Part shown: positions 1 through 50,491 of the stretch, piece after piece
How the letters are laid out: every line of letters begins with the position of its first letter
Numbering within the stretch: the stretch's first letter is position 1
From: Bacilli bacterium
GTDB lineage: Bacteria; Bacillota_I; Bacilli_A; RFN20; CAG-826
Length of the DNA stretch: 50,491 bases
Direction of reading: 5' to 3'
NCBI GenBank assembly: GCA_028705995.1
Contig: JAQWCH010000007.1
Coordinates: 1-50,491 of the forward strand
The notes under the pieces: model-generated
Database searches by the model: none
Told to the model about the DNA's origin: nothing
The model's input: only the letters and a program-made list of their open reading frames with translations
Program-made: the position numbers and the translations under genes

Positions 1-609
<609 letters not shown>

Positions 610-708
610 TCAACTCAAACGATAAAAAAATTATATTATTCGAGAATAACCTTCTTTTTGTTTGAGCCAAATATTCACAATGCATAATTGATACTAATTA
701 TTTTACAT

Positions 709-722
709 TGGTAGCGCTTACT
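709..722 (-). promoter_or_regulatory. cre-like operator (CcpA box) upstream of gdhA
   Basis: The minus strand reads AGTAAGCGCTACCA, matching 12 of 14 positions of the catabolite-responsive consensus TGWAANCGNTNWCA. It lies about 125 bases upstream of the gdhA GTG start. Carbon control of glutamate dehydrogenase by CcpA is known in Bacillota, so the site is plausible, but the match is not perfect and no ccpA gene is in the window. Confidence 0.35.
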
Positions 723-851
723 TAACAATAGCCAATCGTTTTCGTGCGTGTTTTAGTTAATAATTCATATATTTTTTTATTATCTAGATAAATGAAATTT
801 ACTAATACAATATTACTATGATGATGTTTAGTGGAAACTACTTAATTAGTT

Positions 852-889
852 AAAAAGAAAAAGGTCCAATGATTTTACACTCGACCTTT
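852..889 (-). terminator. Rho-independent terminator of tRNA-Arg(CCG)
   Basis: A 7 bp stem (AAAGGTC with GACCTTT, 860-866 and 883-889) is followed on the minus strand by a T-rich run, TTTTCTTTTT. It lies 11 bases beyond the tRNA 3' end. Confidence 0.65.
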
Positions 890-899
890 GAATTTGCAA

Positions 900-976
900 T
901 GGCGCGCCCGATACGATTCGAACGTACGACTTCTACCTTCGGAGGGTAGCACTCTATCCAACTGAGCTACGGGCGC
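900..976 (-). tRNA. tRNA-Arg (anticodon CCG)
   Basis: A full cloverleaf reads on the minus strand: acceptor GCGCCCG pairs with CGGGCGC, the T loop has TTCGAAT, and the anticodon loop CTCCGAA sits between CTACC and GGTAG, giving CCG, which reads the CGG codon. The CCA end is encoded (902-900). A TATAAT at 991-986 lies about 10 bases upstream and would start transcription close to the mature 5' end. The gene stands alone with its own terminator. Confidence 0.95.
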
Positions 977-1025
977 ATCGCGCTAATTATAATATCATAA
1001 TCAGCAAAAAAGGGTAGAAAAATAA

Positions 1026-1841
1026 TTAGCCAAGGGCGACATCTAAAACCATCATAATTGCGAAACCGGCCATCACACCAAAAGTGCCAAGATGTGGATT
1101 TTCTTCTGAGTTCGCCCCAGGAATTAATTCTTCTGCTACAACATATATCATCGCCCCAGCAGCGAATGCTAATAACCAAGGTAATAAAACAACAATTTCG
1201 AAGGCCAAAAAGAAACCAACGACGGCAAATACCGGTTCGACAAGACCAGAAAATGCTCCAAGATTAAAAGCGCGCCGGCGAGAACCTGTTTCAGAAAATA
1301 GCGGCATCGACACTGCCGCACCTTCTGGTAAGTTTTGAATAAACATACCAATAGCTAAGGCCATTGCTCCGATTAACGTCATTGATGTCGTCGCGTGTTG
1401 CTCTTGTAAAGCTAAAGCCGCCCCAAAAGCAAACCCAACAGCAAGTCCTTCGGGGATATTATGAATCGTCATCGCTAAAAACAATTTCCAACCTCGTGAT
1501 AATTTGCGTGTGTGGGGTCCTTCTTCTTCGTTGGTTGCGCCGTGTAAGTGCGGCACTATTTTATCAATTGCAAATAGAAACAAACCCCCACAAAGAAAAC
1601 CAATTAAGGCCGGTAACCAAGCAACATTTTCAAATGGGCTCACTGTTTCTGCTTGTTCGATGGCCGGAATTAGTAATGACCAAACACTCGCGGCAATCAT
1701 CACACCAGCGGAAAAGCCTAAAAATATTGTGTTCAACTGGGAAGGAATGCGTTTTTTAAAAATAAACACAAAAGCGGCCCCAATTACTGTTCCAATACCG
1801 CCTAACGATAAACCAATAATAATTAATAATTCATCACTCAT
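1026..1841 (-). CDS. ZIP family divalent metal transporter (GufA type)
   Basis: A 271-residue multi-spanning membrane protein of the ZIP family, which imports zinc or other divalent metals into the cytoplasm. About eight hydrophobic segments are visible. The two metal-binding helix motifs are present: HNIPEGLAVG in the central region and QNLPEGAAVS in the next helix; the Gln in place of His in the second is typical of GufA-type bacterial members. An acidic and His-containing loop (PHLHGATNEEEGPH) lies between the third and fourth helices, as in many ZIP proteins. The ATG at 1841 is chosen over one 13 codons upstream because GGAG lies 8 bases before it. It follows the cardiolipin synthase gene by 22 bases and may be co-transcribed. 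Metal specificity cannot be read from sequence. Confidence 0.88.
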   Translation of the reverse strand: MSDELLIIIGLSLGGIGTVIGAAFVFIFKKRIPSQLNTIFLGFSAGVMIAASVWSLLIPAIEQAETVSPFENVAWLPALIGFLCGGLFLFAIDKIVPHLHGATNEEEGPHTRKLSRGWKLFLAMTIHNIPEGLAVGFAFGAALALQEQHATTSMTLIGAMALAIGMFIQNLPEGAAVSMPLFSETGSRRRAFNLGAFSGLVEPVFAVVGFFLAFEIVVLLPWLLAFAAGAMIYVVAEELIPGANSEENPHLGTFGVMAGFAIMMVLDVALG

Positions 1842-1863
1842 ATAAAGTTCTCCGTGTTCTGAA

Positions 1864-3492
1864 TTAGAAAAATGTTTCAAACATCCGCATGACCCACCCG
1901 ATGAGGCGAGAAAAAACGCTAAATGTTTTAATCTTTTCTAAAGTGATTTTTTCGCTCATTTGGAGCGTTTTTTGATAGTCATCTTCAATCACCTTAGCAA
2001 TAGCGGGATCATAACAAACAACACCATTTTCGTAATTTAAGTAAAGCGAGCGAAAATCGAAGTTTACCGAACCAATAGTGAAAAATTGATCATCGCTGAC
2101 TACAACTTTAGCATGATTAAACCCCGGTGTATATTCGTATATCTTAATTCCAGCATCTAATAGTTCTTTATAGTAAGAACGCGCAACCAGGAAAGGTATT
2201 TTTTTATCAGGAATCGCCGGCATTATAATCACAACATCAATTCCGCGTTTCGCAGCAAATAAAAGGGCTTGGAGCAAGCGATCATTAAGCACTAAATAGG
2301 GGGTGTGGATATGATAATATCGCTCAGCATTCGCAAGTAACGAGAGGTAGATATTTTCGCCTGGGTTTTCGCGGTTTTCAGGTGCATCGGTATACGGTGT
2401 AACAAAGTTACGGGCGGGATATTTCACTTCGCGATATTCAGCTAAATATGGTTCAACAATTTGTGGTTTCTTGCTGCGAATTGACCACATATTGATAAAA
2501 TTTATTGTTAATGCATTGACCGCCGAGCCTTCAATTTTCAAAGCCGTATCTTTCCAATGGCCAAAGCGTTCGTACTGATTGATATATTCATCAGCAAGAT
2601 TTATTCCACCAACAAAACCCACACGACCATCAATTACAAGAATTTTGCGGTGGTCACGGTTATTCTGATAAGAAGATACCACCGCCTTAATTGGGGCAAA
2701 TACACGGCATTTAATTCCAAGTTTACGCATTTTCTTATAATAATTTCGGGGCAATGAAGTAAAAGTATTAAAGCCATCGTACATCAATCTTACTTCGACA
2801 CCACTAGCGACTTTGGTTTTTAAAATTTCGAGTATCTGATCCCACATCACCCCAGGTGTAATAATAAAATATTCGAGAAATATGAACTTCTCAGCCTTTT
2901 TTAATTCCTCTAATAAGTCCGGGAAAAAAACATCACCAAGCGGATAAAACTCCAAATTATTATCTTGATAAGTCGAAGCCGCACCATAATTTTCAAGATA
3001 TTTACATAACCGTGCATAACGGGGTAACTGTTTTTGTAAATTTTGTTTCACAGCTGCGTCTTGTTCATGATAATGTCTTGTTTCAGAAACCTTTGCCGTT
3101 AACATGCGTGAAACTGTCCGGGCGTTTGGAATAATTTGAATAAACAAGAACAAAAGTGATCCTAAAACCGGTAGTAAAGAAATAACAACTAACCATACAA
3201 TTTTATACGAAGGATCAATCCGGCGGTTCAATGTCACAATTGTTAAGATAATCCGTAATAAGAGATCGATTCCAACCACGATAATTAAAAGCCAAAACCA
3301 AACTTGCGATTCATGCCAAATATAAATTACTCCAGCATATACCGCAAAAATCATAATCACAATTTGCAGCAACACCAAGGAGATAGTGAGTGCCATTTGA
3401 TTAAGAAAAATACGTGTTAATAGTGATCGCGGATGGCGAGAAGGATGCTTGTTGTTTGTCATAATTAATCGTTTACATTTATATTTTATCAT
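1864..3492 (-). CDS. cls: Cardiolipin synthase (phospholipase D superfamily)
   Basis: This membrane enzyme joins two phosphatidylglycerol molecules into cardiolipin and glycerol. The 542-residue product has two or three N-terminal transmembrane helices (PLDc_N region, about residues 30-120) and then two phospholipase D domains with their HxKxxxxD motifs: HRKILVID followed by GFVGGINLADEY, and HAKVVVSD followed by GSVNFDFRS. The length is slightly above the usual 480-510. The extra residues are at the N-terminus, where a second ATG (MTNNKHPSR, 3462) could be the true start; neither ATG has a clear ribosome site. It is transcribed divergently from the agmatinase gene and ends 22 bases before the ZIP gene. 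The family call is firm; the start is uncertain. Confidence 0.93.
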   Translation of the reverse strand: MIKYKCKRLIMTNNKHPSRHPRSLLTRIFLNQMALTISLVLLQIVIMIFAVYAGVIYIWHESQVWFWLLIIVVGIDLLLRIILTIVTLNRRIDPSYKIVWLVVISLLPVLGSLLFLFIQIIPNARTVSRMLTAKVSETRHYHEQDAAVKQNLQKQLPRYARLCKYLENYGAASTYQDNNLEFYPLGDVFFPDLLEELKKAEKFIFLEYFIITPGVMWDQILEILKTKVASGVEVRLMYDGFNTFTSLPRNYYKKMRKLGIKCRVFAPIKAVVSSYQNNRDHRKILVIDGRVGFVGGINLADEYINQYERFGHWKDTALKIEGSAVNALTINFINMWSIRSKKPQIVEPYLAEYREVKYPARNFVTPYTDAPENRENPGENIYLSLLANAERYYHIHTPYLVLNDRLLQALLFAAKRGIDVVIIMPAIPDKKIPFLVARSYYKELLDAGIKIYEYTPGFNHAKVVVSDDQFFTIGSVNFDFRSLYLNYENGVVCYDPAIAKVIEDDYQKTLQMSEKITLEKIKTFSVFSRLIGWVMRMFETFF

Positions 3493-3565
3493 TATTTAAA
3501 ATTATTGTCGGCACACTGAATAATTATACTAGTATTTATGTATAAAAAATTATAAATTGTATGCG

Positions 3566-3594
3566 TTGTAAATTTATTAAAATATTTGTAAGAT
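3566..3594 (+). promoter_or_regulatory. Candidate promoter of the agmatinase operon
   Basis: TTGTAA (3566-3571), a 17 base spacer and TAAGAT (3589-3594) form a reasonable sigma-A promoter. Transcription would begin only about six bases before the ATG at 3607, leaving almost no 5' leader and only a weak GGTG as ribosome site. Confidence 0.45.
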
Positions 3595-3606
3595 TATGGT
3601 GAAAAT

Positions 3607-4491
3607 ATGAAAAAGTTTCGTGATCTATTAGCTAAAGATATCGAGAGCGCTAAAGTGATTATTGCAGGGCTCCCTTTTGATGACCATGCTTCGGTTGGTA
3701 AAGGTAGTGCATTAGCACCCCTAAAAATCCGTAAGCTCTCGGCAGATCTCCCTCCCTTTTCGCGCGATGGTATTGATATACGTGATTTTCCTATTTTCGA
3801 TTATGGGGATTTTTCATCTAATGACTTTAGTGAGATTACCTTAGCCGCTCAAACGCTTTTTAAGCGGGAGCGGTTTTTGCTTTTTATTGGCGGTGATCAT
3901 TCGTATACGATTCCGCTGATTCCCGCTTTTATTCAAGATGCAAAGAAACGGAAGAAAACACCGGTTCTCATTCATATTGATGCCCATCCTGATATTTGTG
4001 ATGTTTATCATGGCTCAATGTTCTCGCATGCTTGCCCTGTTCGTCGTTCAATTGATGCTGGTATTAAAACCGAAAACATTGTTTTAATTGGAATTCGCGG
4101 TTATGAAGCGCAGGAAGTTTCATATTTTAAAGAACATCCCGAGATTTCCGTTTTTAATGCCTCGACACTGCTTAAAGATGGGATTGATCGTTTATTAGCG
4201 CGCCTCGCTCAATACCAAAAAGATGAATATGATGTTTATCTTTCCTATGATATCGACGCTAATGATCCATCTTACGCGCCGGGAACAGGAACACCGGAAG
4301 CTTTTGGTCTACCTGCTCCAATGACACTGGAAATTATTTTATCAATCATTGCTAAGCTTAATGTCCGGGCGATGGATTTAATGGAAGTTGCGCCCCCCCT
4401 TGATACAAATGATGTAACAACGTGGCTTGCTTTAAAAACAATATACGAGATATTTGCATGCTTAAAAGAAAAGGAGAAAACTGCTGCATGA
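3607..4491 (+). CDS. speB: Agmatinase (ureohydrolase family)
   Basis: A 294-residue ureohydrolase that is expected to split agmatine into putrescine and urea in the cytoplasm. The binuclear manganese ligands are all visible: GGDHS (His98), HIDAHPD (Asp125, His127, Asp129) and SYDIDANDP (Asp215, Asp217), followed by APGTGTPEAFG, the conserved substrate-loop region. The segment DVYHGSMFSHACPVRR resembles agmatinases rather than arginases or formiminoglutamases. The stop codon overlaps the start of the next gene in ATGA, so the two are translationally coupled. The neighbour is a SpeD-like pyruvoyl decarboxylase, which fits a polyamine pathway. Guanidinobutyrase or another guanidino substrate cannot be excluded from sequence alone. 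Confidence 0.85.
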   Translation: MKKFRDLLAKDIESAKVIIAGLPFDDHASVGKGSALAPLKIRKLSADLPPFSRDGIDIRDFPIFDYGDFSSNDFSEITLAAQTLFKRERFLLFIGGDHSYTIPLIPAFIQDAKKRKKTPVLIHIDAHPDICDVYHGSMFSHACPVRRSIDAGIKTENIVLIGIRGYEAQEVSYFKEHPEISVFNASTLLKDGIDRLLARLAQYQKDEYDVYLSYDIDANDPSYAPGTGTPEAFGLPAPMTLEIILSIIAKLNVRAMDLMEVAPPLDTNDVTTWLALKTIYEIFACLKEKEKTAA

Positions 4492-5291
4492 AACATACAA
4501 CGCTTGATGCTTATAATTCTAATCCACGCCAACTTGATGATATTAAACTCATCTATGAGGTGCTCACAACCCTTGCCTACAAATTAAAACTCAATGCAAT
4601 TTGCCCACCACAAATTGTGCCCTATTATTATGGAAAGGTAAAAAAAGATATCGGAGTTTCCGGCTTTATTCTTTTAGAAGGCGGTCATATTACGATTCAC
4701 ACATTCCCATTACGTGAATGCTACTTTTTAGATGTGTTTTCGGTTAAAGATTTTGATCCGGAAATCATTGAAAACTACTTGTCACTAATCCTTCCCTACA
4801 CGGCGCGAGAATCACTATTTATTCCTGATGGTCGGCGGACACCACTCGTCCATACACGCGAGTATCATCCAGCCTCGGATTTTGGCCCTCATGTCATGGT
4901 TGATATTCAAACCAAAGATAAAATTGATATGGAAAAAATGTCGGACTTTCTTGAACAACTTGTACCCGATATCGGCATGGACCCAATTACACGTTCTTAC
5001 GTTTTAAAAAGCTCGATTCGGAAACCAAAATTCTTAACTGGCATTATTGTCATCGCCCAATCGCATATCTCAATGCATTATGAATATAAGACAGGTAAAC
5101 TCTATTTTGATGTATTCTCTTGCCGGGCATTTGATACTTCCGTATTAGATCCTTATCTTGCGATGCTTGGCGAGAATAAATTTAATATTCTTGTCCCCCG
5201 CGGAAGTGATCACATTGATAAAGTAAAGGCTAATCACGCGCGCGATGAATTCCGCGCAAGTGGTCGCTGGCAAAGACAAATTCGTAAATAA
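4488..5291 (+). CDS. speD: Double-domain SpeD-like pyruvoyl-dependent decarboxylase
   Basis: A 267-residue protein made of two tandem copies of the bacterial SpeD fold (the usual class 1b S-adenosylmethionine decarboxylase has about 130 residues). By alignment to the Thermotoga enzyme as I recall it, the C-terminal copy keeps the self-cleaving serine (QSHISMH, Ser192), the processing histidine (His197) and the catalytic cysteine (FSC, Cys212), though the residue before the cleavage site is Gln instead of Glu. The N-terminal copy reads EGGHITIH, with glycines at the cleavage site and Val86 in place of the cysteine, so it cannot form a pyruvoyl group. ATG at 4488 overlaps the agmatinase stop and has GGAG upstream. 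No spermidine synthase gene is nearby. It could be an S-adenosylmethionine decarboxylase or a SpeD paralogue acting on arginine or ornithine. Confidence 0.82.
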   Translation: MKHTTLDAYNSNPRQLDDIKLIYEVLTTLAYKLKLNAICPPQIVPYYYGKVKKDIGVSGFILLEGGHITIHTFPLRECYFLDVFSVKDFDPEIIENYLSLILPYTARESLFIPDGRRTPLVHTREYHPASDFGPHVMVDIQTKDKIDMEKMSDFLEQLVPDIGMDPITRSYVLKSSIRKPKFLTGIIVIAQSHISMHYEYKTGKLYFDVFSCRAFDTSVLDPYLAMLGENKFNILVPRGSDHIDKVKANHARDEFRASGRWQRQIRK

Positions 5292-5295
5292 AAAC

Positions 5296-5328
5296 AAATC
5301 CCTGGTCGAATTGCCAGGGATTTTTATT
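5296..5328 (+). terminator. Terminator between speBD and mgsA (convergent)
   Basis: AAATCCCTGG (5296-5305) pairs with CCAGGGATTT (5314-5323) around an 8-base loop, followed by TTATT. The reverse strand also has a T-rich run (TTTGTTTTTATTT), so it can stop transcription from both sides of this convergent pair. Confidence 0.85.
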
Positions 5329-5737
5329 AAATTGCCTTCTTTTTGATGTTGGGATTCATTAGTGGAATCTCATTGCGATCAAGTGCGGTTAGCATAATTT
5401 CCGCACTCGCAACATTCGTGGCAAGGGGTGTCGCCGTCACGTCGCATAAGCGAAGCAAGGCGCTAATATCTGGTTCATGTGGTTGCGCGGATAAAGGATC
5501 GCGCAAGAAGATTACTAAGTCAAGTGCGTTATTGGCAATCATTGAACCAATTTCTTGATCTCCACCCAAAGGTCCACTCTTTTTACATGTAATTGTTAGT
5601 CCAGTTGCATTCGCAACGAGTTTCCCGGTTGTGCCAGTTGCATAAATCTCGTGTTGACTAAGGGCGTTTTTATATTTAATGGCAAGACCAATCATTTCTG
5701 GCTTCTTTTTATCATGGGCAATAAGCGCAACACGCAT
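5327..5737 (-). CDS. mgsA: Methylglyoxal synthase
   Basis: This 136-residue cytosolic enzyme converts dihydroxyacetone phosphate to methylglyoxal and phosphate, a bypass that relieves sugar-phosphate stress. The family core is intact: ALIAHDKKK at the N-terminus, ATGTTG phosphate-binding loop, [11 protein letters not shown] with the catalytic aspartate, and [12 protein letters not shown] with the catalytic histidine. The length is slightly below that of E. coli MgsA (152). AAAGGAG lies 8 bases before the ATG. It stands alone between the convergent polyamine operon terminator and the diguanylate cyclase gene, which is 103 bases upstream. Confidence 0.95.
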
Positions 5738-5840
5738 AGTAATTCTCCTTTGAGCTATCTGCTAGTCTAATGTTAACATAGGTTTAATTAGCGATTAACT
5801 ACTTCTAGTATTTATCTATAATTTTACTCGTTCAATACGT

Positions 5841-6944
5841 TTAGCCTGCTCTAATATCGTGATCGAGTTCTTCATCCCATAAGGTAACACGATTACGACC
5901 TTCTGCCTTAGCATGATAAAGCGCAACATCAGCTTGGGAGATAATTGTCTCGTGTTGACCACGGACGTGTTCGTCACAATTAACTAATCCGATACTAATC
6001 GTAATTGGATCTTGATCGACAGGGATTGTCATTGTTTCTAAACGAATCAATTCGGCGATTTCAAAAGCTTCTTCTTTGTTAGTATCATAAACAAGTGCAA
6101 CAAATTCCTCGCCTCCATAACGATAAAAATATATTGGATATTTATTTTGATAGTTAGCAAGAAAATTACCAAATGATTTTAAATACTCGTCCCCCACACG
6201 GTGGCCATGTTGATCATTATAATTTTTGAAATTATCAATATCGATCATCATTAATGCTGAAGGACATTTAGTTGTTCCGTCTTCGAATTGATGAATCGTT
6301 TCAAATAGTTTCCGCCGATTGTTCAATCCGGTTAATACATCTGTTTCTTTTTCTAAAATTAATTGATAACGGATTTCAAACGTTTCAAGCCGACTACGTA
6401 GAAAAAGGCGTCCAAATAGAATGCCGAGTGCAAGCGCGATAAAACCATTAAGTAAATCAACACCTCCAAGGATTGCACCTTTATAGATGTAAGAGAAAAC
6501 TGTATAAATAACATAAAAAGCTGTGATAAGCAAATTAAAGCGGAACGGGTTATCAATGAATAAGAGTGAAATCAAAGCAAAGAAAACAAGAATTGTCCCG
6601 CCGGGGTATTCTGGATAGATAAAAACACCTAGATAAAAAACTAGTGAAAAAGCAATTAAAACTAATAAATATGCACCAATTAAAGCGTATTTTACCCTTT
6701 TTAAAACACTAAATATAACTAACAACAAAACAGATGATAGACAAGCCGCTAAATACGCGGGAAAAGCAACATACATATTTGGACGAAATAGCGAAATAAT
6801 TGATGGAATAAGTGTGATTACGCTAGCAATCCATAATGCTTCTGGTACGACTTTAGCATTATATTCTTTGATCGAAACTTTATGTTTTTTTAAAAGCTGC
6901 GAGAGCTGCCTCGGCTCAAGAAAAAGCTTCATTTTTTCAGTCAT
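5841..6944 (-). CDS. Membrane-bound diguanylate cyclase (GGDEF domain)
   Basis: A 367-residue protein with about six transmembrane helices (residues 35-185) and a C-terminal GGDEF domain that should make cyclic di-GMP from two GTP. The active-site loop is YRYGGEEF, an active form of the motif. DVLTGLNNRR and MIDIDNFKNYND supply the conserved start of the domain and the metal-binding aspartates. The inhibitory RxxD site normally found five residues before GGEEF is absent (the region reads KYPIYFYRY), so product inhibition through that site is unlikely. The N-terminal membrane part is not a sensory domain I recognise. GAGGGGG precedes the ATG. No phosphodiesterase or PilZ gene is in the window. 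Confidence 0.9.
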   Translation of the reverse strand: MTEKMKLFLEPRQLSQLLKKHKVSIKEYNAKVVPEALWIASVITLIPSIISLFRPNMYVAFPAYLAACLSSVLLLVIFSVLKRVKYALIGAYLLVLIAFSLVFYLGVFIYPEYPGGTILVFFALISLLFIDNPFRFNLLITAFYVIYTVFSYIYKGAILGGVDLLNGFIALALGILFGRLFLRSRLETFEIRYQLILEKETDVLTGLNNRRKLFETIHQFEDGTTKCPSALMMIDIDNFKNYNDQHGHRVGDEYLKSFGNFLANYQNKYPIYFYRYGGEEFVALVYDTNKEEAFEIAELIRLETMTIPVDQDPITISIGLVNCDEHVRGQHETIISQADVALYHAKAEGRNRVTLWDEELDHDIRAG

Positions 6945-7282
6945 TGCGTCCCCCTCATATAATTTGACACAAAAATGAAATTTAAATACAGTCTATTCCT
7001 ATTAGCAAAAGATTAGTCAGTGCTCAAGCATAAATTATCGCTATAGTATTAAACACAAAATGTAATTCTCTATTTATATACTATCATTTATAAACAAAAA
7101 TGTGTTTTTTTCATTAAAAAAATTTGGAATATTTATATTACTATTCATCATAAAAGCTGATTTTATTTTAACCAGTTCGCTTCTCATGAAAATAAAACAA
7201 CCTCATTCTCAATGAAATAAGGTCGTTTTTACCAAGAATATCGCTTAGTTGCTTCGATTTAGAATAGTTCTCAACACTTAAA
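6945..7282. other. Intergenic region between diguanylate cyclase and tRNA-Leu
   Basis: These 338 AT-rich bases contain no gene that I can support. They hold the tRNA-Leu terminator (7189-7226) and, near 6990-7030 on the minus strand, a possible but weak promoter for the diguanylate cyclase (TTGAGC, 17 bases, TAATAG). Confidence 0.4.
7189..7226 (-). terminator. Rho-independent terminator of tRNA-Leu(CAG)
   Basis: On the minus strand ACGACCTTATT pairs with AATGAGGTTGT in an 11 bp stem with two G-T pairs and an 8-base loop, followed by TTTATTTT. Confidence 0.75.
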
Positions 7283-7367
7283 TGGTGCAGCCAACAGGAA
7301 TCGAACCTGCATGAGTCTCCTCACTAGCTTCTGAGACTAGCGCGTCTACCAGTTCCGCCATGGCTGC
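7283..7367 (-). tRNA. tRNA-Leu (anticodon CAG)
   Basis: An 85-base class II tRNA with a long variable arm. Acceptor GCAGCCA pairs with TGGCTGC, the T loop is TTCGATT, and the anticodon loop CTCAGAA gives CAG, which reads CUG. The CCA end is encoded. The gene stands alone. Confidence 0.94.
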
Positions 7368-7421
7368 ATCGTGAACTATTGTAAATAAATTTAGTGAATA
7401 AATCTATAATAATCGGAAAGT

Positions 7422-9071
7422 TTACACGGATATAGAGTTTGCTAAACGATTATGGTATTCGTTAAATGTATTCACACCTTCAAACGATGAATTTGAATCG
7501 ATATCACTACCAACACCTTCATAATTAACGCGATAGCGATTATAAAGCGTTTGGAAGTTTGCTTTTGAAAACACATCGAGATTAAATAGTCTTTGTACTT
7601 CTAAAAGATATTGATCTTGATACTTTTTGATTAATGGATAATCATTCGACCAATTAATGTCGCCACTAGCTTCTTCGATAATTAAATACCAATATAGAGG
7701 ATTACTTTGATATAGTTGATCACCGATATGGCGCTCCGTATGTAGTGGCGATATTTCCGCCATTTGTAAGCCGCCAAAATTAGATTCTGGTATCCCAATT
7801 CCTAAAGCCCAGTCATTATCATAAGGAATAAACGCAACTTGCGATGTTCCACTATCAAAGTACATATAGTAATTATTAAAATTATTTCTTAAATCATCCG
7901 GATTACCAACAAGATAGGCGGCCGCCGCATAGCGGATAAAAGCCGATATGTCGATTGTATTTTGTAGGCGATTTTCCACTTCATTTTCCGAAAGGCATTT
8001 TGATTCATTGATTGCTCGAAGAAAATTAATTAGTCCTAAATGATTAGTGGTTGATTTGTTGGTTTTAATCTCATAAGGCGGATATACATAATTAACTAAA
8101 TCTTCTTTACCAATCCAATTTGACTTTGGTGTATAGACGCCACCATTAACATCAACAGCATCATATAAATTAAGACTTGCGGGACCTGTTTTATTATAAG
8201 TTGCCTTATATAGGTCACCAACCGCAGTTTGATCAGGAATAAAGCGTTTAATTAAGGTGCTATCAATCACTTCATTTAAAATATAAACACCCATATTGGT
8301 TGGTCCCATCACAATTTGACCAAGTGTGGAACGTGGGATATAGAGTAAACCCGTGACTTCACTACCAAAAAAACGATTAATGAAGGGCTGCGACATAATC
8401 GCGGGATCATTTGATTTATTCCATTTAACATCAATCTTTTTCATACCAAATAAAGTGCGGTCATCACGTTCAAGATAGGCAGCATCAGCACTGGTCCAAG
8501 TCTTATAGAGATCAAATTGTTCGTAAACAACATCGTCCCATAATTCATTGAACGATATTTTGAAATTTGCTGCTTGTTCAATCGTGCCCTCCGGCGCAAA
8601 ATCAACCCGTGATGTATTTCCTTTCATTCGCACACCGACTTCAGGAAAAGCATAATCGCGCCCATTCATCGTTAGTGTAAGATCAGCGGGGAAATAATAA
8701 TCATTGGAAGGTGAATTTTTATCTTTGCCATTCTCAGAAATTCTTTGAATATTTGTTTGATTAATATTCAAATCGAGTTTGATTTTAGATGAAGAATCCC
8801 AAAACTCATAATATTCTTCGCTATTGGTTTTATCGGCCCCCAGGGGTTGATAACGCTCATCCACGGGTTCGTAATTGTGATTATCACTCGTAATGAGCGT
8901 TGATTGCGAAGTTGCGCTATCTTCGGTGGAAATTGTAACCGAGTTATCCTCACTTTCACTTGCGATATTACTAGTTACACTCTCGTTACTAAGTGGTGGC
9001 AAAGATAAAAAAGTTGATAAATCACAACTTGTGAGTATTAGGGTAATTGGTAGTAATAAGATTTTTTTCAT
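7422..9071 (-). CDS. CotH-family kinase-like lipoprotein
   Basis: A 549-residue exported lipoprotein. The N-terminus is a lipoprotein signal peptide ending in a lipobox (LILTSC, Cys16), followed by a Ser/Thr-rich linker to about residue 70. The remainder resembles the CotH family, atypical protein kinases first known from Bacillus spore coats: GVRMKGNTSR (compare RxRGNS) in the first half and NNYYMYFDSGTSQVAFIPYDNDWALG, with the conserved Asp residues, in the second. The protein would sit on the outer face of the membrane. Its substrate is unknown; CotH relatives are often found next to secreted or surface proteins rather than spore genes. GGGAG lies 7 bases before the ATG. It is not part of an obvious operon. 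Confidence 0.8.
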   Translation of the reverse strand: MKKILLLPITLILTSCDLSTFLSLPPLSNESVTSNIASESEDNSVTISTEDSATSQSTLITSDNHNYEPVDERYQPLGADKTNSEEYYEFWDSSSKIKLDLNINQTNIQRISENGKDKNSPSNDYYFPADLTLTMNGRDYAFPEVGVRMKGNTSRVDFAPEGTIEQAANFKISFNELWDDVVYEQFDLYKTWTSADAAYLERDDRTLFGMKKIDVKWNKSNDPAIMSQPFINRFFGSEVTGLLYIPRSTLGQIVMGPTNMGVYILNEVIDSTLIKRFIPDQTAVGDLYKATYNKTGPASLNLYDAVDVNGGVYTPKSNWIGKEDLVNYVYPPYEIKTNKSTTNHLGLINFLRAINESKCLSENEVENRLQNTIDISAFIRYAAAAYLVGNPDDLRNNFNNYYMYFDSGTSQVAFIPYDNDWALGIGIPESNFGGLQMAEISPLHTERHIGDQLYQSNPLYWYLIIEEASGDINWSNDYPLIKKYQDQYLLEVQRLFNLDVFSKANFQTLYNRYRVNYEGVGSDIDSNSSFEGVNTFNEYHNRLANSISV

Positions 9072-9160
9072 GTTTATTCTCCCGCCACAGTAAAACCGTG
9101 ATTGCTATCATCAAGATTAGATTATTTGTTTAAATCTAAATACAATAAATTAATGTCTTT

Positions 9161-9631
9161 TTAGATTAGCTCAGCAATAATTGCATCCAGCTCTTCTGGT
9201 GAAATTTTGCTATCGTAACGACCAATCACTTCGCCGTGACGATCAATTAAGAATTTAGTGAAATTCCAACGAATGCGTTTGTTTTCACCAACAGGCGTTG
9301 ACTTTAGATATTTATATAACGGATCTGCTTGTGGACCATTAACTTTGATTTTATCAAAAATGGGAAAAGTTGTTCCGTGATTTAGTCGACATACGGAAAC
9401 ATAATCATCAATATCTTCTGGAGCTTGGCCGGCAAATTGGTTACATGGGAAATCAAGAATTTCTAATCCTTGATCATGATACTTTTGATATAGCGTTTCT
9501 AGTCCTGGATATTGTTTAGTATAACCACAATGCGTTGCCGAATTGATTATTAAAAGCATTTTGCCGTGATAGACATCAAGTTTAACATCATTACCTTGAC
9601 TGTCACGAACAATAAAATCATATACATTCAT
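9161..9631 (-). CDS. Glutathione peroxidase family thiol peroxidase
   Basis: A 156-residue enzyme that reduces hydroperoxides; bacterial members with cysteine usually take electrons from thioredoxin rather than glutathione. The peroxidatic cysteine lies in SATHCGYTKQY, and the catalytic Gln, Trp and Asn partners are in DFPCNQFAGQ and RWNFTKFLID. A further cysteine in VSVCRLNHG is near the resolving position of thioredoxin-dependent members. GAGGA lies upstream of the ATG. The free-methionine sulfoxide reductase gene lies 27 bases upstream on the same strand, so the two look like a small oxidative-stress operon. Confidence 0.93.
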   Translation of the reverse strand: MNVYDFIVRDSQGNDVKLDVYHGKMLLIINSATHCGYTKQYPGLETLYQKYHDQGLEILDFPCNQFAGQAPEDIDDYVSVCRLNHGTTFPIFDKIKVNGPQADPLYKYLKSTPVGENKRIRWNFTKFLIDRHGEVIGRYDSKISPEELDAIIAELI

Positions 9632-9658
9632 ATTTATTTCCTCATTTTATTTTAGCAT

Positions 9659-10132
9659 TTATACAGCAAATTGTCCGTTCAAAGACAACGATAATATATT
9701 TAATAGTTTTTGAAGTCCGTTAAGGTCTACTTGATCAAACGCCGCGAGAATATAAGAATCAATATCAAGGACACCGATAATTTTTCCTCTAATTTGTAAA
9801 GGCAGAACAATTTCCGAAAGTGTTAAGTTATCACAAGCAATATAGTTTTCTAATAAACGGACATCTTTGGCAATATGTGGCTCACCATTCTGCACCACTA
9901 AGCCGCAAACGCCACGACCAAGTTCAATTGCATCGCAAGCTACACGCCCTTGAAAAGGACCAAGAATAAGATGACCATCATGAAGAAAATAAAAGCCAAT
10001 CCATGTATAAATAGGAAAGTTTTGATAAAGTAGGGCAATAAAGTTGCTATAGCGACTTAAATCGTGTGGGGCATCTATTAATAAACCCGTTAACATCGGC
10101 ACTAAAGAATCATATCGTTCAATTTTACTCAT
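9659..10132 (-). CDS. msrC: Free methionine-(R)-sulfoxide reductase (GAF domain)
   Basis: A 157-residue single GAF domain protein that reduces free methionine-R-sulfoxide. All three cysteines of the fRMsr family are present: GPFQGRVAC, GRGVCG and YIACD, followed by SEIVLPL and GVLDIDS. These distinguish it from signalling GAF domains. The ATG at 10132 is preferred over a TTG four codons upstream; GAGG lies 12 bases before it, which is long. Only 50 bases separate it from the divergent glycoside hydrolase gene. It precedes the peroxidase gene by 27 bases, so both probably serve repair or removal of oxidised compounds. Confidence 0.92.
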   Translation of the reverse strand: MSKIERYDSLVPMLTGLLIDAPHDLSRYSNFIALLYQNFPIYTWIGFYFLHDGHLILGPFQGRVACDAIELGRGVCGLVVQNGEPHIAKDVRLLENYIACDNLTLSEIVLPLQIRGKIIGVLDIDSYILAAFDQVDLNGLQKLLNILSLSLNGQFAV

Positions 10133-10182
10133 AGTATTACGCAACCTCGCCTATATAGTTTACAATAAACACGAGGTTTATT

Positions 10183-11919
10183 ATGGAAAAATTAATTTCA
10201 CACTATGGGGCCTATCTTGATCAAACACACCCCTTAAACGAATATCCGCGGCCACACTTTGTCCGCAAATCATATTTTTCTTTTAATGGACAATGGGATT
10301 TGACAATTTTTGCTAGTGGTGATCGTAATAAAGCACGCTACCGTGGAAAAGTGACTGTTCCTTTTGCTGTTGAATCATTATTAAGCGGCGTTCCGCGCGA
10401 TGTTTACGCACCTGGTGATTTATTAGTATATGAACGGCAAATCGCATTAAATATTCCACTAGATGCCCACTATTTTACATTGCACTTTGAAGGAATTGAT
10501 TATCGCTACAAAGTGATTTTTAATCAAAAAGTAATTGGTGAACAACAGGGCGGATATCAAGCGTTGCGAATAACATTACCAATTAGTGAGATTAAAAAAA
10601 CCAATCAACTTATCGTCGAAGTTTATGATGATACTTTTAATCAGTATGCCGAAAAAGGAAAACAATCATTAAATCCTGGCGGCATGTGGTATTGCGCTAC
10701 TTCAGGCATTTATCAAAGTGTGTGGGGCGAATTTTTACCATTTGCGCCAATTAACGGTTTTCAAACAACATTTGATTTTGTTGAGGAAAAGCTCGCAATT
10801 ACGCTTGATGTAGAACCAGCAACCTTCCCAGTGATTATTTCCATACCGCGTATTGGGCATGAAGATATTCTGCTCGAAGTCCGGACCGCTTATACAGAAA
10901 TCCCATTTCCCCATCCGCAGTTATGGAGCAGTGCTCATCCGCATCTTTATGAAATTTCATTCCGTACACCATTTGAAGAAGTTTACGGATATTTTGGCAT
11001 TAGATCTTGTAAAATCGGTGAATCGCCATTTGGAAAAGCTGTGATGATTAATGATGAGGCAATATTCTTAAATGGTGTTCTCGATCAAGGCTATTGGCCC
11101 GAAAGTGGTCTAACGCCACCAAGTGATGCCGCCATACTTGATGATTTACGTTTAATTAAACGCCTTGGATTTAATACCGCGCGTGTACACATGAAGAAGG
11201 CTTCACCACGCTACTTATATCATGCTGATCAATTAGGTATTTATGTGATTCAAGACGTTCCCGCGGGTGGTCGCTATTCTTTTTATCATCAAACGCTACT
11301 TCCAACTTTAGGATTTAAAAAAGTTGATGACCATAAATATGCAAAATTTGGGCGCGAGAACCCCGATAATCGCGCAAACTTTTATCATTTAATTGAAACG
11401 ATGGTTAAAGAATTTTCCTACTCCCCGGCCCTCATCATTTGGTGCCCATTTAACGAGGGTTGGGGACAATTTGATGCTGCTTTGGCATATGATTTAATCA
11501 AAAAACTCGATCCTCAACGCCTTATTGACACGACAAGTGGCTGGTTTGATATTGCCAAAAGCGATTTTCAAAGTGAACATATTTATTTTAAAAAGATTAA
11601 GTTTAAACTCCGTGATCAACGACCTTATTTATTGAGTGAATTCGGCGGTTATTCATATTCGCCAGAAGGCCACACTTTTCACCCAGATAAGATGTATGGC
11701 TATAAAAAATTTAAAACACAAAAAGAATGGCAAGATGCGTTAGTCGAACTCTACCAAACACAAATCGTTCCCGCGATTGGCCAAGGTTTAAGTGGAGCAA
11801 TCTTAACACAGCTCAGTGATGTTGAAGAAGAAACAAACGGCTTGATATCTTATGACCGTAAAGCGCTAAAAGTCGATGAGGTACGCTTTCGTCAGTTAAT
11901 GGAAATGCTTAAATTCTAG
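10183..11919 (+). CDS. Glycoside hydrolase family 2 protein
   Basis: A 578-residue enzyme of the beta-galactosidase/beta-glucuronidase family, without a signal peptide, so it should act in the cytoplasm on imported oligosaccharides. The order is a sugar-binding jelly-roll domain (about 1-185, with YERQ and GIDYRYKV), an immunoglobulin-like domain (about 185-280) and a TIM barrel. The acid/base glutamate is in WCPFNEGWGQF (Glu425) and the nucleophile is in LLSEFGGYS (Glu486). It is shorter than E. coli LacZ and lacks its C-terminal domains. The exact sugar cannot be read. GAGG lies six bases before the ATG and a strong terminator follows. No sugar transporter lies next to it. Confidence 0.9.
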   Translation: MEKLISHYGAYLDQTHPLNEYPRPHFVRKSYFSFNGQWDLTIFASGDRNKARYRGKVTVPFAVESLLSGVPRDVYAPGDLLVYERQIALNIPLDAHYFTLHFEGIDYRYKVIFNQKVIGEQQGGYQALRITLPISEIKKTNQLIVEVYDDTFNQYAEKGKQSLNPGGMWYCATSGIYQSVWGEFLPFAPINGFQTTFDFVEEKLAITLDVEPATFPVIISIPRIGHEDILLEVRTAYTEIPFPHPQLWSSAHPHLYEISFRTPFEEVYGYFGIRSCKIGESPFGKAVMINDEAIFLNGVLDQGYWPESGLTPPSDAAILDDLRLIKRLGFNTARVHMKKASPRYLYHADQLGIYVIQDVPAGGRYSFYHQTLLPTLGFKKVDDHKYAKFGRENPDNRANFYHLIETMVKEFSYSPALIIWCPFNEGWGQFDAALAYDLIKKLDPQRLIDTTSGWFDIAKSDFQSEHIYFKKIKFKLRDQRPYLLSEFGGYSYSPEGHTFHPDKMYGYKKFKTQKEWQDALVELYQTQIVPAIGQGLSGAILTQLSDVEEETNGLISYDRKALKVDEVRFRQLMEMLKF

Positions 11920-11927
11920 CGCTTAAT

Positions 11928-11962
11928 AAAAACGCCTCCGAGATGAAAGGCGTTTTTACTTT
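11928..11962 (+). terminator. Rho-independent terminator of the glycoside hydrolase gene
   Basis: AAAAACGCCT (11928-11937) pairs with AGGCGTTTTT (11948-11957) around a 10-base loop, followed by ACTTTT, nine bases after the stop codon. Confidence 0.88.
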
Positions 11963-12403
11963 TAATCATCCCCCGATTAAAGCGCGAGATATAAAATCGA
12001 CAACTTGTAGGATTACTGAATTAGAAAGGAGGTAAAGAGTATTCTGCTACAAAGTTGCGAGCCCGCTAAACTGCAGGTGCCTCATATTAACACCAAATAA
12101 ACAATAGACAAGTAAAAATATTTCAAAAACTTAATGTAAGCGTTTTCGTGTTTTTTTTACCTATTTTAATTCTTTTTTTGAAAAGCACTTATACTTTTAT
12201 GCGATTATCACGATACTCAGTTCTCGATTGATAAAGTTTAGTTTCCTTAATGGATTTTGATAAAGCAAAAATTTATTTATATATTTAAGAATTGTTTTTC
12301 AAATAGCTAGAACCTAATCATTTTAATCCCTGGTACGATGCTGTATACTATGCCTTACTGTATAGATTATTACTCTATCAATTCTTCGTTCGAGGTATAT
12401 GAA
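11963..12403. other. Intergenic region upstream of the secreted nuclease gene
   Basis: About 440 bases without a supported gene. It holds a perfect ribosome-site sequence AAAGGAGG at 12025-12032 that is not followed by ATG, GTG or TTG at a normal distance, a cre-like box at 12135-12148 and AT-rich sequence. The only frame at the right distance begins with ATT at 12041 and runs 19 codons to TAA at 12098-12100. Confidence 0.45.
12135..12148 (+). promoter_or_regulatory. cre-like operator upstream of the secreted nuclease
   Basis: TGTAAGCGTTTTCG matches 13 of 14 positions of the CcpA box TGWAANCGNTNWCA, differing only in the last base. It lies about 255 bases before the nuclease start, so it would fit carbon control of extracellular DNA use if the promoter lies near it. 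No clear promoter was found to anchor it. Confidence 0.42.
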
Positions 12404-15022
12404 ATGAAACTACACTTAAAATTTACGAAAAATGTTCAGCACTCGATGTTTGTTTTTCTTTTTACAAGCCTAACTTTCTCTTTATTAAGTTCAGTTAATT
12501 ACCGCCAACCTATCCATCTGGAAGCAGCAATTCCATCAAGCGGCATCAACGCGACTAACTTGACGGATATCGAAGTAAATGCCTACTATCAGCAAGCAAA
12601 TGTTGATGGATTAACAGGCGAAGCGTTAAAGAGTGCTTTACACAATTTGATTGATGACCATAGCACAGTTTCTTATGATGGCTTGAAAACGGCGATGAAG
12701 ATTACTGATCGCGACTGGGCATCATCACCACTGACAAGTGCGGAGTTAAGTACTTATACCCATAACGATGATCCTAATTTAGATGTTTTTTATAGTAATA
12801 GCACAATAAAATCAAGTAATATTGGTTCTTCCGAAAACACGTGGAACCGCGAACATACTTGGGCAAAATCACATGGTAATTTTGGTGAATCATCACCGGC
12901 AGGAACAGATTTGCATCATTTGCGCGCGTCAGAAGCCTATTATAATAGTAAACATGGAAGTCTTGATTTCGGTGACACTGGTTGGACTCCGCCATATGTA
13001 AATGATAAAGGCGATATCGCGCGCATGATTTTCTATATGCCGGTTAGATATTTTGAATTTATCAGTGTGGCAGACCCTAAACTAGAAATCTTAAATTCGA
13101 AAACATCTGGGAATACTGCTTCAAGTACGGTTACTGGAAAAATGGGAATTCTTGATGATTTACTCGCATGGCATTATGAAGATCCCGTTGATGATTTTGA
13201 AATTCATCGGAACAATCTTATTTATAATAATTATCAATATAATCGTAATCCGTTTGTAGATCATCCAGAATGGGTCGATATGATTTATGATTCTTCTTAC
13301 TCAGGACCAGGGGCAAGTACAGCGGCTGGTACATCGAGTGTCGGTGATGGTGTGATTAATAGTCCTTTAACCAGCATCACTATTGATACGACTGATGTCC
13401 AAACAAGTTTTGATCAAGGTGAAGCTTTTAATAGCTTAAACCTTATTGTCACCGCTCATTATGAAGATAGTACTTCCCAGGTTATATCAACATACACGAC
13501 TTCACCAACAAGCGGTAGTTCACTAAATACAAGCGGTAATCAATCAGTCACTGTCACTTACAGTGAAAATGGTATAAGCAAGTCGGCAACTTACACAATT
13601 AGTGTTTCCGTAAAAACAGTTATTGGTATTAGTGTCTATGCATTACCAACAATAACACAATATGCGGTTAATGAAACTTTCAATAGCAATGGCCTTTTAG
13701 TTCAAGCAACCTATGATGATAATGCGACTGGTTGGATTAATGATTATGTTTTAAACCCTGCTAACGGCAGTGAGTTGGGTAATATTGGTAATCAAACAAT
13801 TCAAATAACAGCAGCTGGTCAATCCACGTCGTTTACGGTCGCAGTTGGTCAACTTTCAACGCTTTTAGCGACACCGAGTATTACAACTGTCGCTCTCGGT
13901 GAAACATATGTGGATAATGATATTGAACTTATGGCCACCTATAGCGCCCCTAATATAACTTCCTTTACACGAAATATTGAAACATTCTCGATTACTGGTG
14001 AAGTTAACACCGCAGCACTTGGAACCTACATACGAACTGTTAGTTATGACGGTTTATCGACGACCTTTTCGGTTAAAGTCACCAATGTTGGAGCTAACGC
14101 TGGGGAAAATGAGCCCGCATCAAATCTATTTATTTCCGAATATGTGGAAGGCAGTAGCAACAATAAAGCAATTGAAATTTACAATGGAACTGGTGCTTCT
14201 ATTGATCTAGGTGCTTTCGAAATTAAAATATATGCTAACGGCAATACAACACCGATTAATACTTTTTCACTCGCAAGTACTACTCTTGCTAATGAAGCGA
14301 CTTATGTTGTAGTCAATAGTAGCGCTTCCGCAGCTTTAAAAAGTGCCGCTGATTTATTAACTGGGTCTTTATCACATAATGGTAATGATGTGATTGAGCT
14401 TGTAGAAAACAATGTTGTGATTGAACGCATTGGAACTATCGGTGATAGCAATGTTTTTGCCGAAGACGTCACCCTCGTCCGTAAATCAACAATCGCCGAA
14501 CCAACTACTATTTATGATGCGAGTGCGTGGGATACTTATCCGAGTGATACATTTACTAACCTCGGTACACACACTTTTAGCGGCGGTAGTGCAACCTTAA
14601 CTCCGCTAGAACAAGCCACGGCGTTTAGCGTATATTTCCTTGAACTGACTAGCGATGTTTGTGTTTTAAATGGAACCACGAATCAAAGCGCACTGATGGT
14701 TGTTTGGCAAGAACTCGCAAATGAATACGCACCAATGGCGGGTGATAGTAAAGATATCATTTTCAATGCAATTGCCGATGATAGTAGTAGCGATTCCATC
14801 GCCCAAGCAAAAGCGCGTTATATTTATATTATTGAAAAGTATCAAGCTGAATATACGAACTTTCTGGAAGATGCTGAAGGAACTAAATTAATGCTTGAAG
14901 TAACACATTTTGTACCAAGTACATCTTTAGAAATTTCCACGCATCTTCTATTGTTAATTATTCTAATTATTTTCTTCTCAACAATAGTTTATTATTTTTA
15001 TCGAACACGCCAAAAACAATAA
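12404..15022 (+). CDS. Secreted, membrane-anchored endonuclease I with Ig-like and lamin-tail domains
   Basis: An 872-residue exported protein. A signal peptide (about 1-41) is followed by an endonuclease I domain (about 45-310) of the His-Me finger type: TWNREHTWAKSH (catalytic His151) and GTDLHHLRASEAYYN, with RNNLIYNNYQYNRNPFVDHPEW at its end. Three bacterial immunoglobulin-like repeats follow (about 318-540), then a lamin tail domain (ISEYVEGSSNNKAIEIYNGT, about 545-695), a helical segment with AKARYIYIIEKY, and a C-terminal membrane helix with a short basic tail. It should degrade DNA outside the cell while tethered to the membrane; no LPxTG sorting motif is present. GAGG lies 8 bases before the ATG at 12404, which is preferred to upstream starts. 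A partial paralogue lies at 48778-50491. Confidence 0.9.
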   Translation: MKLHLKFTKNVQHSMFVFLFTSLTFSLLSSVNYRQPIHLEAAIPSSGINATNLTDIEVNAYYQQANVDGLTGEALKSALHNLIDDHSTVSYDGLKTAMKITDRDWASSPLTSAELSTYTHNDDPNLDVFYSNSTIKSSNIGSSENTWNREHTWAKSHGNFGESSPAGTDLHHLRASEAYYNSKHGSLDFGDTGWTPPYVNDKGDIARMIFYMPVRYFEFISVADPKLEILNSKTSGNTASSTVTGKMGILDDLLAWHYEDPVDDFEIHRNNLIYNNYQYNRNPFVDHPEWVDMIYDSSYSGPGASTAAGTSSVGDGVINSPLTSITIDTTDVQTSFDQGEAFNSLNLIVTAHYEDSTSQVISTYTTSPTSGSSLNTSGNQSVTVTYSENGISKSATYTISVSVKTVIGISVYALPTITQYAVNETFNSNGLLVQATYDDNATGWINDYVLNPANGSELGNIGNQTIQITAAGQSTSFTVAVGQLSTLLATPSITTVALGETYVDNDIELMATYSAPNITSFTRNIETFSITGEVNTAALGTYIRTVSYDGLSTTFSVKVTNVGANAGENEPASNLFISEYVEGSSNNKAIEIYNGTGASIDLGAFEIKIYANGNTTPINTFSLASTTLANEATYVVVNSSASAALKSAADLLTGSLSHNGNDVIELVENNVVIERIGTIGDSNVFAEDVTLVRKSTIAEPTTIYDASAWDTYPSDTFTNLGTHTFSGGSATLTPLEQATAFSVYFLELTSDVCVLNGTTNQSALMVVWQELANEYAPMAGDSKDIIFNAIADDSSSDSIAQAKARYIYIIEKYQAEYTNFLEDAEGTKLMLEVTHFVPSTSLEISTHLLLLIILIIFFSTIVYYFYRTRQKQ

Positions 15023-15024
15023 GT

Positions 15025-15057
15025 AAAAAGGTTCCACTTAATTAGTGGAATCTTTTT
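15025..15057 (+). terminator. Bidirectional terminator between nuclease and acyltransferase genes
   Basis: AAAAAGGTTCCACT pairs with AGTGGAATCTTTTT around TAATT, with one G-T mismatch pair. It directly follows the nuclease stop codon and overlaps the 3' end of the convergent acyltransferase gene, so it can serve both. Confidence 0.85.
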
Positions 15058-15850
15058 GTATATATTGAATATAGGCGTAATTATCTTTTTGATGCGCAGT
15101 AGTGATCATCCACTGATAAACCTCATCACGAAGTTTCTTTTGTGCTACTTTCCGGGGTAATGTTGAATCGGGGAAAAAGGCGTCGCTTATTGTGACGATT
15201 GCTTTTGGTTTACGCTTATTATATTTATCGAATTTACGTTTCTGATACGTTGTGACAAAGGCAATCACCGGTGCGTTAAATTTTACTGGATAATAAAATG
15301 ACGTATCAACAAATGGCCGGATATCCGTATAATATGGCCAGATATGCGCTTCGGGATATATTAAAATTACGCGGCCTTGCTGATGACGAAGTTCCAAGGC
15401 TTGAAGAAAGTTTTTTGTTCCCCGTACTGATGTTGCAAGCGGAATGGCGCCTAACATTTGCACAAAGTTTTTTAAACCTTTGATTGATACCGCATCCGGG
15501 CTAGAAATGATACTTGCACGGCGAGGTAGACATAACTTAAGGTTCGGCATAAAAGCATCAGAAAAATGCGAATGATTACCATAAAGGAAGACCGCATTTT
15601 TACGGATAAACTTCCGGGCTTTTTTATTTTTAACTTTCACAGGATGAAAAATCATTAAAAATATTGTTAGTATTGGAATCGCAAAACCATAATAGACAAG
15701 AAAAGAACCAATGCGCCAAATGATATTATTATGGATGTAGCGGAACTTAGCATCCTGCTCAATGTTGATTGTTTGAATATTGTTATTAGCAAAATCATCA
15801 TTAAGCGGATCTTGATAATAAATAATGCGCGGTGAAGTTTTGTTTGCCAT
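15038..15850 (-). CDS. Lysophospholipid acyltransferase family protein (PlsC-like)
   Basis: A 270-residue membrane-associated acyltransferase. A hydrophobic segment (about residues 44-68) precedes the catalytic HxxxxD motif in GNHSHFSDAF, and YPEAHIWP with a following RPF corresponds to the acceptor-binding block (usually FPEGTR). The family transfers acyl chains to lysophosphatidic acid or other hydroxyl acceptors at the cytoplasmic membrane face. The changed third block and its position five bases behind a glycosyltransferase gene suggest an acceptor other than lysophosphatidate, perhaps a glycolipid; this is inference. The stop codon lies inside the bidirectional terminator stem. Confidence 0.82.
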   Translation of the reverse strand: MANKTSPRIIYYQDPLNDDFANNNIQTINIEQDAKFRYIHNNIIWRIGSFLVYYGFAIPILTIFLMIFHPVKVKNKKARKFIRKNAVFLYGNHSHFSDAFMPNLKLCLPRRASIISSPDAVSIKGLKNFVQMLGAIPLATSVRGTKNFLQALELRHQQGRVILIYPEAHIWPYYTDIRPFVDTSFYYPVKFNAPVIAFVTTYQKRKFDKYNKRKPKAIVTISDAFFPDSTLPRKVAQKKLRDEVYQWMITTAHQKDNYAYIQYIQKDSTN

Positions 15851-15855
15851 ATTTT

Positions 15856-17040
15856 TTATTTTTCTTCTTGTTTTGTGACAATAAACTTTTTACCGTGTTT
15901 TTTGTGATAATCTTGATAGGTTTTAATCAGCATCTTTTCCATTGCATCCATGCAGTGATCAAAAGCAAAATGTTCAGTAAAGCCTTGATACAATTTGCGG
16001 GCTTCAACTAATTCGTCTTGATTTTCAAACCAATAATCGATTTTCTTTGCTAAATCCCGAGGATTATCGGCTTCAAATAATGAACGTGGTTCTAAAGCAA
16101 AATAGCGCGCTGCTGATAGTTTTGAATTTGAAATGAGTGGGACAAGCCCCGATGAAATTGCTTCTAAGCAACTAATTGATTCAATCTCAATATTTGCAGT
16201 ATGTACATACAAATCGGCTTGATCAATAATATCACGAAGTTGATCGTGTTTATAAAAGCCGAGGAGTGGCTTATTAATGAGTTTTTTCCCGGCTTTAAGC
16301 ATTTTCTTTTCAACTGGGCCCTGTCCAGCGAAAATGATCTGAATGTCTTTTTGATGCTGGCTATAACGCATTGCTTTGTAAAGCAACAATTGATTCTTTT
16401 CATACGAATAACGACCAATCATCAAAATCGTAAATTTATGATTTTCCGGTCGTGATGCAACAGGACGCGGAGTAAATAACGCGTGAACGCCATTGGAAAT
16501 TACAAAGCCGTTAGTATGCCCAAAATAACTTTCAAAAAGGTCGCGAATAAACTGCGTTGGGTAGTGAATTGCATCAACGTGTTTAAAATAATGGTGCCAC
16601 AAAAAACTATAGACTTGGAAATTAGCAATTTCCGAGTTGGCAAGTCGGAAGTGCGAAGTAATATTCTCTGCTTGAGCGTGGAAACCAGAAGTAAACGGAA
16701 TGTGATGTTCACGTGAGTATTTTAGCGCAAACATTCCAAGTGAAAATCCAACCATCGAATGAATAATATCGACATCGCTTAAAGCTTCTTCCATGATTTT
16801 TTGATCAGCACGCGCAATCGTTACTTGATTTTTTTCGATATAACGATTGATAAATTTTAATCTTTTAAAAACAAGAGTCGGAACAATGTAATAACCAGGC
16901 TCTTTAATTTTATCGGTATCTGGGCAAATGACGCGGACCTCATGACCTTTGGCTTTTAATGAACGAATCAAGTTCATTGCCGCAATTGTCGTGCCATTGT
17001 TTTCCGCCCCGAGAACATCTGCAACAACAGCAATTTTCAT
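15856..17040 (-). CDS. Family 4 glycosyltransferase (diacylglycerol glucosyltransferase-like)
   Basis: A 394-residue GT-B fold glycosyltransferase. The N-terminal half has the glycine-rich NGTTIAAMNLIRSL acceptor segment. The C-terminal half has MIGRYSYEKNQ, FAGQGP and the E-x7-E nucleotide-sugar motif in IEIESISCLEAISSGLVPLIS. The pattern resembles enzymes that add glucose to diacylglycerol in Bacillota and Mollicutes. The start at 17040 is chosen for AAGGAG seven bases upstream. The gene lies five bases before the acyltransferase gene, so they form one operon that probably modifies membrane lipids. Other acceptors are possible. Confidence 0.85.
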   Translation of the reverse strand: MKIAVVADVLGAENNGTTIAAMNLIRSLKAKGHEVRVICPDTDKIKEPGYYIVPTLVFKRLKFINRYIEKNQVTIARADQKIMEEALSDVDIIHSMVGFSLGMFALKYSREHHIPFTSGFHAQAENITSHFRLANSEIANFQVYSFLWHHYFKHVDAIHYPTQFIRDLFESYFGHTNGFVISNGVHALFTPRPVASRPENHKFTILMIGRYSYEKNQLLLYKAMRYSQHQKDIQIIFAGQGPVEKKMLKAGKKLINKPLLGFYKHDQLRDIIDQADLYVHTANIEIESISCLEAISSGLVPLISNSKLSAARYFALEPRSLFEADNPRDLAKKIDYWFENQDELVEARKLYQGFTEHFAFDHCMDAMEKMLIKTYQDYHKKHGKKFIVTKQEEK

Positions 17041-17055
17041 AAGTAACTCCTTAAA

Positions 17056-17088
17056 CAAAAAGGCTTCTCTAATTGTAAGTGAAGCCCC
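17056..17088 (-). terminator. Terminator of the UPF0316 gene
   Basis: On the minus strand GGCTTC and GAAGCC (17081-17086 and 17062-17067) form a stem with additional pairs in the loop, followed by TTTTTGTTT. It separates the UPF0316 gene from the glycosyltransferase operon. Confidence 0.65.
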
Positions 17089-17123
17089 TTAATATGTAAA
17101 CCTTTCGCGTGTATTATATAAAC

Positions 17124-17690
17124 CTATTTAAACATTGCTCTTGATCTTCTTGGTAAAAAGCCACCACTAATTCCTGATAAATCGCTAATTGTTACAAGTA
17201 GTTCAGGATCAATGTTGCGTAAATCTTGCACAAGCGCTTTGGCGGCTTTGCGTTCAGAAAAGACCATCAAAACGACTTTTTCGCCTTGCACACCATGTGC
17301 TGTTACTTCGGTGACTCCGAGTTTTTGTCCACGAATAAAATCAACAATTAATTGGCCACTCGCTTTTGAGGCAATTACTTGAATCATCACTTTTCCGAAT
17401 GCTAGCCAATTTTCAATCATGCTACCAATATAAACGCCTGTCGCAAATCCCAGCGCATAAACGATGCCCTTTAATGGGGCCGCCGTTATATCGGTTACAA
17501 CACTAGCGGCAACAAATACCCATAAAATTAACTCAAAAAAAGATAAAATAGAACCTAACAAACGATATCCGCGATTAACTAAAATTAGCCGTAAAGTCGA
17601 GACTGAAACTTCAATCACTTTACTCGCATAAATTAGTAGTAAAACATACCAAGGCGTCGCTGTTAAAAAAGAAATAATCCACTCTTGCAT
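17124..17690 (-). CDS. UPF0316 membrane protein (DUF5698 and DUF2179 domains)
   Basis: A 188-residue protein with three hydrophobic helices in the first about 100 residues (including VIEVSVSTLRLILVNRGYR, the typical UPF0316 segment) and a soluble C-terminal DUF2179 domain (about 105-185) with VTAHGVQGEKVVLMVFSERK and LLVTISDLSGISGGFLPR. The family includes Bacillus YebE. Function is unknown; DUF2179 occurs as a cytoplasmic sensory-type domain in several membrane proteins. The ATG at 17690 is chosen because GAGG lies eight bases upstream; two earlier ATGs are too close to or before this site. The gene is monocistronic with its own terminator. Confidence 0.88.
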   Translation of the reverse strand: MQEWIISFLTATPWYVLLLIYASKVIEVSVSTLRLILVNRGYRLLGSILSFFELILWVFVAASVVTDITAAPLKGIVYALGFATGVYIGSMIENWLAFGKVMIQVIASKASGQLIVDFIRGQKLGVTEVTAHGVQGEKVVLMVFSERKAAKALVQDLRNIDPELLVTISDLSGISGGFLPRRSRAMFK

Positions 17691-17831
17691 ATTCATGTCC
17701 TCTAGCATGTATCATTTTAACTGAATACAATAAATGAGCAAGACATTGCCACACTAATTTAGACAAGTGTCATACTGTGTTGGTGGAGACAGTTTTTAAA
17801 GTATTTGCACTTCACTAAAAACCGCGATTTA

Positions 17832-17864
17832 AATAAAATAAAAACCCTCATTAGTGATGAGGGT
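17832..17864 (-). terminator. Rho-independent terminator of tRNA-Ala(GGC)
   Basis: ACCCTCAT and ATGAGGGT form an 8 bp stem around a 5-base loop, followed on the minus strand by TTTTATTTTATTT, 12 bases beyond the tRNA end. Confidence 0.85.
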
Positions 17865-17876
17865 AATTTCGTTCCG

Positions 17877-17952
17877 TGGTGGAGCTGACGAGGATCGAAC
17901 TCGCTACCTCCTCCATGCCATGGAGGCGCTCTCCCAGATGAGCTACAGCCCC
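17877..17952 (-). tRNA. tRNA-Ala (anticodon GGC)
   Basis: A 76-base cloverleaf with acceptor GGGGCTG paired to CAGCTCC, T loop TTCGATC and anticodon loop ATGGCAT between CCTCC and GGAGG, giving GGC for the GCC and GCU codons. The CCA end is encoded. Confidence 0.95.
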
Positions 17953-18039
17953 GATACTTATTAAAAAATAATCGGCTTATTTATCTTATGCAACCAACAC
18001 TCTTTTGTCAATGACAAACATTGTTTTGTCTTATAAAAA

Positions 18040-18744
18040 TTAGTGTTTTCGATGCTTAAGTAGATTACTTAAAAGTGCTGGTTGATCAGCGCGTGGGCGT
18101 ACTCTGTGTAATATATAATAAATCGCCAACGAACCAAGAACATTGCCAATTATAATAAGTGTTAAATTAATTAAACTCTGACCAAGACTATATATTTCCG
18201 CTCCACCAATCGCGTAATAGAAAAACTCTGTTGTGAGATTAAAGAGGCCAAATGTTGCATACACTACCCCAGAAACATAAACAACTATAATTCGTAACAA
18301 GGGATTTTTAATCTTGTTATAACCATAGACACCAGCCCCTAAAACTGGGCCACATAAAAAGGCAAGTAGAATAGTTTCCCAAAGTGGGATATGCATTTTA
18401 ATATTAATTAAAGTCTCTGCTTCTAGATTAAGCGCTTGCCAACCTGTTAGTGATTTAGATAAATAATAAAGAATAAACCCTAACATTGTCGCACTGATTA
18501 TGTTGCCCGCTAACACGAATAGTAGATGAAAAATATATTTATTCCCTTGCTCGATAATGCGACCTGCACTCGGTAAAAAAGCCGCTGCAGAAAATATACA
18601 AGTTAAAACAATACCAAAGGCAAACACACTTGCGGAAATAAGACGAGAACCAGTAAGTGCCATCAAATAAATAAAGGATAGCCCGCCAACGCTTGCAAAA
18701 ACGCCACCAAGTAAACCCGCAATAAATGTTCGCCAGTAAGTCAT
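18040..18744 (-). CDS. Six-helix membrane protein, formate/nitrite transporter-like
   Basis: A 234-residue integral membrane protein with about six helices. Small-residue-rich segments GGVFASVGGLSFIYL, AGNIISATMLG, CGPVLGAGVYGYNK and NLTLIIIGNVLGSLAIYY recall the FNT family of formate/nitrite/hydrosulfide channels, in which paired half-helices and GN(x)G motifs line the pore. The similarity is by pattern only and I could not confirm the pore residues. It begins five bases after the membrane-bound XRE regulator gene and is likely co-transcribed with it, so the regulator may respond to or control this transporter. A plain unknown membrane protein is the alternative. Confidence 0.5.
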   Translation of the reverse strand: MTYWRTFIAGLLGGVFASVGGLSFIYLMALTGSRLISASVFAFGIVLTCIFSAAAFLPSAGRIIEQGNKYIFHLLFVLAGNIISATMLGFILYYLSKSLTGWQALNLEAETLINIKMHIPLWETILLAFLCGPVLGAGVYGYNKIKNPLLRIIVVYVSGVVYATFGLFNLTTEFFYYAIGGAEIYSLGQSLINLTLIIIGNVLGSLAIYYILHRVRPRADQPALLSNLLKHRKH

Positions 18745-18749
18745 ACTAT

Positions 18750-19391
18750 CTATTCTTTTCTTTTTTTATTTTCAATATACTTTTCAATCGGCCGTACAAT
18801 GCTATAGAAAAGTGGGATAGCTAAGAAAATGACCCAATAGGGATGCCAACCGCTGCCATTAGGCAGATTCATACCAAGAAAAAGATAAGCAAATGTGGCG
18901 AGAACAGCGATATTAACTTTACTAAGTCGTCGGGTTTGAATGGCTTCGACGATACTGCCTGGAAATGGCACAAGAATAAAAAACATCCATGTGCGTCCCC
19001 ACCATCCAAGTGTAACTCCTAAAATCACATAAGCAACAGTGATAATTAACGCCGTAACCGAGTGCAATATTTGCGAAAGGGACGGATGATCTTTTGTTTC
19101 AATTTCACGCTCAATCGTAATATTTACGTTTTCTTCTTGCTGTTCATTTTCTTTTTCTTTTACTGCACGAATAACTTCTTCTACTGGTTGATCAGTTTTC
19201 AACAAGTCATCAAGCGAAACGCCATAGATTTTGGCAAGACAAATAAGATTATCCGTGTCGGGTGATGCTTCTGCTCGCTCCCACTTGGATATAGCTTGTC
19301 GTGAGATACCTAATTTATCCGCTAACTCTTCTTGTGATAATCCCATTTTCTTCCGTAATTCAACTAGCCGGTTAGCAATTTCAATGTTCAT
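18750..19391 (-). CDS. XRE-family regulator with C-terminal membrane domain
   Basis: A 213-residue protein. The first about 60 residues are a Cro/CI-type helix-turn-helix (RLVELRKKMGLSQEELADKL, then ISRQAISKWERAEASPDTDNL). An acidic, Glu/Gln-rich linker (about 70-100) leads to three or four hydrophobic segments including LIITVAYVILGVTLGWWGR and PYWVIFLAIPLFYSIVRP. Such fusions are common in Bacillota as membrane-tethered regulators of the neighbouring gene; ligand and target are unknown. The ATG at 19391 has GGAGG eight bases upstream. It precedes the channel-like gene by five bases. Confidence 0.87.
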   Translation of the reverse strand: MNIEIANRLVELRKKMGLSQEELADKLGISRQAISKWERAEASPDTDNLICLAKIYGVSLDDLLKTDQPVEEVIRAVKEKENEQQEENVNITIEREIETKDHPSLSQILHSVTALIITVAYVILGVTLGWWGRTWMFFILVPFPGSIVEAIQTRRLSKVNIAVLATFAYLFLGMNLPNGSGWHPYWVIFLAIPLFYSIVRPIEKYIENKKRKE

Positions 19392-19543
19392 ATATGTTGC
19401 CTCCAATGACTTTTAATTTAAATAATTTTCCCAGTTGCGACCACCACTTCTAGTTTTCAATTACGCAACTACTGGTTGCATTGTCGCTTATTTGTCATTT
19501 TTTTGCAATTATTTACAAAGTAATTGTTTTAAAAATAAAAAAA

Positions 19544-19620
19544 TGGCCCCCACTGCAGGAATCGAACTTGCACTCTATCGCTTAGGAGGCGATTGCGTTA
19601 TCCATTACGCTAAGTGGGGG
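19544..19620 (-). tRNA. tRNA-Arg (anticodon CCT)
   Basis: A 77-base tRNA with acceptor CCCCCAC paired to GTGGGGG, T loop TTCGATT and anticodon loop CTCCTAA between ATCGC and GCGAT, giving CCU, which reads AGG. CCA is encoded. It lies 160 bases upstream of the regulator gene on the same strand. Confidence 0.94.
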
Positions 19621-19719
19621 TAATGACTTTTAGTATTATATCATTATTACAATAGTGACAATATTATCTTATCTGTAGAATAAAACATTATTCAAGGAAT
19701 TAGTCGAGTTTATGAGTAA

Positions 19720-19772
19720 ATAAAATCCCCCGGAATTATACCAATTATTTGATAAATTTTCGGAGGAATTTT
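19720..19772 (-). terminator. Probable terminator of tRNA-Pro(CGG)
   Basis: On the minus strand ATTCCTCCG can pair with CGGGGGAT (one bulge, one G-T pair) around a large AT-rich loop, followed by TTTATTT. The loop is long, so this is less certain than the other terminators. Confidence 0.45.
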
Positions 19773-19779
19773 TAAAAAA

Positions 19780-19856
19780 TGGTCGGAACGATGGGATTCG
19801 AACCCACGACCTCCTGGTCCCGAACCAGGCGCACTACCAAGCTGTGCTACGTCCCG
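19780..19856 (-). tRNA. tRNA-Pro (anticodon CGG)
   Basis: A 77-base tRNA with acceptor CGGGACG paired to CGTTCCG (one G-T), T loop TTCGAAT and anticodon loop TTCGGGA between CCTGG and CCAGG, giving CGG, which reads CCG. CCA is encoded. It lies 32 bases downstream of polC on the same strand. Confidence 0.95.
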
Positions 19857-19887
19857 TAAAATCAAGCCTCATCATTATAAACTGCAC

Positions 19888-22800
19888 TTATAAAAAGTCA
19901 AAGATATTCATTTGATTCTTTTCGGGGAGATTCTTTAAGACGCCGAGCCGCATTAAATTATCAATGTTTTGACTATTGAGTTTCGTGCGTTCAATTAAAT
20001 CGTCAATCGAAATAAATTCACCATTTTTCCGCTCATTAACAACTGTTACTGCAGCGGATTCACCTAAACCATCAATACAAGTAAACGGTGGAATGATTGA
20101 GTTTGTTTTATGATCCACTCCATAGCGTGTCGCTTCTGAACGATATAAATCAATATTTTGAATATTATATCCACGGTCGAGCATTTCCATGGCAATTTGC
20201 AGGGTTTTTTCAATTTCTTCTTCTTTGGGCGTTAAACGGTTTTCCCCACCTTTTTGCCGTCGTACAGCGTATTCATCAAGACGGGTCTTAATCGCTTTAA
20301 TCCCTTTACTCATGACCTCTATATCATATTGCTTACTACGAACAGTAAAATACGTTGCGTAAAATTCAAGTGGATAGTAAATTTTAAACCAACCAACCCG
20401 TACCGCCATCATTACATACGCGGTCGCATGGGCTTTTGGAAATAAATATTGAATTTTCTTGCACGATTCGACGTAATATTCCGGAACGCCATGGTCAAGC
20501 ATCATTTGAATGTGTTTTGCCGAAAGTGTTTTATCTGCTTTTCGCACTTCTTCCATAATTTTAAATGATTCTAGAGGATCAAGTCCCTTAGAAATCAAAT
20601 ACATCATGATATCGTCACGACAACCAATCACACTTTGCAATGTGGCTTTGCCACTTCGAATAATTTCATCGTTGTTGCCATACCAAACAGCTGTACCATG
20701 TGATAAACCAGAAATCACTAATAAGTCGGCAAACGTTTTTGGCTTTGTATCATCAAGTAGTGAACGCACAAATGGCGTGCCAAACTCTGGTAAAGCTAAT
20801 GCCCCATTTGTCGCTCCTAAATAATTCTTTTTTAATTTCAACGCTTTGGGCGATGAAAATAATGATAATACTTGTGAATCATTCATCGGTATATCGATTG
20901 GATCAATTCCGGTTAAGTCTCCCATCATTTTTAACGCCATCGGATCAACATGTCCAAGTAAGTCAAGTTTTAAAATATTGTCATGAATTGAAGTGAAATC
21001 AAAATGTGTGGTCTTCCATGCCGCATTAAGATCATTGGCGGGATATTGAATTGGTGTAAAATCATAAACATCAAATTCTTTTGGAATAACAACAATACCA
21101 CCCGGATGTTGACCAGTTGTCTTCTTGACGTCTACACATCCTGCGGCAAGCGCAGCGACTTCAGCTTTTGGTACGAGCAATAAATCGCGCCCGATGCGTT
21201 CAAAAAATCCGCGCGCATACCCAAAGGCTGTTTTATCGGCAACGGTTTCAATTGTACCTGCACGATAAACATTTTTTTCACCGAGTAAAACTTTTGTGTA
21301 TTCATGGGCTTGGGCTTGATAATCACCTGGGAAATTTAAATCAATATCCGGGGTTTTATCCGCATTAAATCCAAGGAAAGTTGCAAATGGGATATTTTGG
21401 CCATCTCCGACCATTTTTGTCCCACAATGTGGACATTTTTTATCCGGTAAATCATAACCAGAATAAACATTTTTTGCTTCTGGGGGATCAAATTCGCTAT
21501 GACTACAATGTGGGCAGCGATAATGTGGCGCTAATGGATTGACTTCAGTAATGTCGGCCATGGTTGCAACAAATGATGATCCAACCGATCCGCGACTACC
21601 AACCATAAAGCCATCTTCGTTTGCTTTTTTAATAATCTTATTAGCAATATAGTAAATAACTGAATAACCGTGGGCAATGATACCATTTAACTCACGGGTA
21701 AGCCTTTCACTAACGATATCTGGTAAGGGATCGCCATACCATCGACGAGCTTTTTCATAACAAATATCTTTTAGGATGACATCAACATTATCGATTTTTG
21801 GCGTCGATAGCTCTGAGCGAATCGGGAACAATTGGTTGCAGGCATCGGCAATCATATTAGAGTTAGTTACAACAATCTCCTGCGCTTCCTCGCTTGTACA
21901 AAAATCATTTGCTAAAAAAGCCGCCAACATTTCTTCGGTGGAGCGATAGTGTTGATCCGGATTCTCAAATAAAGACCGTTGAGCATTTATACGATCATAG
22001 GGATTTAATGGGTGATTAACGCCGCCAATTCCTTTGGCCATAATATAAACATCACGGAACACTTTATCTTCTGGGTTCGCGTAATGCACATCACCGGTAG
22101 CAACACTAATTTTACCGACGCGTTTAGCGGCATCAAGCACATCACGCATTAGTTTTAAAAGCATTGCCTCATCTTTAATCCGGTCCATATGGATTAAGAA
22201 TGAGTAATTTTCTGGTGGTTGAATTTCAATGTAATCATAAAACTTCATCACTTCTTCAAGTTTTTCACTGCCACGGTACATTGCAGTATCAAAAACTTCA
22301 CCATTAAAGCAGGCGCTTCCAATAAATAAATGTTCGCGGTAAGATGCTAAAACATGCCGCGGAATTTTCGGGACGTCGGCATAATAATCCGTATGGGAAA
22401 GCGAGATAAGTTTATAGAGGTCTTTCAAGCCAATCGCGTCCTTGGCGAGGACAATTACATGCTTGGGGTATAAATGTTTATAAAGTGCTTGATCTGCTTC
22501 AAGGCTTGATAAGTCCGCATGGGTAATATGCGGGTTTTTCGCGGTAAACTTGGCAATCATCGCTTGCCAAATCGCATTTAGGACCTCAGCATCATAATCA
22601 GCGCGGTGGGCACGAATTTGGTCATATTCGACTTCTAAATTGCGCGCTAAATCACCTAGACGGTGCGAACGAGCGGTGGGGAATAGATAACGCGATAATG
22701 GCAATGTGTTAACAATTGGATTTGTAACTTTACCAAGACCAAATTGAATGCGTGCGGCATCTAAAAACGCAATATCAAATTCAGCATTATGACTAACAAG

Positions 22801-24390
22801 AATCGCATCGCCGATAAATTCATTAATGCGCGGTAATGCCTCTTTTAAACTCGGTTGGCCGACAAGCATTGCTGGTGTAATATTGGTAATACTCGTAATT
22901 TTTGGCGTAATTAAGATATTTGCGCCTGGATTAATTAAAATATCAATCCGTTCACGGACCATGCCCTTAACAACTTTAACCGCGCCAAATTCAATGATTT
23001 TATCGTATTTTGCACTTAACCCTGTTGTTTCAAAATCAAACACAACATAGGTCGCATTAGATAGTGGTATTGGCTCGGGATTAGTTGCACCTTCCAGATG
23101 CGTATCAATCATATAAAACTCACAACCATAAAGCATTTTAAGATTGTATTTCTTCGCTGCTTCTTGCGCTTTCGGAAATGCCTGCACAACGCCATGATCG
23201 GTAAGAGCAATTGCCTTGTGTCCCATATGAGCTGCTAATTCACAGTATTTTTCAATCTTAGAAATGCCATCCATTGCTGACATATTCGTGTGTAAATGTA
23301 ATTCAACTCGCTTTTCTTTTGCGTTATCAGTTCTTAGTTCATCCGGTGGCAAAATATCAAGATAATGACCCATCACCATCAAAGAGTTGTCATAATCAAC
23401 GCCGACCGCTCCCCGGACGCGCAAATTACTTCCCACAGCAAAAAGTTTTTGTTTTTTCTTATCAAATGTCTTTGATTCAAACATTTTGACATAAATCGCC
23501 CCACCAGAAAGATCTTTAACACCATAAATAAACAGTTGACTGTTTTTCGTTTTCCGGGTTTCAATGGAAAATATTTGACCGCTAAAATCCACATTAGCGG
23601 AATTTGTATCGAGTTCTCGAATCAGGCGCGTTTGATATTGTCCACGTTTAAATAATTGTTGGTTTTGCCGTTCTTTTTCCATTTTATCACGGTTTTTCTC
23701 GGCAATTTTTCGCACATATTCACTACCATCGCGCACAATATCTTGCTGTACAGAATCTAAATCAACAGGCGCTAATTCTTCGTCGGGTAAAGGTACTTCG
23801 CTATAATCCAGTCCGATTGTTTCACCAATATCTTCATTAGTGTTTATATCTAGTTGATCAGCGAGCAAAAGTTCATCTTCTTCATCACTGACGACCATTT
23901 TAACTTCTTCGACATCAGATACATGATTCTCAATCTCACGTTTACCAATTACCGCAAACGGATAATTAATGAATGTGAGAAAGTTGGAAAATTCTTGGGT
24001 TACGCTATCGACATGGTTGACATCATCATTTGCCGGGAAAATAAGTTCAATAATCCCATCGAATGAGGGTTGAATTTTCTGGTTAGCGGGTAAAATAAAT
24101 TGGTCAGAATGCCAGCATTCAAATAACCGCATTGCATCTTCGATGGTCGGTGGCAACTTATAAGAAAATCTAATTTGATAATGAAAGTTAATATGGGTCA
24201 AGGCATGGAAAAACTCCATCAGTATTTGTGGGTCCCAGGCCACCTCTTTTTCAAATATTAAAAGCCAATGATCGCTTTCATCATTGAGTTTCTCAACTTT
24301 AGTTAAACGTAAATCAGAAAATTTATCTTGATCAACTAATTGTAGTTGTTGAAAAAAACGGTTTTGATCTTCTTCATAAATAACAGCCAT
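19888..24390 (-). CDS. polC: DNA polymerase III alpha subunit, PolC type
   Basis: The 1500-residue replicative polymerase of Bacillota. In order: an N-terminal region, an OB-fold segment (DFSGQIFSIETRKT), the PHP domain (VELHLHTNMSAMDGISK, ALTDHGVVQAFP), an inserted DEDDh proofreading exonuclease (VVFDFETTGLSAKYDKIIEFG, SHNAEFDIAFLD), the polymerase core with a four-cysteine zinc site (two CPHC pairs) and the catalytic PDIDLNFPGDYQ, GQHPGGIVVIP, and a helix-hairpin-helix C-terminal region. The last residues QMNIFDFL fit the sliding-clamp binding motif. The ATG at 24390 is chosen over upstream starts because AAGGGGG lies about seven bases before it. It follows rseP by 16 bases; the proS gene that sits between them in Bacillus is absent. 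Confidence 0.98.
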   Translation of the reverse strand: MAVIYEEDQNRFFQQLQLVDQDKFSDLRLTKVEKLNDESDHWLLIFEKEVAWDPQILMEFFHALTHINFHYQIRFSYKLPPTIEDAMRLFECWHSDQFILPANQKIQPSFDGIIELIFPANDDVNHVDSVTQEFSNFLTFINYPFAVIGKREIENHVSDVEEVKMVVSDEEDELLLADQLDINTNEDIGETIGLDYSEVPLPDEELAPVDLDSVQQDIVRDGSEYVRKIAEKNRDKMEKERQNQQLFKRGQYQTRLIRELDTNSANVDFSGQIFSIETRKTKNSQLFIYGVKDLSGGAIYVKMFESKTFDKKKQKLFAVGSNLRVRGAVGVDYDNSLMVMGHYLDILPPDELRTDNAKEKRVELHLHTNMSAMDGISKIEKYCELAAHMGHKAIALTDHGVVQAFPKAQEAAKKYNLKMLYGCEFYMIDTHLEGATNPEPIPLSNATYVVFDFETTGLSAKYDKIIEFGAVKVVKGMVRERIDILINPGANILITPKITSITNITPAMLVGQPSLKEALPRINEFIGDAILVSHNAEFDIAFLDAARIQFGLGKVTNPIVNTLPLSRYLFPTARSHRLGDLARNLEVEYDQIRAHRADYDAEVLNAIWQAMIAKFTAKNPHITHADLSSLEADQALYKHLYPKHVIVLAKDAIGLKDLYKLISLSHTDYYADVPKIPRHVLASYREHLFIGSACFNGEVFDTAMYRGSEKLEEVMKFYDYIEIQPPENYSFLIHMDRIKDEAMLLKLMRDVLDAAKRVGKISVATGDVHYANPEDKVFRDVYIMAKGIGGVNHPLNPYDRINAQRSLFENPDQHYRSTEEMLAAFLANDFCTSEEAQEIVVTNSNMIADACNQLFPIRSELSTPKIDNVDVILKDICYEKARRWYGDPLPDIVSERLTRELNGIIAHGYSVIYYIANKIIKKANEDGFMVGSRGSVGSSFVATMADITEVNPLAPHYRCPHCSHSEFDPPEAKNVYSGYDLPDKKCPHCGTKMVGDGQNIPFATFLGFNADKTPDIDLNFPGDYQAQAHEYTKVLLGEKNVYRAGTIETVADKTAFGYARGFFERIGRDLLLVPKAEVAALAAGCVDVKKTTGQHPGGIVVIPKEFDVYDFTPIQYPANDLNAAWKTTHFDFTSIHDNILKLDLLGHVDPMALKMMGDLTGIDPIDIPMNDSQVLSLFSSPKALKLKKNYLGATNGALALPEFGTPFVRSLLDDTKPKTFADLLVISGLSHGTAVWYGNNDEIIRSGKATLQSVIGCRDDIMMYLISKGLDPLESFKIMEEVRKADKTLSAKHIQMMLDHGVPEYYVESCKKIQYLFPKAHATAYVMMAVRVGWFKIYYPLEFYATYFTVRSKQYDIEVMSKGIKAIKTRLDEYAVRRQKGGENRLTPKEEEIEKTLQIAMEMLDRGYNIQNIDLYRSEATRYGVDHKTNSIIPPFTCIDGLGESAAVTVVNERKNGEFISIDDLIERTKLNSQNIDNLMRLGVLKNLPEKNQMNIFDFL

Positions 24391-24406
24391 AGTCGCCCCC
24401 TTATAA

Positions 24407-25717
24407 TTAGAATAAATGAATAATATCGCGAATCGTGATGAGGACAATTAATGCAACTAATAACAAGACCCCAACTGTCGCAGCAATGCTTTTAAATTTC
24501 TTTGGTAATTCCCGCCTTGTAATACTTTCAATCGCAACAACAAGTAAGTGCCAACCATCAAGGCCGGGGAATGGTAAAAGATTGAATAATGCGAGGTTAA
24601 CGGAGATAAAGCCCCAAAGCATAAGATATGGACCAAAGCCAAAATCGGTAAATGTATTCGCGGTTTGTTCAAAAACCATAACAATCCCCCCGACATTTTC
24701 GATTCCACTTGGTGTAAATAAACTAATAATGCCTTCACCAACTGCTGTTAGTGAGTAAATATAATCTTCACCTGCTGACTTTAGCACTTGGATAAAGTTT
24801 TGTCGTACGCGAATGGTTTCAAAACTAATGCCTAAGCTTGCACTTTCATCAACCGCCCGATAAGCGATTGATTCTGTTGTTCTTTCAACGTGCATTGGTA
24901 AACTAATTACGGTTGTAACTAATGCATCATCGGCTTCATCGCTTGTTCCTTGATCATTGATTTCTCCCCGCCACACGGTCACATCAAATATGAAATCACT
25001 TGAATAACCTGGATAAGAATCTAACGACGCTTGATAAATTGATAATTCACCGCTATTGATAGCGGGAATGTGCTCATCTGCAATTAAGGTAAAAAAGTTT
25101 TCAATCGCGGTATTTTTTGTCGAGCGTTGAAAAAAGACAACGTGATAATTGAATTCACTAGTATCGACTGTTATTGCGATTTGATCAAATACCGCTGCCT
25201 GATCACCATCATCAACGCCAATCGTGACTGGTTTATCTTCAATATCGCGCATTGCAACAATATGATCGCCCGCCAAAAAACCAACGGAAGCAGCAACAGA
25301 ATTTGCTTCTACTTGAATTGTTTGATTTGGATCAAGTTCAGTTGTTGGTAATGCGTTGCTAATTACAAATATCGGATACGCAATCACGAGATTGATGATA
25401 ATTCCAGCACTCATGACAATTGCCCGCTGCCATTTTTTCTTTTTCATTAATGAACGTTGGATGTCTAAATCATGCGGAGCATCCTCAGGAATAGCGTCAT
25501 CTTCGCCAAACATTGCCACATAACCACCAATTGGAATCGCGCGTACTGTAAACTTTGTTTCACGACCCTTTTTTTGATAAAGTTTTGGGCCAAAACCAAG
25601 TGAGTATTCGAAAATATACACACCAAAAGCCTTTGCCGCTAAATAGTGGCCAAGTTCATGTAACGCAATTAGAATACCGAGCAAAAATACCGATATAACA
25701 AAACTTAAAATTTGCAT
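24407..25717 (-). CDS. rseP: Site-2 protease, RIP metalloprotease RseP/RasP
   Basis: A 436-residue intramembrane zinc metalloprotease that cuts anti-sigma factors and leftover signal peptides within the membrane. The zinc site HELGHYLAAK lies in the first helix and the second catalytic motif NLLPFPGLDGWHLL in the C-terminal half. A PDZ-like region lies between (about 125-300), with SVAASVGFLAGDHIVAM near its start; it is longer than in most relatives. GGYVAMFGE follows the first helix as in the family. It starts two bases after the dxr stop codon and precedes polC by 16 bases in the uppS-cdsA-dxr-rseP-polC unit. Confidence 0.95.
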   Translation of the reverse strand: MQILSFVISVFLLGILIALHELGHYLAAKAFGVYIFEYSLGFGPKLYQKKGRETKFTVRAIPIGGYVAMFGEDDAIPEDAPHDLDIQRSLMKKKKWQRAIVMSAGIIINLVIAYPIFVISNALPTTELDPNQTIQVEANSVAASVGFLAGDHIVAMRDIEDKPVTIGVDDGDQAAVFDQIAITVDTSEFNYHVVFFQRSTKNTAIENFFTLIADEHIPAINSGELSIYQASLDSYPGYSSDFIFDVTVWRGEINDQGTSDEADDALVTTVISLPMHVERTTESIAYRAVDESASLGISFETIRVRQNFIQVLKSAGEDYIYSLTAVGEGIISLFTPSGIENVGGIVMVFEQTANTFTDFGFGPYLMLWGFISVNLALFNLLPFPGLDGWHLLVVAIESITRRELPKKFKSIAATVGVLLLVALIVLITIRDIIHLF

Positions 25718-25719
25718 AC

Positions 25720-26871
25720 TTAAATTCCTATTTTCTTTCTAATCTTTTGCCGAGTCAGTTCATCGACTCGAACGATTGTTGGATAGTCTAGATTATCAAT
25801 CAGCGGCGCGTGCTTTAATGCATCAGCAACGAGCGAAACAATCTCATTAAAGTGAATCTGACCATTTAAAAAAGCATGGACGGCTTCTTCGTTTGCAGCA
25901 TTAAGAATCGTTGGATAGATACCACCTTTTTCAAGCGCGTTTTTGGCAATTTCCACAGCCGGAAATTGTTCTTTTTCAAGTGGATAAAAATGCCAGGTAT
26001 TGAAAGCTTCTAGTGGTAAACGTGGATGCTTAAGTGTTAATGGGCGCTTCCCGCGGTAAAGAGCATGGGCAATCGGAATCGCCATTGAAGTTGGACCGAC
26101 ATCTGCAAGATAACTGCCATCACGAAATTCGACAAGCGCATGAATCTTGCTTTCGGGATGAATAAGCACGTCGATTTGCGATAATGGAATATCGAATAAA
26201 TAGTGTGCTTCGATGACTTCAAAACCTTTATTCATCATGGTCGCAGAATCAATCGTAATCTTGGCGCCCATCTGCCATGATGGATGTTTTAGTGCATCCG
26301 CAACTGTTGCATTTTGCATTTCAACTGATGACCAATTACGGAATGGTCCACCACTAGCTGTGATTACGACGCGTTCTATTTGATTTAAATTTGCGTGCGC
26401 TAGACATTTACGTAGCGCTACATGTTCAGAATCAATTGGATAAAGTTGTCCATTTCCCGTATGCAGTAATTCTTTTATCAGTGCACCGCCAACCACAAGG
26501 GCTTCTTTGTTTGCTAAGGCGACAGTCGCCTTTTTACCAAGTGCGACAAGTGTCGGACCTAAACCAACAAATCCGACAAGTGCGTTGACAAGCATTGTAA
26601 AATCACATGTTTCGGTTAACGCAATGATACCACTATCCCCGGAAAAAAATTTGATATTGGGATATTTATTACTAAGAGCATCAGCCAATTCTTTGTCACG
26701 CAAAAATACGTATTTAACCATCGGATGCGCGCTTAAAATCGGTTCAATTTTATTGCTTTGCTGACCAACAGAAAAACCAACAAGCACAAAGTCGTTTGGA
26801 GCTTCTTTGATGATTGATAACGTTTGTTCACCAATCGATCCACTTGCTCCGAGTAGGAGTACTTGTTCCAT
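25720..26871 (-). CDS. dxr: 1-deoxy-D-xylulose 5-phosphate reductoisomerase
   Basis: The 383-residue enzyme of the MEP pathway converts deoxyxylulose phosphate to methylerythritol phosphate with NADPH, supplying isoprenoid precursors. Visible are the NADPH loop LLGASGSIGEQTL, ALANKEALVVGG, the metal and substrate segment PIDSEHVAL, ITASGGPFRNW and TIDSATMMNKGFEVIEAHYLF. ATG at 26871 overlaps the cdsA stop by one base in TAATG, which fixes the start by coupling. The product feeds undecaprenyl synthesis by uppS in the same operon. Confidence 0.97.
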   Translation of the reverse strand: MEQVLLLGASGSIGEQTLSIIKEAPNDFVLVGFSVGQQSNKIEPILSAHPMVKYVFLRDKELADALSNKYPNIKFFSGDSGIIALTETCDFTMLVNALVGFVGLGPTLVALGKKATVALANKEALVVGGALIKELLHTGNGQLYPIDSEHVALRKCLAHANLNQIERVVITASGGPFRNWSSVEMQNATVADALKHPSWQMGAKITIDSATMMNKGFEVIEAHYLFDIPLSQIDVLIHPESKIHALVEFRDGSYLADVGPTSMAIPIAHALYRGKRPLTLKHPRLPLEAFNTWHFYPLEKEQFPAVEIAKNALEKGGIYPTILNAANEEAVHAFLNGQIHFNEIVSLVADALKHAPLIDNLDYPTIVRVDELTRQKIRKKIGI

Positions 26872-27890
26872 TAGACGAGCTTCCATCCATTCGCCATTAA
26901 GACAATAATGACGGTTACGGCTAAAGAGGTGCATAAGAGCGAGTCGATACGGTCTAATACGCCGCCATGTCCAGGAAATAGTGTGCCGAAATCTTTGATT
27001 TCAAAATGGCGTTTAATAGCTGAAAAAACAAAGTCTCCAAGTGTCGCAATAATTGGAATAAGGATTGAAAGCAATAAAATCCAATACCACTTATCAACCG
27101 TTAAAAATGTGAGCATTGGCATTTTAAAAAAGGCAATTAAATATCCGAAAGTGAAACTAATAATAAACGAAGCAATAATCCCCCCAAAAAATCCTTCCCA
27201 GGTTTTCTTCGGTGAAATACGACTGTTCATTTTGTGTTTACCAAATAAAACGCCGATGAAATAAGCGCCAACATCCGTCGTCGTCACACCTAAAAAAACA
27301 TAGACGATTAATAAACCCGATTGAATTACATTCGGCTGATATTCGCCTCCCGTGACAAAGAAATTGTACTGTGGGTAATAACGTAAAAATAAAAGCGATT
27401 GAAGTGATACTCCAAGAAAAATCATCATTGTAAATAAGTAGGTCACGTCTGTCATTTTAAAGTTTTTCGAAAATATACCAAAAACAAATAGTGTGAATAA
27501 TGTAGCAGTGACGCCCATTGTCGAAATTTGCACATCTTCAAATCCTGAAGAAAAAGACCATTTAGTAAGATCAAAAATAAAAATCGGTGTATCTTCAGGG
27601 CCGAGTGTTTCATTAAGTGATTGAATATATTCGATGTTATGCCGCATAAAAATCCAGAAAATTAGTGACAAGGTCATCACATAAACAAAAATATGCAGGG
27701 CAAGCGGATAAGAATTATGCTTGACCGCATTAATAATTTCGTGGATCGCAAAAATTGCCCCAACAAAAATCAAAGCCGCGAAAAACCATCCGCCGACAAT
27801 TACTGCAGGAACGGCTAAAACAAAAATCACGACCGCAGTTATAATGCGGGTTCGCATTGTTTGTTTAGCTTCGGCATTCATTTTGTTCAT
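26871..27890 (-). CDS. cdsA: Phosphatidate cytidylyltransferase (CDP-diacylglycerol synthase)
   Basis: A 339-residue membrane protein with about eight helices that makes CDP-diacylglycerol from phosphatidate and CTP, the precursor of phosphatidylglycerol and cardiolipin (see cls in this window). The family signature is complete near the C-terminus: SAIKRHFEIKDFGTLFPGHG, followed by GVLDRID. It is longer than Bacillus CdsA (about 270) because of an extended loop at about 95-130 between the early helices. GGAGG in the end of uppS provides the ribosome site, three bases separate the genes, and the stop overlaps dxr. Confidence 0.96.
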   Translation of the reverse strand: MNKMNAEAKQTMRTRIITAVVIFVLAVPAVIVGGWFFAALIFVGAIFAIHEIINAVKHNSYPLALHIFVYVMTLSLIFWIFMRHNIEYIQSLNETLGPEDTPIFIFDLTKWSFSSGFEDVQISTMGVTATLFTLFVFGIFSKNFKMTDVTYLFTMMIFLGVSLQSLLFLRYYPQYNFFVTGGEYQPNVIQSGLLIVYVFLGVTTTDVGAYFIGVLFGKHKMNSRISPKKTWEGFFGGIIASFIISFTFGYLIAFFKMPMLTFLTVDKWYWILLLSILIPIIATLGDFVFSAIKRHFEIKDFGTLFPGHGGVLDRIDSLLCTSLAVTVIIVLMANGWKLV

Positions 27891-27893
27891 GAA

Positions 27894-28619
27894 TTATAAT
27901 CCTCCATAACGCCTTTGACGGCGTTGGAATTCAATCAAGCACTCTTTAAGATTTCTCTCATCAAAATCTGGCCAAAGTGTTGGAGTAAATATCATCTCAC
28001 TATAAGCGATTTGCCATAACAAGAAATTGGAAACACGCACTTCACCAGATGTGCGAATCAATAAATCAATCGGTGGTAAATTAGCGGTTTGCAGATAACT
28101 ATCAAATAATTCTTCATTAATCGATTCCGCATTAACTTTTTCTTTTTGAACATCGTTAACTAGATTTTTAATGCTCTCAACTATTTCTGTGCGCCCGCCA
28201 TAACTTAGGGCAATATTTAAAATAACGCCATCATTATCCGCTGTTTTTATAATTGTATCTTCAATCACTTTTTGCGTTGATTCGGGTAGACGATATAATT
28301 GTCCAATTGTTTGTACTTTAATGTTATTTTCCATTAACTCATCGAATCGTTTAACAAAATTTTCTTCTAGGTAACGAAACAAAAAGGCAATTTCATCCTC
28401 AGGACGTTTCCAGTTTTCCGTCGAAAAAGCATAGATTGTGAGAACTTTAATGCCATATTTTTGCGCTGTTTTTGTAATCGTAAAAATTTGTTCGGCACCC
28501 TGCTTGTGGCCAAACGTTCGTGGTAGTCCTCTTTTTTTCGCCCACCGACCATTTCCATCCATAATTATAGCGATGTGTTTGGCGGAGGTTGAATATTGTT
28601 CATCACGTTTTTTTCTCAT
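27894..28619 (-). CDS. uppS: Undecaprenyl diphosphate synthase (cis-prenyltransferase)
   Basis: A 241-residue soluble cis-prenyltransferase that extends farnesyl diphosphate to the C55 carrier lipid for envelope polymers. IIMDGNGRWAKKRG holds the catalytic Asp and diphosphate-binding residues, with FSTENWKRP and RTSGEVRVSNFLLWQIAYSE as further family motifs. A terminator lies just upstream, so this gene begins a new transcription unit; a TATAAT at 28652-28647 could be its -10, though the -35 is poor. uppP in the same window recycles the product. Confidence 0.97.
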   Translation of the reverse strand: MRKKRDEQYSTSAKHIAIIMDGNGRWAKKRGLPRTFGHKQGAEQIFTITKTAQKYGIKVLTIYAFSTENWKRPEDEIAFLFRYLEENFVKRFDELMENNIKVQTIGQLYRLPESTQKVIEDTIIKTADNDGVILNIALSYGGRTEIVESIKNLVNDVQKEKVNAESINEELFDSYLQTANLPPIDLLIRTSGEVRVSNFLLWQIAYSEMIFTPTLWPDFDERNLKECLIEFQRRQRRYGGL

Positions 28620-28670
28620 AACTAAAGTCCTCGAAATTCATTTAATATTATAACTTATTCGCTCGACATA

Positions 28671-28720
28671 AAAAAGGCGGAGACCGCCTTCTTTTTAATT
28701 TAAAGATGCATAGCATCTTT
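28671..28720 (-). terminator. Double terminator after frr
   Basis: Two hairpins follow the frr stop codon on the minus strand: AAAGATGC with GCATCTTT around ATA (about 28701-28719), then AAGGCGG with CCGCCTT around a three-base loop (28674-28690), the latter followed by TTTTTTATG. They separate pyrH-frr from the uppS operon. Confidence 0.85.
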
Positions 28721-28723
28721 TTG

Positions 28724-29269
28724 CTAAATAGTAAGGATTTCTGTTTCTTTAACTTTCAGGGCATCTTCGAGTGCTGAGGTCATCTCTGTTGTAACTTTAT
28801 TGATATCTTCTTCAATCCGTTTTTTTAAATCATCACTATATTCTTCTGAAGTTTTAAGTAAGTCCAAATAATCACGCCGGATGTTGCGAATTGCAATTTT
28901 TGCTTCTTCAGTATATTTTTTAGCTTGCTTTGTGAGCTCTTGCCGTCTTTCTGAAGTAAGCGGTGGGAAAATAAGACGAATTTGATTGCCATCGTTAATC
29001 GGGTTAATGCCCAAGTTCGAGGCATTAATTGCTGCTAAAATCGCACGTAAATCACCCTTATCATAAGGTTTAATAAGAATTTGGCGTGGTTCCGGAATTG
29101 AGATTGATGAAATTTGAACAATCGGCATTTTCTCTCCGTAGTAATCACAATCAATTCGTTCTAAAACAGCGGCTGAAGCCCTGCCCGTCCTGAGTGTATT
29201 GAAATTACTATGCAAATTATCGAGTGTTTTTTGCATGTTTTCTTGCATGTCAAGTGCGAGAGCATCCAT
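28724..29269 (-). CDS. frr: Ribosome recycling factor
   Basis: The 181-residue factor that with EF-G splits the post-termination ribosome. LRTGRASAAVLERIDCDYYG and IRLIFPPLTSERRQELTKQA, with RNIRRDYLDLLK near the C-terminal helix, are typical. The ATG at 29269 is chosen over one 16 codons upstream because GGAG, inside the end of pyrH, lies nine bases before it. It follows pyrH by four bases. Confidence 0.97.
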   Translation of the reverse strand: MDALALDMQENMQKTLDNLHSNFNTLRTGRASAAVLERIDCDYYGEKMPIVQISSISIPEPRQILIKPYDKGDLRAILAAINASNLGINPINDGNQIRLIFPPLTSERRQELTKQAKKYTEEAKIAIRNIRRDYLDLLKTSEEYSDDLKKRIEEDINKVTTEMTSALEDALKVKETEILTI

Positions 29270-29273
29270 AAAT

Positions 29274-29996
29274 TTATTCTCCTTTTGTAATGACTGTACC
29301 GACATCTTCACCTTCAATTACCCGCTTGAAATTTTCGGGTTTATCCATGGCGAAGACATGGATTTTAATGTTTGAATCTTTGATTAGGCTTACTGTTGTA
29401 TGGTCCATGACGCGTAGATTGCGAACAACAACATCTTGGAATGTAAGTTTTGGTAGAAACTGTGCGTCGGGATTCGTATTCGGATCAGCGCTATAGACCC
29501 CATCGGTCCCATTTTTCGCCATTAAGATTGCTTCTGCTTCAATGTCAAGCGCTCGTAGAGCTGCACATGTGTCAGTTGTAAAAAACGGATTACCAGTGCC
29601 CCCAGCGAAAATGACAACACGGCCTTTTTCTAAGTGACGAATGGCGCGCCGCTTGATATATGGTTCACAAACTGCTTCCACTTCAATCGCGCTAAGCACA
29701 CGGGCGGGAACACCGAGTTCTTCAACAGCGTTTTGAATTGCTAGGGCATTAATGATTGTGCCAATCATCCCCATGTAATCCGCCGTTGAATGTTCAATAC
29801 CGATTTCATCGGCGAGGTTACCCCGCCAAATGTTTCCAGCACCAATTACAACCCCAACTTGAACACCGCTTTCGACCATTGTTTTGATTGAAAGTGCAAC
29901 GTTTTTGAGTTTTTGAGCATTAAGAATTCGACGACCATTACCTTCAGCTAATGCCGCGCCGGAAAGTTTTAGGATGACACGTTGATAAATTGCCAT
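29274..29996 (-). CDS. pyrH: UMP kinase
   Basis: A 240-residue hexameric amino-acid-kinase-fold enzyme that phosphorylates UMP to UDP. The conserved segments are VILKLSGAALAEG, GVVIGAGNIWRG, ADYMGMIGTIINALA, FAGGTGNPFFTTDTCAALRA and AKNGTDGVYSADP. GAGG precedes the ATG. A terminator separates it from tsf, so pyrH-frr may have its own promoter, unlike a single long rpsB operon. Confidence 0.98.
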   Translation of the reverse strand: MAIYQRVILKLSGAALAEGNGRRILNAQKLKNVALSIKTMVESGVQVGVVIGAGNIWRGNLADEIGIEHSTADYMGMIGTIINALAIQNAVEELGVPARVLSAIEVEAVCEPYIKRRAIRHLEKGRVVIFAGGTGNPFFTTDTCAALRALDIEAEAILMAKNGTDGVYSADPNTNPDAQFLPKLTFQDVVVRNLRVMDHTTVSLIKDSNIKIHVFAMDKPENFKRVIEGEDVGTVITKGE

Positions 29997-30034
29997 AATA
30001 TTGCCTCTTTGTTAATGATAACTCATTATTTGTT

Positions 30035-30064
30035 TAAAAAAAAGAACACCCAAAGGATGTTCTT
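30035..30064 (-). terminator. Rho-independent terminator of rpsB-tsf
   Basis: AAGAACA and TGTTCTT form a stem of at least seven pairs that can be extended inward, followed on the minus strand by TTTTTT, directly downstream of the tsf stop codon. Confidence 0.8.
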
Positions 30065-30071
30065 CGTTTTT

Positions 30072-30941
30072 TTATATTTGCCCCATGACTTCAGATGCGA
30101 AGTCACATTCTTTTTTTGCAATACCTTCACCGACAAGGTAGCGCGTCATCACAAGAATTTTTAAACCTTTTTCTTTTAAGAAGTCACCAACTTTTTGACC
30201 GGGGACCATTAAGTACTCTTGTTCGGTTAATGTCGATTCCGCAAGCACTTTGGAAACTTTGCCTTTAATAATATTGGCAACCATTTCCGGTTTTTTGTCC
30301 GCTAATTTTGGATCGTTTTTTGTCACTTCAGTTTGAATTGCTGTTTCGTGTTCAATTTCCTCCGCTGGGATTAATTCACGCGAAATGTACAAAGGATTAT
30401 TAGCAGCAATATGCATTGCTAAACCTTTAGCGGCTTCCGGATCATCTTTATTAAGTTTGATGAGCACAGAAATCTTGCCACCCATATGGATATAAGTTCC
30501 AATACCTTCTTCAGGTGTGTAGTCTAATAATTGGAAACGCCGGAAAGAAAGTTTTTCACCGATCTTTACGGTGGCTTCAACAATCATTTCTTGCGTCAAA
30601 GCTGCTGCTTCTTCTTGTGTTTTTACGCCGCTATGAAGAATTTTTTCAGCAACTTCTTCGACTAAAGCATGGAAAATGTCGCCTTTGCTAACAAAGTCTG
30701 TTTCACAGTTTACTTCAAGAATAATCGCCCGTTTGCAGCCTTCACATACTTTGACGAAGGTTAAACCTTCAGCAGCGATACGTCCTTCTTTTTTAGCGAC
30801 AGTGGTAATGCCTTTTTCCCGTAACCAATCTTTGGCTTTATCTAAATCGCCATCGTTGATTTCGAGAGCTTTTTTGCAATCCATCATGCCGGCTCCGGTC
30901 ATTTCACGGAGACTTTTTATTGCATTAACGTCAACTTTCAT
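30072..30941 (-). CDS. tsf: Translation elongation factor Ts
   Basis: A 289-residue guanine nucleotide exchange factor for EF-Tu. The N-terminal domain has LREMTGAGMMDCKKALE and the core has EVNCETDFVSKGDIF, the loop that contacts EF-Tu. Length and domain order match the family. It starts three bases after the rpsB stop; GAGG in the end of rpsB is the ribosome site. Confidence 0.98.
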   Translation of the reverse strand: MKVDVNAIKSLREMTGAGMMDCKKALEINDGDLDKAKDWLREKGITTVAKKEGRIAAEGLTFVKVCEGCKRAIILEVNCETDFVSKGDIFHALVEEVAEKILHSGVKTQEEAAALTQEMIVEATVKIGEKLSFRRFQLLDYTPEEGIGTYIHMGGKISVLIKLNKDDPEAAKGLAMHIAANNPLYISRELIPAEEIEHETAIQTEVTKNDPKLADKKPEMVANIIKGKVSKVLAESTLTEQEYLMVPGQKVGDFLKEKGLKILVMTRYLVGEGIAKKECDFASEVMGQI

Positions 30942-30944
30942 ATT

Positions 30945-31946
30945 TTATTCCTCTTCTACAACGGTTTTTTCTTCCGTTTCTTTTTCTAGGCGCACCGCTT
31001 TACGGACGGCAACCTTATCGACAAGTGGTTTATCACTATGTTTGGTCATTGTTTTGCGTGGACGACGACTATCGCGACGATCTGGTTCTTCTTCTTTTTT
31101 CTCAATTCGACCAGTTTCCCGTACTGCAACATCCATCGAGACGACTTCTTCCGTATCATCTTTTGTATAAGCTAAAACTGGTACACCACCTTTAGCTTCA
31201 ACAACAGCATCCGCTAATAAAGTAACAATCAAAGTGACGGAACGAATTGCGTCATCATTCGCCGGGATGATGTAATCAACTTCATCAGGATCAGCATTTG
31301 TATCAACAATACCAAAAACTGGGATACCAAGTTTATGGGCTTCAGCGACGGCATTGTGTTCAATGCGTGGGTCGATGACAAATAAAGCATTTGGAACTTT
31401 ACGCATTTCCTTGATACCATCAAGGTTTTTCGCTAAACGTTCTTTTTCTTTGCGTAATTCAGCGGCTTCTTTCTTATTTAAGACATCAAAGGTGCCATCT
31501 TCATCTTGCTTTTCTAATTCGCGCAGATAACGGACACGACTTTGAATAGTCCGGAAGTTAGTTAATGTGCCACCTAACCACCGATTCGTAATGTAAAACG
31601 AACCAGAGCGTAAGGCTTCTTCTTTAACAACGTTTTGATATTGCTTACGGGTGCCAACAAAAAGAACTTTACCGCCATTGCTGACAATTTCTTTTAAGGC
31701 ATTGTAGGCTTCTTCAATTTTCACAACGGTCTTTTGTAAATCGATAATGTAAACCCCTGACCGTTGACCGTAAATAAAGGGTTTCATCTTTGGATTCCAT
31801 CTCCGAGTTTGATGCCCGAAATGGGAGCCGGCTTCTAAAAGCCGTTTCATTGTCACGAGCGGTAATTTTTCCGCATCGGGTAAGACTGTGTCGAGTTCAT
31901 TCTCGACTGGAGTGTCAACTGCTGACACCACTTTTTCTTCGTTCAT
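30945..31946 (-). CDS. rpsB: Ribosomal protein uS2 with N- and C-terminal extensions
   Basis: Small-subunit protein uS2. The core (about residues 33-260) is typical: [57 protein letters not shown] and [20 protein letters not shown]. The whole protein has 333 residues against the usual 230-260. An acidic 32-residue N-terminal extension and an about 75-residue, highly charged C-terminal tail (many Arg, Lys, Glu) account for the rest. GGAGG lies six bases before the ATG at 31946, so the N-terminal extension is translated. A strong promoter and a structured leader precede it; tsf follows. Confidence 0.97.
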
Positions 31947-32069
31947 ATAGAACCTCCATTTTGTTGTACCTCCATCGCTTCGAGCAACATCCCCTGCAAA
32001 GGTCCTTTTTCGGACAACAGGAACCGAACGTTGGATTCACGATGTGTGTAGTCTCTTCTTAAGAAGAGC
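31947..32069 (-). promoter_or_regulatory. Structured rpsB 5' leader
   Basis: The predicted leader is about 120 bases. It begins with a perfect 16-base inverted repeat, CTCTTCTTAAGAAGAG (about 32053-32068), and later contains a two-part hairpin in which CCTG and GTCC pair with GGAC and CAGG around GAAAAA (about 31995-32023). A second GGAGGT lies about 24 bases before the start codon. Ribosomal protein leaders of this length often mediate feedback control, but I do not recognise a named family here. Confidence 0.5.
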
Positions 32070-32075
32070 CGATAT

Positions 32076-32104
32076 ATTCTAGCATAGCCCCCTACTATAC
32101 GCAA
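32076..32104 (-). promoter_or_regulatory. Promoter of rpsB-tsf
   Basis: TTGCGT at 32104-32099, a 17-base spacer and an extended -10 TGCTAGAAT (hexamer 32081-32076) give a strong sigma-A promoter, with start near 32069. Confidence 0.8.
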
Positions 32105-32147
32105 GGTAAAACGCCTTTTAGTGCGTTGACTAATGTTAAAACTAAAA

Positions 32148-33065
32148 CTATTTTTTGACTATTTTCTTTGCCCGCGGGTGAGCTTTTGCGTATTCTTTTT
32201 TCATCGCCTCAGGTGATACATGTGTATAGACTTGCGTAGTATTTAATGATTCATGGCCAAGAATTTCTTGAATAACGCGCAAATCCGCCCCGTTTTCTAG
32301 TAAGCTTGTAGCAAATGAATGACGTAATTTGTGAGGATGCAGATTAAAATAATGCCCGCATTTTGTTTCTACTGCTTTCAAAATAGTTGCTAAACCTCGT
32401 GTCGTTAAAGGCCTTCCGCGATTCGATAAAAATACGGCAGTCGTTTTTTCAAACTGCTGATCATGAAGTAAAAGAGTGTTCCTTGAATTTTGTAGATACT
32501 TTACTAAAGCATCTTTTGCTTCATGAGTAAATGGGACGAGACGTTCTTTATTGCCTTTGCCAATCACATTGATGATGCGGCGACGTATATCAACATCTTG
32601 GAGTGTCAAATTGACAACTTCGCTCGCTCTTAACCCACTAGCAAGCATTAATTCAATGAGCGCTTGATCACGTTCTTGCAGACTATCCGTCCGTGTCTTG
32701 TTCGCCTCTAATAATGCTTGAACTTGTTCACGATATAACACATCTGGATAATTGATACTCGCTTTCGGCGAAGCGGTAAGTAAAAACGGATTGTGTGAAA
32801 GAATTTCATTCTTCACTAAATATCGATAATAGTGGCGCAACGCACTCATCCGCCTTTTTAAAGTTCTCTTGCTCACATCTAAAAGCATTTCTGAACTTAG
32901 ATAATTACGAATAATCAAATGATTGACTTCGTTATCTTTAAGTCCTTCGTGCAAAAGATAGGTATAAAAACTTTCAATGTCGCTGCTATAGGCATTAATC
33001 GTCGCCAGTGAATAATTGCGCGCAGTTTTTAAATAATCCAAAAATTCCGCTAATGATCTATTCAT
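32148..33065 (-). CDS. xerC: Tyrosine recombinase XerC-like
   Basis: A 305-residue site-specific recombinase expected to resolve chromosome dimers at dif with a partner Xer protein. The N-terminal SAM-like DNA-binding domain (about 1-90) is followed by the catalytic domain with all active residues: SGLRASEV (Arg), GKGNKERLVP (Lys), HKLRHSFAT (His and Arg), LGHESLNTTQVYTHV (His and the tyrosine nucleophile). Its place directly after trmFO matches Bacillus codV/xerC, which argues for the housekeeping role and against a mobile integrase. The ATG overlaps the trmFO stop in ATGA. No attachment site or phage genes are near. Confidence 0.93.
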   Translation of the reverse strand: MNRSLAEFLDYLKTARNYSLATINAYSSDIESFYTYLLHEGLKDNEVNHLIIRNYLSSEMLLDVSKRTLKRRMSALRHYYRYLVKNEILSHNPFLLTASPKASINYPDVLYREQVQALLEANKTRTDSLQERDQALIELMLASGLRASEVVNLTLQDVDIRRRIINVIGKGNKERLVPFTHEAKDALVKYLQNSRNTLLLHDQQFEKTTAVFLSNRGRPLTTRGLATILKAVETKCGHYFNLHPHKLRHSFATSLLENGADLRVIQEILGHESLNTTQVYTHVSPEAMKKEYAKAHPRAKKIVKK

Positions 33066-34351
33066 TGTAGTTCATCCAACCATTCTTTGAGACTATTTAT
33101 GGCGCGATCTGCATCTTCTAAACGATGATTTTTATTTGAACCATAAAGAATGCCAAAGTTTGCGTTCATCGGGGCAAAGGCATCTGGGGAACAATTAGTA
33201 ATATAGTGCACAAGCGAACCAATCATCGTCGAGATTGGTGGCGTTACTGGTGCTTGAGTTAAAAATATTCGTTTGGCGTTAATCGCCGCTAATAAGCCCA
33301 TGGCCGCACTCTCAACATAGCCTTCAACCCCAGTTAATTGACCAGCAATCAACAAGGTGGCGTGTTTTTTCATTTGCAAGGTATTCTTGAGCACAATTGG
33401 GGCTTTAATATACGAATTACGGTGCATTAGTCCATACCGGACAAATTCGGCATTTTCAAGACCAGGGATCATTCGAAAAACACGACGTTGTTCAGGATAA
33501 GTTAAATTGGTTTGAAATCCGACAATATTAAATAATGTCGCCCCAACGTTATCTTGGCGCATTTGCACAACAGCAAATGGGCGGTCTTCAGGGTTTTTTC
33601 TTAATCCGCGTGGTTTGAGTGGTCCAAAGCGCAGGGTGTGATAGCCCCGTCGCGCGATTTCTTCAATTGGGAGACACCCATCAAAGTAACTTGTATCAAA
33701 ACTATGAAGTGGGGCTTTTTGTGCGGATATTAACGCTTGATAAAATTCATCGTATTGTGTTTCATCCATCGCCGAATTGAGGTAACTTCCACTATCTTGA
33801 TCGTAACGCGACTTCCAGTAAAGTGTATTAAGATCAAGGGAATCAAGCGTAACAATTGGTGCCGAGGCATCAAAAAAGGAAAGCATGTTTTGACCAACTA
33901 ATAATTGCAACTCATTAGTCAAACTTGGGCTTGTCAAAGGACCACTGGCAATAATTGTTAAGGCGAATTCATCAATCTTTTTCACTTCTTCGCGGATAAC
34001 TGTAATCAATGGGTGATTTTCAATTTTGTGTGTGATGTATTCAGCAAAAACATTGCGGTCAACGCTCAAAGCGTTTCCGGCGGGTACACGACTATGTTCA
34101 GCCGCTTCTAACATCAAAGAGCCAATAATGCGCATTTCTTCTTTTAAAAGCCCGCAAGCATTATCGCGTTGCTCACTCTTAAGTGAATTTGAGCATACTA
34201 ACTCACCAAGAAGATCAGTGTGATGAGCGGGAGAGGGCGTTAAATTGCGCATTTCATAAAGACGAACGGGAATACCTCTTTCCGCTAAATAATAGGCGGC
34301 TTCTGTGCCGGCAAGGCCACCGCCAATAATTGTTACAAAGGAATTTTTCAT
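33062..34351 (-). CDS. trmFO: tRNA uracil-54 C5-methyltransferase, folate/FAD-dependent (TrmFO)
   Basis: A 429-residue flavoprotein that makes ribothymidine at tRNA position 54 using methylenetetrahydrofolate. The FAD-binding loop VTIIGGGLAGTEAAYYLAERG starts the protein, followed by LVCSNSLKSEQRDNACGLLK with the catalytic cysteine region, FDGCLPIEEIARRG and GQLTGVEGYVESAAMGLLAA. The ATG at 34351 is chosen because the FAD loop follows at once; neither it nor an ATG 14 codons upstream has a ribosome site. An extended -10 promoter ends seven bases before this ATG, suggesting a leaderless message. The stop overlaps xerC. Confidence 0.95.
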   Translation of the reverse strand: MKNSFVTIIGGGLAGTEAAYYLAERGIPVRLYEMRNLTPSPAHHTDLLGELVCSNSLKSEQRDNACGLLKEEMRIIGSLMLEAAEHSRVPAGNALSVDRNVFAEYITHKIENHPLITVIREEVKKIDEFALTIIASGPLTSPSLTNELQLLVGQNMLSFFDASAPIVTLDSLDLNTLYWKSRYDQDSGSYLNSAMDETQYDEFYQALISAQKAPLHSFDTSYFDGCLPIEEIARRGYHTLRFGPLKPRGLRKNPEDRPFAVVQMRQDNVGATLFNIVGFQTNLTYPEQRRVFRMIPGLENAEFVRYGLMHRNSYIKAPIVLKNTLQMKKHATLLIAGQLTGVEGYVESAAMGLLAAINAKRIFLTQAPVTPPISTMIGSLVHYITNCSPDAFAPMNANFGILYGSNKNHRLEDADRAINSLKEWLDELQ

Positions 34352-34358
34352 GTTTATT

Positions 34359-34367
34359 ATTATACCA
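34359..34367 (-). promoter_or_regulatory. Extended -10 promoter of trmFO
   Basis: TGGTATAAT (34367-34359) is a perfect extended -10 element. The trmFO ATG begins seven bases downstream, where transcription should start. The -35 region is weak. Confidence 0.55.
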
Positions 34368-34450
34368 TGAACTTCTTGGAGCTCATCGTTCATAAGTATG
34401 TGTTTTTTTGTTTAGTTACATTTTAAATATGATCAGGCTTTTGCATCTAA

Positions 34451-34487
34451 AAAACGAAAAAAGGTCCAAGTGCTTAATCTTGAACCT
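34451..34487 (-). terminator. Rho-independent terminator of topA
   Basis: On the minus strand AGGTTCAAG pairs with CTTGGACCT with one mismatch around an 8-base loop, followed by TTTTTTCGTTTTTT. Confidence 0.8.
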
Positions 34488-34514
34488 ATATCTTAACTTT
34501 GTAAGAAAAAATAA

Positions 34515-36488
34515 TTATTCTTCGTCGGTATTTTTACTACTTTTTTGAATATAACGACATTTTGGAAAACCGCTACAGGCGATAAACTTTTTCCCTTTTT
34601 TGCTCGTGCGTTCTACAAGTGGTTTGCCGCATTCTGGACAATTATCACCAGTATATTTTGGCGCTTCTTTTACTTGTGGTTTGACATAACGACATTTTGG
34701 ATAATTTGAACACGCCACAAATTCACCAAAGCGACTTTTGCGTAAAACTAATGGCGAGCCGCATTCTGGACAAATTTCCCCGGTTTCTTTTGGTGGAATT
34801 TTCACAATATGGCGCATTGCATGTTCAACTTGATGAATGAATGGCGAATAAAAATCATTGAGTATTTTACTGCGTGAAGTTTTATCGGTCGCAATATCAT
34901 CGAGGTCTTTTTCCATTTTTGCTGTAAATTCTGCTGAAATAAATTCGGGGAAATGTTTTTCTAAGGTTTCAAGTGTTAATTCGCCTTGTGGTGTCGGAGT
35001 AAGCACACCCTTTGTTGCGGTCACATAATTACGCTTTTGAAGCGTTTCAATCGTTGCCGCATATGTTGATGGACGGCCGATTCCAAGTTCTTCCATTAAA
35101 CGAATAATTCGCGCTTCAGAATAGCGGGCGGGCGCTTTTGTGAAGTTTTGTGTTGGGACTAAATCCTTGATTGCGACTTTATCGCCAACTTTCCATGCCG
35201 GTAAAGGCGCGTCATCTTTGGCTTCAAAAATTCCATAAACCTCCGCATATCCAGCAAAGAGCGTTTTCGAGCTTTCAATTTCAAAAATCGCACTTCCTGC
35301 GCGTAATGTAACAACAGTTTTTTCTTCAACTTTTGGTGCCATTAACGATGCTAAAGTACGCGCATAAATCAAGCGATATAGGTTGTATTCATCACGTGAT
35401 AACGTTGATTTTAAACTATCTGGTGTGCGATGATTCCCCGTCGGGCGAATTGCTTCGTGGGCATCTTGAATATTTTCGGTTGCTTTAATTTTCCGTGGAC
35501 CTGGTTGTCCGACAAAGTACTCGGCGCCCCACGTCTCATTAATAAAGTTTTTCGCACGTTCAACATAAGACTCAGATAAGCGATTAGAATCGGTCCGAAT
35601 ATAGGTTACTAATCCAACGGGACCCTCATTTATCGTGATACCTTCAAATAATTTCGATGCGACGGAAACTGTGCGTTTAACACGCATATTTAATTTATTA
35701 AAAGCTTCTTGTTGTAAAGTCGATGTTGTAAATGGTTGCGGTGGCTTTTTACTGCTCTTGCGTTTTTCAACCTTTTCGACAACTAATTCAGCCGGGATTT
35801 GTTTAATAATTTCGTCAATTTGCGCTTGGGAAACAATTTTATCTTTGCTTTTTTCGAGTCCAACAAAATGTAATTTATAGTCTTCGTGCTCGTGCGCAAT
35901 CAGTGCATCGAGTGTCCAATATTCTTCTGGGACAAACGCTAACACTTCTTTTTCGTGATCAACAATTAATTTCAATGTTGAAGATTGAACGCGTCCGGCC
36001 GAGCGGGATTTGATTTTAGATTGTAACAATTTCGAGAGTTTAAAACCAATAATCCGATCAAGAATACGGCGCGTTTCTTGCGATGACACTAGTGATAAAT
36101 CAATATATCGGGGTGTTTGCATTCCGCTACTAACACCTTCACGTGTAATTTCATGAAATTCTAGTCGCTTTGTTGTCGCGATTGGTAAATTTAAAACATC
36201 AGCTAAGTGCCAAGCAATCGCCTCGCCTTCACGATCCGGGTCAGTTGCGATAAATACTTCATCCGCATTTTTAACGGCGTTCTTTAATGTATTAACAACT
36301 TTATGCTTATCCTTATTTATTATATAGTGTGGCAAAAAATCTTTATCAACATCGACGCCGAGTTGACCTTGTCCCGTTGTCGCGAGGTCACGAATATGAC
36401 CCGCTGACGCCAAAATTTCGTAGTCACTGCCAAGATAGCGACTAATTGTATGTGATTTGGTTGGTGATTCAACAATAACTAATTTCAT
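34515..36488 (-). CDS. topA: DNA topoisomerase I
   Basis: A 657-residue type IA topoisomerase that relaxes negative supercoils. The Toprim domain (LVIVESPTKSHTISRYLG, FIATDPDREGEAIAWHL) is followed by the strand-passage core with the active tyrosine in GPVGLVTYIRTDSNRLS and the GIGRPSTYAATI segment. Two four-cysteine zinc ribbons end the protein (CPECGSPLVLRKSRFGEFVA and CPECGKPLVERTSKKGKKFI, each followed by C..PKC). The start at 36488 has GGAG six bases upstream. It has its own TTGACA promoter and a terminator, so it is a single-gene unit downstream of dprA. Confidence 0.97.
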   Translation of the reverse strand: MKLVIVESPTKSHTISRYLGSDYEILASAGHIRDLATTGQGQLGVDVDKDFLPHYIINKDKHKVVNTLKNAVKNADEVFIATDPDREGEAIAWHLADVLNLPIATTKRLEFHEITREGVSSGMQTPRYIDLSLVSSQETRRILDRIIGFKLSKLLQSKIKSRSAGRVQSSTLKLIVDHEKEVLAFVPEEYWTLDALIAHEHEDYKLHFVGLEKSKDKIVSQAQIDEIIKQIPAELVVEKVEKRKSSKKPPQPFTTSTLQQEAFNKLNMRVKRTVSVASKLFEGITINEGPVGLVTYIRTDSNRLSESYVERAKNFINETWGAEYFVGQPGPRKIKATENIQDAHEAIRPTGNHRTPDSLKSTLSRDEYNLYRLIYARTLASLMAPKVEEKTVVTLRAGSAIFEIESSKTLFAGYAEVYGIFEAKDDAPLPAWKVGDKVAIKDLVPTQNFTKAPARYSEARIIRLMEELGIGRPSTYAATIETLQKRNYVTATKGVLTPTPQGELTLETLEKHFPEFISAEFTAKMEKDLDDIATDKTSRSKILNDFYSPFIHQVEHAMRHIVKIPPKETGEICPECGSPLVLRKSRFGEFVACSNYPKCRYVKPQVKEAPKYTGDNCPECGKPLVERTSKKGKKFIACSGFPKCRYIQKSSKNTDEE

Positions 36489-36511
36489 AATATCTCCATT
36501 AAACATTGAAA

Positions 36512-36540
36512 AATATAGGTTGCATTTCCATCCTTGTCAA
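36512..36540 (-). promoter_or_regulatory. Promoter of topA
   Basis: A perfect TTGACA (36540-36535), a 17-base spacer and TATATT (36517-36512) lie just upstream of the topA ribosome site. Transcription would start near 36505, leaving a leader of about 17 bases. Confidence 0.8.
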
Positions 36541-36587
36541 TCAATATAATTTAATCCTATTTTATTTATTTTTAATAAAAATAAAAA

Positions 36588-37388
36588 TTAATTTAGGTTA
36601 CGAACCGTTTCGTTGTTGTTTGAACCATGAATAATGTCGTTGGCACTTTCGACTAAATAAGCACCATCTTTAATAAGGACATTACAAACTGACTTGCAAT
36701 CCGCTGGATAGGGCAGACAATAAATATCTTTGCCTTGTGCGAGGGCTTGAGCGACGGTTATCAGTGTTCCAGAGCGTTCGTGAGCCTCGGCAACGAATAT
36801 TGCTTCACTAAGAGCGGCCACTAAGCGATTGCGGGCTGGGAAGTGTTCTTTGTGGGCAGGAAGTGTTCCTGGATATTCGGAGATGAGTAAGTGGTGCTCG
36901 CGTATTGTTTGATAAAGTTTTTGATTACTTGTTGGATAACACGTATCAACTCCCGAGCCAAGTACGGCAATTGTTTGGCCACCTTTTTCAATTGCCGTTT
37001 GATGCGCCATCGCATCAATACCATAGGCAAGTCCGCTTACAATTACTTGACCGCGTTCAATCAGTCCACCAACAATTTGCTTTGTCATCCGCAATCCGTA
37101 ATCTGTCGGTTTACGTGTTCCGATTACTGACACATGATTATTGATTGTCGATGTTAACGTCCAATCACCGTAATAAAATAAAACAAGTGGTGGTTTATAT
37201 ATTTGTTTAAACGCCGGAGGATAATCATCATCAAGAATTGTGCAAGTGGCAGAGTGAACACTATTGAATGCTTCGATTACGGCATCCTCACTAACAACTT
37301 CTTTTTTACGAATAGCGTCAATCATCTGATCATAATCACCGCGATAACGAATGGCTAAATATATTAATAGTTCTCGTGCTTTGATCAT
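36588..37388 (-). CDS. dprA: DNA processing protein DprA/Smf
   Basis: A 266-residue Rossmann-fold protein that loads RecA onto incoming single-stranded DNA during transformation. VIGTRKPTDYGLRMTKQIV, SGLAYGIDAMAHQTAIEKGG, TIAVLGSGVDTCYP and FPARNRLVAALSEAIFVAEA are the family motifs. It lacks the C-terminal winged-helix domain of longer DprA proteins. GGGAG lies seven bases before the ATG. It keeps its usual place between rnhB and topA. Other competence genes are not in the window, so natural transformation is not shown. Confidence 0.95.
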   Translation of the reverse strand: MIKARELLIYLAIRYRGDYDQMIDAIRKKEVVSEDAVIEAFNSVHSATCTILDDDYPPAFKQIYKPPLVLFYYGDWTLTSTINNHVSVIGTRKPTDYGLRMTKQIVGGLIERGQVIVSGLAYGIDAMAHQTAIEKGGQTIAVLGSGVDTCYPTSNQKLYQTIREHHLLISEYPGTLPAHKEHFPARNRLVAALSEAIFVAEAHERSGTLITVAQALAQGKDIYCLPYPADCKSVCNVLIKDGAYLVESANDIIHGSNNNETVRNLN

Positions 37389-37441
37389 AAAAAAACTCCC
37401 TAATCATTAAATTAGTAAGTTCAATCAAATTATGTATCGCG

Positions 37442-38074
37442 TTAAAGTAGTTTCAACTGTTCATACCGCGCATTTTGAACTGGTTGATATGAGAAGCGAT
37501 GCAGTCCGCGAACAGGACCGTACATGTGCAATGCGGCCAGATGTTTTTTTGTACCATAGCCTTTATTATGTTCGAAATCATAAGCCGGATATTGCTTTGC
37601 GAGTTCATCCATAATGTGGTCGCGAGTCACTTTGGCAATAATTGATGCCGCAGCCACACAAAGCACTTGGGCATCGGCCTTAATTAATGGTTCAACCGGT
37701 TTATCCATATTTGGTAACGGCATCGCATCACTAATAATTAGATCATACCGGTGGTTGATATTTTTAATTGCTTCAATCATCGCTTTTTGACTAGCGCGAT
37801 AAACATTAAGATCATCAACTTCGCTAGGATCAATAATACTCACGGCGATTGCAAGTGCGTTTGCTTGAATTAGCTCAAATAACTCTTCACGTTTTTTACT
37901 TGAAAGTTTTTTTGAATCATTGATTAGTTCTGATTGCCAAGTCGGCGGTAAAATTACCGCGGCAGCGACTAAGGGGCCTGCTAATGGTCCCCGACCAGCT
38001 TCATCGGTACCAACAATAAATTGATAACCAGATTGATAATATTTTTGTTCGTAATTAAGCATCTTCAATTTCAT
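37442..38074 (-). CDS. rnhB: Ribonuclease HII
   Basis: A 210-residue enzyme that cuts RNA in RNA-DNA hybrids and at single ribonucleotides. GTDEAGRGPLAGPLVAAAV holds the first two acidic residues, DSKKLSSKKREEL the substrate loop, SDAMPLP and KADAQVLCVAAASIIAKVTR the remaining ones. The first ATG (38074) lies inside the end of rbgA, 20 bases before its stop; a second ATG four codons later (38062) would give an 8-base overlap. Neither has a strong ribosome site, consistent with coupling to rbgA. Confidence 0.96.
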   Translation of the reverse strand: MKLKMLNYEQKYYQSGYQFIVGTDEAGRGPLAGPLVAAAVILPPTWQSELINDSKKLSSKKREELFELIQANALAIAVSIIDPSEVDDLNVYRASQKAMIEAIKNINHRYDLIISDAMPLPNMDKPVEPLIKADAQVLCVAAASIIAKVTRDHIMDELAKQYPAYDFEHNKGYGTKKHLAALHMYGPVRGLHRFSYQPVQNARYEQLKLL

Positions 38075-38915
38075 CTAGGACAAGCGGTCCTAAAATTCCT
38101 GAACGGAATTCCTTTTGTAAGAGATTACCCGCTTCAATAAGATTTAGTTCGCCACTAATTAGTAAACCGCGGCGTTCAGCAATTCCAGATAATATATCTT
38201 CGTGACTAATTAATTGCTGTTGTTTTAAATCATAGCGATCGATTAAATACTGTGGATAGGTTTTAACAAGAAAATCAATGATTGCAGTTTGAATACGGTC
38301 ATTAGGTAAAATGGTTTCCGGAATTGTTCCAATCATCGAAAGTCGTAGAGCGACTAATTGATTTTCATAGTTCGCTGGTAAGATCCCTGGTGTGTCAATT
38401 AATTCTAGTTGACTACCAACTTTTACCCATTGTTGACCGCGTGTTAATCCAGGTTTATTGGCGGCTTTAGCACTTTTATGTCCAACAAGTAAATTAATTA
38501 AGGTTGATTTTCCCACATTGGGAATTCCGACAATTAATGCTCGCAATGGTTGGGGCTTCAACCCACGCTTTGCTGATTTTACCATCTTCGCTTCATAAAG
38601 CGGTTGAAGCGCATTTAAAATGTCTTTTTTGCTTGTGCGATCTTGAAGATTACTCATTAAAACTCTGTAACCTTGTGCTTGATAAAAGCGAAGCCATTTT
38701 TGTGCCTTTTTTTCATCTGCTAAATCCTTTTTAGCAAGGATAATAAGGCGTGGCTTTTGCGGGCTAATTTTATTTAAATACGGGTTTAAACTACTGTTCG
38801 GTGCGCGCGCATCAAGCAGTTCGATAATTACATCAATATACTTTACTTTGGCTTCAACTTCGCGCAGGGCTTTTGCCATATGTCCAGGAAACCAATGAAT
38901 ACTATTGATTGGCAT
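38055..38915 (-). CDS. rbgA: Ribosome biogenesis GTPase RbgA (YlqF)
   Basis: A 286-residue circularly permuted GTPase needed for late assembly of the 50S subunit. It begins with IHWFPGHMAKALRE, typical of YlqF, and shows the permuted motif order: G4 (LAKKDL) first, then G1 (GIPNVGKSTLINLL) and G3 (DTPGIL). The C-terminal helical domain follows. The ATG overlaps the lepB stop in TAATG, which fixes the start at 38915. The genes lepB-rbgA-rnhB overlap one another and must be co-transcribed. Confidence 0.96.
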   Translation of the reverse strand: MPINSIHWFPGHMAKALREVEAKVKYIDVIIELLDARAPNSSLNPYLNKISPQKPRLIILAKKDLADEKKAQKWLRFYQAQGYRVLMSNLQDRTSKKDILNALQPLYEAKMVKSAKRGLKPQPLRALIVGIPNVGKSTLINLLVGHKSAKAANKPGLTRGQQWVKVGSQLELIDTPGILPANYENQLVALRLSMIGTIPETILPNDRIQTAIIDFLVKTYPQYLIDRYDLKQQQLISHEDILSGIAERRGLLISGELNLIEAGNLLQKEFRSGILGPLVLDEIEDA

Positions 38916-39652
38916 TAGTAATAATAACGGAAGTCCCAAGGCGCATAAAAATTGCGATTCTTTGGTACTTCTTCTCCCCCAATATATTCAGAGAGTTGAT
39001 AACGACCTTCAATTAAAAATAACACGCCGATGATTTCGCTTTTATCGATGTATCCAAAGAAACGTGAGTCCGTTGATCTCGCGCGATTATCACCTAAAAC
39101 AAAGTATTGGTCATCGGTTAATGTATAGTCGTGACCACAAGCGTATTTATCGGCAATGTACGTGTTTTCAAATGGATAAATATTGTTATCAACTGGATTG
39201 ATTGGTTGATCATCCAATGTAAATGTAGAATTAGCGTTTGTTATCGTTATCGAATCAGGACTAGTTGATGTCATGCCATCTTCAATATGAATTGTTTCAT
39301 TTGGTAAGCCAATTACACGCTTAATAATAATGCGACTAGTTGAACTTCCAGAATCTAAAGCCCGCGCCGCATCAATGATAATAATTTGGTAACGTTCAAT
39401 TTGATTAATACGATATTCATGCGTATTCATCAAACCAAACTCAAGGTTTTGCAACGTTGGTAACATTGATTCGCCACTAATCCAAACACTAGTGTAGTAA
39501 TTATTTACTCCGAGAATGCCCAAACCAAAAATTAAAGTTGTGATAATTAAAAAACTAATTACAAAAGAAAACACACGTTGCCAGCGGGCATGTTTTGCGA
39601 GTTTGGGATTTTTGCTAGGTGGGGTACTATGACCAACAATTGCTTCTTGCAT
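38915..39652 (-). CDS. lepB: Signal peptidase I
   Basis: A 245-residue membrane protease that removes signal peptides from exported proteins such as the nucleases and CotH protein seen here (the lipoprotein itself would use signal peptidase II). One transmembrane helix (about 27-50) is followed by the catalytic serine in SGESMLPTL, the lysine in IIIKRVIGLPNE and the LGDNRARSTDSRFFGYI box. An insertion of about 30 residues rich in Thr, Ser and Asn lies between the lysine and the final box. The start has only a weak ribosome site. Its place between rplS and rbgA matches many Bacillota. Confidence 0.96.
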   Translation of the reverse strand: MQEAIVGHSTPPSKNPKLAKHARWQRVFSFVISFLIITTLIFGLGILGVNNYYTSVWISGESMLPTLQNLEFGLMNTHEYRINQIERYQIIIIDAARALDSGSSTSRIIIKRVIGLPNETIHIEDGMTSTSPDSITITNANSTFTLDDQPINPVDNNIYPFENTYIADKYACGHDYTLTDDQYFVLGDNRARSTDSRFFGYIDKSEIIGVLFLIEGRYQLSEYIGGEEVPKNRNFYAPWDFRYYY

Positions 39653-39703
39653 AATTTATTTCTTTTTCATTATAAACATTTATCGCTTGCGCGGATAGCA
39701 ACA

Positions 39704-39732
39704 GAGAAAAAAAGGCTCCCATCGGGGAGCCT
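39704..39732 (-). terminator. Rho-independent terminator of rplS
   Basis: AGGCTCCC and GGGAGCCT (39713-39720 and 39725-39732) form a perfect 8 bp stem around a 4-base loop, followed on the minus strand by TTTTTTTCT. Confidence 0.92.
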
Positions 39733-39753
39733 GTCACTTGTAAGAATTGTGAA

Positions 39754-40101
39754 TTAGAGAACTTCTTTAATACGTGCAGCTTTACCACGACGTTGACGAA
39801 TGTAGTGAATCTTGTTGCGCCGCACTTTACCAACACGCAGAACTTCAATCGCTGCAATAGTCGGTGAATGAAGTGAGAAGTTCCGTTCGACACCGATTTG
39901 TCCGCTCATTTTGCGAACAATGAAGGTTTCATTGACGCCACCGCCTTGACGCGAGATGACAACACCTTCAAAGTTTTGAATCCGTTCTTTGTTGTTTTCG
40001 ATAATCCGTACTGATACTTTGATTGTATCACCAGACGAGAATGCTGGAATGTCCGTCCGAAGTTGGGAGGCGCTAATTTCTTTAACGAGATTGTTATTCA
40101 T
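39754..40101 (-). CDS. rplS: Ribosomal protein bL19
   Basis: A 115-residue large-subunit protein. [40 protein letters not shown] and [20 protein letters not shown] are the family sequence. AGGAGG lies eight bases before the ATG. It has its own promoter and leader upstream and a strong terminator downstream, so it is mostly a single-gene unit. In Bacillus it directly follows trmD; here trmD lies inverted elsewhere in the block. Confidence 0.98.
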
Positions 40102-40190
40102 ATTGTTTTCCTCCTATGAGATTTGCTGTATTTCGTGATGTTCATACAAGAGTGACGCTTCAGCGGACCACCACTAGCGCGATAAACGCC
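40102..40190 (-). promoter_or_regulatory. rplS 5' leader, candidate L19-type autoregulatory leader
   Basis: The message has about 90 bases before the ATG. A hairpin with CGC-TGAA-GCG at its tip and AGTG/CACT at the base lies in the middle. L19 leaders are known in Bacillota as short feedback elements; whether this one folds into that family needs a covariance search. Confidence 0.4.
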
Positions 40191-40195
40191 TACAT

Positions 40196-40224
40196 ATATT
40201 AACAAAGTGCGCTTTACTTGTAAA
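40196..40224 (-). promoter_or_regulatory. Promoter of rplS
   Basis: TTTACA (40224-40219), 17 bases and TAATAT (40201-40196). The -35 is embedded in a small palindrome, CTTTAC-AA-GTAAAG. Confidence 0.6.
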
Positions 40225-40314
40225 GTAAAAAAAGACTACCACAACTTTCACATTTTGGGAGAGGATAAAATTATGCTGATCAAAATGATATTCGGATGAA
40301 TTTATCAAAATGTT

Positions 40315-41232
40315 TTAGTCAATTATTTGACGAATTTTTTCGATATCCGCTTTGTTCGCTAGCCACTTTTGGGTGCTGGTTGCCGTGCCTGAGGCAACTC
40401 CGAGTTTAAGACTATTAAGCGCATCGTTTGAGGTGATATATTCTGCCAAAAATCCAGCAATAAGCGAATCACCAGATCCGACTGCCGAAACGACGTTTAC
40501 TGTTGGGGCTTTTACAATAAACAATTTTCGTGACTGATCCATAAAAGCCGCACCATCTTTTCCAAGCGAAACAATAACTTGTTCAACACCATGGTCAATC
40601 AAACTTAAAAGATATTTTTCGATAGTCTTTTCATCTAATTCTTCGGGATGTTTAATATCAAATAACGTAGCCAGTTCTTCGCGGTTTGGTTTAATTAAAA
40701 AGGGCTTAGCTTCTAGTCCATATCGTAAAAGTTCGCCGGAAGCATCTATTATTACATGAACATTCTTTTGTTGAAGATAACGCGCTAAATCACGATAAAT
40801 TGTCACTGGGACATCTTCTGGAACACTGCCTGATATAACAAGAAAATCATCATCTTCGATTTGATCGAGTTTCCGTTGAATTTCACTTAATTCGCGATTA
40901 TGAATTTTTGGACCACGGGAATTAATTTCAGTTGTTCGTCCGTTTTTATCACGTATTTTTATATTCGTACGATTCTCTTCGTTAATTGGAACAAAATCAG
41001 TTATGACACCCTCATGTTGGACTTGAGCAAGAATACTCGCGCCGTTACGACCACCAAGAAAGCCAAGAGCGGTCACCGGAATCCCAAGTCGCGCCAAAAC
41101 AATGGCAACATTAATTCCCTTACCACCAGCATAAATTTCGGCCTCAGAAATACGGTTCATGTCACCGATAGCGATTTCGTCGACAGAAATGTTGTAGTCT
41201 AAGCATGGATTGAGTGTCAATGTGTAAATCAT
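40315..41232 (-). CDS. fruK: 1-phosphofructokinase family sugar kinase (PfkB)
   Basis: A 305-residue PfkB/ribokinase-fold kinase. LTLNPCLDYN at the start and GGKGINVAIVLARLG are typical of 1-phosphofructokinase and tagatose-6-phosphate kinase; the ATP and catalytic loop AVGSGDSLIAGFL holds the catalytic aspartate. It would phosphorylate fructose 1-phosphate to fructose 1,6-bisphosphate. No fruA transporter or fruR regulator is next to it, so tagatose 6-phosphate remains possible. AAGGTGG precedes the ATG. It is transcribed divergently from rpsP and interrupts the usual ribosomal gene order. Confidence 0.88.
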   Translation of the reverse strand: MIYTLTLNPCLDYNISVDEIAIGDMNRISEAEIYAGGKGINVAIVLARLGIPVTALGFLGGRNGASILAQVQHEGVITDFVPINEENRTNIKIRDKNGRTTEINSRGPKIHNRELSEIQRKLDQIEDDDFLVISGSVPEDVPVTIYRDLARYLQQKNVHVIIDASGELLRYGLEAKPFLIKPNREELATLFDIKHPEELDEKTIEKYLLSLIDHGVEQVIVSLGKDGAAFMDQSRKLFIVKAPTVNVVSAVGSGDSLIAGFLAEYITSNDALNSLKLGVASGTATSTQKWLANKADIEKIRQIID

Positions 41233-41255
41233 AGATTTAATCCACCTTTTATACT

Positions 41256-41268
41256 TTGATTATAACAA
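41256..41268 (-). promoter_or_regulatory. Extended -10 promoter of fruK
   Basis: TGTTATAAT on the minus strand (hexamer 41264-41259) is an extended -10 box, about 27 bases before the start codon. The -35 (TGTAAA, 41287-41282) is weak. Confidence 0.45.
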
Positions 41269-41314
41269 ATGAGTATAAAACTTTACATAGCAATCATCTG
41301 TTAAGCAATACTAC

Positions 41315-41343
41315 TTGACAACGTAGTAATATTCACCTATCAT
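41315..41343 (+). promoter_or_regulatory. Promoter of rpsP
   Basis: A perfect TTGACA (41315-41320), a 17-base spacer and TATCAT (41338-41343). Transcription should start near 41350, 24 bases before the rpsP ATG, which has AGGAGG upstream. Confidence 0.82.
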
Positions 41344-41373
41344 ATCGAAGTAATTTAATAGGAGGAAAACAAC

Positions 41374-41649
41374 ATGGCAGTTAAAATTCGCTTAACTCGC
41401 GTTGGTCGTCAACATGATCCACATTATCGGATTGTTGCCGCTGATAGCCGTTACGCTCGTGATGGCCGCATTATTGAACAAATTGGTTACTACAACCCAG
41501 ATAACGCCCAAGATAAAGCTACAATCAATGAAGAATTGGCTTTAAAGTGGTTAGCTCAAGGTGCCCAACCAAGTGATACAGTGCGGGCAATCTTCAAAAA
41601 AGCAGGCATCATCGAAAAATACAAATCAGCAAAAAAAGCGGGTCAATAA
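41374..41649 (+). CDS. rpsP: Ribosomal protein bS16
   Basis: A 91-residue small-subunit protein: VKIRLTRVGRQHDPHYRIVA, DSRYARDGRIIEQIGYYNP and ALKWLAQGAQPSDTVRAIFK match the family throughout. AGGAGG lies upstream of the ATG. It opens the plus-strand block rpsP-khpA-rimM-trmD-uppP and precedes khpA by two bases. Confidence 0.98.
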   Translation: MAVKIRLTRVGRQHDPHYRIVAADSRYARDGRIIEQIGYYNPDNAQDKATINEELALKWLAQGAQPSDTVRAIFKKAGIIEKYKSAKKAGQ

Positions 41650-41651
41650 TT

Positions 41652-41924
41652 ATGGATTATCCATCAATTATTCGAACCATCATTGAGCCACTTGTCGAGA
41701 ATCCAAGCGCACTTCTCATCCGTGAGATGCCGGGTGAAACCAAAAAGCAAGTGACAATCATCATTGTCGCTGAAAACGCTGATACTGCACGACTAATTGG
41801 TCGGCGGGGGGCAATTGCTGATTCACTGCGCGAAGTAATATCGATTGCGGGCAAACAAGATGGGACGCGCGTCTACTTGAAATTTGAGTCTTTTAATGAA
41901 AACAAAGAAACGAGCGAGGAATAA
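41652..41924 (+). CDS. khpA: RNA-binding KH domain protein KhpA (YlqC)
   Basis: A 90-residue single KH domain protein that in other Bacillota pairs with KhpB to bind many RNAs and affect cell elongation. The RNA-binding loop is IGRRGAIADSLREVI, with the family start IRTIIEPLVENPSALLI. Its stop codon forms the loop of a terminator hairpin, so some transcription likely ends here before rimM. Confidence 0.95.
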   Translation: MDYPSIIRTIIEPLVENPSALLIREMPGETKKQVTIIIVAENADTARLIGRRGAIADSLREVISIAGKQDGTRVYLKFESFNENKETSEE

Positions 41925-41943
41925 TTCCTTGCTCTTTTTGTTT
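41912..41943 (+). terminator. Terminator overlapping the khpA stop codon
   Basis: GAGCGAGGAA (41912-41921) pairs with TTCCTTGCTC (41925-41934), one G-T pair, with the khpA TAA as the three-base loop, followed by TTTTTG. Confidence 0.75.
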
Positions 41944-41947
41944 GTTG

Positions 41948-41953
41948 TATAAT
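41948..41953 (+). promoter_or_regulatory. Candidate -10 element for rimM-trmD-uppP
   Basis: TATAAT lies directly after the khpA terminator and 22 bases before the rimM ATG. The -35 region, which overlaps the terminator, is poor (TTCCTT at 17 bases). Confidence 0.4.
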
Positions 41954-41974
41954 GTTTCGCGAAGGTAACAACAC

Positions 41975-42484
41975 ATGGATTACGTAAAAATTGGCACAAT
42001 CATTAAAACACGTGGACTAGATGGCACGGTTAAAATTTATTCAACTTCGGATTTTCGTAGTCAACGCCTTGCTCCCGGCTCACGCGTCTATTTTTATGAT
42101 GTTACAAAACAAGAGCATCTTCCTTTTACAGTCAAGACCCATCAAATGGAAAATGAACTCGATATCGTAAAATTCAAAGAAATTAATGATATCAATGAGG
42201 CTGAACTTTATTTAAAATGGGAAGTCCATGTTCCAAAACGCAATCGTGATTTACCAAAGGGTTTTTATTTTGATGACGATCTCATTGGATTAGATGTTTA
42301 TGGTGATGATGGTCAATTGATTGGTCAAGTTTTTAAGATTGAGGAATATGGGCCATATAAGTCACTTCGCATCCAACGCGCGGATGATAAAGATGTATTA
42401 GTCCCAATGGTCGCAACTTTTATTCAAGAAGTAAATATTGATAAAAAACAAATCTTAATTAAATTAATGGCGGGTTTGCTATGA
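41975..42484 (+). CDS. rimM: Ribosome maturation factor RimM
   Basis: A 169-residue factor for assembly of the 30S head near uS19. The N-terminal barrel starts with VKIGTIIKTRGLDGTVKIYS and the PRC-barrel domain follows, with FYFDDDLIGLDVYGDDGQLIG and VLVPMVATFIQEVNIDKKQI. AAGG lies nine bases before the ATG. The stop overlaps trmD in ATGA. Confidence 0.96.
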   Translation: MDYVKIGTIIKTRGLDGTVKIYSTSDFRSQRLAPGSRVYFYDVTKQEHLPFTVKTHQMENELDIVKFKEINDINEAELYLKWEVHVPKRNRDLPKGFYFDDDLIGLDVYGDDGQLIGQVFKIEEYGPYKSLRIQRADDKDVLVPMVATFIQEVNIDKKQILIKLMAGLL

Positions 42485-43266
42485 AAATTACAATTTTATC
42501 ATTGTTTCCTGAAATGTTTGAAGGGTTTTTAAACCACTCAATCATAAAACGGGCGATTGCTAATAACCTTGTTGAAATTCGTGTTGTCAACATTCGTGAT
42601 TACACAAAAGACAAATATCATCGGGTTGATACTCCGCCCATTGGTGGTGGAGCTGGTCTTGTCTTAAAAGCCCAGCCACTGGTGGATGCCCTCGTAGATG
42701 TTGCTTCTGCACAATCATATCGCGTATTACTTTCACCACGGGGCACACCTTTTAATCAAAGCAAAGCACGACAATTCACAAAATTAAATGAACTTGTGAT
42801 TATTTGTGGACATTATGAGGGGATTGATGAACGCGTTAATAACTATGTTGATGAATTAATTTCGGGTGGTGATTTTATCTTAACCGGTGGTGAGCTTATC
42901 GCTGCGATGATTAGCGATGCTGTGATTCGTTTGCTCGACGGTGCAATTGCTGTTGAGTCGACGATAGAGGAATCCTTTGATGAAAACTTACTCGAGTATC
43001 CCCAATATACAGAACCTTTTGACTTTCAAGGTCATCAAGTGCCAGATATTCTTTACTCTGGTAATCATCAGGCAATTGCCAAGTGGCGGAAATTACAACG
43101 TTTTATCTTAACGCGTGAATTCCGTCCGGATTTATTTGCAAAATGTTCTTTGAGCAAAAAAGATCAGCATTTGTTAGCAGAATATGATGCCGATAAAAAC
43201 CCCAAATGGTTAGTCGATGCCATCACTAAAGGCCACAAATTTATTAAGGAGAAAAAAGATGATTGA
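42481..43266 (+). CDS. trmD: tRNA (guanine-37-N1)-methyltransferase
   Basis: A 261-residue SPOUT-fold enzyme that methylates G37 in tRNAs reading CNN codons and prevents frameshifting. The trefoil-knot SAM site is visible in LLSPRGTPFNQ, CGHYEGIDERV and GGDFILTGGELIAAMISDAV, and YPQYTEPFDFQGHQVPDILY follows. The length is slightly above Bacillus TrmD (about 240), with a longer lysine-rich C-terminus. It overlaps rimM by four bases and uppP by eight. Confidence 0.97.
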   Translation: MKITILSLFPEMFEGFLNHSIIKRAIANNLVEIRVVNIRDYTKDKYHRVDTPPIGGGAGLVLKAQPLVDALVDVASAQSYRVLLSPRGTPFNQSKARQFTKLNELVIICGHYEGIDERVNNYVDELISGGDFILTGGELIAAMISDAVIRLLDGAIAVESTIEESFDENLLEYPQYTEPFDFQGHQVPDILYSGNHQAIAKWRKLQRFILTREFRPDLFAKCSLSKKDQHLLAEYDADKNPKWLVDAITKGHKFIKEKKDD

Positions 43267-44092
43267 ATATTTAAAGTACATTTTTTTAGGTGTTGTGCAA
43301 GGTGTTTCAGAAATTTTACCGATTTCATCTTCAGGGCATACCGCTTTATTTCAAAAGCTGGTTGGTCTAAATCTTACCGATACAAATATGGCCTTACTTT
43401 CAGTTTTCATGCATTTTGCATCTTTAATTGCGATGATTATCTTTTTTCATAAACAAATTTGGTACATGCTTGAAAATACCTGGTTATTTCTTTTTACAAA
43501 AACCAAAGAAAATCGGTCAAATTACCGTGATGGTTTTTTACTTTTTATCTACCTTGTAATCGCGTCGATTCCTGTCGCGTTAGTTGGCATTTTGCTGGAA
43601 GATCACGTCACGAGTTTGTTCGGTTCATTATTAATGATTGGCATCTTCTTTATCATCACTGGTTTAACGCTTTTATTTGTTGGTCTATTTACAAAAAAGA
43701 GTGAAAAAACTGAGTATACATGGCGAAATACGCTTATTACCGGACTATTTCAATGTTTTGGTATACTTCCTGGTATCTCGCGTAGCGGGATTACGATGTC
43801 GGGTGCTAAGGTCGCTGGTCTAAATGATGAAAAAGCTAAGCAATTTGCTTTCTTGCTTTTCCTACCGGTTGCCGCTGGTAGTTTTATTTTTTCAATACCC
43901 GATCTTTTTCGAATTACGAGTGAACAAGCGGCTTTAATTCCCTACTTTTTAGTTGCCACTTTATTTTCTTTTGGTTTCACGTTATTAGCACTGCTATTCA
44001 TCTTTAAAAAATTCAATCTTAAGCATTATAAATGGTTTGCTATTTATATGTTTATGGTTGGAACATTCACAATCATCTATAGTCTTATATAG
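43259..44092 (+). CDS. uppP: Undecaprenyl-diphosphatase (BacA family)
   Basis: A 277-residue membrane enzyme with about eight helices that removes a phosphate from undecaprenyl diphosphate, recycling the envelope carrier lipid and giving bacitracin tolerance. The two catalytic regions are present: GVVQGVSEILPISSSGH and PGISRSGITMSGA. The start at 43259 is chosen for AAGGAG seven bases upstream; it overlaps the end of trmD by eight bases. It works on the product of uppS in this window. Its attachment to the trmD operon is not the Bacillus arrangement. Confidence 0.96.
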   Translation: MIEYLKYIFLGVVQGVSEILPISSSGHTALFQKLVGLNLTDTNMALLSVFMHFASLIAMIIFFHKQIWYMLENTWLFLFTKTKENRSNYRDGFLLFIYLVIASIPVALVGILLEDHVTSLFGSLLMIGIFFIITGLTLLFVGLFTKKSEKTEYTWRNTLITGLFQCFGILPGISRSGITMSGAKVAGLNDEKAKQFAFLLFLPVAAGSFIFSIPDLFRITSEQAALIPYFLVATLFSFGFTLLALLFIFKKFNLKHYKWFAIYMFMVGTFTIIYSLI

Positions 44093-44116
44093 AAAAACGA
44101 GCGTTTCCACTCGTTT
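44093..44116. terminator. Bidirectional terminator between uppP and ffh
   Basis: AAACGAG (44095-44101) pairs with CTCGTTT (44110-44116) around an 8-base loop. The minus strand continues with TTTTTC, so it serves ffh best; the plus-strand tail is weaker. Confidence 0.72.
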
Positions 44117-44118
44117 AA

Positions 44119-45453
44119 TTAAAATCCCATTCCTGGTGGCATCATGCCACCTTTTTTCATTTTTTGAAATTGTTTCATGCTTTCCTTCATCTGTTCCCAT
44201 TTTTTGATTACGCGATTAATATCTGCATTAGTTTTGCCTGAACCTTTAGCAATTCTTACTTTACGTGAATTTTTTAAAATTAAAGGATTGGCGCGTTCCT
44301 CAGGTGTCATTGAATTAACAATAACTTGAATATTTTTAATCTCTGCTTCCGCTTTTTCCATTTGCTCATCACTAATTTTAGGCATACCTGGAATTAGTTT
44401 CGTGAGGCCTTTTATACTACCCAACTTTTGCACTTGCTTCAAAGAAGAAATTAAATCATTTAAATCAAAATGCCCATCTAGCATGCGTTGTGTCGTCTTT
44501 TTAGCGGCTTTTTCATCAATGTTTTCTTGTGCTTTTTCAATTAGAGTAAGCACATCACCCATACCTAAAATGCGGTCTGCCATCCGGTCTGGATAGAACG
44601 GATCAAGATCGGTTAATTTTTCTCCAACACCGGCAAATTTAATCGGAATATTAGTTAAATGTCGGATTGATAGCGCCGCCCCGCCACGCGCATCACCATC
44701 AAGCTTGGACATGATGACACCAGTTAAACTTAAATCTTGATGGAAGGCTTTGGCCGTATTCACAGCATCTTGTCCACTAGCGGCATCAACGAGTAAAAGT
44801 GTTTCTTGCGGGTCGAGCACCTTTTGCATATCTTGTAGTTCAACCATTAGTGGTTGATCAATATGTAAACGGCCAGCTGTATCGACAATCAGGACATCAA
44901 AAGCCTCAATGCTTGCGCGTTCTCTCGCCTTTTTCGCAATTTCAACTGGTTTAACATTTGTTCCCAAATTAACAAGTGGGACGTCAATCTGGCTAGCAAT
45001 TTGCGCAAGTTGATCAATCGCGGCCGGGCGATAAATATCAGCAGCAGCAAGCAGCACTTTCTTATTAAGTTTATGCTTCATTAACAGCGCTAATTTGCCC
45101 GCAGTTGTGGTTTTTCCTGAACCTTGTAGACCAACAAGCATAATAATTGTCGGACGTCCATTTTGGTAATTAATTTCTGTCGCATTCGCACCAAGCAATT
45201 CGACTAGTTCATCATGGACAATTTTCACAACCATTTGTGATGGGTTTAATTTCGATAAGACTTCTTCTCCAAGTGCTTGGGCTTGAACTTTCGCAATAAA
45301 TTCGCGTACAACTTTAAAATTAACGTCGGCTTCGAGTAAAGCGAGCTGAATTTCTTTTAAAACCGCCGTCATATTTGCTTCGGTCAACCGTGATTGACCA
45401 CGCAACTTTTTGAAAATGCCTTGTAAACGTTCGGACAATGATTCAAACGCCAT
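44119..45453 (-). CDS. ffh: Signal recognition particle protein Ffh
   Basis: A 444-residue SRP54 GTPase that binds signal peptides and SRP RNA and brings ribosomes to FtsY. The N domain (about 1-90) is followed by the G domain: GLQGSGKTTTAGKLA, AADIYRPAAIDQL, DTAGRLHID and SKLDGDARGGAALSI. The methionine-rich M domain (about 300-444) ends with MKKGGMMPPGMGF. It starts at the base after the ylxM stop codon. Confidence 0.98.
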   Translation of the reverse strand: MAFESLSERLQGIFKKLRGQSRLTEANMTAVLKEIQLALLEADVNFKVVREFIAKVQAQALGEEVLSKLNPSQMVVKIVHDELVELLGANATEINYQNGRPTIIMLVGLQGSGKTTTAGKLALLMKHKLNKKVLLAAADIYRPAAIDQLAQIASQIDVPLVNLGTNVKPVEIAKKARERASIEAFDVLIVDTAGRLHIDQPLMVELQDMQKVLDPQETLLLVDAASGQDAVNTAKAFHQDLSLTGVIMSKLDGDARGGAALSIRHLTNIPIKFAGVGEKLTDLDPFYPDRMADRILGMGDVLTLIEKAQENIDEKAAKKTTQRMLDGHFDLNDLISSLKQVQKLGSIKGLTKLIPGMPKISDEQMEKAEAEIKNIQVIVNSMTPEERANPLILKNSRKVRIAKGSGKTNADINRVIKKWEQMKESMKQFQKMKKGGMMPPGMGF

Positions 45454-45771
45454 TTAGAGCACCTCCCAGAGTTTTAAAAGTAGTTCTTTTGTATTTTTAT
45501 CTGTTGTTAAAAGCAATTGGTTATAAATTTCTTTTGCACGATCTTTTCTTGTAAGTAACCCCATTTTACTTTCATACTCATTGAGCTTTAGCTTAACAAT
45601 TGAAAGAGCATCGCTGACGGCTGCACGTGATATTTGCCGATTTTCACTAATTTCAGATAACGAAAGATTCAAACGATAATAATCGCCGGCAATCGCCTGT
45701 TGTGCTTCGGTCAGGAGCACACCATAAATATCGAGTAATTGGTTATATAAATAAAAATCCGCAATTTGCAT
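45454..45771 (-). CDS. ylxM: YlxM/p13 family helix-turn-helix protein
   Basis: A 105-residue small protein of the UPF0122 family, usually encoded just before ffh. It has a sigma-70 region 4-like helix-turn-helix (LSLSEISENRQISRAAVSDA) and a helical C-terminus. In streptococci YlxM is reported to bind SRP components and modulate their GTPase activity. The stop abuts the ffh ATG, so they are coupled. Confidence 0.93.
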   Translation of the reverse strand: MQIADFYLYNQLLDIYGVLLTEAQQAIAGDYYRLNLSLSEISENRQISRAAVSDALSIVKLKLNEYESKMGLLTRKDRAKEIYNQLLLTTDKNTKELLLKLWEVL

Positions 45772-45783
45772 CTTTAATCATCC

Positions 45784-46038
45784 TTATAAATACACGAAAA
45801 TAATGTTAATTATCATGAAAACAACAAAGCGAATCGCAAAATCGCGATGGAACCGCGGGTTACGAAAAATCCCACCTGGGCGCCGCCGATAACTAATATA
45901 ACTAAAAATGAAGGCAATTAATAATGTCGAAACAATGGTTGCTAAATAAAGCGGTAATCCGGTCAATGCAAATGCAATTGTAATTACGTAATCGACAACC
46001 ATAATGATTAACATTGAAATAATAAACGATAAAAACAT
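45784..46038 (-). CDS. Small membrane protein of unknown function in the SRP operon
   Basis: I do not recognise this 84-residue protein. It has three hydrophobic helices (roughly residues 1-18, 21-47 and 68-84) and a basic loop with YRRRPGGIFRNPRFHRD between the second and third. An ATG at 46050 lies directly behind AGGAG with no spacing, so the ATG at 46038, 12 bases after it, is preferred; the start remains uncertain. It lies between ftsY and ylxM with almost no gaps and must be co-expressed with the signal recognition machinery. A role in membrane insertion is only a guess from context. Confidence 0.78.
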   Translation of the reverse strand: MFLSFIISMLIIMVVDYVITIAFALTGLPLYLATIVSTLLIAFIFSYISYRRRPGGIFRNPRFHRDFAIRFVVFMIINIIFVYL

Positions 46039-46039
46039 A

Positions 46040-47020
46040 CTATTTTTCATCTCCTAAACAAAGTCCATATAAATATTGATCCAAGTCAAATTCTTGCAAA
46101 TCATCCATTTTTTCGCCAAGACCAATAAAGCGAACTGGAACACCGATTTCATCGCGGATCGCTAAAATGATACCACCTTTCGCGGTTCCGTCCATCTTTG
46201 TGATTACAATTCCAGTAAGACCGGTAGCTTCAGCAAAGGCTTTGGCTTGAAGCACACCATTTTGACCGGTTGTCGCATCAATGATCAAAAACACTTCATG
46301 TGGTGCATCATCGACTTCACGCGCTATTACACGCCGCATTTTACTGAGTTCAGCCATCAAGTTAGTTTTTGTTTGTAATCTTCCTGCTGTATCAACAATC
46401 ACTAGATCAACACCTAATTCTTTGGCTTTTTGCATACCATCATAAGCTACCGATGAGGGGTCACTTCCCATTGCTCCTACTACAATTGGAATATCCAGTC
46501 GCTTCGCCCAAACTTCAAGTTGAGCAGTTGCTCCCGCTCGAAACGTATCACCAGCGACAAGTAAAACCTTTTTATTTTGATCGAGATATCTTTTTGCAAG
46601 TTTAGCAATTGTTGTTGTTTTTCCAACACCATTTACACCAACAACCAATAAAACAGTTGGCTTTTGCTGCTGAAATTGAATTTCATTAATAATATTTGCG
46701 CCGCTTTTTGCGTAACTCACAAACATCTTATCAACAATAATTTCGTTAATGTCCGTCGGCGCATCCTTGTTAGTAAGGCGAGCTTCTTTTCTTGTTTCTT
46801 CAATGATTTCAAACGTCAAACTAACACCGACATCAGCTTCGATAAGAATCTCTGTGAGTTCCTCAAAATAAGCTTCATTCACTTTTTGATACCGATTAGA
46901 AAGTAATTTTAAACGATTAGCAAAATTATGCCGTGACTTTGCTAAACCGGCAACATATTTATCTTTTGGTGCTTGTGATTTGCCCCCGAATTTATCTTTT
47001 AAAAACTTTATTAGCCCCAT
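46040..47020 (-). CDS. ftsY: Signal recognition particle receptor FtsY
   Basis: A 326-residue SRP GTPase that docks the SRP-ribosome complex at the membrane. A short amphipathic, basic N-terminus ([14 protein letters not shown]) replaces the long acidic A domain of enterobacteria. NG-domain motifs are [55 protein letters not shown] and a final [15 protein letters not shown]. It starts two bases after the rnc stop; the smc gene found here in Bacillus is missing. Confidence 0.98.
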
Positions 47021-47022
47021 TA

Positions 47023-47706
47023 TTAGCTAGCCTTTTTTTGTAGTGCTTCTTTTGCCGCCATTTGTTCGGCTTGTTGTTTTGTTTTGCCGCTTCCATGACC
47101 GAGTACAAGTTCATTAAATCGCACCTCAACAGTAAAGAGGCGATCGTGGGCCGGACCTTCTGTTTTGGCCAATACATATTCAACGGCTTGTTGCTCTTCG
47201 GCTTGCATCGCTTCCTGTAATTGGCTTTTGTAATCCGTTAATGTTTCGACATCAATGTTTTTCACAGAATCAGTAAAAATACTTTCCAAGAGTTCAATTG
47301 TAAATGCTAATCCTTGATCAAGATATACTGCACCAAAAAAGGCCTCAAATACATCTTCTAAAATACGGTCACTAATCGCGAGATTAACACTACCAAGCGA
47401 ATGACCAACTCGGACATAGTGATCAAATTGATATTTACGCGCCAAATAAGCGAGATTTTTGCTTTGAACAAGTTTTGAACGTGTTTTTGTCATTAATCCT
47501 GGACTCATGGTCGGATGAAAACGATAAGTAAGTTCGGCGACCACAAAACCAATAACAGCATCACCCATAAACTCTAAACGCTCATAATCGTGATGAATGG
47601 TATTAGCGTCATTGTTAAATGAAGAATGCGTAAATGCGAGTTGATAGGCAGTTTCATTATTTGTGTTGATTTGAAACCTTGCCAGTAAATGTTGTAGATT
47701 AGGCAT
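47023..47706 (-). CDS. rnc: Ribonuclease III
   Basis: A 227-residue double-strand-specific endoribonuclease that processes rRNA precursors. The nuclease domain has the signature ERLEFMGDAVIGFVVAE and DVFEAFFGAVYLDQG with the catalytic acidic residues. The C-terminal double-stranded RNA-binding domain (about 155-225) has DYKSQLQEAMQA and the final GSGKTKQQAEQMAAKEAL. The start at 47706 has AAGGG upstream and overlaps the plsX stop by eight bases. Confidence 0.97.
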   Translation of the reverse strand: MPNLQHLLARFQINTNNETAYQLAFTHSSFNNDANTIHHDYERLEFMGDAVIGFVVAELTYRFHPTMSPGLMTKTRSKLVQSKNLAYLARKYQFDHYVRVGHSLGSVNLAISDRILEDVFEAFFGAVYLDQGLAFTIELLESIFTDSVKNIDVETLTDYKSQLQEAMQAEEQQAVEYVLAKTEGPAHDRLFTVEVRFNELVLGHGSGKTKQQAEQMAAKEALQKKAS

Positions 47707-48679
47707 CTTGTTTAAACCCTTCAATCATTAGTGCGACAACGTTTTTCTCAGCCATTTTATATCCGACTTCAATCGCTGACATAAATCCATAAGCATCGCT
47801 ATTCCCGTGAGCCTTAATCGCTACACCATTAATACCTAATAGCATCGCTCCGCCAGTGGATTTATAATCCATTGTTTCCCGCATCTCTTTGAACCCTTTG
47901 TTAGCAAAAATATAACCGATTTTAGAAAAAACATTACGTTTGAATGCCTTTTTAATCATTTCGGACATCATTTTGGCGATGCCTTCCGTTGTTTTAAGAA
48001 AAATATTGCCCGCAAATCCGCCTGTGACCAAGACATCAACTTGACCTTCCAATGCTTCGCGGCCTTCAATATTTCCCATAAATTGAGGAAAGTTTGTTTC
48101 ACGTAAAATATGGTTAGCTTCCTTTATTTCTGGGGTACCTTTTTCGTCTTCAGCACCATTTGCTAATAAATATGTTTTTGGTTCATCAACACCAAAAACT
48201 TTTTGTGCATAGATGCGGCCCATTTTGGCAAATTGAACAATTTGTGATGATGTGTTTTCGTTCGAAGCACCTATATCAAGCACGGCAACTTTTTTACCTT
48301 TGATTTTTGTTGGAAATGGAGCAATAATTGCTGCCCGCTCCACACCCGGAATTAGTTTTAATTTAATCGTTAAAGCAGTTAGAAAACCACCAGTTGATCC
48401 GGCGCCAACAATCGCATCGGCTTTTTCATTAATCATTGTCGTAATCGAGGTCATGACTGAAGAGTTCTTCGCGCGTAAAACGTCCATGGCTCCAGCTGTC
48501 ATTGGTAATACTTCTGGGGCATCAATGATATAAGCAACACCATTTAATGGTTGAAGTTCACTTGCCCGACCAACACAAAAAAGTTCAACATCTGGATGAT
48601 TTTTATGAAAAGCCAAAACGCCAGCGACTGTTGCTACACTACCTTGATCGGCGCCCATCATATCTATAACAATTTTCAT
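47699..48679 (-). CDS. plsX: Phosphate acyltransferase PlsX
   Basis: A 326-residue enzyme that turns acyl-carrier protein thioesters into acyl phosphate for glycerolipid synthesis. IVIDMMGADQG, SVMTSITTMINEKADAIVGA, GSTGGFLTAL, DIGASNENTSSQIVQFA and VTGGFAGNIFLKTTEGIAK are characteristic. CGAGG lies about eight bases before the ATG. In Bacillus it is followed by fabD-fabG-acpP; here rnc follows with an overlap. Confidence 0.97.
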   Translation of the reverse strand: MKIVIDMMGADQGSVATVAGVLAFHKNHPDVELFCVGRASELQPLNGVAYIIDAPEVLPMTAGAMDVLRAKNSSVMTSITTMINEKADAIVGAGSTGGFLTALTIKLKLIPGVERAAIIAPFPTKIKGKKVAVLDIGASNENTSSQIVQFAKMGRIYAQKVFGVDEPKTYLLANGAEDEKGTPEIKEANHILRETNFPQFMGNIEGREALEGQVDVLVTGGFAGNIFLKTTEGIAKMMSEMIKKAFKRNVFSKIGYIFANKGFKEMRETMDYKSTGGAMLLGINGVAIKAHGNSDAYGFMSAIEVGYKMAEKNVVALMIEGFKQDA

Positions 48680-48703
48680 AAATGTTACCTCGTGTTTGTG
48701 TAT

Positions 48704-48712
48704 ATTTTACCA
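48704..48712 (-). promoter_or_regulatory. Extended -10 promoter of plsX
   Basis: TGGTAAAAT on the minus strand (hexamer 48709-48704) lies 25 bases before the plsX ATG, in the gap after the terminator of the preceding nuclease gene. The -35 is weak. Confidence 0.4.
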
Positions 48713-48721
48713 TAAGAAAAG

Positions 48722-48756
48722 GGTGATAAAAAGATAAAGGCCCTTCGGGACCTTCT
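48722..48756 (-). terminator. Rho-independent terminator of the second nuclease gene
   Basis: On the minus strand AAGGTCC and GGGCCTT form a 7-position stem with one mismatch around the stable CGAA loop, followed by TATCTTTTTATC. Confidence 0.65.
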
Positions 48757-48777
48757 AAACTTTATGGATGATTATAT

Positions 48778-50491
48778 TTATGCTTCACTACTTTTTTTGC
48801 TGAAACTATAGAAAAGGAAACCAAACAATATAAAGCCCGCAATTATAATAATATAATTTTCAAATTCAGCCGTAAAATAATCATTTGGCGTTTGTCTTGC
48901 GTTTAATATATTCCCTGCCCCATCATCGATAAACGCCACTAAAGAATACTTATTAATCAAGTACTCATATCTTGCTTTTGCCGCCAGTATATATTCATTG
49001 GTCGAATTATAATAAAATGCATACTTAGTTTCCGCGCTCATATAGGAATATTCTACTTGCAAATAACTCCAAGGCGAATCTCCGCCATTGAGCACACTGC
49101 AATAGGGCGCAGTTTCATCAAGAAGAAAATGAGCATAGGCAAGCGCTTGATCCAGGTGATATTTTTCAGAATCTATGCTTGTACCAATGAATGTGTGTAA
49201 TCCAATATCGCTTGTGGTATCATTTGCGTATACTTCCCACTCACTCCAAGTAAACACCGTATTTGGCTCACTAACAGTTTCTGTTCTACGTAATGTTTTA
49301 TCAACAGTTGAACCTGCTCCATTACTCGCTGTTCCAGTCCATGCCGAACCTGGATCACTACCAATCACACCAATTAAATCAATTAAGATATCATTTTTAT
49401 ATAAACCAATCGCGTCATCACCGTTAAAGTTAGTAACGCCACTTGTGATATCTGATTGTGATGTTATGTCCACCAAATCAGCACTGCTATAACTAATTAC
49501 ATAAACATCATTATTTTGAATGTTTCCAGTTAAATTTAGCGTTGTTACTGGAGAAGTCGCTCCATTTGAAAATAAATGTACTGAATAACTCGTTAATGAT
49601 TTCTCTTCACCTGTACCATTATAGATTTCAAGCGCTTTGTTATAACTACTACCCTCAATATATTCCGAAAAAAATAAATCATTTGTTGTTGCAATGGGTT
49701 GGCTTGCGTTTAAATTAGTCACAGTTAATGTAAACGATGTCGATAATGATTTATGTGTAACATTAATTAAATTCGCACCAAGATTTTTTGTATCATAAAC
49801 ACCAAAAGACAAATCAGCATTGGCCACATTTTCAGTAAATGTCCCATTTGCTGTTGTATATGAAAAACTACCGCTAATGATTGAATTATCAAATTCAGCG
49901 TTGTAAGCAATTGTTGCATTCGCTGGTGACAATGTTAAATTTTCTTTTGCGCCAACAAAAACATTAAAAGTTGTTGTTAGAGCGTCGACTGTGACAGTAA
50001 CAACATTAACACCAACAGTATTCAAAACAAGTGACGAACTGCCATTGATTGTTAGTGTATAATTCGCTACCGTAACTATGTTGTTATCGCTCTGCGTGCC
50101 AGTTATTACCAATCCAGTTGGGTCTAATGTCGCACCAACATAATAATCGACTTTACTTGGATTATTAGTTACACTAATACTTACTAAATCAGTTGGATCT
50201 ACTACGCCTAGACCAACTGATGATGATTCAGGGGCAACTGATGCTCCACTACCAGAATAACTAGTATCATATGCGATGCGCGCCCATTCTGGATGATCAA
50301 TAAACGGATTGCGATTTAATTGATAGTTATTAAAGATTAGATTATTTCGGCGAATTTCATATTCATCAACTGGATCAAGTTCGTTCCATAAAAGCAACGT
50401 TTCTAAATCACCCGCTAAGCCGGATTGTGTATTAGATGCGACGATTGCGCTTGGTGAACCATTAACTAATTCAAGTTTGGGATGTAAGACA
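48778..50491 (-). CDS. Secreted endonuclease I/lamin-tail protein, 3' part (second paralogue)
   Basis: The reading frame is open to the window edge, so the 5' end with signal peptide and catalytic motif is missing. The visible 570 residues begin with VLHPKLELVNGS and the end of the endonuclease I domain (DEYEIRRNNLIFNNYQLNRN, then PFIDHPEW), aligned with the same region of the protein at 12404-15022. Two immunoglobulin-like repeats, a lamin tail domain (LFFSEYIEGSSYNKALEIYN), a helical domain with AAKARYEYLINKYS, and a C-terminal membrane helix with a basic tail follow in the same order as in the paralogue. It should be a membrane-tethered extracellular nuclease. The domain call rests partly on the paralogue since the NREH motif lies outside the window. 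Confidence 0.87.
   Translation of the reverse strand, partial: VLHPKLELVNGSPSAIVASNTQSGLAGDLETLLLWNELDPVDEYEIRRNNLIFNNYQLNRNPFIDHPEWARIAYDTSYSGSGASVAPESSSVGLGVVDPTDLVSISVTNNPSKVDYYVGATLDPTGLVITGTQSDNNIVTVANYTLTINGSSSLVLNTVGVNVVTVTVDALTTTFNVFVGAKENLTLSPANATIAYNAEFDNSIISGSFSYTTANGTFTENVANADLSFGVYDTKNLGANLINVTHKSLSTSFTLTVTNLNASQPIATTNDLFFSEYIEGSSYNKALEIYNGTGEEKSLTSYSVHLFSNGATSPVTTLNLTGNIQNNDVYVISYSSADLVDITSQSDITSGVTNFNGDDAIGLYKNDILIDLIGVIGSDPGSAWTGTASNGAGSTVDKTLRRTETVSEPNTVFTWSEWEVYANDTTSDIGLHTFIGTSIDSEKYHLDQALAYAHFLLDETAPYCSVLNGGDSPWSYLQVEYSYMSAETKYAFYYNSTNEYILAAKARYEYLINKYSLVAFIDDGAGNILNARQTPNDYFTAEFENYIIIIAGFILFGFLFYSFSKKSSEA

Follow-up and report, generated by a model that had tools for sequence, protein, structure and literature searches.

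Among the homologues of the decarboxylase SpeD, Li et al. 2023 described single-domain arginine decarboxylases (SpeDA) and ornithine decarboxylases (SpeDC), as well as SpeD-SpeDC fusions, which are encoded upstream of speE and comprise a live N-terminal AdoMet decarboxylase, in some cases followed by a dead C-terminal half (PMC10407285). Fusions with a dead C-terminal half were proposed as a model for the eukaryotic AdoMet decarboxylase, while, according to the same authors, prokaryotes do not seem to have any extant fusion that joins two bona fide SpeDs (PMC10407285). An eLife study of the T. brucei AdoMetDC regards the eukaryotic enzyme as two bacterial half-sandwich enzymes fused together (PMC5201418). 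In Vampirovibrio, a speD-speD-speE-speB layout combines SpeD1, an AdoMet decarboxylase, with SpeD2, for which arginine decarboxylation has been proven (PMC10407285). How the AdoMet decarboxylase of eukaryotes came to be fused and half-dead is an open question, to which the protein family considered here is relevant: in all published bacterial models, the first half is the live one and the second is of the ornithine type, whereas this family joins two like domains and has the opposite half silenced.

The window, i.e. the whole stretch of 50,491 nucleotides that was analysed (contig JAQWCH010000007.1, assembly GCA_028705995.1), belongs to a tiny Bacilli bacterium of the wall-less type with a genome of 1.02 Mb (95% complete). 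On its plus strand, the open reading frame of an agmatinase-type ureohydrolase of 294 aa (3607..4491; 213 bits against PF00491) is followed by that of a double-domain SpeD homologue of 267 aa, counted from the ATG at 4488 (4488..5291; two PF02675 matches). Stop and start codon of the two genes overlap in an ATGA (4488..4491), which likely entails translational coupling, and a ribosome-binding-like AAGGAG (4471-4476, plus strand) is positioned 11 bases 5' of the second start. Downstream of the double SpeD, an inverted-repeat scan places a terminator-like repeat of 10 pairs with an 8-base loop on the minus strand (5296..5323), and the plus strand also forms a stem-loop there, followed by TTTTTATT. 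Hence, ureohydrolase and double SpeD look like a closed two-gene unit. Candidate strong sigma-70 promoters were dropped, their counts being close to the shuffled expectation.

The two PF02675 stretches of the 267-aa protein score 60.3 and 38.1 bits, each above the curated cut-off of 25. The N-terminal half (approximately aa 1-118, 4488..4841) has lost the self-cleavage site: Gly65-Gly66 (4680..4685) replaces the Glu-Ser pair, and Val86 (4743..4745) occupies the position of the catalytic Cys in a column that is variable among 81 aligned sequences. On the contrary, the C-terminal half (approximately aa 129-250, 4872..5237) carries the predicted live site. It comprises FGPH (aa 132-135, 4881..4892), which is invariant in C-halves and common to single-domain agmatinase-linked SpeDs, the predicted self-cleavage site Gln191-Ser192 (5058..5063), whose serine would yield the pyruvoyl group, and His197 (5076..5078) and Cys212 (5121..5123), the counterparts of T. 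maritima His68 and Cys83; all of these features lie on the plus strand. The spacing of +5/+20 of Ser192, His197 and Cys212 is that of T. maritima Ser63, His68 and Cys83. Both the ATGA overlap and the tandem arrangement of a dead N-terminal and a live C-terminal SpeD domain had been noticed in a first-pass annotation of the sequence, and direct reading along with the ORF list and the profile matches bore them out, including all coordinates and residues. The emphasis of that annotation on the glutamine preceding the cleavage serine as a notable deviation had to be given up: across 81 family members, Gln and Glu occur there in a ratio of 46:35, which renders Gln191 ordinary variation, and the residue was discarded as a marker of the substrate. 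An AF2 model of the protein (pLDDT 90.3, pTM 0.90) matches T. maritima SpeD in Foldseek with an E of 9e-7 and a target-normalised TM of 0.77-0.80 over one half. No matches of the double SpeD to a defence-library were obtained.

The fusion is not confined to this genome but belongs to a large conserved family: a scan in which each species was represented by a single genome returned at least 80 relatives, distributed over Bacilli, many Clostridia, Myxococcota (Sorangium among them) and one Peribacteria bin; no double SpeD form was detected in the viral contigs searched. Within an alignment of 81 members, the window protein included, the C-half retains Ser and Cys throughout (81/81 each) and His197 in 78 sequences, while the N-half shows Gly66 in 81 and Gly65 in 80 sequences, a count that arises partly by construction because the N-half motif was one of the two search patterns of the scan. 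As a control, 196 genomes of the window's order were searched with the PF02675 profile, without the N-half motif. SpeD was found in 11 of them, in each case as two PF02675 matches within one reading frame, and the 10 loci that were re-read (the 11th being that of the window) all feature [GC]G in their N-halves and A[EQ]SH...FSC in their C-halves. As read from the sequences, the pattern of a dead N-half and a live C-half is far beyond chance. The occurrence within the order is patchy, as horizontal transfer or repeated loss would lead one to expect. In a search of 57 related genomes, the double protein is present in 7, with 33-62% identity. The most divergent member (L097:5908-6651; see also L010, L017 and L107) retains Ser and Cys of the C-half without His197 and stands alone, in a genome devoid of agmatinase and agmatine deiminase.

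Alignment of both halves with single-domain SpeDs reveals a complementary retention of motifs. The closest single-domain proteins carry two sets, the first comprising FGPH, A-E-S-H, H, FSC and RG, the second PY.G...ED.GIT and TF..K/R. N-halves keep the second set alone (PY..D.G.S, TF..R), and C-halves keep the first alone (FGPH, A[EQ]SH, H, FSC, RG). In the window, the N-half elements are the PYYYG...D.G.S loop (aa 45-58, 4620..4661, plus strand), which is lost in C-halves, and HTFPLR (aa 71-76, 4698..4715, plus strand), conserved in N-halves and represented by HY in C-halves. Among 26 N-halves compared, P45, Y46, D54, G56, S58, T69, H71 and F73 are invariant and R76 is found in 23; in the alignment of 81, H71 and F73 are present in every sequence and R76 in 74. 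Such a partition is expected if each of the two sites of an ancestral homodimer used both subunits and the fusion kept only one of them, and we infer that the two halves share one composite active site. According to this scheme, a SpeD-type pyruvoyl decarboxylase would have been duplicated and fused into a pseudo-dimer within a single chain. Its C-half would cut itself between Gln191 and Ser192, converting the latter to the pyruvoyl cofactor, while the N-half, unable to self-cleave, would provide the partner face of the same site through the PYYYG..D.G.S loop and the HTFPxR segment. Since the fusion consists of like domains, is conserved over several phyla and splits the ancestral motifs cleanly between its halves, the loss of one of a homodimer's two sites becomes directly testable.

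The relationship of the halves to characterized SpeD types was assessed by a tree of halves and single-domain SpeDs (126 columns, midpoint root). N-halves form one clade (100/99) and C-halves another (99/96), and both fall into a 98/95 group with speH_1 of Microcystis phage MaAM05 and a giant-phage SpeD, the sole anchor for the SpeDA type in this tree being a phage protein assigned from gene order. This phage gene, speH_1, is part of a complete speD-speD-speE-speB cluster, which corresponds to the gene order of Vampirovibrio with its arginine-decarboxylating SpeD2 (PMC10407285). The group is separated from the AdoMet decarboxylases of T. maritima, phage S-PM2 and MaAM05 speH_2, and also from the pelagiphage/ornithine-type clade. 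Pairwise scores agree: out of 15 references, the best match is MaAM05 speH_1 or the giant-phage SpeD for 26 of 26 N-halves and 25 of 26 C-halves. Two large phages, L119 (Microcystis phage MaAM05) and L122 (LR756501.1, a 735 kb uncultured phage), encode the single-domain SpeDs that come nearest to both halves. A published Pro marker for distinguishing AdoMet from arginine enzymes was left unused, the proven AdoMet decarboxylase of phage phiN3 being devoid of the obvious candidate Pro.

Gene content points in the same direction as the tree. The first-pass annotation had reported speE to be absent from the window, and this absence holds for the whole 1.02 Mb genome, which yields no match to the SpeE profile PF01564; the proposed search for an alternative arginine decarboxylase such as speA returned no PF02784 or PF01276 decarboxylase, and neither PvlArgDC (PF01862) nor SpeY was found. 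In Bacillota-type genomes with a double SpeD, a strong SpeE match is confined to 2 of 42, the window's included, SpeE being absent from 39 of the 41 further genomes. The genome encodes one ureohydrolase in total, namely the one adjoining the double SpeD. Its metal-site motifs GGDHS (aa 95-99), DAHPD (125-129) and SYDID (213-217) are all located, along with HGSMF (135-139) and GTGTPE (226-231), and in the PDB, guanidinobutyrase and agmatinases come closest, with arginases ranking lower. Agmatinase is encoded immediately upstream of the double SpeD in 22 of 80 loci among the relatives and nearby in 3 more, while agmatine deiminase replaces the adjacent agmatinase in 8 of 80; three Bacilli without agmatinase possess agmatine deiminase elsewhere in the genome. 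In Bacilli, the group of the window, the pairing with agmatinase is nearly constant. Since the two enzymes are unrelated and share agmatine alone as substrate, no other single argument for arginine decarboxylation is as strong as their alternation. Of 35 genomes checked with a double SpeD, 14 have neither enzyme; 12 of these are of the Clostridia type and feature another operon. In these 14 genomes, the substrate or the use of the product may thus be different, and the argument is strongest for the agmatinase-paired Bacilli, that of the window among them. In the Clostridia-type genomes, agmatine itself may be the product, or the protein may serve another role.

Taken together, these data make it probable that the window protein is a fused pyruvoyl arginine decarboxylase (SpeDA) with a composite site, which feeds agmatinase and thereby putrescine synthesis. 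Arginine would most likely be decarboxylated to agmatine, from which the translationally coupled agmatinase would release putrescine and urea, the end product thus likely being putrescine instead of spermidine. A pyruvoyl arginine decarboxylase supplying the neighbouring agmatinase had already been put forward in the first-pass annotation, and this suggestion passed the genomic tests, namely the absence of SpeE and of other decarboxylases, the adjacent sole ureohydrolase, the 22 plus 8 pairings in 80 loci and the clade. The presumed pathway would offer a PLP-free route to putrescine to reduced genomes where none of the usual decarboxylases were found.

Three other explanations have to be weighed against this assignment. 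The ureohydrolase could be an arginase and the fused SpeD an ornithine decarboxylase of the SpeDC type, a route via ornithine that would equally end in putrescine, and SpeDC enzymes are widespread (PMC10407285). Moreover, the ureohydrolase scores 168.4 bits against the agmatinase model TIGR01230, just under its equivalog cut-off of 174.3. This model nevertheless remains the best in NCBIfam and exceeds the arginase score of 106.3 bits, and this preference, together with the replacement by agmatine deiminase in relatives, which is sensible for agmatine only, speaks against the arginase route. In addition, the C-half falls outside the ornithine-type clade and lacks its Q...T-S...F pattern, whose status as the published SpeDC signature is deduced from ornithine-type-looking sequences; of the diagnostic Gln, Thr, Phe and Tyr, at positions deduced in the same way, the window protein matches Tyr only. 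Arginase plus ornithine decarboxylase is consequently deemed improbable.

Alternatively, the fusion might be a genuine AdoMet decarboxylase that supplies decarboxylated AdoMet to an unrecognised aminopropyltransferase, as the fold is the same and the best named model for the protein is TIGR03330, adenosylmethionine decarboxylase. The score of 69.4 bits, however, remains below the cut-off of 75.65, the genome has no SpeE, both tree and pairwise scores put the halves away from AdoMet decarboxylases, and HTWPE of T. maritima corresponds to HTFPL in the N-half and to HYEYK in the C-half, all of which leaves this option very improbable. Finally, the protein could decarboxylate another amino acid or have a regulatory role without catalysis, the gene pair then being maintained for some other reason; many Clostridia indeed harbor the fusion and a KGGVGR-type ATPase in one operon, without agmatine-consuming genes. 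Such a role is improbable given that the catalytic residues of the C-half vary little or not at all over several phyla and that agmatinase is a nearly constant companion in Bacilli.

As a probable fused arginine decarboxylase, the window protein can be set beside the described systems. With SpeDA (PMC10407285), it has in common the SpeD fold and pyruvoyl residues, a genome without SpeE or the PLP decarboxylases SpeA/SpeC, and clustering with agmatinase (SpeB) or agmatine deiminase (AguA). Published SpeDAs, though, are single-domain proteins (131 aa in Marinimicrobia), while here two domains are fused in 267 aa, one of them without cleavage site; furthermore, speDA is often found beside speY (PMC10407285), a gene missing from the window's genome. 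Hence, the protein is predicted to work like a fused SpeDA, which does not imply strict membership in the published single-domain group. The SpeD-SpeDC fusions of Desulfotignum, Omnitrophica and Victivallis (PMC10407285) are likewise composed of two tandem SpeD domains (271-318 aa in total), and in Victivallis one half is degraded as well. These fusions, however, feature a live AdoMet decarboxylase as N-half and an ornithine-type or dead C-half, with the gene 5' of speE (PMC10407285), whereas in the window the N-half is dead, the C-half predicted to be live, both halves are of the agmatinase-linked type and speE is lacking.

In the eukaryotic class 2 AdoMet decarboxylase, too, fusion has produced a pseudo-dimer whose chain has a single cleavage site. 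Its live half is N-terminal, its substrate is AdoMet and it contains extra insertions; the alignment shows the reverse order of dead and live half for the window protein, as already noted in the first-pass annotation. Sequence kinship does not extend beyond the fold, and the Foldseek match of the AF2 model to human AdoMet decarboxylase is globally weak (TM 0.35, rmsd 10.3). A live enzyme that needs a catalytically dead relative is further known from T. brucei AdoMetDC and its prozyme (PMC5201418), although these are separate eukaryotic class 2 subunits under allosteric activation, unlike the single chain found here. A literature search, mostly outside subscription journals, returned no published description of a SpeD fusion whose N-half is dead and whose C-half is live, nor of a fused SpeDA.

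In Clostridia, the SpeD fusion ends a conserved operon (L054:955-8359, L049:3-8366, L042, L050, L061 and L096). This starts with agmatine deiminase or agmatinase, or neither of them, followed by a protein of 600-860 aa that mostly lacks a Pfam domain, a ParA-like ATPase of the KGGVGR variant, a protein of mostly 720-820 aa without Pfam domain, and then the fusion; 3' of it, either a protein of 500-530 aa or the pair of a radical SAM protein and a PEP-utilising enzyme is encoded. For the 740-aa operon protein, no remote identity was found, and its model (pLDDT 76) gave no fold match. To our knowledge, no described system resembles this operon. A more far-reaching reading of the family is speculative and, on the sequence data considered, unlikely to hold in full: an undescribed, widespread class of fused pyruvoyl arginine decarboxylases, whose copies degenerated complementarily around a composite site with a C-terminal live half, would be an independent, mirrored replay of the origin of the eukaryotic enzyme, and its wiring into the KGGVGR-type ATPase operon of Clostridia would possibly make agmatine or putrescine a signal or effector there instead of a nutrient.

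A different architecture is encountered in Patescibacteria (L142, L146, L148, L149, L152 and L154), where proteins of about 435-460 aa end in a C-terminal SpeD domain, while the remainder resembles branched-chain polyamine synthase, as judged by eye only. In their SpeD part, N-S (T-S in L148) replaces E-S at the cleavage site, or the context is A-S-N-S/S-N-S. Elsewhere in the window, the contig edge (1-585, minus strand) shows an N-terminal glutamate dehydrogenase fragment running into phosphoglycerate dehydrogenase-looking sequence, probably a chimeric assembly junction. Two large secreted-looking proteins that resemble endonuclease I and bear Ig-like and lamin-tail-like segments are encoded at 12338-15022 and 48778-50397, and in one relative (L011) the SpeD fusion is flanked by a gene similar to these endonuclease I-like proteins.

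Follow-up and report, generated by a model that had tools for sequence, protein, structure and literature searches.

Vvn and the other endonuclease I proteins of Vibrio are small periplasmic or extracellular enzymes. Wall-less cells such as Mycoplasma, which carry membrane nucleases, take nucleic acid precursors from outside, according to the accessible parts of three reports (PMC12115388, PMC4807054, PMC3585158). Ca. Izemoplasmatales and the family CAG-313, small-genome relatives of the Mollicutes, are described in the available text of a further report as having several extracellular nucleases, one of which is large and combines nuclease with lamin tail domains (PMC8289736). That Izemoplasmatales live by salvage from extracellular nucleic acid has been demonstrated or argued, and such a way of life has been remarked on in the family CAG-313 (PMC8289736, PMC8397711, PMC10470597); two of these sources deal with growth on DNA (PMC8397711, PMC10470597). 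The pairing of a PF04231 nuclease with a lamin tail domain (LTD) is also found in Draconibacterium, Tenacibaculum, Planococcus, Mesobacillus and Syntrophosphaera. The nuclease/lamin-tail fusion as such is therefore not new, and both such fusions and feeding on DNA by wall-less Bacilli are already known.

The window, i.e. the whole stretch of DNA that was analysed (50,491 nucleotides), is the complete contig C5 of a draft genome of 1.02 Mb in 34 contigs that is 95% complete. It encodes a nuclease that resembles Vvn in its fold and its E-H-N site but is large and multidomain, has a single cysteine and is predicted to be tethered to the membrane. The genome is like those of Ca. Izemoplasmatales and CAG-313 in having several putative extracellular nucleases and a nuclease-lamin tail protein, whereas the loci described for those bacteria cluster nucleases with transporters and the copies found here are spread over four contigs. 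The protein also carries a module of about 85 residues, here called CT, of which the accessible descriptions of Izemoplasmatales and CAG-313 make no mention. The membrane nucleases of Mycoplasma are likewise surface nucleases of (here probably) wall-less cells, but the families named in the titles of those reports are others (SNase, RE_AlwI), and no CT-type module is mentioned in the available parts of those reports. Domain order varies among the fusions of the five genera named above, none of which has CT. In two Bacteroidota relatives (L071 and L080) a layout of nuclease, Ig-type domains and LTD is closed by the type IX sorting domain PF18962, a slot filled in the window protein by CT and a membrane helix. 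Shewanella ExeM (NF033680) is alike only in the lamin tail region (residues 573-764 against 24-213 of the model); the score of 137 bits against a cut-off of 1300, with no match to the rest, does not identify the window protein as ExeM.

We consider it probable that the gene encodes a tethered extracellular EndA/NucM nuclease that feeds nucleoside salvage in a very small, probably wall-less cell, presumably of the Bacilli type, and that bears CT as a display module of its lineage. The N-terminal helix would export the nuclease and the C-terminal helix would hold it outside, with the Big_3 domains as a stalk and with the lamin tail domain probably helping to hold the substrate. The E150-H151-N181 site would cut DNA, and perhaps RNA too; other enzymes would convert the fragments to nucleosides, which an ABC importer would take up. 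Such import is proposed because de novo purine and pyrimidine synthesis appears to be missing from the cell. CT would be a lineage-specific display module shared by many surface proteins.

Domain architecture and active site

A preliminary description of this DNA had named a signal peptide, an endonuclease I domain, three Ig-like repeats, a lamin tail domain and a C-terminal helix, and all of these structural features were found (Table 1), which confirms that observation. In the Pfam search the 872-aa protein matched Endonuclease_1 with 118.4 bits (cut-off 25), LTD with 51.9 bits (34.3) and Big_3 with 37.1 bits (21.2); each of the three Big_3 stretches, taken singly, passes an E value of 1 and none passes 0.001. 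The full-length AlphaFold model has a helix at either end of the protein. The reading frame is already open from 12338, and the ATG at 12404, the start given earlier, is retained because GAGG lies 8 nt upstream and a hydrophobic helix follows directly.

Table 1. Coordinates in the window of the surface nuclease gene, its parts and the second copy
Feature	Position	Strand	Basis or remark
Surface endonuclease gene	12404..15022	+	872 aa plus stop; GAGG at 12392-12395
N-terminal hydrophobic helix, putative export signal (residues 9-30)	12428..12493	+	sequence, AlphaFold model
EndA/NucM (Endonuclease_1, PF04231) catalytic domain, Vvn fold	12614..13270	+	Pfam, structure comparison
E150-H151 of NREH motif	12851..12856	+	alignments of 18 and 36 rows
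N181, aligned to Asn of GEVN in Vvn	12944..12946	+	alignment
Best-scoring Big_3 stretch of three (residues 494-559)	13883..14080	+	Pfam
Lamin tail domain (residues 570-678)	14111..14437	+	Pfam, structure comparison
CT, undescribed helical juxtamembrane module	14591..14875	+	profiles, AlphaFold model
C753, strongly conserved in CT; no other cysteine in the 872 aa	14660..14662	+	alignment
C-terminal membrane helix (residues 846-871)	14939..15016	+	hydropathy, AlphaFold model
Second copy: nuclease domain end, two Big_3, LTD, CT, membrane helix	48778..50490	-	Pfam, profiles; 5'-truncated at contig end
CT module of second copy	48919..49167	-	profile match
127-base repeat, assembly break	50365..50491		identical (inverted) to start of contig C29

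Both the alignments and the structure comparisons placed the catalytic domain in the endonuclease I family. E150, H151 and N181 do not vary among 18 aligned rows, which include four genes of the same genome, and E150-H151 hardly varies across 36 rows that include the truncated second copy; within the NREH motif of relatives, R is often K or Q and N is often D. We take E150-H151 to be the catalytic Glu-His pair and N181 to be the metal-binding Asn of the EndA/NucM site, its counterpart in Vvn, the Asn of GEVN, being presumably a metal ligand. The model of the nuclease domain (pLDDT 70-97 in most blocks) aligned with Vvn (1ouo) along 156 residues, with a Z of 14.7, an rmsd of 2.5 and 23% identity, and the five rows that followed 1ouo were also Vvn or Vibrio endonuclease I structures. 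The lamin tail domain aligned with human lamin tails at a Z of about 8. Foldseek with the full-length model returned no E value below 0.001, whereas the second aligner gave the clear Vvn and lamin matches. Profile, E-H-N site and predicted Vvn fold together assign the protein to the EndA/NucM endonuclease I family (PF04231), and a profile score above the cut-off together with the lamin Ig-like fold assigns the LTD to PF00932.

One alternative is that RNA, not DNA, is the main substrate. A PF04231 match exists in Bacillus subtilis, and one B. subtilis member of this family has been described as an extracellular RNase. The closest solved structures, on the other hand, are those of Vibrio endonuclease I proteins and include one in complex with double-stranded DNA, and RNA as the main substrate is regarded as improbable.

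Further nuclease copies and proposed nucleotide salvage

The preliminary description had claimed a collinear partial paralogue at the far end of the window, and this was borne out. Of Endonuclease_1 the second copy retains the final ~40 positions; it also has two Big_3 stretches, an LTD and a hydrophobic helix near its end. Its identity to the window nuclease, with which it is collinear, is 34% in residues 406-866 and 56% in residues 223-327. Contig C5, all of which is the window, ends within this copy and leaves it partial; it is readable only from residue ~223, the NREH region lying beyond the contig end. A third copy, of 220 aa, lies on contig C29 and is cut at the same point. The last 127 bases of the window are identical to bases 1-127 of that contig (L010, G000:C29), within 211 bases of 94% identity, and it looks as if the assembly was broken at this repeat. 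The second copy continues into Big_3, LTD, CT and helix, and the C29 copy into a Big_3-like stretch that scores 17.2 bits, under the cut-off of 21.2, and then a hydrophobic stretch at its terminus; it has no LTD, and the search of the genome with a CT profile gave no match there. The two genes thus share an upstream part but differ in their stalks, which suggests a recent duplication or gene conversion. A simple tandem of the C29 and C5 copies was rejected, as each copy is followed by other genes.

A search of the genome for further copies, as proposed earlier, yielded six PF04231 loci on four contigs, of which four (one on C5, one on C11 and two on C15) are complete and have NREH. The CT match of the C11 nuclease is weak (E 0.001). 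The C15 pair are short PF04231 proteins (L009, G000:C15, 3143-4006 and 5517-6479, minus strand), and both look like lipoproteins, with a Cys after the hydrophobic start as judged by eye. The missing CT match on C29, the lipoprotein-like C15 pair and the weak C11 match indicate that a nuclease can be anchored in the absence of CT. Tandem pairs of nuclease genes on the same strand occur in the loci of five relatives (L216, L217, L219, L220 and L040).

Several observations concern the surroundings and ends of these genes. In five loci of family relatives (L019, L020, L028, L030 and L037) the nucleases end in an extended tail, rich in Lys and Ser, that comes after a hydrophobic helix and seems to be another kind of anchor than CT. 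The gene between the two C15 nucleases resembles RimO/MiaB by eye. Near the 941-aa nuclease of C11, a 770-aa protein (L008, G000:C11, 4744-7056, minus strand) has by eye the look of an exported protein with BspA-type leucine-rich repeats.

Nucleases of this kind are widespread in the family to which the genome belongs. A relative of some part of the window nuclease is present in 89 of 96 family genomes, and PF04231 was found in 53 of 57, at 1 to 10 places each, a single gene sometimes counting as two places. PurH was found in none of the 57 family genomes, the present one included (12 of 14 control genomes were positive), and PyrF, found in all 14 controls, was absent from the present genome and detected in three of the 57. 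PF04231 is missing from two of the three PyrF-positive genomes as against 2 of the 54 PyrF-negative ones (Fisher p 0.011), an association that is not independent because both PyrF-positive genomes concerned come from one genus (g9). The two PyrF-negative genomes without PF04231 are G001, which is only 66% complete, and G051, a true exception that has neither PyrF nor PF04231.

A candidate route of uptake is a four-gene ABC operon on contig C4, which encodes a Bmp-family binding protein, an ATPase and two permeases. Bmp proteins bind nucleosides. The ATPase and permeases come closest to NCBIfam models of putative vitamin B6 and sugar importers, with every score below cut-off, and no NCBIfam model matched the binding protein; Bmp was found in 29 of the 57 family genomes. 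The multi-copy nucleases, the missing PurH and PyrF and the putative importer fit nucleoside salvage from extracellular nucleic acid, and the data link absent nucleotide synthesis with multi-copy surface nucleases across the whole family.

Alternatively, the nucleases might serve the clearance of biofilm or mucus DNA, defence against incoming DNA, or competition, with nucleotide gain secondary. Biofilm and neutrophil-trap roles have been reported for extracellular nucleases elsewhere, as far as the accessible literature goes, but with purine and pyrimidine synthesis genes not found and PF04231 present in nearly every family genome, mostly at several places, such a primary role is judged quite unlikely.

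The preliminary description had proposed that the tethered enzymes may allow extracellular DNA to be used as food or nucleotides to be scavenged, and that an upstream cre-like box fits nutrient control. The intact site, the six loci, the lack of PurH and PyrF and the candidate Bmp importer favour the predicted tether and the scavenging. The second part of the proposal did not hold: the cre-like box is present with one mismatch, but the window contains 12 such matches where chance predicts 12.2, and cre-box regulation was rejected. Scans for promoter-like sites gave fewer matches than shuffled sequence (6 against 12.3), and terminators showed no excess (2 against 2.5).

Cell envelope and the CT module

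The only match to the Mur ligase family (PF08245) in the genome is FolC (302 bits, cut-off 163), while the family was found in 12 of 14 controls, and no sortase was found in any of 92 family genomes, the present one included (3 of 14 controls were positive). From the missing Mur ligase and sortase in a 95% complete draft, it is probable that the cell is wall-less. Missing Mur ligases would agree with CAG-288 or CAG-826 as the family. Known sorting signals were also searched for. The window nuclease had no match to the LPXTG-type signal model at E values up to 1 and none to the type IX sorting domain PF18962 in Pfam; among 62 CT carriers, TIGR01167 (LPXTG_anchor) matched two and Loki-CTERM matched one, all weakly.

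CT is predicted to be helical, lies between the LTD and the membrane helix, and contains a strongly conserved Cys and Trp. Pfam searches of CT, at E values up to 1, assigned no family to more than 2 of 52 copies, and the sole NCBIfam match of the window protein reaches residue 764, through its lamin-tail part. No description of CT was found in titles and abstract openings of the literature, though one may still be published. Two profiles were built, A3 from eight copies and A6 from 52 rows, the latter being 52 of 58 non-redundant copies with six more divergent ones left out, including one without Cys. The columns of the A6 alignment average 30% identity; C and W do not vary at all in it, and A, Y and F hardly vary.

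Within the genome, A3 matched four places, namely the window nuclease, the second copy, an LTD protein on contig C17 and, weakly, C11. Among 147 genomes of the order, A3 found CT in 53, of which 50 belong to the same family and three, all borderline, to family f3; among 395 genomes of the class, A6 found it in 29, with 27 in the same family and two borderline ones in f3. Many genomes of the family had no match to either profile. As nearly all sequences in the two profiles come from this family, distant relatives of CT elsewhere may be missed. In a set of 80 named loci that contain PF04231 relatives, CT occurs only in L040 (an Erysipelotrichia MAG, which was the best match of that scan), twice.

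The position of CT was examined in a set of 66 copies with E values below 1e-6, which consists of 60 places (the best 66 of 138 from the A3 search of the order, minus three from the same genome and three skipped) plus those of the window, C17 and L040, and which includes one fragment and three near-identical proteins. A hydrophobic helix follows CT in 63 of the 66 carriers, with a net-positive end in 62 of these 63, and the tail after CT measures 39-81 residues (median 50; 40-62 in 61 of 63). Of the other three carriers, one has borderline hydropathy, one is cut by the locus end and one has a short end. The partners of CT are diverse. In 62 of 68 CT-matching proteins (three fragments, two near-duplicates and the truncated second copy were left out), Pfam, with multiple matches possible, found PF04231 in 25, Big_2 in 26, Big_3 in 20, Peptidase_S8 in 9, LTD in four, GDSL lipase, CE2_N and CBM26 in two each and a solute-binding protein in one. 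Given this distribution and position, we read CT with its helix as a putative surface-display module of the lineage.

How CT might act in display is a separate question, for which the most likely of three readings is a passive helical neck, i.e. a spacer that would keep the domains off the bilayer, its sequence constrained by packing and its Cys hidden inside; taken by itself this reading has not quite an even chance. It agrees with the location of CT directly before the membrane helix. In the AlphaFold model of the CT region (four rows, mean pLDDT 67.9) CT forms four helices before the membrane helix. The same region has a pLDDT mostly under 60 in the full-length model. The fold search with this low-to-medium-confidence model revealed no convincing fold relative (best Foldseek E 1.9; best PDB sequence match E 0.0032). 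Two points speak against a mere neck: a C and a W that are invariant in such diverse rows seem to go beyond the needs of a plain spacer, and other anchored nucleases of the genome manage without CT.

A second reading, held to be rather unlikely, is that CT is a docking or recognition module: it would guide different enzymes of the surface, perhaps by way of its Cys, to one membrane partner or processing enzyme that they share. The same module is carried by nucleases, subtilases, esterases and a binding protein, and in the two Bacteroidota relatives a sorting domain occupies the same place. Of possible partner or processing enzymes only sortase was sought, however, and it was not found in the 92 family genomes. 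The Cys, which docking might use, is present in 65 of 66 CT copies (one Cys in 52, two in 11 and three in two); because C753 is the only Cys of the 872 residues, no disulfide can form within the window nuclease. Against this, the CT Cys is the sole extracellular Cys in just 13 of the 66 carriers, the others having further Cys, so that an intraprotein disulfide is possible in most, and one CT lacks the Cys.

The history of the module bears on docking as well. The best tree of 65 CT copies requires 15 changes of the nuclease label, against a mean of 20.6 in shuffles, of which 5 in 500 gave so low a number; at least five changes are forced by the starred branches alone. The tree has few columns and 26 of its 61 inner branches are open, which weakens this support. 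Subtilases counted as 'other' in the labelling because the motif rule detected none. Judging by these label changes, CT has apparently moved from one partner type to another, while copies on like partners cluster to some degree. It is unlikely, although a third reading would have it so, that CT and its helix form the targeting and attachment signal of an undescribed sortase-independent display system, swapped between nucleases, proteases and other enzymes, in which CT would use its Cys to join, or become modified, at the membrane.

For the small-genome Bacilli orders RFN20 and ML615J-28, the available text of one report argues from the lack of sortase that fewer surface proteins are probable (PMC10868615). 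If the present family is of that kind, CT offers another answer to the lack of sortase, i.e. a shared module beside the membrane anchor of multi-domain enzymes, and a single CT profile would be a simple handle for listing the surface proteins of such uncultured bacteria.

Three further genes were noted. The CT protein of contig C17 (L214, G000:C17, 4477-6489, minus strand) has Big_3, LTD, CT and a terminal hydrophobic helix but no nuclease domain, and may bind nucleic acid at the cell surface; it adjoins a SecDF-like gene at 1607-4243. In the window, the minus strand encodes a CotH kinase family protein at 7422-9071 (66.5 bits, cut-off 23.8), whose start resembles by eye that of a lipoprotein although the cell is probably wall-less, and a protein with a GGDEF diguanylate cyclase domain at 5841-6944 (120 bits), in a genome of 1 Mb.
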